Shown piece by piece: positions 1-46,681 of a stretch of DNA of 46,681 bases. The stretch lies in contig QHVJ01000079.1 in the NCBI GenBank assembly GCA_003222275.1, positions 1-46,681 on the forward strand, given 5' to 3'. The notes below the pieces were generated by a model. It saw only the letters and a list, made by a program, of their open reading frames with translations, ran no database searches and had not been told where the DNA came from. Positions within the stretch are counted from its first letter, which is position 1, and the number at the start of each line of letters is the position of its first letter. Origin of the DNA: Acidobacteriota bacterium. Lineage in GTDB: Bacteria; Acidobacteriota; Vicinamibacteria; Fen-336. The position numbers and the translations under genes were made by a program.

Positions 1-390
1 TCCGGCATGACCGGTCATACCGAGGCCGTCCGCGTCGTCTTCGACCCGCGCAAGGTCCGCTACGAGGACCTGCTGCGCGTGTTCTGGGAGAGCCACGACC
101 CCACGCAGGGGATGCGCCAGGGCAACGACGTCGGCACGCAGTATCGCTCGGCCATCTACTGGCGGGACGAGGAACAGCGGCGGGCCGCCGAGGCGTCGCG
201 CGACGCCTATCAGCGCGCCCTGCGCGCCGCCGGCCGCGGGGAGATCACGACCGAGATCGCATCCGCGCCGGAGTTCTACTACGCCGAGGAGTACCACCAA
301 CAGTACCTGGACAAGAATCCCGGCGGCTACTGTGGACTGGGCGGCACCGGCGTGTCATGCCCGGTCGGTGTGACTACGGCTGAACCTTGA
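1..390 (+). CDS. msrA: Peptide-methionine (S)-S-oxide reductase MsrA, 5'-truncated by window edge
   Basis: The reading frame is open from base 1, so the start and the N-terminal catalytic GCFW motif lie outside the window; about 129 C-terminal residues are present. The visible part carries MsrA signatures: the TGHTEAV stretch, [25 protein letters not shown], the [17 protein letters not shown] block and a C-terminal [13 protein letters not shown] containing the presumed recycling cysteines. The enzyme reduces methionine-S-sulfoxide in free or protein-bound form, using thioredoxin-type reductant. No signal peptide can be judged. The gene ends 179 bp before the convergent gene at 569, and that gap is filled by structured repeats. 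Confidence 0.95.
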
Positions 391-393
391 TTG

Positions 394-529
394 AGCAAGG
401 GGCGCTGCGGCGCGCCCCCTTGACGACCGAGCGTAAGCGAGGTCGCGCTGGCGAGGCTCCACTCAGTGGAGGCTCGCAGCAACCCCCGCTCGCTCCGCGG
501 GAGTGAATCCCGCTTCGCTCGCAGCTTTG
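394..529. repeat. Hairpin-rich composite intergenic repeat, copy A
   Basis: Between two convergent genes. It contains a stem-loop at 396-422 (CAAGGGGCGC against GCGCCCCCTTG, one bulge), a near-perfect inverted repeat at 451-477 (GCGAGGCTCCACT, 1-nt loop, one mismatch) and, near 490-525, the reverse complement of the GCGGGATTCACTCCCGC hairpin followed by AGCGAGCGGGG. The outer modules recur in the tandem repeat at 38666-38814 in the opposite orientation; the 451-477 hairpin part is extra in this copy. It is non-coding. It might act as a bidirectional terminator of msrA and the 569 gene, or it might be a non-autonomous REP- or MITE-like element; I cannot tell which. Confidence 0.75.
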
Positions 530-531
530 GC

Positions 532-566
532 TGACTGCTGATTGCTGACCGCTGATCGCCGACTGC
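532..566. repeat. Five-unit 7-bp array (TGAYYGC), GCARTCA in sense of the 569 gene
   Basis: Five consecutive heptamers on the plus strand: TGACTGC, TGATTGC, TGACCGC, TGATCGC, CGACTGC. On the minus strand this reads as GCARTCA-type units beginning 2 nt after the stop codon of the gene at 569-901. The same heptamer forms the arrays at 30524-30589 and 30616-30643. Because the unit is 7 nt, the first four units put TGA in all three plus-strand frames. Confidence 0.8.
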
Positions 567-568
567 TT

Positions 569-901
569 CTAGGCGGTCACTGCTCGCAGCTTGCGATTCA
601 GGCTGTGCATCTGCCGGCGAACCGACTTGAGCTGCGCGTGGTCGTGGGCCTCGAGCGCCTTGTCGCGTGCGGACTTCAGCTCGCGGAGCTTCGCCTTCAG
701 CCCGGCCTTGTCGGCCCCCGGCTTCCCGGCGTGCGGGTGATGGATATGGGCGTCGATGCCGAGGGCCTTGCAGATGGCCGGGAGCAGGTGCTCCTTGTTC
801 ATCTGCGTGTAGCCCTTCACCGCCTCGTTGTCGATCCCCTTGGCGATCTCCCGCAGCTCGTCGACCGTCTTCTTCTTCAGCTCTTCGTAGGTCTGGGCCA
901 T
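569..901 (-). CDS. Small Rho-N/SAP-like basic helical protein, function unknown
   Basis: A 110-residue protein. Residues about 3-50 (TYEELKKKTVDELREIAKGI .. YTQMNKEHLLPAICKALGI) resemble the Rho termination factor N-terminal / SAP-like fold, a small three-helix module used for nucleic-acid binding. A histidine patch (HIHHPH, about 53-58) follows, then a basic helical C-terminus (KAKLRELKSARDKALEAHDHAQ, RRQMHSLNRKLR) that could form a coiled coil. There is no signal peptide and no membrane segment, so it should be cytoplasmic. A GGAGGAG ribosome binding site lies just upstream of the ATG at 901. Nucleic-acid binding is inferred from the Rho-N resemblance only; no enzymatic role is visible. Confidence 0.7.
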   Translation of the reverse strand: MAQTYEELKKKTVDELREIAKGIDNEAVKGYTQMNKEHLLPAICKALGIDAHIHHPHAGKPGADKAGLKAKLRELKSARDKALEAHDHAQLKSVRRQMHSLNRKLRAVTA

Positions 902-988
902 CGCAATCTCCTCCGGGCCAACGGGCGCGCTCGCATTCTACACCGCGATCGGACGCACCTCGTCCGGCCACCGGGTTAGTCTCCTCCC

Positions 989-1732
989 ATGGGCAGGCTT
1001 CCGCGAGGCGTCGTGCGCGGCGACGACGGCGTCGTCCGCTGCTTCTGGGGCGACGGCGATCCGCTCTACCGCCGCTACCACGACCGCGAATGGGGATTGT
1101 CCATCCGCGATGGGCGCCGGCTCTTCGAGAAGGTCTGCCTCGAAGGATTCCAGGCCGGGCTGAGCTGGCTCATCATCCTCCGCAAGCGCGAGGCCTTCCG
1201 CCGCGCCTTTCGCGGCTTCGACTTCCACGCGGTGTCCCGGTTCGGTCCCCGCGACGTCGATCGCCTGCTCCAGGACGCCGGAATCGTCCGGCATCGGGGC
1301 AAGATCGAATCGGCCATCAACAACGCGGCCCGGGCGGTCGAGCTGGAGCGCGAGTTCGGATCGCTCTCCGCCTACTTCGCGCGCTTCCGTCCCGAGCCCG
1401 CTTCGCGTCCGCGACGTCTGACGTGGAACGCCCTCCAGCGCCTCTCGGCGCCCGCCGAGGCGGTGGCCCTCAGCCGCGACCTGAAGGCCCGGGGCTGGAC
1501 CTTCGTCGGCCCCACCACGCTCTACGCGTTCATGCAGGCGATGGGCCTCGTCAACGACCATCTGGAGGGCTGCCCCGCGCGAATCCGCGTGGAGCGCCGC
1601 CGCCGCCCCCGGATTCCTGCGACAATGGCCTCGAGGAGGTCTGGCCATGCTGCGAACGCTCATCGCCGCTCTCCTGGCCGCGGGGCTCGCGGCCGTTCCC
1701 GCCTCGGCCGATCAAGGCAAGGGAAAGGGTAA
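989..1732 (+). CDS. tag: DNA-3-methyladenine glycosylase I, with an abnormal C-terminal extension
   Basis: Tag excises 3-methyladenine from alkylated DNA (base excision repair, cytoplasm). The family core covers residues about 17-196: RCFWGDGDPLYRRYHDREWG at the start, then ..LFEKVCLEGFQAGLSWLIIL, FVGPTTLYAFMQAMGLVNDHLEGC. The four zinc ligands of the family can be placed: Cys18, His31, His191, Cys195. E. coli Tag is 187 residues; this frame runs to 247 because no stop follows the HxxxC motif. The last 50 residues (Arg/Gly/Ser rich) overlap the following gene by 86 bp in another frame and look non-native, which suggests loss of the original stop codon. No clear ribosome binding site precedes the ATG at 989. 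Confidence 0.93.
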   Translation: MGRLPRGVVRGDDGVVRCFWGDGDPLYRRYHDREWGLSIRDGRRLFEKVCLEGFQAGLSWLIILRKREAFRRAFRGFDFHAVSRFGPRDVDRLLQDAGIVRHRGKIESAINNAARAVELEREFGSLSAYFARFRPEPASRPRRLTWNALQRLSAPAEAVALSRDLKARGWTFVGPTTLYAFMQAMGLVNDHLEGCPARIRVERRRRPRIPATMASRRSGHAANAHRRSPGRGARGRSRLGRSRQGKG

Positions 1733-2120
1733 GTCCAAGGGCAAAGGCAAGGACAAGGGCCACGACGTCGTTGTGGTCAAGGATAAGGACGAGGGCCGTC
1801 GTGAGGTCCTCGTGTTCAGCGACCGCGACCGCGAGCAGGTGCGGGGGTATTGGGTGCAGACCTACGGGCGTGGGAAATGCCCGCCCGGCCTGGCGAAGAA
1901 GAACAACGGTTGCCGCCCTCCCGGCCTGGCCAAGGAGCGCTACGTCGTCGGCCAACGCCTGCCGGCGGTGGTGGTAGTGCAGCCGGCGCCGCGCGCCCTC
2001 GTGACTCGCCTGGGTCCACCCGCTCCCGGGTACCAGTACGTCATGGTCGATGGCGACCTGCTCAAACTGGCTGTAGGCACGCGGCTCGTCGTCGACGCGA
2101 TCCACGCGGTGGTGGATTAG
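1647..2120 (+). CDS. Secreted RcnB-like protein with lysine-rich N-terminal segment
   Basis: 157 residues. Signal peptide MLRTLIAALLAAGLAAVPASA, then a low-complexity Lys/Gly tract (DQGKGKGKSKGKGKDKGHD), a middle part with CPPGLAKKNNGCRPPGLAK, and a C-terminal module YVVGQRLP ... PAPGYQYVMVDGDLLKLAVGTRLVVDAI. That last module resembles the C-terminal repeat of RcnB, a periplasmic protein of nickel/cobalt homeostasis; a metal role here is inference. The two cysteines could form a disulfide. The start is well set by a GAGGAGG ribosome binding site at 1633-1639, inside the 3' end of tag, so the two genes overlap out of frame. Confidence 0.7.
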   Translation: MLRTLIAALLAAGLAAVPASADQGKGKGKSKGKGKDKGHDVVVVKDKDEGRREVLVFSDRDREQVRGYWVQTYGRGKCPPGLAKKNNGCRPPGLAKERYVVGQRLPAVVVVQPAPRALVTRLGPPAPGYQYVMVDGDLLKLAVGTRLVVDAIHAVVD

Positions 2121-2171
2121 GCCGACTCGGCACGCCGGGGATCCGCTCCAGGACCCGTGGTCGTGTGCGCC

Positions 2172-2678
2172 CTAGGTCTCCGACCGCTCACGCCGGCGCG
2201 TCGCGACCTCGACCTTGACCAAGGAACAGCTGCGTGCGAACCCGAGCGCTCGCTTGATGGTCGGGAAGACTCGCGCACTGGCGATGGCAAGCGATAGCTC
2301 TGTGAGGACCGTTGCTCCGAGCTGCGATTCGATCTCGTCTCGCGCGGCTTCTTCGGAGCCATCCTTGGCGAGCACGCCCTCCGCGAACCTGACCGCGAGC
2401 GACAGCGCTCCGGGCATCTGCTCATGGTTGCGATCCAGGACAGCCCTGATTGCCGGAGGCTCCATCCCGTCGTCGAGTGCCGCGTTGACGGCGATCTGCA
2501 CACAGGGCCCGCAGTCCTCATGCTGAGTGGCAACGATCCTCACGCCGTGGACAAGGCCTGGATCGGACCTGCGGCGATGGGCTGCCAGCGGGAGGAACAG
2601 CAGGAATTTCAAGAATCCGGAGAAGGAACTCTCGCCGATACGACCGAGATAATCCGCCGGGACACTGAGTGTCCTCAC
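2172..2678 (-). CDS. AhpD/carboxymuconolactone-decarboxylase-like protein
   Basis: 168 residues, GTG start at 2678; a stop codon lies two codons upstream in frame, so a longer start is excluded. The core motif HEDCGPCVQIAVN matches the CxxC redox helix of AhpD-like members of the carboxymuconolactone decarboxylase family, here as C-G-P-C, a thioredoxin-like spacing. Downstream helices (..ALSLAVRFAEGVL.., VLTELSLAIASARVFPTIKRALG) fit the all-helical fold. The likely role is peroxide or thiol redox chemistry in the cytoplasm, inferred from family only. It ends 51 bp from the convergent RcnB-like gene; it lies downstream of the receptor gene on the same strand, 199 bp away, so it may have its own promoter. 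Confidence 0.75.
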   Translation of the reverse strand: MRTLSVPADYLGRIGESSFSGFLKFLLFLPLAAHRRRSDPGLVHGVRIVATQHEDCGPCVQIAVNAALDDGMEPPAIRAVLDRNHEQMPGALSLAVRFAEGVLAKDGSEEAARDEIESQLGATVLTELSLAIASARVFPTIKRALGFARSCSLVKVEVATRRRERSET

Positions 2679-2877
2679 AGTCTACCAGGTAGTTGCGCCA
2701 GCAGCGACGCCGCATCATGCCGCTCGCGCCATCGTCGTACGCATCGTCCAGATGGTGAGCAGAGGGGACACACGAATGCCCTTCAGCTCGTGCGCGCAGG
2801 CACGGCGGGTACTCGCCTCCCGTCCACGTGCACGTGCCCGTCCCCGTTCCCGATCGGTCGTTGGCCGGCCTGGCCGG
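2679..2877. other. Non-coding gap with palindromes
   Basis: A 199-bp gap between the receptor stop and the AhpD-like start, with no convincing gene. It holds a perfect 12-bp palindrome CACGTGCACGTG at 2826-2837 and, directly after the receptor stop, a GC-only inverted repeat GGCCGGCC-T-GGCCGGC at 2863-2878. The second could help terminate receptor transcription but has no following T tract. Confidence 0.4.
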
Positions 2878-5865
2878 CTAGAAACTCAAGCGTGCGAGAA
2901 GCTCGATCCGCCGATTTCCCGCCGTCACTCCTCCCGGCCCGAAGCCGAAGCCGCCCGCGCTCGCGAGCGACTGGCCGAAGAAAGGCGAGGAGAGGTTCCC
3001 CACCGGCGCCGCCGGGTTGACGTGGTTGAGGACATTCTGCGCGGAGATCGAGAACGTCAGGCCGCGCCCCCCGCCGCCACCCTCGTCCCCTCCTTCCGGT
3101 CCTCCGCGTCCGCCGCCGTAACCTCCGCGACCCCCGAAGCCTCCACCGGCGCCGCCGCCTCGCCCGCCGCGGCCACCGCGCCCGCCTTCACCGCCTCGCT
3201 CACCGCCCGTCGGCCCGGCCTCCCGCCGGCCCCCCAAGGAAATCGTCTTGCTGAGGCGCAGGTTGACGACGACGAAGCCGGGACCATCACCGAAGTTCCT
3301 CGGGATGACGGGGCCGATGGCGCGCGTGTCGAGCAGGCCGTACGGGGTGGCCACGACGCCGGCCGCATCGGGATCGGTGGCGAAGGAGGGCCGGTCGGTG
3401 AACAGGCTGTCGCCGTTCAGGTCGCGGCCGACCGTGATGTTGTAGGGCCGACCCGAGGAGGCGATGACGAACGGGCTGATCCTCACTCCCCAGGGGCCCA
3501 CGACGTTCCCGCCGAGCACGAAGCGCACCGGAACGTCGAGGGCGGCGCGGCCGTACTCGCCGGACAGGTCGTGCGGGTTGGCGGGGAACGTCCCCGCGCC
3601 GTCGGTGTCGCTCCGCGCTCTCGCGAAGAATCCCCGCGCGAAGACCGTGAGGCGGCGGCTGAGGCGGTTGTTCAGGCCCAGGATCGCCTGGTACTGGTCG
3701 AGGCGACCGGTGGCCTCGACCTGATACACGTTCCCCGCCGCCGCGCCCAGCGGCCGCACTCCGTCGGCCGCCGGGGCGTTGACGTTGCGGGAACGAAGCT
3801 GCCGCCGGCCCCACGTCGCGAGGAACGTCGCCGACAGCGTGAAGTTGCCCGGAAGCTGGCGCTCCATCCCGAGCGACGACTGGAAGCTGTATGGCGCGTC
3901 GAGGTCGGGGGCGACGCGCCACGTCGTCTGCGGCACTGCGAAGGCCACCAGCGCCGCCACCGAAGGGACGCCGGCCACGGCCTGATCCTGCCCGAAGAGC
4001 AGCCGGTCGAGCACCGCCGGATCCGTCACCACGTACTGTTGCTCGCGAAAGCCGTCGAAGCGGCGCGCCCGCAGCGTGAAGTCCTCTCCGAAGCGGTCGT
4101 AGAAGACACCCGCCCCGCCCCGCACGACCGTGCGCGCGCGGCCGCTGGCGTCCTTCTTGCCCACCGACCAGGAGAAACCCGCGCGCGGCGCGAGGTCCAG
4201 CCCGCCGGCGATGTTGTCCTGCTTCTCGTAGCGGAGCCCGAGGCTCACGATCAGATCCGGCCGGACGCGCCAGTCGTCCTGGACGAACGGGGCCACGTCC
4301 CACTGGCTCACGCTGGCCGCGGGATCGCCGCCCGCGATCTGGAGCTGGCTCGCTCCTCCGCCGAGGGCCCGGATCTGCGCCGCGCTCAGCCCCAGGCCCT
4401 CGAGCAGGAGCGTACGCCGGTAGCGCTCGAGGCTGCTCAGGGGACCGACGATCGGCTGTCCCTCCGCGTTGCGCACGATCCCGCCGTGGGCGTCGAGCTG
4501 CGGTCCGACGCCGCCCGCGAACAGCACCGTTCCCCCGAAGCCCTGGCGTGCGACGTCGTCCTCGCGCACCGCGCGCAGGCGGAACCCGGCCCGCACCGAG
4601 TGGCCCCCCTTCGTGAAGGAGGTGACGTTCTGCAGCTCCCAGCGGTCCTGCTGGTTGAGCGAAGGCCCGATCTGCGCGCCGCCGCCCGTGAACGCGTCCT
4701 GGACCTGGAGGGTCGGGACCGAGTCGTCACCGTTCTTGTCCGCGCGCTCCCGCGAGAACCGGAAATGCGTCTCGTTGACCACCTTCCCGAGGACGGTCGT
4801 CTCGGAGAGCTGGAACGTGTGCTGCGTCTGCGCCGTGCCATAGGCGCGGGAGAGAAGCGAGAAGCCGCCGACACCCACCTGGCTGCGATCGACGGACGAG
4901 TACGTGTAGCGCGCGGTGAAGGTATGGGAGGCGCCGAGCTGCCAGTCCAGGCGGGGGCTGAAGCTCGTCCGGCTCTGCGGGGCGAGGATCGCCCGGCTGA
5001 AGAGCTGCGGTGTCAGACCCGGGGAAAGGATCGTGGCGTTGACGATCTCGTTGTCGTCCACGGTGCGCTTCTCGAAGTCCAGGAAGTACGACGCCTTCTT
5101 GGCGATCAGGGGGCCGCGGAGAGTACCTCCCCACTCGCGGCGCTGGTAGGGCGCCCGGTTCGGGGCGAACGGGTTTCGGGAGTCGAGGGCGTCGTCGTTG
5201 AAGCGGAAGTTGGTATCGCCGCGCAGCCGGTCGCTGCCGGGCTTGGTGAAGATCTCGATGCGCCCGAAGCCGGGGCGGTCGTACTCCGCCGAGAAGGGGT
5301 TGGCGTTGAGACGGATCTCGCGGATCGCCGACTTGGGCGGGAGGCGGCCTCCCGTGAAGCCGTCGATGAAGATCTGCCCGCCGTTGGGCCCCGCCGCCGG
5401 CCCCGCCAGCGCCTGGAGCGCCTCCGCCATCTCGTCCGGATCGTCGGGCAGCGCGTCGAGGTCGTCGCCCTTGATCACGATGGCGCCGGCGTTACTCTGC
5501 GGCTCGAGGCTCAGCGGCGGGTTCGGGGACTTCACCGTCACGTTCTCCTCGACCGGGGCCAGCGCGAGCTGGACGTCCAGCACCGTCGTCTGACCGGCGG
5601 CCAGCTCCACCGCGTCTTTGGCGTACGGGCCGAACTTGTCGCGGGTCACGATCACGGTGTAGGTGCCAGGCCGCAGGCTGGAAAGGACGTACTCGCCGGC
5701 GGGACCGGTCACCGCCGATTTCTTGCCCGAAGCGCTTCTGGCTTCCACCTTCGCGCCCGCGATCGCACCGCCGAGCGGATCCGTGACACGTCCGCGAAGG
5801 GTCGCGCCCGCCTCGTCGGGGGGACCGAGCGAGGCCGCCAGGAGCGCCGCCAGGAGCCAGCTCAC
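2878..5865 (-). CDS. TonB-dependent receptor, Oar-like, with carboxypeptidase-regulatory-like domain
   Basis: 995 residues, outer membrane. Order of parts: short signal peptide (1-20); Ig-like carboxypeptidase-regulatory domain (about 22-110, RGRVTDPLGGAIAGAKV .. GEYVLSSLRPGTYTVIV); plug (about 120-215, with IFIDGF and NPFSAEYDRPGFGRIEIFTK); a long beta-barrel ending in RRIELLARLSF with the C-terminal Phe usual for barrels. A Gly/Arg-rich insertion lies at about 878-935, between two terminal strands. Such receptors import large ligands, often glycans or peptides, with TonB energy; the substrate is unknown. The GTG start at 5865 overlaps the stop of the DUF5666 gene (GTGA), and the frame upstream of it is only a shadow. 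No TonB, ExbB or ExbD gene is nearby. Confidence 0.92.
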   Translation of the reverse strand: MSWLLAALLAASLGPPDEAGATLRGRVTDPLGGAIAGAKVEARSASGKKSAVTGPAGEYVLSSLRPGTYTVIVTRDKFGPYAKDAVELAAGQTTVLDVQLALAPVEENVTVKSPNPPLSLEPQSNAGAIVIKGDDLDALPDDPDEMAEALQALAGPAAGPNGGQIFIDGFTGGRLPPKSAIREIRLNANPFSAEYDRPGFGRIEIFTKPGSDRLRGDTNFRFNDDALDSRNPFAPNRAPYQRREWGGTLRGPLIAKKASYFLDFEKRTVDDNEIVNATILSPGLTPQLFSRAILAPQSRTSFSPRLDWQLGASHTFTARYTYSSVDRSQVGVGGFSLLSRAYGTAQTQHTFQLSETTVLGKVVNETHFRFSRERADKNGDDSVPTLQVQDAFTGGGAQIGPSLNQQDRWELQNVTSFTKGGHSVRAGFRLRAVREDDVARQGFGGTVLFAGGVGPQLDAHGGIVRNAEGQPIVGPLSSLERYRRTLLLEGLGLSAAQIRALGGGASQLQIAGGDPAASVSQWDVAPFVQDDWRVRPDLIVSLGLRYEKQDNIAGGLDLAPRAGFSWSVGKKDASGRARTVVRGGAGVFYDRFGEDFTLRARRFDGFREQQYVVTDPAVLDRLLFGQDQAVAGVPSVAALVAFAVPQTTWRVAPDLDAPYSFQSSLGMERQLPGNFTLSATFLATWGRRQLRSRNVNAPAADGVRPLGAAAGNVYQVEATGRLDQYQAILGLNNRLSRRLTVFARGFFARARSDTDGAGTFPANPHDLSGEYGRAALDVPVRFVLGGNVVGPWGVRISPFVIASSGRPYNITVGRDLNGDSLFTDRPSFATDPDAAGVVATPYGLLDTRAIGPVIPRNFGDGPGFVVVNLRLSKTISLGGRREAGPTGGERGGEGGRGGRGGRGGGAGGGFGGRGGYGGGRGGPEGGDEGGGGGRGLTFSISAQNVLNHVNPAAPVGNLSSPFFGQSLASAGGFGFGPGGVTAGNRRIELLARLSF

Positions 5866-6956
5866 GGGATGCTGATCCCGAGGTCCATGAGATCGGGGGG
5901 CAATTCGGTGTCTCCGCCGCGCGTGCCGCGGCCGCCCGCCATGCGGGGCGCCGCCAGGGCCTCGAGGCCGGCGACGAGGGCGATCGCGTTGATGCGGCTC
6001 GGATCGCTCCCCTTCGTGCTCGACACGAGGACGCGGTCTCCCGGCTTGACCTCGGCGAGCGTCGTCGACGGGAGGCGCTCGAGCAGATCCTCCGGGGCGC
6101 CGCCCGGCGGACCGCCGCCGGTCCCCGGTCCCTCCCTCCAGCGTCCCATCCGCGCCCCCAGCTCCGCCGGGATGCGGCGCAGGCGCGCGTCGGCGCCGAC
6201 GGCGACGCGAACGGGCTGGCCCGACTCCTCGTCGCGAACCGTCAGCTCGCCCCCGGCGGGATCGACCCGCGCCACCGTGCCCGCCAACGTGCGGAAGGTA
6301 CCGAAGACGATCTGCTCGGGGACGAAACGGCTCCCGTCCTCGCTGCGGTCGCCCAGCGCCCGGAGCTGGTCGCCGACCCGCACCTCGGCGAGGGCACTCG
6401 GACCCGCATCGCTGAACTTCACCGAGTCGGAGGCGTAGCGGCGGAAGCGCACGCCCTCGCCCGTGGCGATCACGGTCGCCTGCGCCCCTCCGGGCCGCCG
6501 CGCCTGGAGCGTGATCTCGCCCCGGGCGGGGTCGACGGCGGAGACGACGCCCAGGATCCCGCGGCGCCGCCACTGCGCACGCTCGGCGTCCTGCTTCGCG
6601 CTGAGGTCCCCGCGCGTCATGACGACGACCTGACGGGCGGCGAGCGACGCCTTGTCTTCGGCGAGCCGGCCCCGGGCGAGCACGCGGTCGCCCACCGCGA
6701 GCTCCTCCAGTCGCGCCGGTGTGGCGTCGTTCAACGTGCTGGATCCGGGCCGGGCCTTGAGGAAGATCGTCTTCTCGTCGGCCCGGACCTCGACGGGCGC
6801 CCCGGGGTCGGTCTTGACCGTGAGACGCCGGGAGGAGAGGTCGAGGGCCGTCACTTCACCGATGACGGAGTCCGCCTTGCGGGGTGCCTCGGAGCCCGAA
6901 GCTTGGATGGCGGGGGCCGGTCTCACCAGGAGCGCGGCGATCAACCACGTCTTCAT
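5862..6956 (-). CDS. Secreted protein with three DUF5666-type repeats
   Basis: 364 residues from the ATG at 6956 (MKTWLIAALLVRPAPAIQA, a signal peptide); a longer start at 6995 would put 13 residues before the signal and is less likely. Three tandem modules follow, each starting G-x-V-x-x-(V/L)-D and containing a VGDRV-type turn: VIGEVTALDLSSRRLTV (about 31-116), ILGVVSAVDPARGEITL, and LAGTVARVDPAGGELTV with a Gly/Pro-rich insert. These are OB-like beta modules of unknown function, expected in the periplasm or envelope. The gene overlaps the receptor by four bases (GTGA), so the two are translated together; a partner role for the receptor is inference. Confidence 0.8.
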   Translation of the reverse strand: MKTWLIAALLVRPAPAIQASGSEAPRKADSVIGEVTALDLSSRRLTVKTDPGAPVEVRADEKTIFLKARPGSSTLNDATPARLEELAVGDRVLARGRLAEDKASLAARQVVVMTRGDLSAKQDAERAQWRRRGILGVVSAVDPARGEITLQARRPGGAQATVIATGEGVRFRRYASDSVKFSDAGPSALAEVRVGDQLRALGDRSEDGSRFVPEQIVFGTFRTLAGTVARVDPAGGELTVRDEESGQPVRVAVGADARLRRIPAELGARMGRWREGPGTGGGPPGGAPEDLLERLPSTTLAEVKPGDRVLVSSTKGSDPSRINAIALVAGLEALAAPRMAGGRGTRGGDTELPPDLMDLGISIP

Positions 6957-7052
6957 GTAGATCGAAGCCTGAAGGACGCGCCGCGCGGCGAGCATCCCGG
7001 CCCCCAGTTCGAGTTGTCTCGGGGGAGGGAAAAAGTTCCAGGGGCCGGGCAG

Positions 7053-9236
7053 CTACACCCTCAGTATCGGCAGGCGTCGCAGGCGCTTCCCCGTGGCGGC
7101 GAAAATGGCGTTCGCCACCGCGGGCGCGGCCGGCGGCAGGCCCGGCTCGCCGATGCCCGTCGGCCGCTCCGTGCTCGCCACCAGATGCACCTCCACCACC
7201 GGCATCTCCTGGATGCGCATGACCTCGAAGTCGTGGAAGTTGCTTTGCTCGGCCCGGCCCCCGGCGATCGTGATCGCGCCCTTCAGCGCCGCTGACAGGC
7301 CGTACACCACGGCGCTTTCCACCTGCGCCCGGACGCCGTCGGGATTCACTGCGCGCCCGCAGTCGACCGCGCACACGACGCGGTGGACGTGGGGGAGGCC
7401 CGCTTTGTCGACGGACACCTCCGCCACCTCGGCCACGTAGCTGTCGAAGGAGAAGGCGCAGGCGATGCCGCGCCCGCGCCCCGCTGGCAGCGGGCTTCCC
7501 CATCCCGCCTTGGCCGCCGCCAGGTCCAGCACGCCCTTGAACCGCCGCGTGTCGAGAGCAGATTCGGAATCCGGCGGCTGCTTGATCATGCGCGGCTCGG
7601 CGAGGAGGCGCTGCCGGAAGGCCAGCGGATCGGCCTTGGCCGCCGCGGCCAGCTCGTCGATGAACCCCTCGACGACGAAGGCGTTGAGCGAGGCTTCCAC
7701 CGACCGCCACCAGGCGACCGGCACTCCCGAAGGCACGGGCGCGTACTCCACGCGCAGGTTCGGCACCGCGTAGGCCAGATCGACGGCTCCGCCGATCTCG
7801 CTCGCTTCCGGCTTCACGCGGTCCGGCGGGTCCCAGAAGCTGCGGATGGACGTGGAGACGATCCGGTGATGCCAGGCGACCGCGTTGCCCTTCGCGTCGA
7901 CGGCGCCGCTCAGGCGGTGATAAGCGAAGGGGCGATAGAAGTCGTGCCGCATGTCGTCTTCGCGCGTCCACAGCAGCTGCACCGGGGCGCCCACCGCCTT
8001 GCCGACCTGGGCCGCCTCGACCACGAAGTCGGCCTGGTAGCGCCGCCCGAACCCGCCGCCCATCAGCGTCGTGTGGACGTTGATCGACGGCGGGGGCAGC
8101 CCGGTGACCTGGGCGATCGCGCTCCGCGTCCAGTCCGGAGCCTGCGTGGGCGACCACGCCTCCGCGCGGTCCGCCCGGATGTCCACGGTGCAGTTCATCG
8201 GCTCCATGGTCGCGTGGGCCTGGAAGGGCAGCTCGTAGACCGCATCGACCTTCTGCTCCGCGCCGACGAGCGTCGCCGCGGCGTCTCCCTCGTTGCGGAC
8301 CACCTTGCCCGGCTGGGCCGCGATCGTCTCGCTGGCCTGCCTCAGCGTCTGGCTGCTCTCGCTCGCGTGCGGGCCGTGGTCCCAATCGATCTGGAGCGCC
8401 TGGCGGCCCTGCATCGCCGCCCAGGTGCTGTCGGCCACCACCGCGATGCCGCCCGCGGTGTGCGCGCCGGCTCCGACGGCAGGGATCTCCAGCACGTGAC
8501 GAACGCCGGCGATCGCCTTCGCCTTCGTCGCATCGAACCGCGCGGCCTTGCCCCCGAAGGTCGGGCAACGCGCCACGACCGCGTAGAGGAGGCCGGGCAC
8601 CCTCACGTCGATGCCGAAGCGGGCGCTGCCGTCGACCTTCGACGGGATGTCCGTGCGGGCGATCGACTGGCCGACGATGTGGAAGTCGTCCGGGTTCTTG
8701 AGCGGCACCTTGTTGAAATCGGGGATCGGCAGCTTCGACGCCGCCTCGACCAGCTCGCCATAGGCGAGGCGCCGGCGGCGCGGGCCGTGCACGATGAAGC
8801 CCTTCTCGGCCCGGCACGTCGCCGGCTCCACGTTCCACGCCGTCGCGGCAGCGCGGACGAGCATCTCCCGCGCGGCCGCCCCCGCCTGCCGCAGCGGAAG
8901 CCATGACCCCGCGACGCTCCCGCTGCCCCCGGTGCCGTGATCGTAGATCGAGGGGTCGGTGGGCGCCTGCTCCACCCGCACGCCGTTCCAGTCCACCTCC
9001 AGCTCCTCGGCCAGGATCATCGGCATCGCCGTCAGCGCGCCCTGTCCCATCTCCGACTTGGCCGTGATCAGGGTGACGGTGCCGCTCTTGTCGATGTGGA
9101 TCCAGGCGTCGAAGGGACTCGGCTTCTTCTTCTCCTGGGCCTCCTGCGCCAGGGCGTCAATGGAGAAGCGGAAGCCGACCACGAGGGCGGCGCCGCCGGC
9201 GGCGCCGGTCTTCAGGAAGGCGCGGCGCGTCGTCAC
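7053..9236 (-). CDS. Molybdopterin-binding subunit of a two-subunit xanthine-oxidase-family hydroxylase (IorB-like)
   Basis: 727 residues, GTG start at 9236 overlapping the 2Fe-2S subunit stop (GTGA). N-terminal Tat signal [14 protein letters not shown] (twin Arg at 4-5). Cofactor motifs of aldehyde/xanthine dehydrogenases are present: [24 protein letters not shown] (393-399) and GIGEPGLPP with the presumed catalytic Glu697. Together with the neighbour it matches the isoquinoline 1-oxidoreductase type: a periplasmic molybdenum hydroxylase that adds water-derived oxygen to N-heterocycles or aldehydes. There is no FAD subunit next to it, which fits this type, where electrons go to a cytochrome or another acceptor. 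The substrate cannot be read from the sequence. Confidence 0.9.
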
Positions 9237-9697
9237 TTCCCACCTCCTTCCGCCGCGCGGTGGACCGCGCGCCGGATACGCTGGTACGTCCCGCAGCGGC
9301 AGATGTGGCCGCCGAGCGCGTCGTCGATGTCGGCGTCGGTCGGCCTGGGCTTCTTCGCCAGCAGCGCCGACGCGCTCATGAGCATGCCGGACTGGCAGTA
9401 GCCGCACTGCGGGACCTGCTCGGCGATCCACGCCTGCTGGAGCGGATGGCTGCGATCGGCGGAAAGGCCTTCGATCGTGGTGATCTTCTTACCGTCCACG
9501 GTGCCGACCGGCGTCACGCAGGAGCGCGCCGCCACGCCCTCCACGTGGACGGTGCAGGCGCCGCATTGCGACATCCCACAACCGTACTTCGTGCCCGTGT
9601 AGCCGAGGGCGTCACGGAGCACCCAGAGGAGCGGGGTGTCCGGTGCGACGTCGACCGCCTGCGAGCGGCCGTTGACGACGAGGGTCAGCTCCGCCAT
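9233..9697 (-). CDS. 2Fe-2S subunit of the molybdenum hydroxylase (IorA-like)
   Basis: 154 residues from the ATG at 9697; extending further would run into the divergent deacetylase gene. The N-terminal plant-type ferredoxin domain has Cys40, 45, 48 and 60 ([13 protein letters not shown]), and the C-terminal helical domain has Cys98, 101, 133 and 135 ([19 protein letters not shown]), giving the two [2Fe-2S] clusters of this family. It passes electrons from the molybdenum centre to the outside acceptor. It has no signal of its own, so export would be by piggy-back on the Tat-carrying large subunit. Only 43 bp separate its start from the divergent gene at 9741, so both promoters sit in or across that gap. 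Confidence 0.93.
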
Positions 9698-9740
9698 GTC
9701 GGGGTCAAACGTGCTACCCTCCGCCGCGGGAGGACGGGCG

Positions 9741-10697
9741 ATGAGAGCCGGGATGCTGGTCGCCGCGCTCGCGACGCTGGCGTGCGCGTGGACGGTCGCG
9801 AGTTCGCTGGCGGCTCCTGCTCGCACGATCGCCATTACCGTGGACGATCTGCCCTTCGTGGGATATGGCCTCGCCCTGACGGGTATCCAGGAGGAGACGG
9901 CCAAGCTGCTGTCAGCGCTGAAGCGGAACCGGGTCCCCGCGATCGGCTTCGTGAACGAGGACAAGCTCGAGGTCGAGGGTCAGTTCGAAGCCCAGGTTGC
10001 CCTCCTCCAGGCATGGCTGGACGCCGGCATGGAGCTGGGCAATCACGGCTACGGTCACATCGATTTCAACTCCACTCCGCGGGAGCGCTACGAGGAAGCG
10101 GTATTGAAGGGGGAGGTGGCGACGCGCAGGCTCCTCGCCCGCCGCGGCGCGCGACCGCGATACTATCGGCACCCTTTCACCCATACCGGGCCGACCCGCG
10201 AGGCCAAGGCGGCCTTCGAGGCTTTCCTTGGCGCCCACGACTACGCCGTCGCCCCCTTCACGGTCGAGGACGCGGACTACCTCTTTGCCAAGGCGTACTC
10301 GGATGCCCGGCGGGCCGGCAACGCCGCCCTCGCCGAGAAGGTGCGCACCGCCTATCTCGACCATCAGGACACCATGCTCGCCTTCTTCGAGGCCGAGTCC
10401 CGTGACCTCTTCGCCCGGGACGTTCCCCAGATCCTTCTGATCCACGCGAACGAGCTGAACGCGGGAGCCATGGAAGAAGTACTCGCGCGGCTCCGGAAGC
10501 GCGGCTACGGCTTCGTCTCCCTCGACGAGGCGCTGCGCGACGAGTCGTACCGCAGCCCGGACGGCTATGTCGGCAAGGTGGGGCCTTCCTGGCTGCACCG
10601 CTGGCGCGCCGGCCGCGGCGGGGACGTGCAGTCCGCGCTCCGACGGGAGCCGGATCCGCCCCCGTGGGTCATGCGCCTCGTCCAGGGAGTGCCCTAG
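9741..10697 (+). CDS. Secreted polysaccharide deacetylase family protein
   Basis: 318 residues. The ATG at 9741 follows a GGGAGG ribosome binding site and starts a signal peptide ([27 protein letters not shown]). NodB-type deacetylase motifs: TVDDLP with Asp35/Asp36, NHGYGH with His102 and His106 as metal ligands, then [10 protein letters not shown]. The C-terminal part ([36 protein letters not shown]) has the usual final His motif. It should remove acyl groups from a polysaccharide, peptidoglycan or a small acylated substrate in the periplasm. Its stop shares the CTAG tetranucleotide with the convergent gene ending at 10694. Confidence 0.88.
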
Positions 10698-11350
10698 TCC
10701 TTCTTCTGCTCCTCCCACTCGACCTCGATCTTTCCGTCGGGGTCGAGGGCGAGGATGGCGTTCGAGAGCCGATCGGTCCGCGTCTTGATCGGGAGAGACA
10801 CCTCGAAGGCCAACTCGTCCGGGCCGGTGGTTCGGGCCTCGAATCGCGGCACCTTCCCCCGCAGCAGAGTTCCCACGCGCGAACGCAGCTTGTCCACGTC
10901 CTTGCCCTTGATCTTGAGGGTGAACGCCTTCCGGGCCTCGGGCTCCAGCGATTCCAGCAGCCAGAGCACGCCCAGGATGAACACGGTGGCGCCGGCGGCG
11001 ATCAGGTAGATCCCCGTACCCGAGGCCAATCCCACGGCGAGGGCGGCGAGCATGACCGCCGCGTCCTTCGGGTCCTCGATCTTGGAGCGGTACCGCACCA
11101 GGCTGGCCGCTCCCGCGATGCCGAAGGCCCGGGCCAGGCTCGCCCCCACGACGATCATCACCAACGCGCCGATGATGGCCAGGACGATCTGGGTCTGGAT
11201 CACCGCGGGCTGCCGCGGCGGGGTTCCACGGCGCGCGGGACGGAAGGCGAGGGCGGCTCCCAGCGCCCCCGCGATCGGGAGCGCGATCACCGCCCGGATC
11301 ATAAGCTCCACGCCGACGGACTCCGGCATCGCTTGGACCGGTTGCTGCAT
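10694..11350 (-). CDS. Integral membrane protein, DUF4956/MgtC-like
   Basis: 218 residues. Three hydrophobic segments (about 13-37, 50-75, 95-130), with the conserved-looking loop LARAFGIAGAASLVRYRSKIEDPKDAAVMLAALAVGLA split between them; this resembles DUF4956 and, more remotely, MgtC/SapB proteins. A soluble alpha/beta C-terminal domain follows (KAFTLKIKGKDVDKLRSRV .. [11 protein letters not shown]), plausibly cytoplasmic. The molecular function of DUF4956 is unknown. The ATG overlaps the stop of the esterase gene by one base (TGATG), so it belongs to the cupin-esterase operon. The stop codon overlaps the convergent deacetylase stop. Confidence 0.65.
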   Translation of the reverse strand: MQQPVQAMPESVGVELMIRAVIALPIAGALGAALAFRPARRGTPPRQPAVIQTQIVLAIIGALVMIVVGASLARAFGIAGAASLVRYRSKIEDPKDAAVMLAALAVGLASGTGIYLIAAGATVFILGVLWLLESLEPEARKAFTLKIKGKDVDKLRSRVGTLLRGKVPRFEARTTGPDELAFEVSLPIKTRTDRLSNAILALDPDGKIEVEWEEQKKD

Positions 11351-13110
11351 CAATACCTCCAGCTCGTGACGTCGCCACCGGTCGGCGCCGTCGCCAGGAT
11401 CCGCTGCACGATCTTCGGCGCGAACAACTGATGATAGCGCAGCCGGGAGATGGCGTTGGGCCGCGTGTGGTCGCCGTTCCAGCAGTGCTCCGCGCGCGGC
11501 TCGTAATCCACCTCGCCCTCGTACGGCGGATCGGTCGTGGTCTTCAGGAAGTCCTCGACGAGATACACCGCGTTGTTGAGGTAGTAGTTGTCCGCCTCTC
11601 CCACGTAGAGGTGGAGCTTTCCCTGCAGCTTCTTGCCGAGCCCCTTGGACCAGTCGCGGCGCAGGATGTACGACAGATCGTAGTGGTCGCGCCAGTAGGA
11701 CGCCACGTCGCGGTCGATGAGGCCGGTCCGCTTGTCCCAGATCCGCTTCGGGTAACCGTCGGGTCCGGCCGGCGAGTACACCGCCTCCCAGATGTCCCAC
11801 TGCTGCCCGCTGCGGCTCTTCGTGCCCAGCACCAGCTCGAGCCGGTTCACTTCCTCCAGCGTCGTGCTGACGTGACCGAGGTAGTTCCGCATCCCCGGCC
11901 GAGGCGTCTGCTTCCAGGAGTCGTCGACGCGGTAGGCGTTCTTGTCCTTGTACATGTCGACCACGGTGTAAGCGCGGAAGTCGATGGGGTCCGGGCACGC
12001 GCAGTACGCGCCGTTGTACTCGTCGGGATAGAAGATCTGCGCGCCCATGGCCTCCCAGCCTCCCGTCGAGCCGCCGTACATGAAGCGGGCCCAGCCCGCG
12101 CCGATGGCGCGGTACTTCTTCTCGAGGTACGGGATCAGCTCGTAGGTGATCGCGTCGCCGTAGGGGCCGAGGTTGGCCGAGTTCACCGCGTAGGAGTCGT
12201 CGTAGTACGGGTTGGCGTGCTGGATCTCGATCACGATCGTGCGGGGATAGCCCGGGCCCGTCCAGTCCTCGTAGAACTGGTAGGCCTGCTCCTGCTGGAT
12301 GCGGTTGTAGCAGTCGAGGCGGAAGCGCTCGGAGTACTCGCATTTCAGGTTCGGGTCGGGCGGCGTCTCGCGAAAGCTGTCCACGGTCTGCGGAAAATGG
12401 CCGTGGAAGATCACGAGCGGGTAGCGAGCCAGCGGATGCTCGTCGTAGCCCTCCGGCAGCAGGACGTGCGCGCCGAGGAAGAACGGCCGGCCCCAGAACT
12501 TCGAGAGGCGCTCGCTCTGGATCCTCTCGTGCCGGACGTACTTCGTCGCCGGCGGGTCGGGAATGGGCGGGATGATCTTGTCGAGCGCGATCTCCACGCT
12601 GCCTGTGCTCCCGGGGTCGATCGTTACCGCCTGCGGCGTGGAGTAGAGGTTGCCGGGGGCGCGATTCCACTGCTGGCCCTCGCCCCGGTCCATCGGCAGC
12701 TTCACGGTGTGGCCGTCCGCGCGGTGGAACGTCTCGTACCGATGGAGCACGGCCTGCACGGTGTACTTCCCGGCGGGGAGGTCCTGGATGCTGTCCCGCG
12801 GATAGCCCAGGACGCTCGCGTCGACGGTGGCCGGCTCGCCCGGCTTCAGGCCGTCGACGTCGATGCCGAACACGAGCTGGGTCTTCGGGCCCTCGCTGAT
12901 CTGGAAGCGCGGCTCCTGGGTGGCGTCGTTCGAGACGAGGAGCAGGACCCGCCCGTCGAGGGCCTCCCCGCTCAGCTCCGGCCCGAAGTGGATGCGAAAC
13001 CGCAACGGTCCGGCCTCGGTCGCGTCGGACATCACCGACAGCGGCCGGCCGAGGCTCAGGATCGCGAGCGCGAAGATCCGGCTCGCCGCGCGAGTCGTCC
13101 CTGCCTTCAC
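11350..13110 (-). CDS. Secreted esterase-like alpha/beta hydrolase
   Basis: 586 residues with a GTG start at 13110 overlapping the cupin stop (GTGA) and a hydrophobic N-terminal signal (RIFALAILSLGRPLSVMSDA). An N-terminal beta domain of about 200 residues precedes the hydrolase fold (YPLVIFHGHFP ..). The nucleophile is very likely Ser348 in MYGGSTGGW, with a candidate catalytic His548 (or His542) in AEHCWNGDH. The layout resembles enterochelin-esterase (Fes/esterase D)-like enzymes with an extra N-terminal domain, but no siderophore genes are near, so the substrate is open. It is expected in the periplasm or outside the cell. Confidence 0.75.
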   Translation of the reverse strand: MKAGTTRAASRIFALAILSLGRPLSVMSDATEAGPLRFRIHFGPELSGEALDGRVLLLVSNDATQEPRFQISEGPKTQLVFGIDVDGLKPGEPATVDASVLGYPRDSIQDLPAGKYTVQAVLHRYETFHRADGHTVKLPMDRGEGQQWNRAPGNLYSTPQAVTIDPGSTGSVEIALDKIIPPIPDPPATKYVRHERIQSERLSKFWGRPFFLGAHVLLPEGYDEHPLARYPLVIFHGHFPQTVDSFRETPPDPNLKCEYSERFRLDCYNRIQQEQAYQFYEDWTGPGYPRTIVIEIQHANPYYDDSYAVNSANLGPYGDAITYELIPYLEKKYRAIGAGWARFMYGGSTGGWEAMGAQIFYPDEYNGAYCACPDPIDFRAYTVVDMYKDKNAYRVDDSWKQTPRPGMRNYLGHVSTTLEEVNRLELVLGTKSRSGQQWDIWEAVYSPAGPDGYPKRIWDKRTGLIDRDVASYWRDHYDLSYILRRDWSKGLGKKLQGKLHLYVGEADNYYLNNAVYLVEDFLKTTTDPPYEGEVDYEPRAEHCWNGDHTRPNAISRLRYHQLFAPKIVQRILATAPTGGDVTSWRY

Positions 13111-13604
13111 TTCGCTCCCGTCTTGCTCGGGTCGTCGGCCGGGTTCACGTAGTTGATCTGAAACGGCCCCGTGCCCTGGACCTGGACGGTCGCGCCTGCC
13201 TTCGTCGTCGCGTAGTGGCGAGCCTGCGCCGGCATCAACGCATAACCACCGGCCGGGAGCGCCTTGAGAGCCTTGGCGTCGAACTTGTCGCCCATTGCCA
13301 TGGAGAAGGTGCCGGAGACCACGGTCACCTGCTCGTCGGTGGGATGCCAGTGCGGCGCTATCCGGTACCCGGCGGGCATCCGCAGGCGGACGGCGAACGG
13401 TCCCGCTTGGCCCGGATCTCCGGAGAGCACGACCATCTTCGCGCCCTTCGGCAGGACCGGCGGTGCTTCGCCCCACTTCAGCTCCGCCGCCGTCGACATC
13501 ACGTGGGACGCGGCGGAAGCTCCCTGCTGGGCGACGACGGGGCCGCGCCCCGACACCAACAGAACACCCAGCCCGCAGGCGGTCACGGTCACTATCCTGT
13601 TCAT
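13107..13604 (-). CDS. Secreted cupin-domain protein
   Basis: 165 residues. Signal peptide MNRIVTVTACGLGVLLVSGRGPVVAQ, then one cupin barrel: motif 1 as HWHPTDEQVTVVSGTF (two His and one Glu as likely metal ligands), motif 2 around YALMPAQARHYA with another His. Such small periplasmic cupins are common, and the ligand is rarely known. A GGGAGG ribosome binding site lies before the ATG at 13604. First gene of a three-gene operon with the esterase and the DUF4956-like membrane protein (overlaps of 4 and 1 bases). Confidence 0.82.
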   Translation of the reverse strand: MNRIVTVTACGLGVLLVSGRGPVVAQQGASAASHVMSTAAELKWGEAPPVLPKGAKMVVLSGDPGQAGPFAVRLRMPAGYRIAPHWHPTDEQVTVVSGTFSMAMGDKFDAKALKALPAGGYALMPAQARHYATTKAGATVQVQGTGPFQINYVNPADDPSKTGAK

Positions 13605-13644
13605 AGAATGCCTCCCGAGTTGGCTGGATTCTAGGCCGAGCGGG

Positions 13645-13911
13645 CCTCGACGTCAGCCCCTGCCCCCACGCTGTTCAAGTTGGACATCGGCGCGGCGTGG
13701 CGGAGGGCGCGCGGACGGGTCTCGCCAACGTGCTGACGGCCGGGCTGTTCCTGGCCGCCCTCCTCTTCGCGCCCACGGCGCGGTCGGCATCGTCTTTTAT
13801 GTGCTCGTCAAGGCCGGCGCCGGCCGCCGCCGCGAGATCTCGTGGCTGATGTGGGTGCTGGCCGCGGTGCTGGTGGTCGCGTACGCGCTGCTGCCTCGTC
13901 TCCGCCACTAG
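13645..13911 (+). pseudogene. Decayed NCS2-family purine permease (AzgA/PbuG type)
   Basis: Three blocks typical of hypoxanthine/guanine/adenine permeases are found in the right order but in three different frames. The first is SAPAPTLFKLDIGAA (13653-13697). The second is VAEGARTGLANVLTAGLF followed by LAALLFAP (13697-13774). The third is GIVFYVLVKAGAGRRREI, continuing SWLMWVLAAVLVVAYALLPRL to the stop at 13911. In intact proteins about 60-100 residues lie between successive blocks, so at least two large internal deletions have occurred in addition to loss of the 5' half. No start codon or ribosome binding site remains. Assignment rests on motif recognition of the family and is not an alignment. 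Confidence 0.7.
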
Positions 13912-13949
13912 CGAGACTGCACGATTCGGCGGTGGTTCCTTGACGGCGA

Positions 13950-16523
13950 GTGGTGCGGAGCGTAGTCTGCCCCGATGAGTGCGCAGTCGCCCTGGGACCG
14001 TCCCCTGCGGGTGACGGCGACGGCCTTCGGATCGTGCCCGACGATCTGAACCCGGCGGCGGCCGGAAGCGCCGAGCTGCAGGAAGCGGTCTTCGAGCTGC
14101 AGCAATACCTCTCCGACCGTCTGCCCCCTCTCATGGTGGTGGATTCGGTGGCGCTCCTGGTTCAGCAACCGCCGGCGCTGCTGGCGGCGGAGATCGGGGT
14201 GTGGGTCGCCCACCAGCGCCCCGCCGTTCCCGACTTGTCCGTCGCCGACCTGCTCTTCCACGCGACGAACAAGATCGCGATGATGGGCGAGCTGGACCTC
14301 GTGCCGCAGGCGGCCATCGCGCAGTGCCTCGCGGGCCTCACCGATCCGCTCGTCGCTCAGTGTCCCGAGGAGGAGCGCAGCCTGCTCCGGCAGAACCTCG
14401 AGCGCATCCGGCATTCCTCCCTGGCTGGCGTCGGTGCCCAGGCCGTCCCTATCCTCGACCGACAGCCGGGCGCCGATGCGGCCCAGAAGGCTCGGGAGAA
14501 GGCGTCGAGCCCCACGCTCACGCCCGCCGCGGCCCGCGGCCTGCGGCGGCTCTCCCTGTTCCTCGAGCGCCTGCAGGCACCCGCGCCGGGAGCGCCGGCA
14601 GGCGTGGCCGGAGCCGCGCACCCACCGGAACAGCGCACCGAAGTGGCGTCCCAGTTCATGACCGCCGCGGCCGTCCAGTCGTCGACCGCGAAGGAGCTGG
14701 AAGAGCAGCTCGCCCCGTTGCGCCAGTTCGGGATCGACACCAACCCGGACCAGGTGGTGCGGGCCCTGGCTCGCTCGCTGCCCGGCTGGGGCAGCCTGCC
14801 GGCGGCCCCCGGCGCGGAGACCCCCCTCGTCGGGCTCCAGCTCAACGCGATGCGCAAGATCGTCACTCTCGCCGAGGCGCCCGAGGAAGCGGCCAAGCGC
14901 TTCCGCGAGCTCGTGCACGCCGCCATCGAGCAGTTCAACGAGGGAAACCTGGGACGAGCCGTCACGATGTTCGAGCTCTCGGAACAGCTCGCCGCCGAGC
15001 AGAAGGTGAAGCCGGTCTTCCTCGAGGCCCTGCGCAAGAGCGGGAGCGAGTACCTGGACCCGGAGCGGCTGCGCCGCTTCGCCGAGCGGGCGGAGGCGCG
15101 GCCGTCCCTGCGCGTGATCCTGAACTTCTTCGACCCGCTGCGGCCGGAGGGGCTGCTGCTCCAGCTCGACCGCGAGCCCCGCCGCGAGCGGCGTTATCAG
15201 CTCCTCGCCATGCTGGAGGCCCACGACAAGCCCGCACGGCTGAAGGCCTGGGAGCTGCTCAAGGCCTCGGTCGATACCCCCGGGTCGGACGCGGACCCGT
15301 TCTTCCAGGGGAACCTCGTGTACCTGCTGCGGATGATCCCGCGCCCTCCGGAGGCCTCGGTCGACGACGAGGTGCAGGTCGTGATGCGGACGCCGGGACG
15401 CGACAGCCCGGCCCCCGTGGTGAAGCAGGTCATCGCCTTCCTCGCGAGCGTGCACCACGAGAAATCCGAGCGCGCCCTCATCACGTACCTCCGGCTGTTC
15501 GAGAACATGCTCCTGCAGCCGGCGACGGCGGTCTACTCGCTCCCCGACATCGAGATGCTCCTCGACCGCACGTGTACCGCTCTCGCCCGCTACGGCAGTC
15601 CCCGGGCGTGGCGCGCCCTCGTCGACCACGGGCTCAAGGCAGAACCCCGGCTCGGCAGCCCGATGGCCCGGCTGGTGGAGGCGGGGCGGCAGGACCTCTC
15701 GGGCAGCAAGGATCTGGTCGAGCGGGTGATCGCGGCCCTGAAGGCGGAGCTGCCCAAGAGCGTGCTCGGGTTCACGGTCAAGAAGGACGACGACCGGATC
15801 ATCTGGCTGATCCAGGCCCTCTCGGGTACGCCGCTGCTCGAGGTCCGCGCGGCCCTCCAGGACGTCGCCGACAAGCACCCGGGCACGAAATTCGCCGAAG
15901 CCGCCGCGAAGACCCTGGCGGCGTTCGACGCCGTGGGCAAGCCCCCCGAGCCCGCGGCCGGCCTCTCCGGCGACCTCGACCTGTTCGGCCTGCCGAGCGT
16001 GCTCCAGACGCTCAGCCAGTCGCAGCTCACCGGTGTGCTCAGCCTGATGAAGGCCCCGGGGAAGATCGAAGCCTCCGTGGTCCTCGAGAAGGGCCTGTTC
16101 CGCGGAGCGCAGCTCGCGACCCTGCGCGGAGCGGAGGCGATGTATCAGCTCTTCGAGAAGCCCTTCCCCGGAACCTTCGCCTTCATCAGCCGGGCCGACC
16201 TTGCGGCGTACGGACCCACGTCCGAGCCCCAGGACGTGCTGGGGCTGCTTCTCGAGGGGGTTCGCCGGCACGACGAGTTCAAGCGGGCGGCGGCGCTGGT
16301 GCCGGACGACGCCGTCATCGAACCCACGGGGTCGGCGTCGACTCCCCTGCCGGAGGAGGATGCGGACTTCATCCGGCTCGTGTGGACCACGGCCGCCAAG
16401 GGGACGACCGTCGCGGCCTGCGAGGCGGCCATTCCGACGGACAGCTATCGCACCCGACGGCTCCTGGCCCACTGGGTCGAAGAAGGGTCGCTCAAGGCCG
16501 CCGCCGCCCCGGCCCGGACCTAG
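13950..16523 (+). CDS. Large helical-repeat protein with C-terminal DUF4388 domain
   Basis: 857 residues if the GTG at 13950 is used. The start is uncertain: another GTG lies at 14034, and an ATG at 13974-13976 opens a short different frame (MSAQSPWDRPLRV..) that could be the true N-terminus if a frameshift exists. Most of the protein is helical and Ala/Leu-rich, HEAT- or TPR-like in appearance (e.g. AIEQFNEGNLGRAVTMFELSEQL). Residues about 670-755 form a DUF4388 (PatA-N-like) module: LSGDLDLFGLPSVLQTLSQS, LTGVLSL, FRGAQLATLRGAEAMYQLF, and a winged-helix-like end follows. DUF4388 proteins are linked to signalling and gliding systems; no partner is visible here. Cytoplasmic, no signal peptide. 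Confidence 0.72.
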   Translation: MVRSVVCPDECAVALGPSPAGDGDGLRIVPDDLNPAAAGSAELQEAVFELQQYLSDRLPPLMVVDSVALLVQQPPALLAAEIGVWVAHQRPAVPDLSVADLLFHATNKIAMMGELDLVPQAAIAQCLAGLTDPLVAQCPEEERSLLRQNLERIRHSSLAGVGAQAVPILDRQPGADAAQKAREKASSPTLTPAAARGLRRLSLFLERLQAPAPGAPAGVAGAAHPPEQRTEVASQFMTAAAVQSSTAKELEEQLAPLRQFGIDTNPDQVVRALARSLPGWGSLPAAPGAETPLVGLQLNAMRKIVTLAEAPEEAAKRFRELVHAAIEQFNEGNLGRAVTMFELSEQLAAEQKVKPVFLEALRKSGSEYLDPERLRRFAERAEARPSLRVILNFFDPLRPEGLLLQLDREPRRERRYQLLAMLEAHDKPARLKAWELLKASVDTPGSDADPFFQGNLVYLLRMIPRPPEASVDDEVQVVMRTPGRDSPAPVVKQVIAFLASVHHEKSERALITYLRLFENMLLQPATAVYSLPDIEMLLDRTCTALARYGSPRAWRALVDHGLKAEPRLGSPMARLVEAGRQDLSGSKDLVERVIAALKAELPKSVLGFTVKKDDDRIIWLIQALSGTPLLEVRAALQDVADKHPGTKFAEAAAKTLAAFDAVGKPPEPAAGLSGDLDLFGLPSVLQTLSQSQLTGVLSLMKAPGKIEASVVLEKGLFRGAQLATLRGAEAMYQLFEKPFPGTFAFISRADLAAYGPTSEPQDVLGLLLEGVRRHDEFKRAAALVPDDAVIEPTGSASTPLPEEDADFIRLVWTTAAKGTTVAACEAAIPTDSYRTRRLLAHWVEEGSLKAAAAPART

Positions 16524-17365
16524 CGAGCGATCTCGGAACGGGCGCAGCGGAAACCGACGTGGGGACCGGCGCCCCCCGCGGGATGGCTGTCCCGATACCG
16601 GACGCGGAGGTTGATCGGACCGCCCCCGTAGCTGCCGCCGCGGATCACGTGCCGGTCCTGCGGCAGCGGCGATGGCGGCGTCTTCGAATAATCGTCCGTC
16701 CACGGCTCCTCGACGAACTCCCACACGTTGCCGGCCATGTCGTAAAGGCCGTACGCATTCGGGCGGTAGCGTCCCACACGGGTCGGCGCGCCCAGACCCG
16801 TCCCGGACCAGTTGGCTCGCCTCGCGTCGGGCGGCTCGTCGCCCCACGGGAACTCGGCCGACGCCAGCCCGCCGCGGGCGGCGAACTCCCACTCGGCTTC
16901 CGTGGGCAGGCGGCGGCCCGACGACTCGCAGTAGGCCTTCGCCGCCCACCATGTGACGTACGTGACCGGCACGTCCGCGGCGCCGGAGGGGAACGTGCCG
17001 CTCCTCCAGTGCTTCAGGTAGTCGCCGTTGTGGCGCTCGGTGGGGACGCGGCCGGGTGCCCATTCCGGATGACGTTCGACGAACGTCTTGAAATCGGCGT
17101 TGGTGACCTCAGTGCGGTCGATCGAGAAGGGCGGCAGGCGGATCTGGTGCGCGGGCACCTCGGGCAGGAAGAGGTCGCGGTGCGTGGTATTGAACCGCTG
17201 GCACAGCGCCGCGACGCGTGAGGGCTCCGAACCCATCTCGAACGTGCCGCCGGCGAGCGGCACCATCCCCCTGACCTCGTGCTTCTTCGGGGCATCGGCC
17301 GATGCCGCGAGAGAGGAGTGCGCCACCGCCAGGAACACGACCGCCCGGTGAATCATCGGGTTCAT
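16520..17365 (-). CDS. Secreted SUMF1/formylglycine-generating-enzyme-like protein, probably not a true FGE
   Basis: 281 residues with an N-terminal signal peptide (MNPMIHRAVVFLAVAHSSLAASA). The FGE-sulfatase (SUMF1) fold is clear: VPLAGGTFEMGSE, FSIDRTEVTNADFKTFV, RRLPTEAEWEFAARGG, YGLYDMAGNVWEFV, HVIRGGSYGGG, GFRCAR. True aerobic FGEs need two cysteines shortly after RGGSY (copper site); this protein has none there (GGSYGGGPINLRVRYRDSHP), so formylglycine formation is unlikely. No sulfatase gene is present in the window. It may be a binding or structural SUMF1-like protein. Its stop shares CTAG with the convergent DUF4388 gene. Start may also be the second Met at 17356. Confidence 0.85.
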   Translation of the reverse strand: MNPMIHRAVVFLAVAHSSLAASADAPKKHEVRGMVPLAGGTFEMGSEPSRVAALCQRFNTTHRDLFLPEVPAHQIRLPPFSIDRTEVTNADFKTFVERHPEWAPGRVPTERHNGDYLKHWRSGTFPSGAADVPVTYVTWWAAKAYCESSGRRLPTEAEWEFAARGGLASAEFPWGDEPPDARRANWSGTGLGAPTRVGRYRPNAYGLYDMAGNVWEFVEEPWTDDYSKTPPSPLPQDRHVIRGGSYGGGPINLRVRYRDSHPAGGAGPHVGFRCARSEIAR

Positions 17366-17421
17366 GGATCTTTGACGGAGCCACCGCGGCCCGGTTAGCC
17401 GATTGTTTCGGCCGCGGGCTC

Positions 17422-19155
17422 ATGGACGATAATCGGCCCGTGACGAACAAGCAGAGGCTCGTATCGGCGGCGGTGCTGGTCCTTGGCGTGGCGGCGGTGG
17501 GTGGCCCGGCGGAGGCGCCCGCCGACTTCGTGCTGACAGGTGGACGCATATGGACGGCCGAGGCGGCGCGGCCGTGGGCCGAAGCGGTCGCCACGCGCGA
17601 CGGCCGGATCATCTACGTCGGGGACGCGGCGGGAGCGTCGCGCCATCGCGGGCCAAAGACGAAGCTCTTCCCGCTGGGCGGACGGCTGGTGGTTCCCGGC
17701 TTCGACGACGCGCACATCCACCTGATGAGCGGCGCGCTGTCACTGGAGCGCGTCGACCTCATCGAGGACCAGACGCTCGCCGCCGTACAGGCCCGCGTCC
17801 GCGCCTTCGCCGCCGCGCATCCCGGATCGCCGTGGGTCCTCGGCCGCGGCTGGCTTTACGGCTCGTTCCCCGGCGGGCTGCCGACGAAGGCGCAGCTGGA
17901 CGCCGCCGTTGGCGACCGGCCGGCCTACATGGAGTGCTACGACGGCCACAGCGGCTGGGCCAACTCGAACGCCCTGGCGCTGGCCGGGATCACCAAGGAC
18001 TCGAAGGACCCGGCGGGAGGGGCGATCGTGCGCGACCCGGCGAGCGGCGAGCCGACCGGCGCCTTGAAGGAAGCCGCCACCGCGCTCGTCGAGTCGAAGA
18101 TCCCGTTGCCGGGCGCCGAAGAGCGCTATCAGCTCCTGCTCCGCGCGCTGCGCCTGCTCAACTCACAGGGGATTACGTCGGTCCAGGACGCCGGATATAC
18201 CCCGGCCCGGCTCGACGCCGATCTGCCGCTCATGGAGCGCGCGCTTCGCGAGGGCAGGCTCACGGTGCGCCTCACCGTCTCGGTGCAGATGTCTCAGGGT
18301 GACGTCGACGCTCCCATCGCGCGCGCCGTGGCCCTCGCCAAGGTGCATCGGGGCCCCCTTCTGCGCTTCGGCGCCGTGAAGGGCTACGTCGACGGCGTGA
18401 TCGAGGCCCATACCGCGGCGATGCTCGAGCCCTACTCCGACGGCCAGGGTGCCGGCAAGCCCAACTGGGAGCCTGCCGTTCTCGATGCCGCGGTGACGAC
18501 CGCCGACCGGGCCGGGTTGCAGGTATACCTGCACGCGATCGGCGACCGCGGCGTGCGCATGGCCCTCGACGCCCACGAGGCCGCCCTCCGCGCGAACGGA
18601 CGCACCGACCGGCGCGGGCGCATCGAGCACATCGAGACGATCTCCCCCGCCGACTACACCCGGTTCCAGGCGCTCGGCGTCATCGCGTCGATGCAACCCC
18701 TGCACGCGAACCCCGACCAGAACAACGCCGAGGTCTGGAGCCGCAACATCGGGCCGGAGCGCGCGGCGCGCGGGTTCTCGTGGCGGAACATCGAGAAGGC
18801 GGGCGGGCGCCTGGTCTTCGGCAGCGATTGGCCGGTGGTCACCTCCGACGTGATGCGCGGCCTCTACTGCGCGGTGGCGCGCAAGACGAAAGACGGCACG
18901 CCGCCGGGCGGCTGGCTCCCCGAGCTGGCGGTCAGCCTCGACAGCGCGCTGCGCCACTACACGATCGACGGCGCCTACGCCTCCTTCGAGGAAGCCGAGA
19001 AGGGATCGTTGGCGGCGGGAAAGCGCGCCGACCTCGTGGTGCTCTCGCAGGATTTGTTCCCCCCGCCACCGGAGGCGATCCTGAAGACCCGCGTGCTCCT
19101 CACGATGGTGGACGGACGAGTCGTCCACCACGATCCGGCGTTTCCGGCGCCGTGA
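17422..19155 (+). CDS. Secreted amidohydrolase, YtcJ-like
   Basis: 577 residues from ATG 17422; a GTG at 17440 is an alternative, and neither has a strong ribosome binding site. Hydrophobic N-terminus RLVSAAVLVLGVAAVGGPAEA suggests export. The family pattern is clear: VLTGGRIWTAE, PGFDDAHIHLMSG (metal-binding HxH), GHSGWANSNALALAGI, VKGYVDGVIEAHTAAML, LHAIGDRGVRMALD, RIEHIETI, VFGSDWPV, and the final KRADLVVLSQDLF. Such enzymes hydrolyse amide or ester-like bonds with a binuclear or mononuclear metal; substrates of the YtcJ group are mostly unknown. The 3' end overlaps the convergent permease gene by 56 bp. It is divergent from the SUMF1-like gene (56-bp gap). Confidence 0.88.
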   Translation: MDDNRPVTNKQRLVSAAVLVLGVAAVGGPAEAPADFVLTGGRIWTAEAARPWAEAVATRDGRIIYVGDAAGASRHRGPKTKLFPLGGRLVVPGFDDAHIHLMSGALSLERVDLIEDQTLAAVQARVRAFAAAHPGSPWVLGRGWLYGSFPGGLPTKAQLDAAVGDRPAYMECYDGHSGWANSNALALAGITKDSKDPAGGAIVRDPASGEPTGALKEAATALVESKIPLPGAEERYQLLLRALRLLNSQGITSVQDAGYTPARLDADLPLMERALREGRLTVRLTVSVQMSQGDVDAPIARAVALAKVHRGPLLRFGAVKGYVDGVIEAHTAAMLEPYSDGQGAGKPNWEPAVLDAAVTTADRAGLQVYLHAIGDRGVRMALDAHEAALRANGRTDRRGRIEHIETISPADYTRFQALGVIASMQPLHANPDQNNAEVWSRNIGPERAARGFSWRNIEKAGGRLVFGSDWPVVTSDVMRGLYCAVARKTKDGTPPGGWLPELAVSLDSALRHYTIDGAYASFEEAEKGSLAAGKRADLVVLSQDLFPPPPEAILKTRVLLTMVDGRVVHHDPAFPAP

Positions 19156-20563
19156 CGCGCTTCGGCATCAGCAGCAGGCCCACGGCGAGCGTCGCGATCG
19201 TCTCGCCGACGAGCAGCCAGCTCTCGCGCACCGCACCCGCGGGATTCTCCGCCGTCGGCGCCGGCTTGAAGAAGAGCAGCGTGGCCCCCGCGATGAATAC
19301 CCAGCAAAACGTCGCCGCGGGCCACGCCAGGAGCGCACCCCCGGGCATCCGGTAGGGGCGCGGCTGGTCGGCGCGCCGGCGGCGCAGGATCACGAAGGCG
19401 GGGAACACCATCAGGTACGAGACGAGAAAGCAGACGCCGGACAGCTTGAAGATCATCCAGAACACGTTGTCCGCGCGGTTCGAGAGCGCGGCGTTGCCGA
19501 CCAGCAGCGTGGTCGCGATCGCCCCCATCACGACGAACGCCACGTACGGCGTCTGGAAGGTTGGATGGAGCCGGCCCAGCCGCTTCGGCATCGCCCCTTC
19601 CGCGGCGGCCGCGGCCGCCACGCGGTTCACGCCCAGGCTCCAGGTCACGATGTTGGCCACGCACGCGTAGAGGAAACCGATCCCGAGAAGGAGGACGAGC
19701 GTTCCTCCCGCCGTCCCCCATTGCCGGCCCAGCACCTCGAGCGCGTCCCAGGTGCCGGTCACGATGCTCAGCTCGCCGAGGGGCACCGCGAGCAGGATGC
19801 CCATCACACCGAGCGTGTAGACGGCCGCGATGACGAGCCCGGAGACGAGGATCACGCGCGGCACGTCGCGCTGCGGGTCGCGCATCTCCCCGCCCGCGGA
19901 GCTCATCAGCTCGAAGCCCAGGGCGTTGTAGACGAGCACGGGCAGGAACGTCAGCGAATCTCCCCACCGCGGGACGAACTCCGCCATCACGAACGCGTTG
20001 GCGGGCGGGTGCCCGCGCAGCAGGAAGGCCAGGCCGAGGCCGCCGAGGCCGAGGAAGATCGCGACCTTCACGACCCCGCCGAGGCTCGGGAGCCACTTCG
20101 AGACTCCGAGCCGGATGACGCCCACCGCCACCGTGAACCACGTGAGCAGGATCGCGATGCCGGCCTGGAGCCACGTGGCGCCCGCTCCCTCACGAAGCGC
20201 GGGAGGAAGCCACGCGCGCAGGAAGATGCTGTAGAACGTCCCCGCGAAGATCATGTAGACCGACGCGGTCCAGTACGCGTTGTTGATCCAGTAGAACCAG
20301 GCGGCGAGACTTCCCCAGCGCGGGCCCATGGCCTCCCGCACCCACACGTACAGCCCGCCCTCCGCGGGCCAAGCCGCCCCCAGCTCCGCCGTCATCAGGC
20401 CGTAGGGGATGAAGAAGAGGACCATCGTGATCCCCCACCACGTGAACCAGCTCACGCCCATGCTGGCGGCGGAGGCGAGGGTGTCGATCGTGAGGATGGC
20501 GGAGACGGAGAAGAGGACCAGGTCCGCGCGCCCCAGCACGCGCGCGAACGAGGGCTGGGTCAG
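19100..20563 (-). CDS. APC-superfamily amino-acid/polyamine permease
   Basis: About 487 residues and 12 likely membrane helices; inner membrane. Recognisable APC parts: the first helix VLFSVSAILTIDTLASAASMG, WPAEGGLYVWVREAMGPRWG, FLPVLVYNALGFELMSSAGGEMRDPQRDVPRV, and the charged PKRLGRLHPTFQTPYVA loop. The start is unsettled: in-frame ATG is absent, GTG lies at 20539 inside the conserved N-terminus (VLGRADLV), while a CTG at 20563 would give LTQPSFARVLGRAD and a four-base CTGA overlap with the preceding oxidoreductase stop, the same geometry seen elsewhere in this window. Coupled to the spermidine-dehydrogenase-like gene, it may import polyamines or amino acids (inference). Confidence 0.88.
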   Translation of the reverse strand: MTQPSFARVLGRADLVLFSVSAILTIDTLASAASMGVSWFTWWGITMVLFFIPYGLMTAELGAAWPAEGGLYVWVREAMGPRWGSLAAWFYWINNAYWTASVYMIFAGTFYSIFLRAWLPPALREGAGATWLQAGIAILLTWFTVAVGVIRLGVSKWLPSLGGVVKVAIFLGLGGLGLAFLLRGHPPANAFVMAEFVPRWGDSLTFLPVLVYNALGFELMSSAGGEMRDPQRDVPRVILVSGLVIAAVYTLGVMGILLAVPLGELSIVTGTWDALEVLGRQWGTAGGTLVLLLGIGFLYACVANIVTWSLGVNRVAAAAAAEGAMPKRLGRLHPTFQTPYVAFVVMGAIATTLLVGNAALSNRADNVFWMIFKLSGVCFLVSYLMVFPAFVILRRRRADQPRPYRMPGGALLAWPAATFCWVFIAGATLLFFKPAPTAENPAGAVRESWLLVGETIATLAVGLLLMPKRVTAPETPDRGGRLVRPPS

Positions 20564-22515
20564 GCCAGGACCTCGCCCACCGCCCGGTGCGCCTGGTCGA
20601 TGGCACCGTCGGTGTAGGCGTAGGCCCCCGAGTCCGCGTTGGCGATGGCGATGCGGCCGTAGGGCTTGCGCCCGGCGACACAGGGCGGCTCTCCGCCCTC
20701 GAGCCAGAACGGGTCGAAGAGCGAGTTGTACTGGTACGCGTAGCCGTGGGCCCAGCGATTGACCGTGATCGCGCGGATGTCCCGCGCGGGGTCGAAACCG
20801 CCCGGGCCGAGGATGCGCCCGAGCTGGTCGCGGATCTCGCGCTCGAAGGTCGCGAAGTTCGTCGCTTGCAGCTCGATCCGCCCGGCGCGGTGCTGGTCGC
20901 GCGCGGGCAGGCCCGGCCGGCACGGGGTGCGCATCAGGTGCAGCAGGATCGGCTCCTCGGGTGAGCGCGAGGAGTGATAGTCGCCGATGCTCACCGGCAG
21001 GTCGAGGTTCACCCCGGAGTGATAGCTGCCGGGCGCGTATACGCCGCTCACGCCGAGCTTGCGGAACGAGGTCCAGTTCGCGATCAGCACGTTGGTGTAG
21101 ACGATGGGCACCTTCACGCCGTAGGCGAGCGCCTTCTTCTGCGCGTCGGGCAGCTCGGGGCAGATGTAGGGCATGACCGTGTGCCAGCAGGCCAGGATGC
21201 ACTTCTGGCCCCGGACCGTGCGCAGCTTCCCGCCCCGCGCGTAGGTCACCTCGACGTCGGGGGCCGTGGCCGCGTCTCCGCGGTGCCGCACGCGCACGGC
21301 GGTGCTGTTGAGCCGCACGCGCACCGGCGCGTCCGCGTCGTCGAGACGGGAGTAGTCGACCCGGGCGGTCACGAGGTCGTCGGCGGTCCGGCCCGGCACC
21401 GCCGCCGGCACCAGCCCGCGCACGAGGAGCCGGGCGACCGACGCGTTGCCGTCCGGGAAGTGGAAGAAGTAGGACTCCGCCTCTTCGTGCCGGATGGAGT
21501 CGAGGTTCATGCCGCGCCCGGGACCCGGCTCGAGGCCCAGGCCCTGGAAGCCGGGGAATCGCAGTCCCCAGGCGTCCTGGGCCGGCACCGCGTCGATGCC
21601 GACGCCATAGAGGCTGTGGGGACGCGCCTGGAAGAAGGGCAGCACCCCCGGGTCGGCCCCCGCCACGTCGGTCAGGAACCGGGCGTAGCTGATGCGGGCC
21701 AGGCGGTCCTTCTTCTCCGCCGACGACAGCCCCGGCACGTAGTCCTTCCGCTCCTGATGCAGGCGGCGCACGTCGCGCTTCGCCGCCTCCGACATGGGCG
21801 CCTCGGCCATGAACCTCGCCCAGGGACCCGCCGAGGGCGAATCGGCACCTTCGTCGTCGCCGCTGCGGCCCGGCATCGGCAGCAAGCGGTCGGCGCCGAA
21901 CGTCTCCTTGTCGAAGAACACGCCGCGCCCGAGCCCGAGCGAGCCGTAGAGCCGGCCGTCCACCGCGCGCTCCCACCGGCCCACGTCGATGCCCAGCTCC
22001 TTGATCAGCCCCCTCGCGACCCCGCTGTACGGCGCCGGGCTGTCGATCGAGAACGTTCCCCCGTACCCGATCAGCGTGCGGCCCGCCTCGCGGAACTCGT
22101 TGCGCTTGGCGTGCCCCCCGAAATCGTCATGGTTGTCGAGGACGAGGATCCGTACGGCGCGGCCGGCGCGCTGGCGAAAGAAGTGCGCCGCCGAGAGCCC
22201 GCTGAGGCCTCCGCCCACCACCACGAGGTCGTATTCCTCGCCGGTGTCGATGGCCGCGGCGGCCGTCGCCCAGAAGCGGCCGTCCCGAAGCTCGTGGGCG
22301 GCGGTGTAGGAGCCTTCGTAGCTCCCGCGCAGCCCGGTGAGGGCCGGCGGGTAGTAGCCCGGCGCCTTCTCGGGCGCGTCGTCCAGCCCCTCGAGCTCGA
22401 ACAGGGAGCCGCGGCGTACGAGGGAGGCGCCGGCGGTGAGGGCCACGCCGTTCAGGAAATCCCGGCGGCTGATCCGGCGATTCATCCCGAGGCCGAGGTC
22501 GCGCGCATCGCTCAT
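20560..22515 (-). CDS. Tat-exported FAD-dependent oxidoreductase, spermidine-dehydrogenase-like
   Basis: 651 residues. Tat signal MNRRISRRDFLNGVALTAG (twin Arg 17-18) and a Rossmann FAD site EYDLVVVGGGLSGLSAAHFF (GGGLSG at 101-106), followed by DNHDDFGGHAKRNEF and GRTLIGYGGTFSIDSPAPYS, which match the periplasmic spermidine dehydrogenase family. The C-terminus (YGRIAIANADSGAYAYTDGAI) is the second FAD-contacting part. It would oxidise a polyamine or other amine in the periplasm and pass electrons to the respiratory chain. The ATG at 22515 overlaps the stop of a possible 33-codon reading frame (ATGA); ATG 22485 is an alternative start. The next gene downstream is a permease, coupled by overlap. 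Confidence 0.82.
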   Translation of the reverse strand: MSDARDLGLGMNRRISRRDFLNGVALTAGASLVRRGSLFELEGLDDAPEKAPGYYPPALTGLRGSYEGSYTAAHELRDGRFWATAAAAIDTGEEYDLVVVGGGLSGLSAAHFFRQRAGRAVRILVLDNHDDFGGHAKRNEFREAGRTLIGYGGTFSIDSPAPYSGVARGLIKELGIDVGRWERAVDGRLYGSLGLGRGVFFDKETFGADRLLPMPGRSGDDEGADSPSAGPWARFMAEAPMSEAAKRDVRRLHQERKDYVPGLSSAEKKDRLARISYARFLTDVAGADPGVLPFFQARPHSLYGVGIDAVPAQDAWGLRFPGFQGLGLEPGPGRGMNLDSIRHEEAESYFFHFPDGNASVARLLVRGLVPAAVPGRTADDLVTARVDYSRLDDADAPVRVRLNSTAVRVRHRGDAATAPDVEVTYARGGKLRTVRGQKCILACWHTVMPYICPELPDAQKKALAYGVKVPIVYTNVLIANWTSFRKLGVSGVYAPGSYHSGVNLDLPVSIGDYHSSRSPEEPILLHLMRTPCRPGLPARDQHRAGRIELQATNFATFEREIRDQLGRILGPGGFDPARDIRAITVNRWAHGYAYQYNSLFDPFWLEGGEPPCVAGRKPYGRIAIANADSGAYAYTDGAIDQAHRAVGEVLA

Positions 22516-22613
22516 GGGCGCGTGAAGGTCAGCCGGTCACGGACCGAGGAGCAGCGGCTGGAAACGAGCACGGCGAGGGCGAGACTCGCGGCCGCCACCG
22601 CGCGTCGGGGCAT
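22512..22613 (-). CDS. Possible 33-residue membrane or lipoprotein microprotein
   Basis: A short frame MPRRAVAAASLALAVLV..SRCSSVRDRLTFTRP whose TGA overlaps the ATG of the flavoprotein gene (ATGA). It has a basic start, one hydrophobic stretch and a Cys, like a tiny lipoprotein or membrane peptide. The upstream GGGACC is a poor ribosome binding site. It could instead be a chance frame or the remnant of a longer signal sequence. Confidence 0.35.
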   Translation of the reverse strand: MPRRAVAAASLALAVLVSSRCSSVRDRLTFTRP

Positions 22614-22642
22614 GGGGTCCCATTGTGGTGTCTGCGCGCCGG

Positions 22643-22678
22643 GCCCCGCAACCCGCCGGCAGCAGCGGGTTGCGGGGC
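22643..22678 (-). terminator. Perfect 14-bp stem-loop after the Gln-rich gene
   Basis: GCCCCGCAACCCGC (22643-22656) pairs exactly with GCGGGTTGCGGGGC (22665-22678) around an 8-nt loop. It begins 8 bp after the stop of the Gln-rich gene, in the position of a terminator. No T tract follows on the minus strand, so it would be an atypical intrinsic terminator or a 3'-end stabiliser. Confidence 0.6.
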
Positions 22679-22685
22679 GATCCCG

Positions 22686-23984
22686 CTACCGGAGCGAGCG
22701 TAGATTCAGGATCTGCGAGAGGAGCGTCGTCAGGATCTGGTACTTGCCATTAAAGCTCTGGCCGTACTGGGAACGGCTGTAGTAGCCGTCCTCGTAACCA
22801 CGCTGGAATCCCTGCCGGAAATAGTAGTTGTACTGCGGCTGGTCCACGTACATCCCCGTGTAACCGTAGTTCGCGTCGCGGTAAGCCCAATTGTTCCGAT
22901 AGTCGAACCGCCAACCGTCCTGCCGGTCCGCCTGTCCGGCCTGGTAGCCCTCCTCGTAGCCGTTGTTCACCGCCTGCTGAAGCAGATCGGCGCCGTATTG
23001 GCTCGTGTCGTAGTAGCTCCCGCCGTAGGAATAGCGGTAAGCCGGGGCCGTGTAGAAGTACGGATCGCTGCTGTAGTTGTACGACTGCCAGTTCTGGGCG
23101 TTCAGCCGCTGCTGGCGGAGCCGGTCGTAGTACTGCTGCTGGAAACGGTACCGCGCCATCTGGCGCTGCTGCTGGTACATCTGCGCCTGCTGCTCGGCCA
23201 GGCGCTCCTGCTGCGCGAGGCGCTCACTGTACCGCTGGGAGCGCAGCCGCTGCTGGTCGATGAGCTGCTGCTGGCGCGCCTCGGAGAGCCGCTGCACGTT
23301 CTGCCGCTGGATCGCTTGATCCCGCTGCGCCTGCTGTGCCTGCTGCTGTTGGATCTGCTGCTGTCGCTGCTGCTCCTGCGCGCGTTGGGCCTGCTGCGTC
23401 TGCTGCGTCTGTTGTTGCTGGATCTGCTGCTGCCGCTGCTCTCTCATCTGTTGCTGCGCCCGCTGCTGCTCCTGCGCGCGCTGGGCCTGCTGGGCCTGCT
23501 GTTGCTGCCGCTCCTGCTGAAGCTGCTGCTGGCGCGCCGCTTGATTCTGCTCTTGCTGCGTACGTTGCTGCTGCCGCGCCTGCTGCTCCTGCTGAAGGCG
23601 CTGCTGACGCTGCTGCTCGAGCTGGGCGCGCTCCTGTTGCCTGGCCTGCTGGTCTTTCTGCGCCTGTTGTTGACGCTGCTGGGCCTGTTGCGCCTGCTGT
23701 TGCTGCCGGCCCTGCTGGTTCTGCTCCTGCTGCGCCCGCTGCTGCTGCCTCTGCTCCTGCTGCGCCTGCTGCCGGTCCTGTTGCTGCTTCTGCTGCTGTT
23801 GGCGCTGCTGCTGCTTCTCTTGCTGCTGTTGATCGCGCTGTTTCTGTTGCTCCTGCTGCTTCTGCTTCTTCTGATCCTGCTGGTCCTGCGCATCTTGCGC
23901 ACGCACCAGCCCGCTGGTCCCGGCGAGCGACATCGCACCGACGACCGATGCCAGCACCGTGCGGTTGACTATTCGAAGCCTCAT
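22686..23984 (-). CDS. Secreted glutamine-rich, Tyr-ended low-complexity protein
   Basis: 432 residues; ATG 23984 has a GAGGAGG ribosome binding site. Signal peptide MRLRIVNRTVLASVVGAMSL..AGLVRA-like (1-29). Residues about 30-300 are almost wholly Gln with Arg, Lys, Ala and Glu (runs such as QQRQQQQKQQQDRQQAQQEQ), which would form a long charged coiled coil or a prion-like disordered segment. The C-terminal 130 residues are Tyr/Gly/Asn rich and more ordered in appearance: YGADLLQQAVNNGYEEGYQA, RQDGWRFDYRNNWAYRD, YYFRQGFQRGYEDGYYSR, with two GYEEGYQAG/GYEDGYYSR-like repeats. No enzyme motif. It is probably a periplasmic or surface structural protein; function unknown. The leucine-rich frame on the other strand is a shadow. 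Confidence 0.8.
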   Translation of the reverse strand: MRLRIVNRTVLASVVGAMSLAGTSGLVRAQDAQDQQDQKKQKQQEQQKQRDQQQQEKQQQRQQQQKQQQDRQQAQQEQRQQQRAQQEQNQQGRQQQQAQQAQQRQQQAQKDQQARQQERAQLEQQRQQRLQQEQQARQQQRTQQEQNQAARQQQLQQERQQQQAQQAQRAQEQQRAQQQMREQRQQQIQQQQTQQTQQAQRAQEQQRQQQIQQQQAQQAQRDQAIQRQNVQRLSEARQQQLIDQQRLRSQRYSERLAQQERLAEQQAQMYQQQRQMARYRFQQQYYDRLRQQRLNAQNWQSYNYSSDPYFYTAPAYRYSYGGSYYDTSQYGADLLQQAVNNGYEEGYQAGQADRQDGWRFDYRNNWAYRDANYGYTGMYVDQPQYNYYFRQGFQRGYEDGYYSRSQYGQSFNGKYQILTTLLSQILNLRSLR

Positions 23985-24273
23985 GAATTGCCTCCTCGGA
24001 TCACCTATCAAGGCCGACGATGAAGAGTGCAAGATCCACGCCACCGAGGCGTCTTGACTCGGCACCGTTCTCCTGGTGGCTCAATGAGTTACGATGCCGG
24101 CCCACGTGCGCGGCTGCCGGCCGCCGTTCATCGCCGCCCGAAGAGGACAGGCGCGACAATCCAAGCCTCCGGGCCGACGGACGGTGGTGGCTCGAAATAC
24201 CCCTTTTGAAAGGAGCCAACGATGGTCCCGACGTGGCAGGCGTCCGGCGGCAAGAAGCGCCGCTGCTGCGGGC
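23985..24273. other. Non-coding gap upstream of the Gln-rich gene
   Basis: A 289-bp gap between the hexosaminidase stop and the Gln-rich gene start; both genes lie on the minus strand. It should contain the Gln-rich gene promoter; a weak candidate is TTGCAC (24032-24027) and TGATAG (24010-24005), 16 bp apart. A good ribosome binding site (GAAAGGAG) precedes an ATG at 24222 on the plus strand, but the frame after it has no protein-like composition. Confidence 0.35.
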
Positions 24274-26547
24274 TCAACGGTAGTCCTCGACCCGCGGCTT
24301 CTCGACCGCGGTCACGCCGAGCAGGATCGGACGGGCTCCGGACGGACCGGGCGACCCGACGAGCGTCACGGAGACGATCGGCACGTCGGGCCGCGGGTTG
24401 GTCCACTCGCTGGCCCACACGACGGCGTCGCGGCCATCGGGCAAGCGGCCGGTCAGGACCGGGCGCGTGAGGTAGTAGGTGCGGCCGACGCCCGCGTTCC
24501 ACGGGCCCACGGTCTCGTCGAAGCGGATCTCGTGGACGAGAACGAGCTCGTCCGCGAAACGGATCTCGTAGGTGCCGAGCAGCTCCGACGACTCGTGAGG
24601 GAAGTGGGTCTGGTCGCCGGCGTGGATGCTCGGCCGGCCTTCGCCGGTCGACGACTGCAGGAACAGCAGCGAGGCCCAGCGGCCGGTCACCGGAATCGGC
24701 ACGCGCGTCGGCTCCGGGCCGGGGCGCCGGGCGACGACCGCGACTGCAGGTCCGCGGGCGGGATCGGCGATCGCATAAGGCAGGCCGTGGCTGTAGCCGC
24801 GCCCCGGCTTCAGGCCGCTGAGGTCCCAGCCGTCACCCTTCGGCGCGTGATTGAAGGCCGCGGCGATGTCGAGGACCTCGAAGCGCATCGGGTCGGCCAC
24901 GAGCGACGGCGCCGGGCGTGACGCCAACAGCCTCCTCACCTCCGGCATGAGGATGCCGGCCTGCTCGAGGGCGACCTCCTTCTTCGGGTAGTGGGAGGAC
25001 CAGAGCAGGTTGATGCTGAAGGCCGCCTCGGGGACCTGGAGCTTGCCGAGGAGGAACTCCTCGAAGGCGCCCCACGACGACACCTCGCCGCCGAGCGTGC
25101 CGCCCCGCCCGACGCGGCCGGGCCAATCCTTCTCCTCGCTCCCCGCGAAGTTGCCGATGATGAAGGGCCAGCCCAGCGGCTTGAACGTCGCGTCGCCTTC
25201 CTCACCTGACCAGTTGAGGATATGGAGGGGCACTGCGGCCGCGACGAGCCGTTCGCGAGCGGTCCGCGTATCGGGCCGCTCATAGCGCACCACGCCGCCC
25301 TCGGTCCATTGCTTGCCGAATCGGTTGTGCCCATCGACGAAATGGTCGCCCCACATCCACGTCTCGATGCCTCTTTCGGCGAGGTGCCTCTGGACCTTCA
25401 GCACGTCCGCCGCGTACAGCTCTCCCGTGTCCCGGCCACGGCAGCGGGGACAGAACGCGCCCGCACGCCACTCGTCGTGGCCGATGTGGACGCGCCGTGG
25501 CTCGAGCACGTCGACGTACTCGTCCAGCACGTCGAAGAGGATCCGGTACGACTCCGGGTTCGACGGGCAGTAGGAGTCGGGCCACGTCATGTCCGGGTCT
25601 TCCGCGACCTCCCGGTGCGGGCCCGCGATGTAGTACGCGTGCGTGAGCGATTGGACCTCGGGAACGATCTCGAGGCCGAACCGCTTCGCGGCGGCGGCGA
25701 GCCGCCGGACGTCCTCCTTTTCGACGTACGAGCCGCCGCCGACCCCGACGTGGAGCGAGGCCGCGAAGCGGTTCGCGGTGCCCAGGGGAATGCCTTCGCC
25801 GAGCTTGTCCATCGTCTCGCCGTGCGCGTACCACTCGGCCACGGTGCGCCGCCATCCCGCGCTGATCTCCGGATGGGAGTCGAGGCGCATCCCGCCGCCG
25901 ACCTCGAGCACGAGGCCGTTGAACTTGTAGCGCAGCAGGAAGTCGCGGAAGTAGCGCTCGGCGAAGGCGAGCTGCTCTCGCCCGGGCAGGTAGACGTGGA
26001 CCCACCGGATGGAGAGAAGCGGCCAGTCGCGGACACTCGCCCTGCGTACGGCCACCGATTGCTTTCCCCATCGATGAACCAGCTGCACGAAAGAAGAAAC
26101 GCCGTAGAGCGCGCCCCGATAGTCGCGTCCCGCGACGACGGCGCCGCGGTCACCGACGTCCAGCAGATAGCCTTCGGCCTTCTCGGGGACGGCTCCGCTC
26201 GCGGTCAGCGCGCCCGCGGCCGAGGCCACCGGCGGGCTCGAGATCTCACCCACCACGATCGGCGTGCGCCCGGGGGGCGGCTCGACGACGACGGGCAGGG
26301 TGACGCCGAACTGGTCGGCCATCAGCTCGGCCAGCAGGCGACCCGGATACTGGGTCCGGGCATCGCCCTTCGGCACCACGATGACCGCATCGGTGAGAAG
26401 GAGCCGGTCGTCGGTGTAACGCGCTTCTTGCGGGATGGGCCAGATCGGAAAGGGCGGCGTCGAGGGATCGCCCAGGGACGGAGGGGACGCCGCGGCCGCC
26501 CCGGCCACGGCGAGAAGGACGGCGAGGACCACCGCCATGCGGGCCAT
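24274..26547 (-). CDS. Secreted GH20 beta-N-acetylhexosaminidase
   Basis: 757 residues from ATG 26547 (ATG 26538 also possible); signal peptide MAVVLAVLLAVAGAAAASPP. A GH20b-like N-terminal domain (FPIWPIPQEARYTDDRLLLT .. TPIVVGE) precedes the TIM barrel, which begins at SIRWVHVYLPGREQ. The catalytic Asp-Glu pair is Asp358-Glu359 in HIGHDEWR; WMWGDHF and HILNWSGEEGD line the pocket. A C-terminal beta domain of about 250 residues follows (RWASLLFLQSSTGEGRPS .. YYLTRP), as in other multi-domain members. It should release terminal GlcNAc or GalNAc from chitin- or peptidoglycan-derived sugars. Divergent from the helicase gene (54-bp gap). Confidence 0.88.
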   Translation of the reverse strand: MARMAVVLAVLLAVAGAAAASPPSLGDPSTPPFPIWPIPQEARYTDDRLLLTDAVIVVPKGDARTQYPGRLLAELMADQFGVTLPVVVEPPPGRTPIVVGEISSPPVASAAGALTASGAVPEKAEGYLLDVGDRGAVVAGRDYRGALYGVSSFVQLVHRWGKQSVAVRRASVRDWPLLSIRWVHVYLPGREQLAFAERYFRDFLLRYKFNGLVLEVGGGMRLDSHPEISAGWRRTVAEWYAHGETMDKLGEGIPLGTANRFAASLHVGVGGGSYVEKEDVRRLAAAAKRFGLEIVPEVQSLTHAYYIAGPHREVAEDPDMTWPDSYCPSNPESYRILFDVLDEYVDVLEPRRVHIGHDEWRAGAFCPRCRGRDTGELYAADVLKVQRHLAERGIETWMWGDHFVDGHNRFGKQWTEGGVVRYERPDTRTARERLVAAAVPLHILNWSGEEGDATFKPLGWPFIIGNFAGSEEKDWPGRVGRGGTLGGEVSSWGAFEEFLLGKLQVPEAAFSINLLWSSHYPKKEVALEQAGILMPEVRRLLASRPAPSLVADPMRFEVLDIAAAFNHAPKGDGWDLSGLKPGRGYSHGLPYAIADPARGPAVAVVARRPGPEPTRVPIPVTGRWASLLFLQSSTGEGRPSIHAGDQTHFPHESSELLGTYEIRFADELVLVHEIRFDETVGPWNAGVGRTYYLTRPVLTGRLPDGRDAVVWASEWTNPRPDVPIVSVTLVGSPGPSGARPILLGVTAVEKPRVEDYR

Positions 26548-26601
26548 GTTGGCACAATCGGACCCGGGCCGGGCCGGACCCGCGTTAGGATAAGGACCCT
26601 C

Positions 26602-29600
26602 ATGAGCTCGCTCGCGGCGTTCCATCCGTCTGTCCGGAATTGGTTCGGCGCCCGTCTCGGCGAGCCCACGCCGCCCCAGCGTGACGGGTGGCCGCTCATC
26701 CGGGACGGCCGGCACACGCTCATCGCCGCGCCCACCGGGTCCGGCAAGACGCTGGCCGCGTTCCTGTCGGCCATCGACAGTCTCCTGCGCCAGGGGCCGG
26801 TACTGCCCGACGCCACCCAGGTCCTCTACGTATCCCCCCTGCGCGCACTCTCGAACGACGTCCAGAAGAACCTGCAGGGCCCGCTCGCCGAGATCCGGAC
26901 CGCCGATCCTTCGCTGCCGGAGCTGCGCGTCCTCGTGCGCACGGGCGACACTCCCGCCGGCGAGCGCACCGCGATGGCCCGCCGCCCGCCCCACATCCTG
27001 GTCACGACGCCGGAGTCGCTCTACATCCTTCTCACGAGCGCAGGCGGCCGGGGGATGCTGCAAAGCGTTCGCACGGTGATCGTCGACGAGATCCACGCCC
27101 TCGTCCGCGACAAGCGCGGCAGCCATCTGGCCCTGTCCCTCGAGCGGCTGGAGGCCCTCGCCGGGCGCAGCATCCAGCGGGTCGGCCTTTCGGCCACGCA
27201 GAAGCCCCTCGATGAGGTCGGCCGGTTCCTGGTCGGCACGGGCCGCGAGTGCGCGCTCGTCGACGCGGGTACCTTCCGTGACCTGGACCTCGCGGTGGAG
27301 GTCCCGCCCTCGGCGCTCTCCACCGTGTGCTCCCACGAGCAGTGGGAGGAGATCTACAACCGGATCGCGACCCTGGTGCGGGAGCACCGCACCACCCTCG
27401 TCTTCGTGAACACCAGGAAGATGGCCGAGCGCATCGCCGCTCAGCTCACGAAGCTCCTCGGCGAGGACGCCGTGACCAGCCACCACGGCAGCCTCGCCCG
27501 TGAGCGCCGGCTGGAGGCGGAGCAGCGGCTGAAGGCCGGTCAGCTCCGGGCGCTCGTTGCCACCGCGTCGCTGGAGCTGGGGATCGACATCGGCGAGGTC
27601 GATCTCGTGGTGCAGGTCGGCGCCACGCGCTCGATCGCGACGCTGCTCCAGCGCGTGGGCCGCTCGGGCCACGCCCTGGGGCGCACGCCCAAGGGGCGCA
27701 TCTTCCCCCTCACCGTCGACGAGCTGGTGGAAGCGGCGGCGCTGCTGCGGTGCGTCCGCCGCGGGCTCCTGGATCGCACGCCCGCTCCCCCGCGACCACT
27801 CGACATCCTGGCCCAGCAGGTCGTCGCCTCCTGCGTGCCCGAGGCGTGGGAGGAGCAGGCGCTGTTCGACACGATGCGCCGCGCGTGGCCCTACCGCGAC
27901 CTCGTCCGCGAGGAGTTCGACGCGTGCGTGGGCCTGCACGCCGAGGGGCGGCGGGCGCTGCTCCACCGCGACGGCGTGAACCGCCGGGTGATGGCCACGC
28001 GCCGAGCCCGCCTCACGGCCTTGATGTCGGGGGGCGCCATCCCCGACACGGCGGACTACCAGGTCCGGCTCGAGCCGGACGGCACGCTCGTCGGAACCGT
28101 GAACGAAGACTGGGCGATCGAGGCCAGCGGCGGCGACATCTTCCAGCTCGGCAACATGTCGTGGCAGATCCTGCGCGTGGAGCCGGGAGTGGTGCGGGTG
28201 GCCGATGCGAAAGGTGCGCCGCCGAGCCTGCCCTTCTGGCTGGGCGAGGGACCCGGGCGGACGCGGGAGCTGGCGGCGGAGATCGCCACGCTGCGCGAGG
28301 GCTGCGCCGACCAGGCCGCCGGGCGCGAGGAATGGCTGCGGTCGGAATGCGGCGACGCGCTTCCCGAGGGCGCGTCCTCCCAGATCGCCGAGTTCGTCGA
28401 AGCCGGCCGGCAAGCGCTGGGGGCCGTGCCGACCCAGAATCTCGTGATCCTCGAGCGCTTCTTCGACGAGAGCGGGGGCATGCAGCTCGTCGTCCACGCT
28501 CCCTTCGGCTCGCGCATCAACCGCGCCTGGGGCCTCGCGCTGCGCAAGCGCTTCTGCGTCGGCTTCGGCTTCGAGCTGCAGGCGGCGGCCAACGAGGAGG
28601 CGATCGTCCTCTCCCTCGGCCCGCAGCACAGCTTCGAGCTCGACGGCGTGTTCGACTACCTCCAGCCCGAGACGGCGCGCGACGTGCTCGTCCAGGCGCT
28701 GCTCGCCTCACCCATGTTCGAAACGCGGTGGCGGTGGAACGCTCAGCGCTCGTTGCTCCTCGACCGCAGCCGCAACGGCAAGCGGGTTCCGGCCTATCTG
28801 CTGCGGATGCGCGCGAACGACCTGCTCGCGGCGGCGTTCCCCCAGGTGCTCGCCTGCCCCGAGACGCTGCCCGGCGGCCCGATCGAGGTGCCGATGGAGC
28901 ACCCGGTCGTCCGCCAGACGATCGAGGACTGCCTCACGGAAGCGATGGACGTCGACGGCTTCCTCGACGTGCTCCGCGGCCTGCGCGACGGCCGGATCGC
29001 GAAGCGCGCCGTGGATACTCCCGAGCCCTCCGCGTTCGCGCGCGGCATCCTGAACTCCGCTCCCTACACGTTCCTGGACGATGCGCCCCTCGAGGAGCGC
29101 CGGACGCAGGCGGTCGCTTCGCGCCGCATTCTCGACATCCGCACCGCCGACGAGCTGGGCGCCCTCGACCCCGAGGCCGTGGCCCGGGTGCGCGAGGAGG
29201 CATGGCCGCAGCCGGAAAGCGCCGAAGAGGTCCACGAGGCGCTCCTTTGGATGGGCTTCGTGACGGCCGAGGAGGCCGCGCCGTGGAAGCCGTGGATCGA
29301 GGAGCTGCGCGCGGGCGGGCGGATCGTCGTCGAAGCGGATCGCTACGTCGCGGCCGAAGCGACCCGAGATCCCAAGGCCGTCTTGCGCGGGCGCATGGAG
29401 GCGCTCGGGCCGGTGTTTCTGACGGATCCTGACGAGACGGCGCTGATGCTCCAGCTCGAGGCGGAGGGATCGGTCCTGCGGGCGCGCATCGACGGCAGGC
29501 AGGCCTGGTGCGACCGGCGCCTGCTTGCCCGGATCCATCGCTACACGCTGGACCGCCTGCGCAAGGAGATCGAGCCCGTCACGGCCTCGCAGTTCCTCCG

Positions 29601-30522
29601 CTTCCTCGCGTGTTGGCAGCACGCCGACGGTGAGCATCGGCTCGAAGGCCCGCGCGGCGTGGCCGCGGTCGTCTCGCAGCTCGCCGGGTTCGAGGTGCCC
29701 GCGGCGGCGTGGGAGGCGAGCGTGCTGCCCGCCCGGGTCCGCGCCTACAAACGCGAGTGGCTCGACCAGATCACCTTGTCGGGCGAGGTGATGTGGGGAC
29801 GGCTGTGGGGAGCGGGCGCGACGCCGGTGCGGCGGACGCCGGTCTGCCTCTTCCCCCGGGAAGAAGCCGCGAGCTGGTCCGCTCTGTCCGTGGCCGCGGG
29901 CCCCGCGTCGGAGCCCACCGGCACGGCGGCCGAGGTGCACGCCGCTCTCGCGCGCCGCGGCCCGATGTTCCTCCAGGAGCTGGCGAAAGAGAGCCGGCTT
30001 CCGGCGGCCTCCGTCGAAGAGGGCCTGGGCGCGCTCGTCGCCCTGGGCCACGTCACCTGCGACAGCTTCGGCGGCCTGAGGCTGCTCGTCGTACCGGCCT
30101 GGAGGCGCAAGTCGGCGGGCGTGACGGCGGGCCGCTGGAGCCTGCTCGAACGAGCCGCGGGCGCCGCGCCGTCGGCCGAAGCGCTGGCGCGTCAGATGCT
30201 GAGGCGGACGGGCGTCGTCTTCCGCAAGACGCTGGAAAGGGAGAAGCACGGGATGACTTGGCGGGAGATCGCCCGCGCTGGCCGGGTCCTGGAGGCGCGC
30301 GGCGAGATCCGTGGCGGCCGCTTCGTGGCCGGCTTCGACGGCGAGCAGTACGCGCTGCCGGAGGCGGTGACGCTGCTGCGGTCGGTCCGTCGCCGGGCGG
30401 AATGGCCGGCCGGTCCGCCGCCGGTCACGGTGAGCGCGGCCGACCCGCTCAACTTCCGCGGCATCCTGACGCCGGAGGAGAAGGTCTCGCCGCTGACGCG
30501 CCAGCAAGTAATGGTTGGATAG
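26602..30522 (+). CDS. lhr: Lhr-family ATP-dependent helicase
   Basis: 1306 residues. ATG 26602 follows an AAGGA ribosome binding site; open frame upstream is a shadow of the hexosaminidase gene. Helicase motifs: Q motif PTPPQRDGWP, Walker A APTGSGKT (43-50), PLRALSNDV, TTPESL, Walker B DEIH (162-165), SAT (197-199), FVNTRKMAERIA, LELGIDIGEVDLVVQVGA, motif VI QRVGRSGH (350-357). The Lhr-specific winged-helix and beta-barrel core follows (RVGLSATQKP, GTVNEDWAIEASGGDIFQLG, FFDESGGMQLVVHAPFGSRINRAWG), then a C-terminal extension of roughly 450 residues (DUF-type DNA-binding modules). E. coli Lhr is 1538 residues. Lhr unwinds RNA:DNA hybrids and DNA with 3' loading and is linked to DNA repair. 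Confidence 0.93.
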   Translation: MSSLAAFHPSVRNWFGARLGEPTPPQRDGWPLIRDGRHTLIAAPTGSGKTLAAFLSAIDSLLRQGPVLPDATQVLYVSPLRALSNDVQKNLQGPLAEIRTADPSLPELRVLVRTGDTPAGERTAMARRPPHILVTTPESLYILLTSAGGRGMLQSVRTVIVDEIHALVRDKRGSHLALSLERLEALAGRSIQRVGLSATQKPLDEVGRFLVGTGRECALVDAGTFRDLDLAVEVPPSALSTVCSHEQWEEIYNRIATLVREHRTTLVFVNTRKMAERIAAQLTKLLGEDAVTSHHGSLARERRLEAEQRLKAGQLRALVATASLELGIDIGEVDLVVQVGATRSIATLLQRVGRSGHALGRTPKGRIFPLTVDELVEAAALLRCVRRGLLDRTPAPPRPLDILAQQVVASCVPEAWEEQALFDTMRRAWPYRDLVREEFDACVGLHAEGRRALLHRDGVNRRVMATRRARLTALMSGGAIPDTADYQVRLEPDGTLVGTVNEDWAIEASGGDIFQLGNMSWQILRVEPGVVRVADAKGAPPSLPFWLGEGPGRTRELAAEIATLREGCADQAAGREEWLRSECGDALPEGASSQIAEFVEAGRQALGAVPTQNLVILERFFDESGGMQLVVHAPFGSRINRAWGLALRKRFCVGFGFELQAAANEEAIVLSLGPQHSFELDGVFDYLQPETARDVLVQALLASPMFETRWRWNAQRSLLLDRSRNGKRVPAYLLRMRANDLLAAAFPQVLACPETLPGGPIEVPMEHPVVRQTIEDCLTEAMDVDGFLDVLRGLRDGRIAKRAVDTPEPSAFARGILNSAPYTFLDDAPLEERRTQAVASRRILDIRTADELGALDPEAVARVREEAWPQPESAEEVHEALLWMGFVTAEEAAPWKPWIEELRAGGRIVVEADRYVAAEATRDPKAVLRGRMEALGPVFLTDPDETALMLQLEAEGSVLRARIDGRQAWCDRRLLARIHRYTLDRLRKEIEPVTASQFLRFLACWQHADGEHRLEGPRGVAAVVSQLAGFEVPAAAWEASVLPARVRAYKREWLDQITLSGEVMWGRLWGAGATPVRRTPVCLFPREEAASWSALSVAAGPASEPTGTAAEVHAALARRGPMFLQELAKESRLPAASVEEGLGALVALGHVTCDSFGGLRLLVVPAWRRKSAGVTAGRWSLLERAAGAAPSAEALARQMLRRTGVVFRKTLEREKHGMTWREIARAGRVLEARGEIRGGRFVAGFDGEQYALPEAVTLLRSVRRRAEWPAGPPPVTVSAADPLNFRGILTPEEKVSPLTRQQVMVG

Positions 30523-30523
30523 G

Positions 30524-30589
30524 CAGCAATCAGCAATCAGCAATCAGCAATCAGCAATCAGCAATCAGCAATCAGCAATCAGCAATCAG
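30524..30589. repeat. Nine perfect copies of a 7-bp unit (CAGCAAT / GCAATCA)
   Basis: Nine identical heptamers at 30524-30586 plus three bases of a tenth, starting one base after the lhr stop codon. Unlike the arrays at 532 and 30616, all units here are identical, which suggests recent expansion by slippage. On the complementary strand the unit reads TGATTGC, so TGA occurs in all three frames. Confidence 0.95.
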
Positions 30590-30615
30590 TGTTGCGAGCG
30601 TAACGCCGGCAATCC

Positions 30616-30643
30616 TGAATGCTGACTGCTGAATGCTGATTGC
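30616..30643. repeat. Four-unit degenerate 7-bp array, inverted relative to 30524-30589
   Basis: TGAATGC, TGACTGC, TGAATGC, TGATTGC on the plus strand. On the minus strand it reads GCAATCA, GCATTCA, GCAGTCA, GCATTCA, beginning 1 nt after the stop of the gene ending at 30645. It is an inverted copy of the array next to lhr, so the two could pair into a long imperfect hairpin. Confidence 0.85.
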
Positions 30644-30644
30644 T

Positions 30645-31325
30645 TCATTCCGCCGCGTCATATACCCGGCGAACCGTGATCGGCTGACCGGAGCGCCCCT
30701 CCAACGTCGACGTGACGTAGAGCTGATGTTTCTCGGGCGCCGGCATGTAGGCGCTGTCGATCTTCGTCCCCCGCTCCGTCTTCATTTCGACCACGAGCTC
30801 GTTGCCCCGCCACTTCGTCGTGGTCTCGGAGCCTCCGCCCTCGCTCTTGATCTTCTTTCCGTCCGGGTGCAGGTGGAGGACCCTCTGGCCGTCGTCGACG
30901 CCGATCTCGTCCGCCGTCTGGGTGATCGTCAGCGTTTCCGGCGGCTCGAAGAAGCTGCGCATGGAGCCGCCCCGACTGCCGGCGCCGTTGCCGCCGTCGG
31001 GGTCGCGGTCCCCGCCGCCGCGCCCGCCGAAGCCGCCCCCGGGACCGCCGGCACCGCCACCACGGCCGCCCATGCCGCCGCCCCGCCCACCCATGCCGCC
31101 CCCTCGACCGCCGAAGCCGCCACCACCCGCGCGGCCGCCGCCGCTGCCGCCCGCGTCGTGCATCTTCGCCCGCGCGTCCTCGCTCTGATCCTTGTTCAGC
31201 GTCCACTTGCCGGCCAGCGACGGCGCCGCCGCCGCGGAGTCGGGACTGGACTGCGGCGCTCCCGCGGCCAGGCCCGCGGGCGCGGCGAGCGCCGTCCCCA
31301 ACGCGAACGCCACGAGACCCCTCAC
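30645..31325 (-). CDS. Secreted glycine-rich protein, last gene of an ECF operon
   Basis: 226 residues with a GTG start at 31325 overlapping the preceding stop (GTGA). Signal peptide GLVAFALGTALAAPAGLAAGA. After a short SLAGKWTLNKDQSEDARAKM segment comes a Gly/Arg low-complexity stretch (GGRGGGMGGRGGG repeated, roughly 55-115), then a beta-rich domain ETLTITQTADEIGVDDGQRV .. ELVVEMKTERGTKIDSAYMP .. ITVRRVYD. The WTLNKDQS start and the later beta part resemble acidobacterial lipocalin-like secreted proteins, but I do not recognise a named family. Function unknown. Confidence 0.75.
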   Translation of the reverse strand: MRGLVAFALGTALAAPAGLAAGAPQSSPDSAAAAPSLAGKWTLNKDQSEDARAKMHDAGGSGGGRAGGGGFGGRGGGMGGRGGGMGGRGGGAGGPGGGFGGRGGGDRDPDGGNGAGSRGGSMRSFFEPPETLTITQTADEIGVDDGQRVLHLHPDGKKIKSEGGGSETTTKWRGNELVVEMKTERGTKIDSAYMPAPEKHQLYVTSTLEGRSGQPITVRRVYDAAE

Positions 31326-32194
31326 TGCTTCTGCTCCAGGCCCGGCGCCCGGCGGAAACGCATCGTGTCGGGCGGGCCTTCGCGTACGGTGTAATCCGAC
31401 GGCACCTCGAAGAGCGACTTGTCGGGCTCGCCGCGCGCGATTCCCGTCAGCCGGTACGTGGTCTCGCCGAACCGCGGATCGCGATGCGTGCTCATGACGA
31501 CCACCTGCAGCTCGGGCGAGAGCCAGCGTTCGGAAACGATCGCGATCGCCTTCTCGTTGCCGATCGCTCCGGCCGGAATCGTCACCGTGGTGCGGGTACC
31601 CGTCGCCTCCAGGCCTTCGACGGTCTGGGTGCCCAGGTTCTCCGTCTGGCGCTCCCACTTTCCCTCGCCCATCTCGTGGGGTCGGCCGTGGAAACGGATT
31701 CCGGGACCCTGACCGCCGTCGGCCGTGGGTCCCTCGCGCCGCGGTCCGCCCGGGCCGCCCTTTCCCGGCCGCGCCAGCTTGCGGGCCGTGCGGCTGTCGG
31801 GCTCCAGCACGTACGTGGTGCCGGCCACCGGATCCTGGATGAAGACGAGCCGCGGCGCGTCGTGCGGGGCGAGAGGCCCGAGCGCCGCCAGGTTGGCCTC
31901 ACGCCGCGTCCGCCCCTCGCTGTCACGCGATACCGAAGAAGTCGTCTTGCGGACGATGCGGTTGCCGTCGGCCAGGGACTGGGTGATCTCGGTGACGGCG
32001 TCGGCCTTGTAGGGCATCCCTTTCACGACCTTGCCCTCGTGCGCCTCCCGCACGCCGAGGAAGTCGAACATGGCTCCCGGCGGCGGCCCGCCTTCCGGAT
32101 GAGGCCGGTCGTCCGGGCCCTGGGCGCGGGCGGCCGCCGGCACCAGCAGGGACAGCACGGCTATCCATGAATGCGTGCGCGAACAGATCCTCAT
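31322..32194 (-). CDS. Secreted protein of unknown function, third gene of the ECF operon
   Basis: 290 residues. Signal peptide MRICSRTHSWIAVLSLLVPAAARAQ; ribosome binding site GAGGAGG before ATG 32194. Conserved-looking blocks: AVTEITQSLADGNRIVRKTT, RDSEGRTRREANL, VFIQDPVAGTTYVLEPDSRT, ENLGTQTVEGLEATGTRTT, TIPAGAIGNEKAIAIVSERW, FGETTYRLTGI, SLFEVPSDYTV. I recognise this as a type common in Acidobacteriota, often beside sigma/anti-sigma pairs, but without a known role. The all-beta pattern and repeated T-x-V strands suggest an envelope protein that measures or carries something in the periplasm (inference). Confidence 0.78.
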   Translation of the reverse strand: MRICSRTHSWIAVLSLLVPAAARAQGPDDRPHPEGGPPPGAMFDFLGVREAHEGKVVKGMPYKADAVTEITQSLADGNRIVRKTTSSVSRDSEGRTRREANLAALGPLAPHDAPRLVFIQDPVAGTTYVLEPDSRTARKLARPGKGGPGGPRREGPTADGGQGPGIRFHGRPHEMGEGKWERQTENLGTQTVEGLEATGTRTTVTIPAGAIGNEKAIAIVSERWLSPELQVVVMSTHRDPRFGETTYRLTGIARGEPDKSLFEVPSDYTVREGPPDTMRFRRAPGLEQKQ

Positions 32195-32213
32195 CGAAGC
32201 CTCCTCGTGCGTC

Positions 32214-32855
32214 CTAGTCGACGAAGCGGATGGCCCGCGCCACGCCGTCGTGGCCCACGATGACCTCCGCCTGCACCGGTCCCGTTTGCGCGTTGTCCGC
32301 TGCCGGCCAGCCCAGCGCGGCCAGCGCCGTGCGCGGCAGCTCGACGCTCACGACCTGCATGCTGTCCAGCTCCCGCAGATCCTCGCCGTAGCTCAAGGAG
32401 ACGAAATCGGAGTTTTCGCCCGCGCCCGCTGCCGCGTCTCCGCCCGCGTTGGTCGTCGGCGAGACCGCCGTCGGAGCCGCGGGCTCGGGGATGCTTCCGT
32501 CCCGCGGCGGTATGACCATGATGGCAGCCAGGATCGCGGCCGCGGCGGCGAGCAGGAGCAGCTCCACCGCGCGCGAAGGGCTCGTCGTCCTCTTGGCGCC
32601 CCCGCCCTCGTCGGCGCTTTCCGGATCACGCAGCGCGCGCAGGAGGGCCGCTTCGACCCGCGGCGGCGCCTCGGCCCCGGCCGTCCGCGCGGCAAAGGCG
32701 CGCAGGCCGCTCGTGACCGCGCGCTCGTCGTCCAGCCGCGCGGCGCAGCGCAAGCACGCTTCGACATGGGCGAGCGCTTCGGCGCGCTCGGTATCCCCCA
32801 GCTCCTCGTCCCGGGCGAGGTCGACGACGTCGTCCTCGAAGTCTTCGCAGCTCAT
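32214..32855 (-). CDS. Membrane anti-sigma factor (zinc-finger type)
   Basis: 213 residues. Cytoplasmic N-terminus with a zf-HC2-like anti-sigma motif, HVEACLRCAARLDDE (His-x3-Cys-x2-Cys at about 30-37), a Ala/Arg linker, one membrane helix (AVELLLLAAAAAILAAIMVI, about 95-115), a Pro/Ala/Thr linker and a periplasmic domain ending AEVIVGHDGVARAIRFVD. It should hold the upstream ECF sigma factor inactive until an envelope signal arrives. The ATG overlaps the sigma stop codon (ATGA), so both are made in fixed ratio. Confidence 0.85.
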   Translation of the reverse strand: MSCEDFEDDVVDLARDEELGDTERAEALAHVEACLRCAARLDDERAVTSGLRAFAARTAGAEAPPRVEAALLRALRDPESADEGGGAKRTTSPSRAVELLLLAAAAAILAAIMVIPPRDGSIPEPAAPTAVSPTTNAGGDAAAGAGENSDFVSLSYGEDLRELDSMQVVSVELPRTALAALGWPAADNAQTGPVQAEVIVGHDGVARAIRFVD

Positions 32856-33430
32856 CGCGTCATCCTCGGCATCGGCGCGGTGGCCGGCATCGGCCGGGCT
32901 GAACGCAGCCGGGCTCCGAGCTGTTCTCGCCCACGGTGGAGCCGCGACCTCACCGTCCCCACCGCACAGCCCAGGGCGGACGCCGCCTCTTCGTAGCTCA
33001 GTCCCTGCAGGTCGCAGAGCACCACCACCTCACGGTAGTGGAGCGGAAGACCCAGCAGCCCCTCCCAGACCAGATCCGAGCGCTCGCGGCGGACGAGATC
33101 GGCCAGGGGGTCATCGGTTCCGGCCTCGTCCGACAGGGGCAGATGACCGCGCTCGCGCTCGATCCGCCGCCGGGCCAGGTTCCGGGCGATGCCGTGGAGG
33201 TAGGACGACAGCTCGCCGCGCTGGGGATCGTAGCCTTCGTTCCGGCGGAGCAGCGCCATGAACACCTCCTGCGTCACGTCCTCGGCCAGGGCCGGAGAGC
33301 CGCTCACTCGGAGAGCGTAGCGGTAGAGCGGCCCTTGCCAGCGCCGATAAAGGGCGGTAAAGGCCGCCTCGTCCCCGTCGCGCAAGCCCAGAAGCAGGTC
33401 GTGGTCGCTAGGCGTCACGGTCTCGGTCAT
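32852..33430 (-). CDS. ECF RNA polymerase sigma factor
   Basis: 192 residues from ATG 33430 with a CGGAGG ribosome binding site. Region 2: GDEAAFTALYRRWQGPLYRY and SPALAEDVTQEVFMALLRR; region 4: LPLHYREVVVLCDLQGLSYE and EAASALGCAVGTVRSRLHRG. No region 3, as expected for ECF factors. First gene of an operon with its anti-sigma and two secreted proteins, which are likely part of its own regulon (autoregulation is usual for this type but no promoter motif could be verified here). The 76 bp upstream separate it from panE on the same strand. Confidence 0.93.
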   Translation of the reverse strand: MTETVTPSDHDLLLGLRDGDEAAFTALYRRWQGPLYRYALRVSGSPALAEDVTQEVFMALLRRNEGYDPQRGELSSYLHGIARNLARRRIERERGHLPLSDEAGTDDPLADLVRRERSDLVWEGLLGLPLHYREVVVLCDLQGLSYEEAASALGCAVGTVRSRLHRGREQLGARLRSARPMPATAPMPRMTR

Positions 33431-33506
33431 CCTCCGCTCTGACGACCCACCCCGGCCCCTGCATTCCATTGCCGGGCTCAGGGGAAAAGGTTCCCGGACG
33501 GGCCGT

Positions 33507-34439
33507 TCAGGCCGTTCCGCGCGCCCGGCGCTCCCCGGGCAGCAAGGCGCGGTATATGAACTCGTTGACGGGCGCCGCCACCCCTGCTTCCCGGGCCAGG
33601 CGCACGACGGCACCGGTCTGGTAGTCGAGCTCGGAAGGATGGCCCTCCAGGATGTCGCGCTGCATGGAGGCGGTGCCGTCGGCAGGCAGGCCGTCGACGT
33701 AGGCCAGGGTGCGGGCGACCGCGTCCTTTCGCAGACCGACGCCCCGCGCCCGGGCGAGGTCGAAGACCTCTTTCATGGCCGACTCCAGCATCTCCCGCGA
33801 CTCCGGAACCGAGCGCAGCACACCGGCGGGCATGCGGGTCACGGCCCCCACGCCGCTCAGGGGCGCGATGAAGAGGAACTTCTCCCACAGCGCGGCGACG
33901 ATGTCGCCCGGCGTGCCCACGGACAAGCCCGCCGCCCTTTCGAACGCGGCGCGCAGGTGGTCGACGCGCTCGCTGCGGCGGCCGTCGCGCTCGCCGAACT
34001 CGATCCGGGGGGCGACCCCCGAGTGCCGGATGCGGCCGGGGCCGGCCACGAAGCTGAAGATCTTGCAGAACCCGCCCACGACGCGCTCCGGGCCCAGCTC
34101 CGTCGCGAGCTCGTCGGCGGCCTCCACGCCGTTCTGGAGCGGCACCACGAAGCCCCCGCGGTCCAGCAGCGGCCGGAGTTGGCGAGCGGCCTCCTTCACC
34201 TGCCAGGCCTTCACTCCCAGCAGGACCGCATCCGCCGGGCCGGCCTGCCGAGGCTCGCTCGTGGCGTTGGCCGGCCGGACGGCGAAGTCGCCGTCGACGC
34301 TCTCCACCCGCAGGCCCTCGCGCTGTATCGCTTCCAGGTGGGGGCCGCGCGCGATGAACACCACGTCCTCGCCGGCCTGGGCGAGGCGACCGCCGAAATA
34401 CCCGCCGACGCCCCCCGCGCCGAACACGGCGATCCGCAT
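33507..34439 (-). CDS. panE: 2-dehydropantoate 2-reductase
   Basis: 310 residues. N-terminal Rossmann fold MRIAVFGAGGVGGYFGGRLA binds NADPH; PLQNGVEAADEL and the C-terminal helical block WEKFLFIAPLSGVGAVTRMP .. HPSELDYQTGAVVRLAREAG are typical of PanE/ApbA (ketopantoate reductase, pantothenate and CoA synthesis). The lysine in WEKFL and the region after it fit the catalytic site. Several PanE-like proteins act on other 2-oxoacids, and no other pan gene is near, so the exact substrate is not proven. Transcribed away from the efflux operon. Confidence 0.88.
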   Translation of the reverse strand: MRIAVFGAGGVGGYFGGRLAQAGEDVVFIARGPHLEAIQREGLRVESVDGDFAVRPANATSEPRQAGPADAVLLGVKAWQVKEAARQLRPLLDRGGFVVPLQNGVEAADELATELGPERVVGGFCKIFSFVAGPGRIRHSGVAPRIEFGERDGRRSERVDHLRAAFERAAGLSVGTPGDIVAALWEKFLFIAPLSGVGAVTRMPAGVLRSVPESREMLESAMKEVFDLARARGVGLRKDAVARTLAYVDGLPADGTASMQRDILEGHPSELDYQTGAVVRLAREAGVAAPVNEFIYRALLPGERRARGTA

Positions 34440-34515
34440 TCCGACATTTTCCCCCTGATCCGCGCCGCCCGTAAAACGCTAGCACCCCCCAGCTCAGTGT
34501 AAGATCTGTCACTTC

Positions 34516-34536
34516 ATGACGACGAAATACGATTAA
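34516..34536 (+). other. Possible six-codon leader frame overlapping the TolC start
   Basis: ATG at 34516 followed by Thr-Thr-Lys-Tyr-Asp and TAA at 34534-34536, whose last base is the first base of the next ATG (TAATG). It could couple translation into the efflux operon. There is no clear ribosome binding site, and such a short frame may occur by chance. Confidence 0.2.
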
Positions 34537-35924
34537 TGAGCCCGCCGCTCTTCCTGCTCCTTTTCCTTTCGCCGCTGCAGCCACCGCCGCCTCCGAACCC
34601 GGGGGACGACCGGCCTCTCTATGGCGGCGTGCCGGCGGGGCCGGCGACGGCCGAGGTGCTCGACCTGACCCTGCTCGACGCCATCGAGCGCGGCCTGCAG
34701 CGGAACCTCGGGTTGCTCCTCGGCGAGCAGCGGGTCCGCGCCGCGCAGGGAGCGCGCTGGGAAGCCCTTTCCGAGCTGCTGCCCCAGCTCTCCTTCCGCC
34801 TCTCGGAGACGCGACAGAAGGTCAACCTGGAAGCGTTCGGCTTCACCGGCATCGTCGGCTTCCCCGACATCCCCCCGCTGGTGGGTCCGTTCAACGTCTT
34901 CGACGTCCGCGCCCAGGTGACGGACACCGTGTTCGCGTTCGGTTCCTACGAGAAGGTCCGGGCGGAGAAGAGGCGCATCGAGGCCGCCCGCCTCGACCTC
35001 CAGGATGTGCGTGACCGCGTGGTCCTCGCCTCCGCGAACCTCTACATGCGGGCGGTGGCCGAGGAGAGCCGGATCGACGCCGCGCGCGCCCAGCTCGAAA
35101 CCGCGCGGGTCCTCCATGAGCTGGCCCAGGACCGCAAGAAGGCCGGCCTCGCTCCCGCGCTCGACGTCCTGCGCGCCGAGGTGGAGCGCGCGGCCCGCGA
35201 GCAGGAGACGATCGTCGCCGAGGTGCGCCTCGCCAAGGCCAAGCTCGCCCTCGCCCGCGCCATCGGCCTTCCTCTCGGGCAGCCGTTCCGCCTGGCCGAG
35301 CACGTGCCCTACTCGCCCGCGCCGATACTTCCTCTCGAGGAGGCGCTGAAGACGGCGTACGCGGGCCGGTCCGACTGGAAGGCGGGCCAGGCGCGCCTGA
35401 GGGCCGCCGAAGCCGCCCGTCGCTCCGCCGCCGGCGAGCGCCTTCCCGCCCTCGACGTCTGGGGAGACTACGGCGCCCTCGGTGCCAGCATCGGCGGCGC
35501 CCGGGCCACATACACGCTGGGGGCGGCGATCCGGGTCTCCCTCTTCGACGGCGGGAAGACGATCGGCAAGGTCTTGCAGGCCGACGCCGCCCTCGAGGGC
35601 GAGCGCGCCGCGCTCGAGGACCTGCGGGCCCGTGTTCGCTACGAGGTGGAGGGCGCCGCCCTCGACCTCAAAGCGGCCCAGGACCGCGTGGGCGTCGCCG
35701 AGCGCGGGATGGCGCTCGCCAAGGAGGAGCTGACCCAGGCCCGGGACCGCTTCCAGGCCGGGGTCGCCAGCAACATCGACGTCGTGCAGGCCCAGGAGTC
35801 CGTCGCCGGCGCCACCGAGAGCTACATCGCGAGCCTCTACGACCACAACGTCGCCAAGGCGGCCATGGCCCGCGCTCTCGGCCTGGCCGAGGCGACCTAC
35901 AAGCAGCTTCTGCGGGGAGAGTGA
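34536..35924 (+). CDS. TolC-family outer membrane efflux protein
   Basis: 462 residues; short hydrophobic signal (MSPPLFLLLFLSPLQ), no lipoprotein Cys. Two outer-membrane-efflux repeats: the first around LLDAIERGLQRNLGLLLGEQ to LARAIGLPLG, the second around ALKTAYAGRSDWKAGQARLR to MARALGLAEATYKQLL. The helices are strongly heptad-like (coiled-coil tunnel). Outer channel of a tripartite efflux pump whose adaptor and transporter follow directly; the stop overlaps the adaptor start (GTGATG). Confidence 0.92.
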   Translation: MSPPLFLLLFLSPLQPPPPPNPGDDRPLYGGVPAGPATAEVLDLTLLDAIERGLQRNLGLLLGEQRVRAAQGARWEALSELLPQLSFRLSETRQKVNLEAFGFTGIVGFPDIPPLVGPFNVFDVRAQVTDTVFAFGSYEKVRAEKRRIEAARLDLQDVRDRVVLASANLYMRAVAEESRIDAARAQLETARVLHELAQDRKKAGLAPALDVLRAEVERAAREQETIVAEVRLAKAKLALARAIGLPLGQPFRLAEHVPYSPAPILPLEEALKTAYAGRSDWKAGQARLRAAEAARRSAAGERLPALDVWGDYGALGASIGGARATYTLGAAIRVSLFDGGKTIGKVLQADAALEGERAALEDLRARVRYEVEGAALDLKAAQDRVGVAERGMALAKEELTQARDRFQAGVASNIDVVQAQESVAGATESYIASLYDHNVAKAAMARALGLAEATYKQLLRGE

Positions 35925-37039
35925 TGGCGCGAGCGCGGTGGATCGTGTTCGGAGTGGTCGTCGCCGCGATCGTGGCCGCCCTCGCCTGGTGGCATTACTC
36001 CGGCCGCGAGTCCACCGACGACGCCCAGATCGACGGCCACATCGTCCCCGTGTCCGCCCGCGTGGGCGGCACGGTGGAGGCGGTCAAGGTCGCCGACAAC
36101 CAGTTCGTCGAAGCGGGCACGGTCGTGGTCCAGTTCGATCCTCGCGACTACCAGCTCGCGGTCGACCACGCTCGGGCCGATCTCGCCGAAGCGGAGGCTT
36201 CTGCCCAGGCCGCCCGGACCACGGTGCCCATCACCTCCACCACCGCCGCCAGCCAGGTCTCCGGCGCCGAGAGCGACATCGGCACCGCGCGCGCCCGCCT
36301 GAGCTCGGCGCGGGCCCGGCGGCAGGATGCCGAGGCCAAGGCGAAGAAGGCCGACCAGGACCTCGTGCGTTTGAAGACGCTGGTCGCGAAGGACGAGATC
36401 TCCCAGCAAGAGTACGACGCGGTCGTCGTCGCCGCCGAGTCCGCCCACGCTTCCCTGGAGGCGGCCCAGGCGGCGGTGAGAGAAGGCGAGGCGGGAGTGG
36501 CGGCCGCCGGCGCCCACCTCGCGGAAGCGAAGACGGCGCCGCAGCAGGTCGGGATCATGCGCGCGCGGGCCGCCTCCGCCGAGGCGAAGGTCGTGCAGGC
36601 GCGGGCGACCCTGGCCCAGGCCATGCTCGATCTGGACTATGCCACCGTGAAGACACCCGCGAGCGGTTACGTGAGCAAGAAGACGATCGAGGTCGGCCAG
36701 GTCGTCCAGCCCGGACAGCCGCTGCTGGCCATCGTGCCCCTCGACGACATCTGGGTCACGGCGAACTTCAAGGAGAGCCAGCTCCGGAAGATCCGTCCCG
36801 GGCAGCGGGCCGTCGTCGCCGTCGACGCGTATGGGGGCCGGCGCTACCAGGCGCACGTGGACAGCATCTCCGCCGCCACCGGGGCGCGCTTCAGCCTCCT
36901 TCCCCCGGAGAACGCCAGCGGCAACTACGTCAAGGTCGTGCAGCGGGTGCCGGTGAAGATCGTCATCGAGAAGGGCCAGGACTCGGAGCACGTGCTGCGC
37001 CCGGGCATGTCGGTGGTCCCCACCGTCTTCCTGAAGTGA
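35924..37039 (+). CDS. HlyD/EmrA-family membrane fusion protein
   Basis: 371 residues from ATG 35924; a GTG directly before it (35921) is the alternative. One N-terminal membrane anchor (WIVFGVVVAAIVAALAWWHY), then ESTDDAQIDGHIVPVSARVG and a lipoyl half (VEAVKVADNQFVEAGTVVVQ), a long coiled-coil hairpin (about 80-210), the second lipoyl half TVKTPASGYVSKKTIEVGQV and a beta barrel (IWVTANFKESQLRKI..GQRA). EmrA-type adaptors join an MFS pump to TolC. The stop overlaps the MFS start (GTGA). Confidence 0.93.
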   Translation: MARARWIVFGVVVAAIVAALAWWHYSGRESTDDAQIDGHIVPVSARVGGTVEAVKVADNQFVEAGTVVVQFDPRDYQLAVDHARADLAEAEASAQAARTTVPITSTTAASQVSGAESDIGTARARLSSARARRQDAEAKAKKADQDLVRLKTLVAKDEISQQEYDAVVVAAESAHASLEAAQAAVREGEAGVAAAGAHLAEAKTAPQQVGIMRARAASAEAKVVQARATLAQAMLDLDYATVKTPASGYVSKKTIEVGQVVQPGQPLLAIVPLDDIWVTANFKESQLRKIRPGQRAVVAVDAYGGRRYQAHVDSISAATGARFSLLPPENASGNYVKVVQRVPVKIVIEKGQDSEHVLRPGMSVVPTVFLK

Positions 37040-38604
37040 GCGCGGTCCCTGGCCGCCCCCCGCCGCCGCAGGTCAACCCGTGGATCGTCGCGGTCGCGGT
37101 CATGTTCGCAACCTTCATGGAGGTCCTCGACACCACGGTCGTGAACGTGTCCCTGCCCCACATCGCGGGCAGCCTCGATGCAACCGTCGACGAGTCCACC
37201 TGGGCGCTCACCTCGTACCTGGTGGCCAACGCCATCATCCTGCCCCTGGCCGGATGGCTCGCGAACCACTTCGGCCGCAAGCGGCTGCTGATCGCGTCGG
37301 TGACGGGCTTCACGATGGCGTCCTTCCTCTGCGGCCTGGCCCCGAACCTCGAGATGCTGGTGCTCTTCCGCGTCATCCAGGGCATGACGGGCGGCGCCCT
37401 GCAGCCGCTGTCGCAGGCCGTCCTCCTCGAGGCCTTCCCGCCCCACGAGCGCGGCAAGGCGATGGGGTTCTGGGGCCTCGGCATCGTCGTCGCCCCGATC
37501 TTCGGGCCCGTCCTCGGCGGCTGGCTCACCGACAACTACTCCTGGCGCTGGGTCTTCTACATCAACATCCCGGTCGGCATCGTGTCCCTCGTGATGACGA
37601 AGCTCTACGTCTTCGACCCTCCCTACATCGAGCGGAAGTCCGACAAGGTCGACTACTGGGGCATCGGTCTGCTCGCGGTGGGGGTCGGGGCGCTGCAGTT
37701 CCTCCTCGACAAGGGGCAGGAGGAGGACTGGTTCTCCTCGGATCTGATGCGGGTGCTGCTGGTCCTGGCGGTGGTGGGCCTCGTGGCCTTCGTCGCGCGC
37801 GAGCTGACGACCGAGCATCCGGTCGTCGACCTTCACGTCTTCAAGGAGAGGACGTACAGCGCGGGCGTGTTCCTGATGACCGTGCTCGGCTTCGTGCTCT
37901 ACGGCAGCCTCGTCCTGCTCCCGATCATGCTCCAGACGCTTCTCGGATACCCGTCCCTGCAAGCGGGGATCGCGATGGCTCCGCGCGGCATGGGGTCGTT
38001 CCTGGCCATGCCCGTGATCGGCGTGCTGGTGGCGCGGGTGGGGGCGCGCAAGCTTCTCGCCCTCGGCCTCCTGGGCGGATCGGTCACCCTCTATTGGCTG
38101 GGCGAGCTCAACCTCTCGGCCGGCTATTGGGACATCTTCTGGCCGCAGTTCATCCAGGGGATCTCGCTCGGGCTCCTCTTCGTGCCCCTGACCACGATCA
38201 GCATGGACCCCATCGCCAAGGAGAAGATGGGAAACGCGACCAGCATCTTCAACCTGATGCGAAACCTCGGGGGCAGCATGGGCATCGCCGCCTCCACCAC
38301 CCTGCTCGCCCGCCACGGGCAGGCCTACACGAGCATGCTCGCCGCGCGCGTGACACCCTACGATCCGGCGACGCAGTCGATGCTGGAGTCGATGCGGCGC
38401 GCGTTCATGGCCCGCGGCGCGGACTTCGTGACCGCCACCCAGCGCGCGCACGCGGCACTCTTCGGCCTGGTGGGCCGCCAGGCCACCATGCTCGCCTTCG
38501 TCAGCGTCTTTCGCCTATTGGCTCTGATCTTCCTGTTGATGCTGCCCCTGGTGCTCATCATGCGGAGCCCCCGCAGCCGCGGTCCCGCGACCCCCGCTCA
38601 CTGA
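37036..38604 (+). CDS. DHA2-family MFS multidrug transporter, EmrB/QacA-like
   Basis: 522 residues, 14 predicted membrane helices, inner membrane. GTG start at 37036 overlapping the adaptor stop. Drug:H+ antiporter motifs: LDTTVVNVSLPHIAGSL (motif D1), GWLANHFGRKRLLI (motif A), GLGIVVAPIFGPVLGGWLTD (motif C). With the TolC and EmrA-like genes it forms a complete tripartite pump for exporting drugs, bile-like or other amphipathic compounds. No regulator gene adjoins it; the divergent neighbour is panE. Confidence 0.93.
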   Translation: MSAVPGRPPPPQVNPWIVAVAVMFATFMEVLDTTVVNVSLPHIAGSLDATVDESTWALTSYLVANAIILPLAGWLANHFGRKRLLIASVTGFTMASFLCGLAPNLEMLVLFRVIQGMTGGALQPLSQAVLLEAFPPHERGKAMGFWGLGIVVAPIFGPVLGGWLTDNYSWRWVFYINIPVGIVSLVMTKLYVFDPPYIERKSDKVDYWGIGLLAVGVGALQFLLDKGQEEDWFSSDLMRVLLVLAVVGLVAFVARELTTEHPVVDLHVFKERTYSAGVFLMTVLGFVLYGSLVLLPIMLQTLLGYPSLQAGIAMAPRGMGSFLAMPVIGVLVARVGARKLLALGLLGGSVTLYWLGELNLSAGYWDIFWPQFIQGISLGLLFVPLTTISMDPIAKEKMGNATSIFNLMRNLGGSMGIAASTTLLARHGQAYTSMLAARVTPYDPATQSMLESMRRAFMARGADFVTATQRAHAALFGLVGRQATMLAFVSVFRLLALIFLLMLPLVLIMRSPRSRGPATPAH

Positions 38605-38617
38605 CGTTGCTCTTCGA

Positions 38618-38646
38618 CGCCGAGGCCGCAGAGGACCGCAGAGGCA
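38618..38646. repeat. GC-rich GCAGAGG-type direct repeat
   Basis: CCGAGGCCGCAGAGGACCGC followed by AGAGGCAAC: two close copies of CCGCAGAGG with a third degenerate one before. Similar cgcagaggac-type intergenic strings are known from several bacterial phyla; no function is assigned. It directly precedes the hairpin repeat copy B. Confidence 0.5.
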
Positions 38647-38652
38647 ACAAGC

Positions 38653-38814
38653 AAAAGCTGCGAGCGGAGCGGGATTCACTCCCGCGTAGCGAGCGGGGGG
38701 TTCAGGGGGGCGCGCCGCTAGCGCCCTCCTGCTCAATGACGGAGCGGGATTCACTCCCGCGAAGCGAGCGGGGGGTTCAGGGGGGCGCGCCGCTAGCGCC
38801 CCCCTGCTAATGCC
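38653..38814. repeat. Hairpin repeat, copies B1 and B2 in tandem (75-bp period)
   Basis: Copy B1 spans 38666-38740 and B2 38741-38814. They differ at a few bases (CGTAGC against CGAAGC; CCCTCCT against CCCCCCT; ends). Each has hairpin GCGGGA-ttcac-TCCCGC (38669-38685 in B1) followed by AGCGAGCGGGGGGTTCAGG and a second stem-loop GGGCGC/GCGCCC. The first 13 bases before B1 (GCTGCGAGCGG) extend the match to copy A at 394-529, which lies in reverse orientation. Non-coding; possibly a REP-like element able to spread as a unit. Confidence 0.85.
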
Positions 38815-38846
38815 AACCCACGCCTATCCGCGGTAGAGTTCGTCGC

Positions 38847-39164
38847 ATGAGGTCCATGGAGCGGACCGCAGAGAGTCTCGCGCGGACGGAAACCGAGCTG
38901 CGCGCGGAGAAGGCCGCCGCCCTCGCCCGCATCGCGGGCACGCTCGAGGGTCTCCTGGCGGAGTTGAGGCGGCGGCGCGAGAGCTTCGGCGGGCTGCCGA
39001 GCGAGGAGCGCGATCCCGCCGTCGAGGCCTACGATGCTCTCCGGGAGCAGGCCCGGCTCTATCGCTGGTACCTGGTCGTGCAGCGGGAGGCGCTGGGCCT
39101 CTTTCGTCATGACGACGTCGACCGCCATTACCCTCTGCCCGAGCCGCTGTCCCCCCACCACTAG
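38847..39164 (+). CDS. Small coiled-coil protein of unknown function
   Basis: 105 residues; ATG 38847 or ATG 38856. Mostly helical and charged: TAESLARTETELRAEKAAAL .. LLAELRRRRESFGG, then AYDALREQARLYRWYLVVQR and a His-rich tail. No signal peptide, no membrane helix, no known domain. It ends 5 bp before the aat start and is probably co-transcribed with it. The function is unknown. Confidence 0.65.
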   Translation: MRSMERTAESLARTETELRAEKAAALARIAGTLEGLLAELRRRRESFGGLPSEERDPAVEAYDALREQARLYRWYLVVQREALGLFRHDDVDRHYPLPEPLSPHH

Positions 39165-39169
39165 CTCGT

Positions 39170-39856
39170 TTGCCCATCTTCCGACTGGATCATCGGATCG
39201 CCTTCCCGCCCGTCCAGCACGCCGAGGACGGCCTGCTCGCGGTGGGGGGCGATCTCCGGCCCGAGCGGCTCCTGCTCGCCTATCGCAGCGGCATCTTTCC
39301 GTGGTATTCGGAGGGCCAGCCGATACTCTGGCACTCCCCCGATCCGCGCATGGTGCTCGTCACGCGCGACCTCGAGGTGCCGCGAAGCCTACGCAAGACG
39401 ATCCGCAAGCAGCCGTACGGCTTGACCCTCGACGCCGCGTTCGGCCAGGTGGTGGCCGCCTGTGCGTCGATCGAGCGCCCGGGCCAGTCCGGGACCTGGA
39501 TCACGCCCGACATGCAGGCGGCCTACCGCGAGCTGCACCGGCGGGGGCTCGCCCACTCGGTGGAGGCGTGGCGGGAGGGACAGTTGGTCGGAGGCTTGTA
39601 CGGCGTCTCGCTGGGAGCCGCGTTCTTCGGCGAGTCGATGTTCGCGCTCGCTCCCGACGCTTCGAAGATCGCCTTCGTGCGCCTCGTGGAGCAACTCGTC
39701 CGCTGGGGCATCGGCCTCGTCGACTGCCAGGTCTACACCGACCACCTGGCCCGCTTCGGCGCGGTGGAGTGGCCGCGGAAGCGGTACCTCGCGGCCCTCA
39801 AGAAGGCCCTCGCCTGTCCAACCCGGACCGGCCCGTGGCGCTTCGAGGACGTCTAG
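39170..39856 (+). CDS. aat: Leucyl/phenylalanyl-tRNA--protein transferase
   Basis: 228 residues, TTG start at 39170 five bases after the preceding stop; E. coli Aat has 234. Family motifs: GLLAVGGDLRPERLLLAYRS, GIFPWYSEGQPILWHSPDPR, TWITPDMQAAYRELHRRGLA, HSVEAW, LVGGLYGVSLGAAFFGESMF, VDCQVYTDHLARFGA. It attaches Leu or Phe to N-terminal Arg or Lys, making substrates for the ClpS/ClpAP N-degron pathway (cytoplasm). The partner transferase bpt lies 3 kb away on the other strand. Confidence 0.95.
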   Translation: MPIFRLDHRIAFPPVQHAEDGLLAVGGDLRPERLLLAYRSGIFPWYSEGQPILWHSPDPRMVLVTRDLEVPRSLRKTIRKQPYGLTLDAAFGQVVAACASIERPGQSGTWITPDMQAAYRELHRRGLAHSVEAWREGQLVGGLYGVSLGAAFFGESMFALAPDASKIAFVRLVEQLVRWGIGLVDCQVYTDHLARFGAVEWPRKRYLAALKKALACPTRTGPWRFEDV

Positions 39857-39879
39857 CTCCACGCCCGTCGCCTCAGGGA

Positions 39880-42711
39880 CTATTCGCCCTCGGACGCGAC
39901 GGGCTCACCAGGGTCGTCCTCCTCGGCGGACGGCAGGAATGCGCGGAACTCGTCGACGGTCGCATGCGGTCGGCGTGCCGGTTCGTCCAGGGCGGCGAGA
40001 TCGTCGCTGGGCTCGGGCAGGTTCAGCGCCCGATGGAGGGCCGATTTCGAGATCGCCCACAACTCGTTGCCGTTCATGTGGTCGTTGGCCGTGAAGAAGA
40101 CGAGAGGCCCGACCGGCGTGAAGAAGCGCGGCGAGGACCAGCCCGCTCCCACGGCGAGGTCCTGCACCACCCGCGTGGTGTTCGTGCCGTTGGTCGCCCA
40201 CAGCTCGAGGCCGTGGGCGTCGTCATACGCGCTGAACAGCGCCAGGCCGCCCACCTTCCTGAAGGAGGAGCTGTCGAAGATCGGCCCCAACGAGCTGGCC
40301 GGTCCCGGATTGATGTCCAAGAGGAGGTCCGCCGTGACGCCGTCGCTCCTCCACAGCTCGCACCCGTTCCCATCCCTCGCCGCGAACACCAGGGCGTCGC
40401 TGACCTGAGCGGAGGCACCGCCACATCCTAACCACCGGTTGTCGGGGAGAATGGAATCCCGGATCAGGGCCGTGCCCGCGTCCGTCCCATCGGTCTTCCA
40501 CAGCCCGCTCGCGACGCTGAAGAAGAGGACACCGTTGGTGCCGAGCGGAGTCAAGACGGCGAACGGCAACTCCGGTGAGAAATCCTTCACGAGCACGGTA
40601 CCTGCCTCCGTTCCATCGCTCTTCCACAGCGTGTCGCCGGTCCAACCCCCGCCGTTCTCTGCGCCGAAGGCGGTGAAGAGGAGGGTGCCGTTGAGGTCGA
40701 CCAGGCGCGTCGGGCCCGAGCTTGCCGGCCCCGGCCGGATATCCTTGACCAGGACCGTGCCGGCTGCGGTCCCGTCGCTCTTCCACAGCTCGCTGCCGGT
40801 GTCCGGGTGGAAGGCACTGAAGAAGAGGGTGCCGTTGATATTCAGGAGCCGGGCCACGCCGGCCGAGCCGGCCCCCGGGACGATGTCCTTGACCAGGACG
40901 GTGCCGGCCGCCGTTCCGTCGCTCTTCCACAGCTCGCTGCCGGTGTCCGGGCGGAAGGCACTGAAGAAGAGGGTGCCGTCGACGTCGGTGAGCTGTTTGA
41001 GGTCGGACGAGCCCGGTCCCGGATAGACGTCCTTGACGAGCAGGGTCCCCGCCTCGGTCCCGTCGCTCCTCCACAGCTCCGTGCCGGTGTCGGGGCGGAA
41101 GGCGGCGAAGAACAGGATACTCCCCACCCGGGTGAGCGAGTCCGGGGAAGACGAGCCGGCCCCCGGGACGATGTCCTTGACGAGGGCGGTCCCCTCGGCG
41201 CTCCCGTCGCTCTTCCATAGCTCGCGGCCGGCCCCGGGGGTGGAGGCGGTGAAGAACAAGCTCTTCTGAAGCTTGAGCAGGTCGTCCGGGAACGACGAAC
41301 CCGCGCCGGGATTGATGTCCCTCAAGAGCACCGTGCCGGCTTCGGCGCCGTCGCTCGTCCACGGCTCGGGCCCGGTGCTCGGCAGTGACGCCGAGAAGAA
41401 GAGCTTGCCGAGGCCGCTGGCGAGAGTCGTGAGGCTGGAGTCGCCGGGACCGGTGTTGATGTCCTTCACGATCACGGTTCCGAACTCGGTCCCATCGCTC
41501 TTCCACAGCTCGGTACCCGCGCCGGAGCCGAAGGCCTTGAAGAAGAGTGTGCGGCCGACGGCGGTAAGCGCGGCGGGCGAGGAAGAGCCGTCCCCGGCGA
41601 CGAGGTCCTTGACGAGCGCGGTCCCCTCGGCCGTCCCGTCGCTCCGCCACAGTTCCACTCCCGTGCCGGCCCGGAAGGCCGAGAAGAAGAGCGTACCGTC
41701 GACGGTGGCGAGGTTGCCGGGAGTGGAGGAGCCGGCCCCGGGCTCGATGTCCTTGACGAGCACGGTGCCCTCCTCGGTCCCGTCGCTCTTCCACAGCTCG
41801 TAGCCGGTCTCCGGGCGGAAGGCCGTAAAGAAGAGCGCGCCATTGGCGCCCTTCAGGTTGGAGGGGCCGGAAGAAGCGGCCCCGGCGCTGACGTCCTTGA
41901 CCAGCACGGTCCCCTCGGCCGTCCCGTCGCTTTTCCACAGCTCCGTCCCGACATCGGGGCGGAAGGCCCCGAAGAAGAGAGTGCCGTTGACGGTGGTGAG
42001 GTTGAAAGGACTGGAAGAGCCGGGCCCGGGGTTGATGTCCTTGATCATGCTCGTGCCCGACGCGTCGCTCTTCCACAGCTCGCTGCCGGTGCCGGGGCTG
42101 AAGACCGTGAAGAAAAGCGTGCTGCCGACCACGGTGAGATTCGACGGGGCCCAATGGGACGTGTCCGCGACGGGCCCCGTTCCTGTCCCGTCGCTTCTCC
42201 AGAGCGAATAGGTACTGTCGAGATTCCTCACGAAGTACAGAGTGCCGCCCACGGCGGTGAACTGTCCAAGACCTCTGTACTGGGGCGCCTCCGGGCCGAT
42301 GTCGTCCCTGACCAGCACGGTCCCTTCGGCCGTCCCGTCGCTCCGCCAGAGCTTGTCGCCCATCCTGGTCGAGAAAGGGGAAAAGTCGGAGTGGAAGAAG
42401 AGGATACCGTTGACGTTGGTGAGGTCGCGGACGCCGATGGCCTTGACCATTACGGTGCCGGCGGGGCTCCCGTCGGTCCGCCACAGGCCGGAATTGGCCC
42501 CGTCGGTCGCGCTGAAGAAGACGAACCCGCCGGCTTCCACGAATGGCCCCGGCAACGAGCCGGCGGCGGCGTCGAACGTGTTATTGATGTCCTTGACGAG
42601 GAAAGCCCGCGTATCTGGCGTTCCCTTCTGGCCCGCACCGACCCAAGCCGTCGCGACGAGCCCCAAGACGAGGGCGGCAAGAACAGTCCAAACCCAGGAA
42701 GAGGCCCGCAT
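39880..42711 (-). CDS. Secreted repeat protein with about 17 ELWxxDGT repeats
   Basis: 943 residues. The ribosome binding site AAAGGAG lies in front of ATG 42711, which starts a signal peptide (MRASSWVWTVLAALVLGLVA). The rest is a 48-residue repeat with consensus ELWKSDGTxxGTVLVKDIxP, GxGSSxPxxLTxVNGTLFFS and AFxPxTG; I count 17 recognisable copies plus a degenerate last one. Such repeats (ELWxxDGT) are predicted to form beta-propellers; two or three propellers would fit this length. Some neighbouring copies are almost identical in DNA (40740-40840 and 40880-40980), so the array has been re-copied recently. The C-terminal 60 residues are acidic and unordered. Ligand unknown; location probably periplasmic or cell surface. 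Confidence 0.87.
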   Translation of the reverse strand: MRASSWVWTVLAALVLGLVATAWVGAGQKGTPDTRAFLVKDINNTFDAAAGSLPGPFVEAGGFVFFSATDGANSGLWRTDGSPAGTVMVKAIGVRDLTNVNGILFFHSDFSPFSTRMGDKLWRSDGTAEGTVLVRDDIGPEAPQYRGLGQFTAVGGTLYFVRNLDSTYSLWRSDGTGTGPVADTSHWAPSNLTVVGSTLFFTVFSPGTGSELWKSDASGTSMIKDINPGPGSSSPFNLTTVNGTLFFGAFRPDVGTELWKSDGTAEGTVLVKDVSAGAASSGPSNLKGANGALFFTAFRPETGYELWKSDGTEEGTVLVKDIEPGAGSSTPGNLATVDGTLFFSAFRAGTGVELWRSDGTAEGTALVKDLVAGDGSSSPAALTAVGRTLFFKAFGSGAGTELWKSDGTEFGTVIVKDINTGPGDSSLTTLASGLGKLFFSASLPSTGPEPWTSDGAEAGTVLLRDINPGAGSSFPDDLLKLQKSLFFTASTPGAGRELWKSDGSAEGTALVKDIVPGAGSSSPDSLTRVGSILFFAAFRPDTGTELWRSDGTEAGTLLVKDVYPGPGSSDLKQLTDVDGTLFFSAFRPDTGSELWKSDGTAAGTVLVKDIVPGAGSAGVARLLNINGTLFFSAFHPDTGSELWKSDGTAAGTVLVKDIRPGPASSGPTRLVDLNGTLLFTAFGAENGGGWTGDTLWKSDGTEAGTVLVKDFSPELPFAVLTPLGTNGVLFFSVASGLWKTDGTDAGTALIRDSILPDNRWLGCGGASAQVSDALVFAARDGNGCELWRSDGVTADLLLDINPGPASSLGPIFDSSSFRKVGGLALFSAYDDAHGLELWATNGTNTTRVVQDLAVGAGWSSPRFFTPVGPLVFFTANDHMNGNELWAISKSALHRALNLPEPSDDLAALDEPARRPHATVDEFRAFLPSAEEDDPGEPVASEGE

Positions 42712-42856
42712 CGCTGGTTCTCCTTTCACCGCCGATGGGAGCGATTCGAGTTACCACAGAATGTGGGTCCCCCTCCCGAAGCAGAACAGTGGGGCGGCCC
42801 GGAAACTGGGGTCAGGGAAACCCTGAAGGACTTCGCCCTGCTCGGTGGCTCGGCTC

Positions 42857-43654
42857 TTAAGACGACGCCGCAAGGGCCGCCGGGGCCACAGGCAACCTGG
42901 TCCAGGTGCCGTCTCCCCCCAACGCTTCGCACGGACGAAAGCCGGCCTTGTAGCTCATCTTGGGCGAGCCCGCGATCCAGTAGCCGAGGTAGAGCCACGG
43001 CAGGCCGCGCTGGCGGCACGCGTCGATCATCCACAGAACGTTGAAGACGCCGAGAGCGCGCCGCGACTGGTCGGGATCGAAGTAGCAATAGACGGCGCTC
43101 ATCGCCTGGGGCTCGAGGTCGGCCACGCCGACGGCGACGAGGCGCCCGCCCACGCGGTACTCGATCTCGCGGGTGTCGACCGCGGAGCCGCCGGTGAGGG
43201 TTCGAAGCTCGAGCTCGGAGCCCTCCATCTGCCCGTCGTGGCGGGCCTCGAGATAGCGGCGGTAGAGGGCGAGCTTCTCGGCCGAGGGCGAGGACGGAAC
43301 GAGGACGGCCTCGAGGTCGGCGTTGCGTACCCGGCAGCGCCTCTGCGCGCGCGAAGCAGAGAACTCCGCGACCGGCACGCGCAGCATCCGGCACTGGTCG
43401 CAACCCTCGCATCTCGTGCGGTAGAAGACCGGGCCGAGGCGCCGGAAGTTCAGGTCCATGAGGGCGTGGTACACCCCGGGAAAGAAGGGGGAGGGCACGA
43501 CCGTCAGGTGCCGGGCCGAGCGCCGGGGAAGATACGGGCACGGGAACGGGCCGTCGAGAGGCGGGTCGCGCCGCTCGATGGCCCGGGACAAGAGCTGGGT
43601 CAGGCCCGCGTGCGCGTGCGCGACCTCGCCGTCCGTTCCCGCCGTCGTGCCCAC
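42857..43654 (-). CDS. bpt: Aspartate/glutamate leucyltransferase (Bpt)
   Basis: 265 residues, GTG start at 43654. ATE-N domain: CPYLPRRSARHLTV (Cys at about 39) and VFYRTRCEGCDQCRMLRVPV (three Cys). ATE-C domain: ARHDGQMEGSELELRTL.., DLEPQAMSAVYCYFDPDQSR, LPWLYLGYWIAGSPKMSYKA, GFRPCE. It transfers Leu from Leu-tRNA to N-terminal Asp or Glu, feeding the ClpS N-degron pathway. In many genomes bpt sits beside aat; here the ELWxxDGT gene separates them and they lie on opposite strands. The 2OG oxygenase upstream on the same strand is 38 bp away and may form an operon with it. Confidence 0.93.
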   Translation of the reverse strand: MGTTAGTDGEVAHAHAGLTQLLSRAIERRDPPLDGPFPCPYLPRRSARHLTVVPSPFFPGVYHALMDLNFRRLGPVFYRTRCEGCDQCRMLRVPVAEFSASRAQRRCRVRNADLEAVLVPSSPSAEKLALYRRYLEARHDGQMEGSELELRTLTGGSAVDTREIEYRVGGRLVAVGVADLEPQAMSAVYCYFDPDQSRRALGVFNVLWMIDACRQRGLPWLYLGYWIAGSPKMSYKAGFRPCEALGGDGTWTRLPVAPAALAASS

Positions 43655-43692
43655 GGCTTCAGCCTAGCACCTCTTGGGCTCCTCGCCGCGGG

Positions 43693-44400
43693 TCACTCGG
43701 CGTCGTGGAAGATGATGCCGAGCGTGTAGCGCGTGCCCGACCGGACGCGGCTCACGCCGTGCCGCACGTTCACGCGATGGAAGCCGCGGGCGCCCCGCGC
43801 CGGCCGGATGCGGTTGGTGAAGACGAGCAGCTCGCCCCGCCTCCCGACGATCGCCTCCCCCACCGATTGCGCGCGCGGCCGCTGTTCCACGAGCAGGAAC
43901 TCGCCTCCGTCGTAGTCCTCGCCCGGTCGGCTCAGGAAGAAGACGATCTGGAACGGGAAGCCGACCGCCCCGTACACGTCCTGATGCAGGCAGTTGTATC
44001 CGCCGGCTTCGTAATGCAGCAGCAGCGGCGTGGGTTTCGTCTGCCCCGCCCTCGCGCAGCGGGTGAGGAATGCCCCGAGCGTCGGCGGGAAGCGCTCGCG
44101 CGAACCGAGTGCCTGCGCCCAGCCGTTGGCGATTCCGGCCAGCCGAGGATAGGCATGGACCCGGAGCTGCTCGACCAGCTTCGGCAGCGGCCGCCCGAAG
44201 TACTTGTAGTCCCCTGCGCCGAAACGGTGGCGGGCCATGTCCACGCGGCTGCGGAAGAGCCCGTCGTCGCCGTATGCACGGATGAGCTCGCGGCATTCCT
44301 CCGCGGTCAGGACGTCCGGCGTGCTCGCCCAGCCGCGCTCCCACAGTCCCGCCTCGAGCGCGGGCCAGTCCAGCGCCGCCAGGCGCTCGGCGACGCTCAT
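43693..44400 (-). CDS. 2OG-Fe(II) dioxygenase family protein
   Basis: 235 residues. Fe ligands His-x-Asp in YNCLHQDVYG and the distal His in GFHRVNVRHGVSRV; the 2-oxoglutarate-binding Arg in RSGTRYTLGIIFHDA. The N-terminal half (DGLFRSRVDMARHRFGAGDY, KYFGRPLPKLVEQLR) is typical of this subgroup. Substrate unknown; relatives are annotated as prolyl-hydroxylase-like or AlkB-like. No signal peptide, so cytoplasmic. Probably transcribed together with bpt, in which case a role on protein N-termini or on amino acids can be imagined, but that is inference. Confidence 0.85.
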   Translation of the reverse strand: MSVAERLAALDWPALEAGLWERGWASTPDVLTAEECRELIRAYGDDGLFRSRVDMARHRFGAGDYKYFGRPLPKLVEQLRVHAYPRLAGIANGWAQALGSRERFPPTLGAFLTRCARAGQTKPTPLLLHYEAGGYNCLHQDVYGAVGFPFQIVFFLSRPGEDYDGGEFLLVEQRPRAQSVGEAIVGRRGELLVFTNRIRPARGARGFHRVNVRHGVSRVRSGTRYTLGIIFHDAE

Positions 44401-44541
44401 GGGAGCGCGAGAGCGGCGCGCCCGGCCCGGGCCGCTCCTGGGTACACCTCGACGGGCTGGCGCATCACGCTCCGGGATCGTGCGCGCCGCCCCGGCCGCT
44501 CAGCCGGTCGGTGGGGTGAAGGACCCGCAAGGCCCGGCGGC

Positions 44542-45711
44542 CTAAAGGTCGCGGAGGGCCGTGGCCACCGGCAGCCGGGCCGCCCGGATGGCCGGCGGCA
44601 GGCCGCCGACGACACCCATCACGAGCGCGAAGCCCACGCCGACGGCCAGCAGCGCGGGCGTGATGCGGAAAGCGAAGGCGAGGTGGGAGAAGGTCTGCCA
44701 GTTCATCGTGCCCGTGGTCAGGCCGTTCACGGGGAGCGCGAACAGGCAGCCGAGCAGCCCGCCGATCGCGGCGATGAAGAGCGCTTCCACCACGAAGGAG
44801 AGCACCACGCTGGGACCGCCGAAGCCCAGGGCGCGCATGGTCGCGATCTCGCGCGAGCGCTCCGCCACCGCCGAGTACATCGTGTTGAGGGCGCCGAACA
44901 CGGCCCCGAGGCCCATCACCGCCGCCACCATGGAGCCGAGCACGGTGATGAGACCCGTGAGCATGCGCGATTCCTTCTCGTAGTACTCGGCCTCGCGCTC
45001 GACCTGGACGCTCAGGCGTGGGTCGCTGGTGAGGGCCTTCTTGAAGCCGTCGAACGCGTCGGCCGATTGCAGCCGCACGGTAGCCGACTGGAACGAGCCC
45101 AGCGGCCGCTGGTAGACGCGCATCAGGACCTCGGCGTCGCACCAGACCTCGGAGTCGAACGCGCTGCCGCCGGCGTCGAAGGAGCCGACCACCGTCCAGC
45201 TGTCGCCCCCGAAGCGGACGTTGCTCCCGACATCGAGCCCGGAGTAGGTGCTCCTCACGTTGCGCCCTACGACCAGCTCGTTCAGGCCCGGCCGGAAGAA
45301 ACGGCCGTCCTTCATCTTGACGCCCGGGCGCACTTCGAGCGCCCGCGGCGACATGCCGCGTACCTGCACGTTGGCGTCCGTGCCCGTCGTCCTCAGCGGG
45401 AAGGAGGCGACCACCACGACCTCGGGGCTCACCAGGGAGCCCGCGGCCGGCCGCGCCACTCCCGGCGCGACCTCGAGGATCTTCACGTGCTCGACGGTCA
45501 CGCTGCTGTCCATCTCCGACGTGGCCCCCGCCCGCCGCACGATCGCGTTCTCGGGTGAGCCCGACGAGACGAGCGTCGCCTGGAAGCCGCGGGCCATGGC
45601 CAGCATGGCCACGAACACCGCCACCGTGCCCGCGATGCCCAGCACCGCCACCACGGCCGACGGCCAGCGCTCCCGCACGCTGTTCACGTTGTAGACGAGG
45701 GGGATCGCCAT
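44542..45711 (-). CDS. ABC transporter permease, FtsX/MacB type
   Basis: 389 residues; ATG 45711 is 2 bp after the preceding permease stop. First helix AVVAVLGIAGTVAVFVAMLAM, a periplasmic domain of about 220 residues (VTVEHVKILEVAPGVARPAA .. AEYYEKESRM), then three helices typical of FtsX: AAVMGLGAVFGALNTMYSAV followed by ERSREIATMRALGFGG, ALFIAAIGGLLGCLFALPVN, and ALLAVGVGFALVMGVVGGLP with PAIRAARLPVATALRDL at the end. Works with the neighbouring permease and an ATPase not in this window, probably in envelope or lipid/lipoprotein transport. Confidence 0.88.
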   Translation of the reverse strand: MAIPLVYNVNSVRERWPSAVVAVLGIAGTVAVFVAMLAMARGFQATLVSSGSPENAIVRRAGATSEMDSSVTVEHVKILEVAPGVARPAAGSLVSPEVVVVASFPLRTTGTDANVQVRGMSPRALEVRPGVKMKDGRFFRPGLNELVVGRNVRSTYSGLDVGSNVRFGGDSWTVVGSFDAGGSAFDSEVWCDAEVLMRVYQRPLGSFQSATVRLQSADAFDGFKKALTSDPRLSVQVEREAEYYEKESRMLTGLITVLGSMVAAVMGLGAVFGALNTMYSAVAERSREIATMRALGFGGPSVVLSFVVEALFIAAIGGLLGCLFALPVNGLTTGTMNWQTFSHLAFAFRITPALLAVGVGFALVMGVVGGLPPAIRAARLPVATALRDL

Positions 45712-45713
45712 CG

Positions 45714-46681
45714 TCAGACCCTCCGCAGCGCATCCACCACGCGCAGGCGCATGGCGGAGAAGGCGGGCAGGAAACCCGCGATCACGCCGACCAGGAGCGC
45801 GACGCCCACTCCGGTCGCGACCTGCCCCGGCGGCAGGTAGAAGATGGGCAGGAAGCCACCGGTGGGATCGCCGCGGAGCGTCAGCGCCTTGGCCAGGGCC
45901 AGGCCCAGGGCCCCGCCCAGCAGGGCGACGAGCACCGACTCCGCCATGACCAGCCCGAGCACCGCCCAGTCGGGGAAGCCCACGGTCTTGAGCACCGCCA
46001 GCTCGCCGGTGCGCTCGCGCACGGCGATGGCCATCGTGTTCCCGGTGACGAGGAGCAGGGTGAAGAAGACGACGGCGCCGATGGACAGGATCAGGAACTC
46101 GATGTTGCCCATCTGCTTCGCGAAGGACGTGGCCATTTCCTTCTCCGTTTGCGCCCTCGTCTCGTAAGGGGAGTTGGCGAAGGTCTCGTCGATGGCCTTC
46201 ATCACGCTCGCCGCGTGGTCGGGGTTCTCGATGCGCAGCGTGTACCACCCGATCATGTTCTTGTACGAAGCGGGCATCTTCTCGTTCAGGTAGTCCCAGT
46301 GGAACCAGAACTGGGTCGTGTCGTCCTGCGGCCGCGTGCCGTGATAGATGCCGTGGAGGTTGAACTCGAACACCCCCGAGAGAAAGGTGCCCTTGATCGG
46401 GATGCGGTCCCCCACCTTCCAGTGATACTTCTCGGCGGTCAGCTTCCCGGCAATGGCGCCGGCCTTGTCCTCTACGAACGCCTTCCACTGGTCGTCGGGA
46501 ATGACGAACTCGGGGTACATCGAGCGATACGTCTGGGGATCGACGGCGAACTGCGGGAAGAAGTTCTTCTCGTCGATGTAGACGCCGCCGAACCAGTTCG
46601 CGAACGTGACCTGCTTCACCCCCGGGATGCGCAGGATGCGATCGCGGTAGGGAAGCGGCAGGGGCTGGATGATCGAGACCT
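45714..46681 (-). CDS. ABC transporter permease, FtsX/MacB type, 5'-truncated by window edge
   Basis: The frame continues past the last base of the window (VSIIQPLPLPYRDRILRIPG precedes VKQVTFANWFGGVYIDE), so the start is missing. About 322 residues are visible: a periplasmic domain (KYHWKVGDRIPIKGTFLSGV .. TRAQTEKEMATSFAKQMGN), then three FtsX-type helices: EFLILSIGAVVFFTLLLVTG with NTMAIAVRERTGELAVLKTV following, LGLVMAESVLVALLGGALGL, and GVGVALLVGVIAGFLPAFSA ending in AMRLRVVDALRRV. Two unequal FtsX permeases in a row suggest a heteromeric exporter; the ATPase and membrane fusion protein are expected upstream of the window edge. Confidence 0.88.
   Translation of the reverse strand, partial: VSIIQPLPLPYRDRILRIPGVKQVTFANWFGGVYIDEKNFFPQFAVDPQTYRSMYPEFVIPDDQWKAFVEDKAGAIAGKLTAEKYHWKVGDRIPIKGTFLSGVFEFNLHGIYHGTRPQDDTTQFWFHWDYLNEKMPASYKNMIGWYTLRIENPDHAASVMKAIDETFANSPYETRAQTEKEMATSFAKQMGNIEFLILSIGAVVFFTLLLVTGNTMAIAVRERTGELAVLKTVGFPDWAVLGLVMAESVLVALLGGALGLALAKALTLRGDPTGGFLPIFYLPPGQVATGVGVALLVGVIAGFLPAFSAMRLRVVDALRRV

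Follow-up and report, generated by a model that had tools for sequence, protein, structure and literature searches.

Our analyses place the hairpin repeat at positions 394–529 of the window (the whole stretch of DNA analysed, 46,681 nt of contig QHVJ01000079.1) within a dispersed family of double-hairpin repeats, which we consider, with good confidence, to be non-autonomous mobile elements of a REP/RPE-like but un-tagged kind. We demonstrate dispersal of the copies, compensatory changes in their stems, filled and empty sites in congeneric genomes and tolerance of in-frame copies within protein genes. The word 'mobile' is used here in a qualified sense, on the strength of presence or absence between two species whose flanks are about 80–90% identical, and for single sites deletion from the second of them (G002, below) may be the alternative to gain. 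The two genomes are both MAGs: that of the window itself, an uncultured soil acidobacterium (G000; 6.76 Mb, fragmented into 628 contigs, 94% complete), and one of the same genus (G002; 97% complete). Copies were read in regions fetched around matches, so that counts in fetched sequence describe a sample enriched in copies.

Architecture of the unit and its copies in the window

The unit, about 75–85 bp long, joins two unlike hairpins, a 17-bp core hairpin (HP1) and a second, GC-rich hairpin (HP2), in the consensus AGCTGCGAGCGGA-GCGGGATTCACTCCCGC-GNAGCGAGCGGGGGG-TCTGGGGGGTGCGCCGCTAGCACCCCCCA-GCTCAATGA, where GCGGGATTCACTCCCGC is HP1 and reads GCGGGA-TTCAC-TCCCGC. The copies in the window, with the features that adjoin copy A, are as follows.

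7–390, plus strand: msrA-like gene (PMSR; PF01625, 4.4e-42), open at the window edge, upstream of copy A
394–529, minus strand: copy A, the complete element, made up of HP1, a pair of extra hairpins and HP2; E-values by nhmmer 8.7e-12 and 8e-11
397–421, minus strand: HP2 of copy A, AAGGGGGCGCGCCGCAGCGCCCCTT, GC-rich
425–444, minus strand: extra hairpin 2 (copy A; GACC...GGTC), one occurrence in fetched sequence
453–475, minus strand: extra hairpin 1 (copy A), with no second exact copy in the genome
492–518, minus strand: HP1 of copy A with its GCGNAGC flanks (GCGAAGC at 512–518, GCGGAGC at 492–498)
497–513, minus strand: HP1 of copy A, GCGGGA-TTCAC-TCCCGC
530–566, plus strand: imperfect heptamer array, GCTGAYT-like, adjoining the HP1 side of copy A
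572–901, minus strand: Rho_N-domain gene (PF07498, 7.6e-6), convergent to msrA
38656–38739, plus strand: copy B1 (HP1 38669–38685, HP2 38703–38731); E 1.1e-28
38740–38812, plus strand: copy B2, in tandem with B1, period 75 (HP1 38744–38760, HP2 38778–38806); E 7.1e-21

Copy A sits in the gap between the convergent msrA and Rho_N-type genes and runs, on the minus strand, from HP1 through AGCGAGCGGGGG and the two extra hairpins to HP2; the B1/B2 pair lies between codirectional genes, downstream of an MFS transporter gene, and inverted-repeat arms at 483–532 and 38650–38699 match at 94%. That copy A shares HP1 GCGGGATTCACTCCCGC, AGCGAGCGGGGG and HP2 AAGGGGGCGCGCCGCAGCGCCCCTT with the tandem pair at 38,656–38,812, as a preliminary description of this DNA had it, is confirmed, and the order is the same. 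The extra hairpin module that it placed between HP1 and HP2 of copy A is also present, but as two hairpins (453–475 and 425–444) rather than one. Extra hairpin 1 has a single exact match in the genome, and its 3-mismatch matches elsewhere have other cores; it belongs to copy A alone, so that the 'modules' do not recur independently of one another. HP1 and HP2, for their part, travel together in the sequence fetched around copies, 65 of the 68 HP2 motifs in fetched G000 sequence having an ATTCA loop at most 60 bp away, and the suggestion of assembly from smaller independent pieces is therefore not supported. The heptamer array said to be fused to copy A does abut it, but a general link between the two is not supported: the G000 sequence fetched, 0.97 Mb in all, has five such arrays, of which one is near a copy, and none occurs in fetched G002 sequence. 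The adjacency looks incidental. A longer AATCAGC/GCTGATT heptamer array was observed at 30510–30644 of the window, which also holds at least nine tandem repeats of 144 nt (48 codons) at 40314–42611 and a long CTG/CAG-rich low-complexity stretch at 23153–23896.

Compensatory changes are evident in both hairpins. Variants of the HP1 stem (GCGGGA, GCGCGA, GCGGAA) remain paired, and HP2 carries paired changes from T-A to A-T, G-C to A-T and T-A to C-G. Over 35 distinct rows, 99.2% of the cells pair, and those changed on both sides number 43 against a shuffled mean of 13.7, with none of 500 shuffles as high; the pairing signal is destroyed when the partners are slid. Among 5-nt loops on stems of at least 6 bp, TTCAC ranks first (86 against 16 for the next, median 2) in fetched sequence, an enrichment relative to that sample. 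GCGNAGC is a very stable DNA mini-hairpin motif, and it is found on both sides of HP1 in most copies, with N variable; we take these flanks as suggestive only. A second arrangement, the permuted HP2-HP1, is gene-embedded and folds as DNA (z = -5.3).

Three further patterns were observed beside these. A second form, AGCAGCGAGCGAGGGATTCACTCCCGAGCGAGCG, occurs in G000 and G002 (e.g. L117:4556, L303:2018, L316:2030) without the usual upstream HP2, has GA/GA mismatches in the stem and often lies apparently just past gene ends. Tandem repeats of 45 nt, made of an HP1 half-unit, lie at L299 (G000:C304) and L310 (G000:C402), and CGCAGAGGCCGCAGAGG-type repeats lie immediately upstream of several intergenic copies (window 38625–38655, L009, L015, L042, L043).

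Copy number, clade distribution and genomic placement

Copies extend well beyond the two sites in the window, so that the refuting condition set in the preliminary description, an absence of further copies, fails. Exact HP1 occurs 63 times in the 6.76 Mb of G000 and 0 times in the reversed control, BLAST with the full unit returns 58 matches, and the family amounts to about 100 copies across G000, chiefly between genes; G002 has 71 exact HP1 copies. The spread is clade-limited. Of the order's 17 genomes, 10 contain the HP1 core, and G000 and G002 (63 and 71) alone are rich in it; in the phylum sample it is found in 3 of the 297 genomes, the window's genome included. In the class sample GGGATTCACTCCC occurs 100 times in G000, 99 times in G002 and sparsely elsewhere (0 in the reversed control), and the named matches are Acidobacteria and Vicinamibacteria MAGs. 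An artefact of assembly or binning might be suspected in a MAG of so many contigs, some HP1 copies lying at contig ends, but the double-hairpin unit is present in several separately deposited MAGs, its stems covary and copies stand at divergent sites within whole genes, so that we regard such an origin as extremely improbable.

Within the sequence fetched around copies, the copies are mainly intergenic and convergent gene ends are over-represented. Genic and intergenic calls were made with a simple codon-model gene caller, applied to HMM clusters: 8 of 161 clusters lie inside genes, against about 80% of random positions, in fetched sequence; the model derives from intergenic copies and counts too few of the gene-embedded ones. 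Of the 145 clusters assigned to an orientation class (convergent, codirectional or divergent), 38 lie in convergent gaps; among gene junctions the figure is 182 of 1411. Such enrichment, together with strong and conserved hairpins, would suit a functional intergenic RNA element, a terminator or mRNA 3'-end stabiliser copied for its usefulness and not as selfish DNA. Against this, many intergenic copies are codirectional or divergent, Rfam gives no match within the window, the presence of the double-hairpin unit within coding frames is hard to square with termination, and copy A is missing from the same site in the genus-mate G002; an RNA element of this kind appears unlikely to us.

Filled and empty sites and in-frame copies

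At locus L198 of G002 the two genes bordering copy A are both retained (84–86% DNA identity), but copy A and the heptamer array are absent. Copy A would be one intergenic copy, either acquired in the lineage of G000 or lost in that of G002. Within genes, UvrC has a clean 69-nt (23-codon) insertion in G000 relative to G002, and the RlmN and agmatine deiminase (AguA) inserts of G000 are absent in G002; the TrpB insert is common to G000 and G002 and is missing from the other genera in which TrpB matches in full.

Gene-embedded copies, which stand outside the window and so beyond the reach of the preliminary description, usually have the permuted HP2-HP1 order and at times the ordinary HP1-HP2 order. 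In G000 they stand in frame in RlmN, UvrC, ArgS, AguA, MazG, TrpB (diverged) and others, as well as in bS16 (close to the C-terminus), a TolB-like/amidohydrolase protein and a TPM-like protein (after the signal peptide); in-frame copies of G002 are in ArgS, DnaE2, an ImuB-like protein and others, and the MAG JACQGI has one in DnaE. DnaE2, ImuB-like, TPM-like and TolB-like are putative names that come from our reading of the sequences. The inserts comprise about 20–45 predicted residues that are missing from homologues, and when RlmN, ArgS, agmatine deiminase, TrpB and DnaE are aligned with solved structures, the alignment is interrupted at the peptide that the repeat encodes. ArgS has an insert at one position in both G000 and G002, with different hairpins, and the ImuB-like proteins of the two genomes have different insert peptides at one site. 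Since an open frame was the search criterion for most of the listed inserts, the label 'in frame' reflects in part how they were selected, and it is the orthologue comparisons that provide independent evidence. We also considered that the gene-embedded form might be unusually stop-free, which was not supported (a mean of 3.6 of 6 frames open, against 4.2 in shuffles). In the ImuB-like open frame at L322 (G002:C97), the stretch upstream looks like a wrong frame, which suggests a frameshift or an assembly error.

Candidate movers and comparison with known repeats

Likeness to REP/BIME or MITE families had been proposed for the repeat, with a RAYT/TnpA-like transposase as the enzyme to look for. 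The first half of that likeness stands in so far as the family is dispersed, palindromic and REP-like. A REP/BIME family of the classical kind, in which a RAYT (TnpA_REP) recognizes the hairpin together with a GTAG foot and moves the repeat, would share palindromic and dispersed copies, their position near gene ends and their tandem clusters, and GNAG does follow HP1: in 64 units the 4 nt on its 3' side read GGAG 31 times, GCAG 15 times, GAAG 11 times and GTAG 7 times. GTAG is thus confined to just 7 of the 64 units, and 12 have the 3' tail GACG, which reads CGTC on the opposite strand, so that in these units neither a GTAG nor a CGTC unpaired foot tag is a constant feature. Moreover, Y1_Tnp (PF01797; Y1/RAYT transposase) gives 0 matches in G000 and G002, the two richest genomes, an absence that is provisional in MAGs, where a missing transposase may be unassembled; and the genomes in which Y1_Tnp was found, G007 and G010, are both without exact HP1. 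Movement by a RAYT therefore seems to us quite unlikely.

The MITE half of the likeness is not supported. The repeat is short, non-coding and dispersed, as one would expect of a DDE insertion sequence shortened by internal deletion, but terminal inverted repeats are not visible in the aligned consensus, no target-site duplication is evident at the G000/G002 filled and empty pairs, with flanks that are about 10–20% diverged, and between neighbouring copies we found no autonomous element, the genes recognized there being ordinary and without a transposase. We hold this derivation to be very unlikely. Reverse transcriptase was rejected as a general mover, with 3 matches in G000 and none in G002, G001, G006 and G008; the reverse transcriptase genes of G000 were located at L336–L338 (G000:C163, C544).

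For the un-tagged, non-autonomous family that we favour, we suggest that copies may spread as folded single-stranded DNA (HP1 with its TTCAC loop, the GCGNAGC flanks and HP2), that the moving enzyme would be supplied in trans, and that selection would spare copies in intergenic gaps, or stop-free in-frame ones in tolerant protein regions. It is conceivable, if speculative and on balance rather unlikely, that an enzyme other than Y1/RAYT moves the unit via a circular or tandem single-stranded intermediate, two opening points of which would yield the form between genes (HP1-HP2) and the form within them (HP2-HP1), with repeated entry into the same protein sites (ArgS, ImuB-like). Genes that are filled in one congener and empty in the other offer a direct test of the mode of DNA movement, and they would also allow the tolerance of UvrC, ArgS and RlmN for at least 20 inserted residues to be tested.

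A literature search that covers few subscription journals found no published description of the present family. Double-hairpin elements of fungal and algal mitochondria have two unlike GC-rich hairpins and have partly spread into coding sequence; likened by description, they are similar to the present family in both respects and differ in being organellar. Like REP/BIME and RAYT-associated REPIN repeats, our copies are short and palindromic, lie near gene ends and form tandem clusters, and they are, as REPs are, highly similar, dispersed and mostly extragenic; unlike them, they have no fixed GTAG tag and no detected Y1 transposase, and are units of about 75–85 bp with two unlike hairpins and a permuted HP2-HP1 form in genes. 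According to the part of PMC3733652 drawn on here, most REPs belong to GTAG- or CGTC-tagged superfamilies, of which the CGTC repeats are without transposase gene association, REPs favour unidirectional and convergent gaps, and Y1-type TIRYT transposases are reported in Acidobacteria. Rickettsia palindromic elements (RPE) are described in the same part as palindromic and in frame in likely functional protein genes, and the present copies resemble them in standing in frame in conserved protein genes and being absent from orthologues; compared by description, the differences are a two-hairpin unit, a GC-rich acidobacterial lineage, extragenic copies that outnumber intragenic ones and no fixed CGTC tag (a GACG tail in 12 of 64 units).

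In-frame palindromic inserts are already known, from Rickettsia and several REP families; to these is added a further, distinct family, from a soil lineage that is uncultured and in which no REP transposase was found. Intragenic REPs, again as far as this part of PMC3733652 extends, commonly encode 20–30 aa and are reported in replication, repair and tRNA synthetase genes, many of them in replication and repair genes, including DnaE of R. conorii. The intragenic GTAG/CGTC repeats of Opitutus terrae and Rickettsia conorii occur in Uvr proteins, DnaE, DnaE2 and tRNA synthetases, as ours do in UvrC, DnaE, DnaE2 and ArgS, but the tags are not conserved here and the hosts named in that part of the source are not acidobacteria. 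Within the same limits of the source, the earlier report of such repeats in replication and repair genes is repeated here, and the double-hairpin family behaves like GTAG/CGTC REPs, yet with neither tag as a fixed feature.
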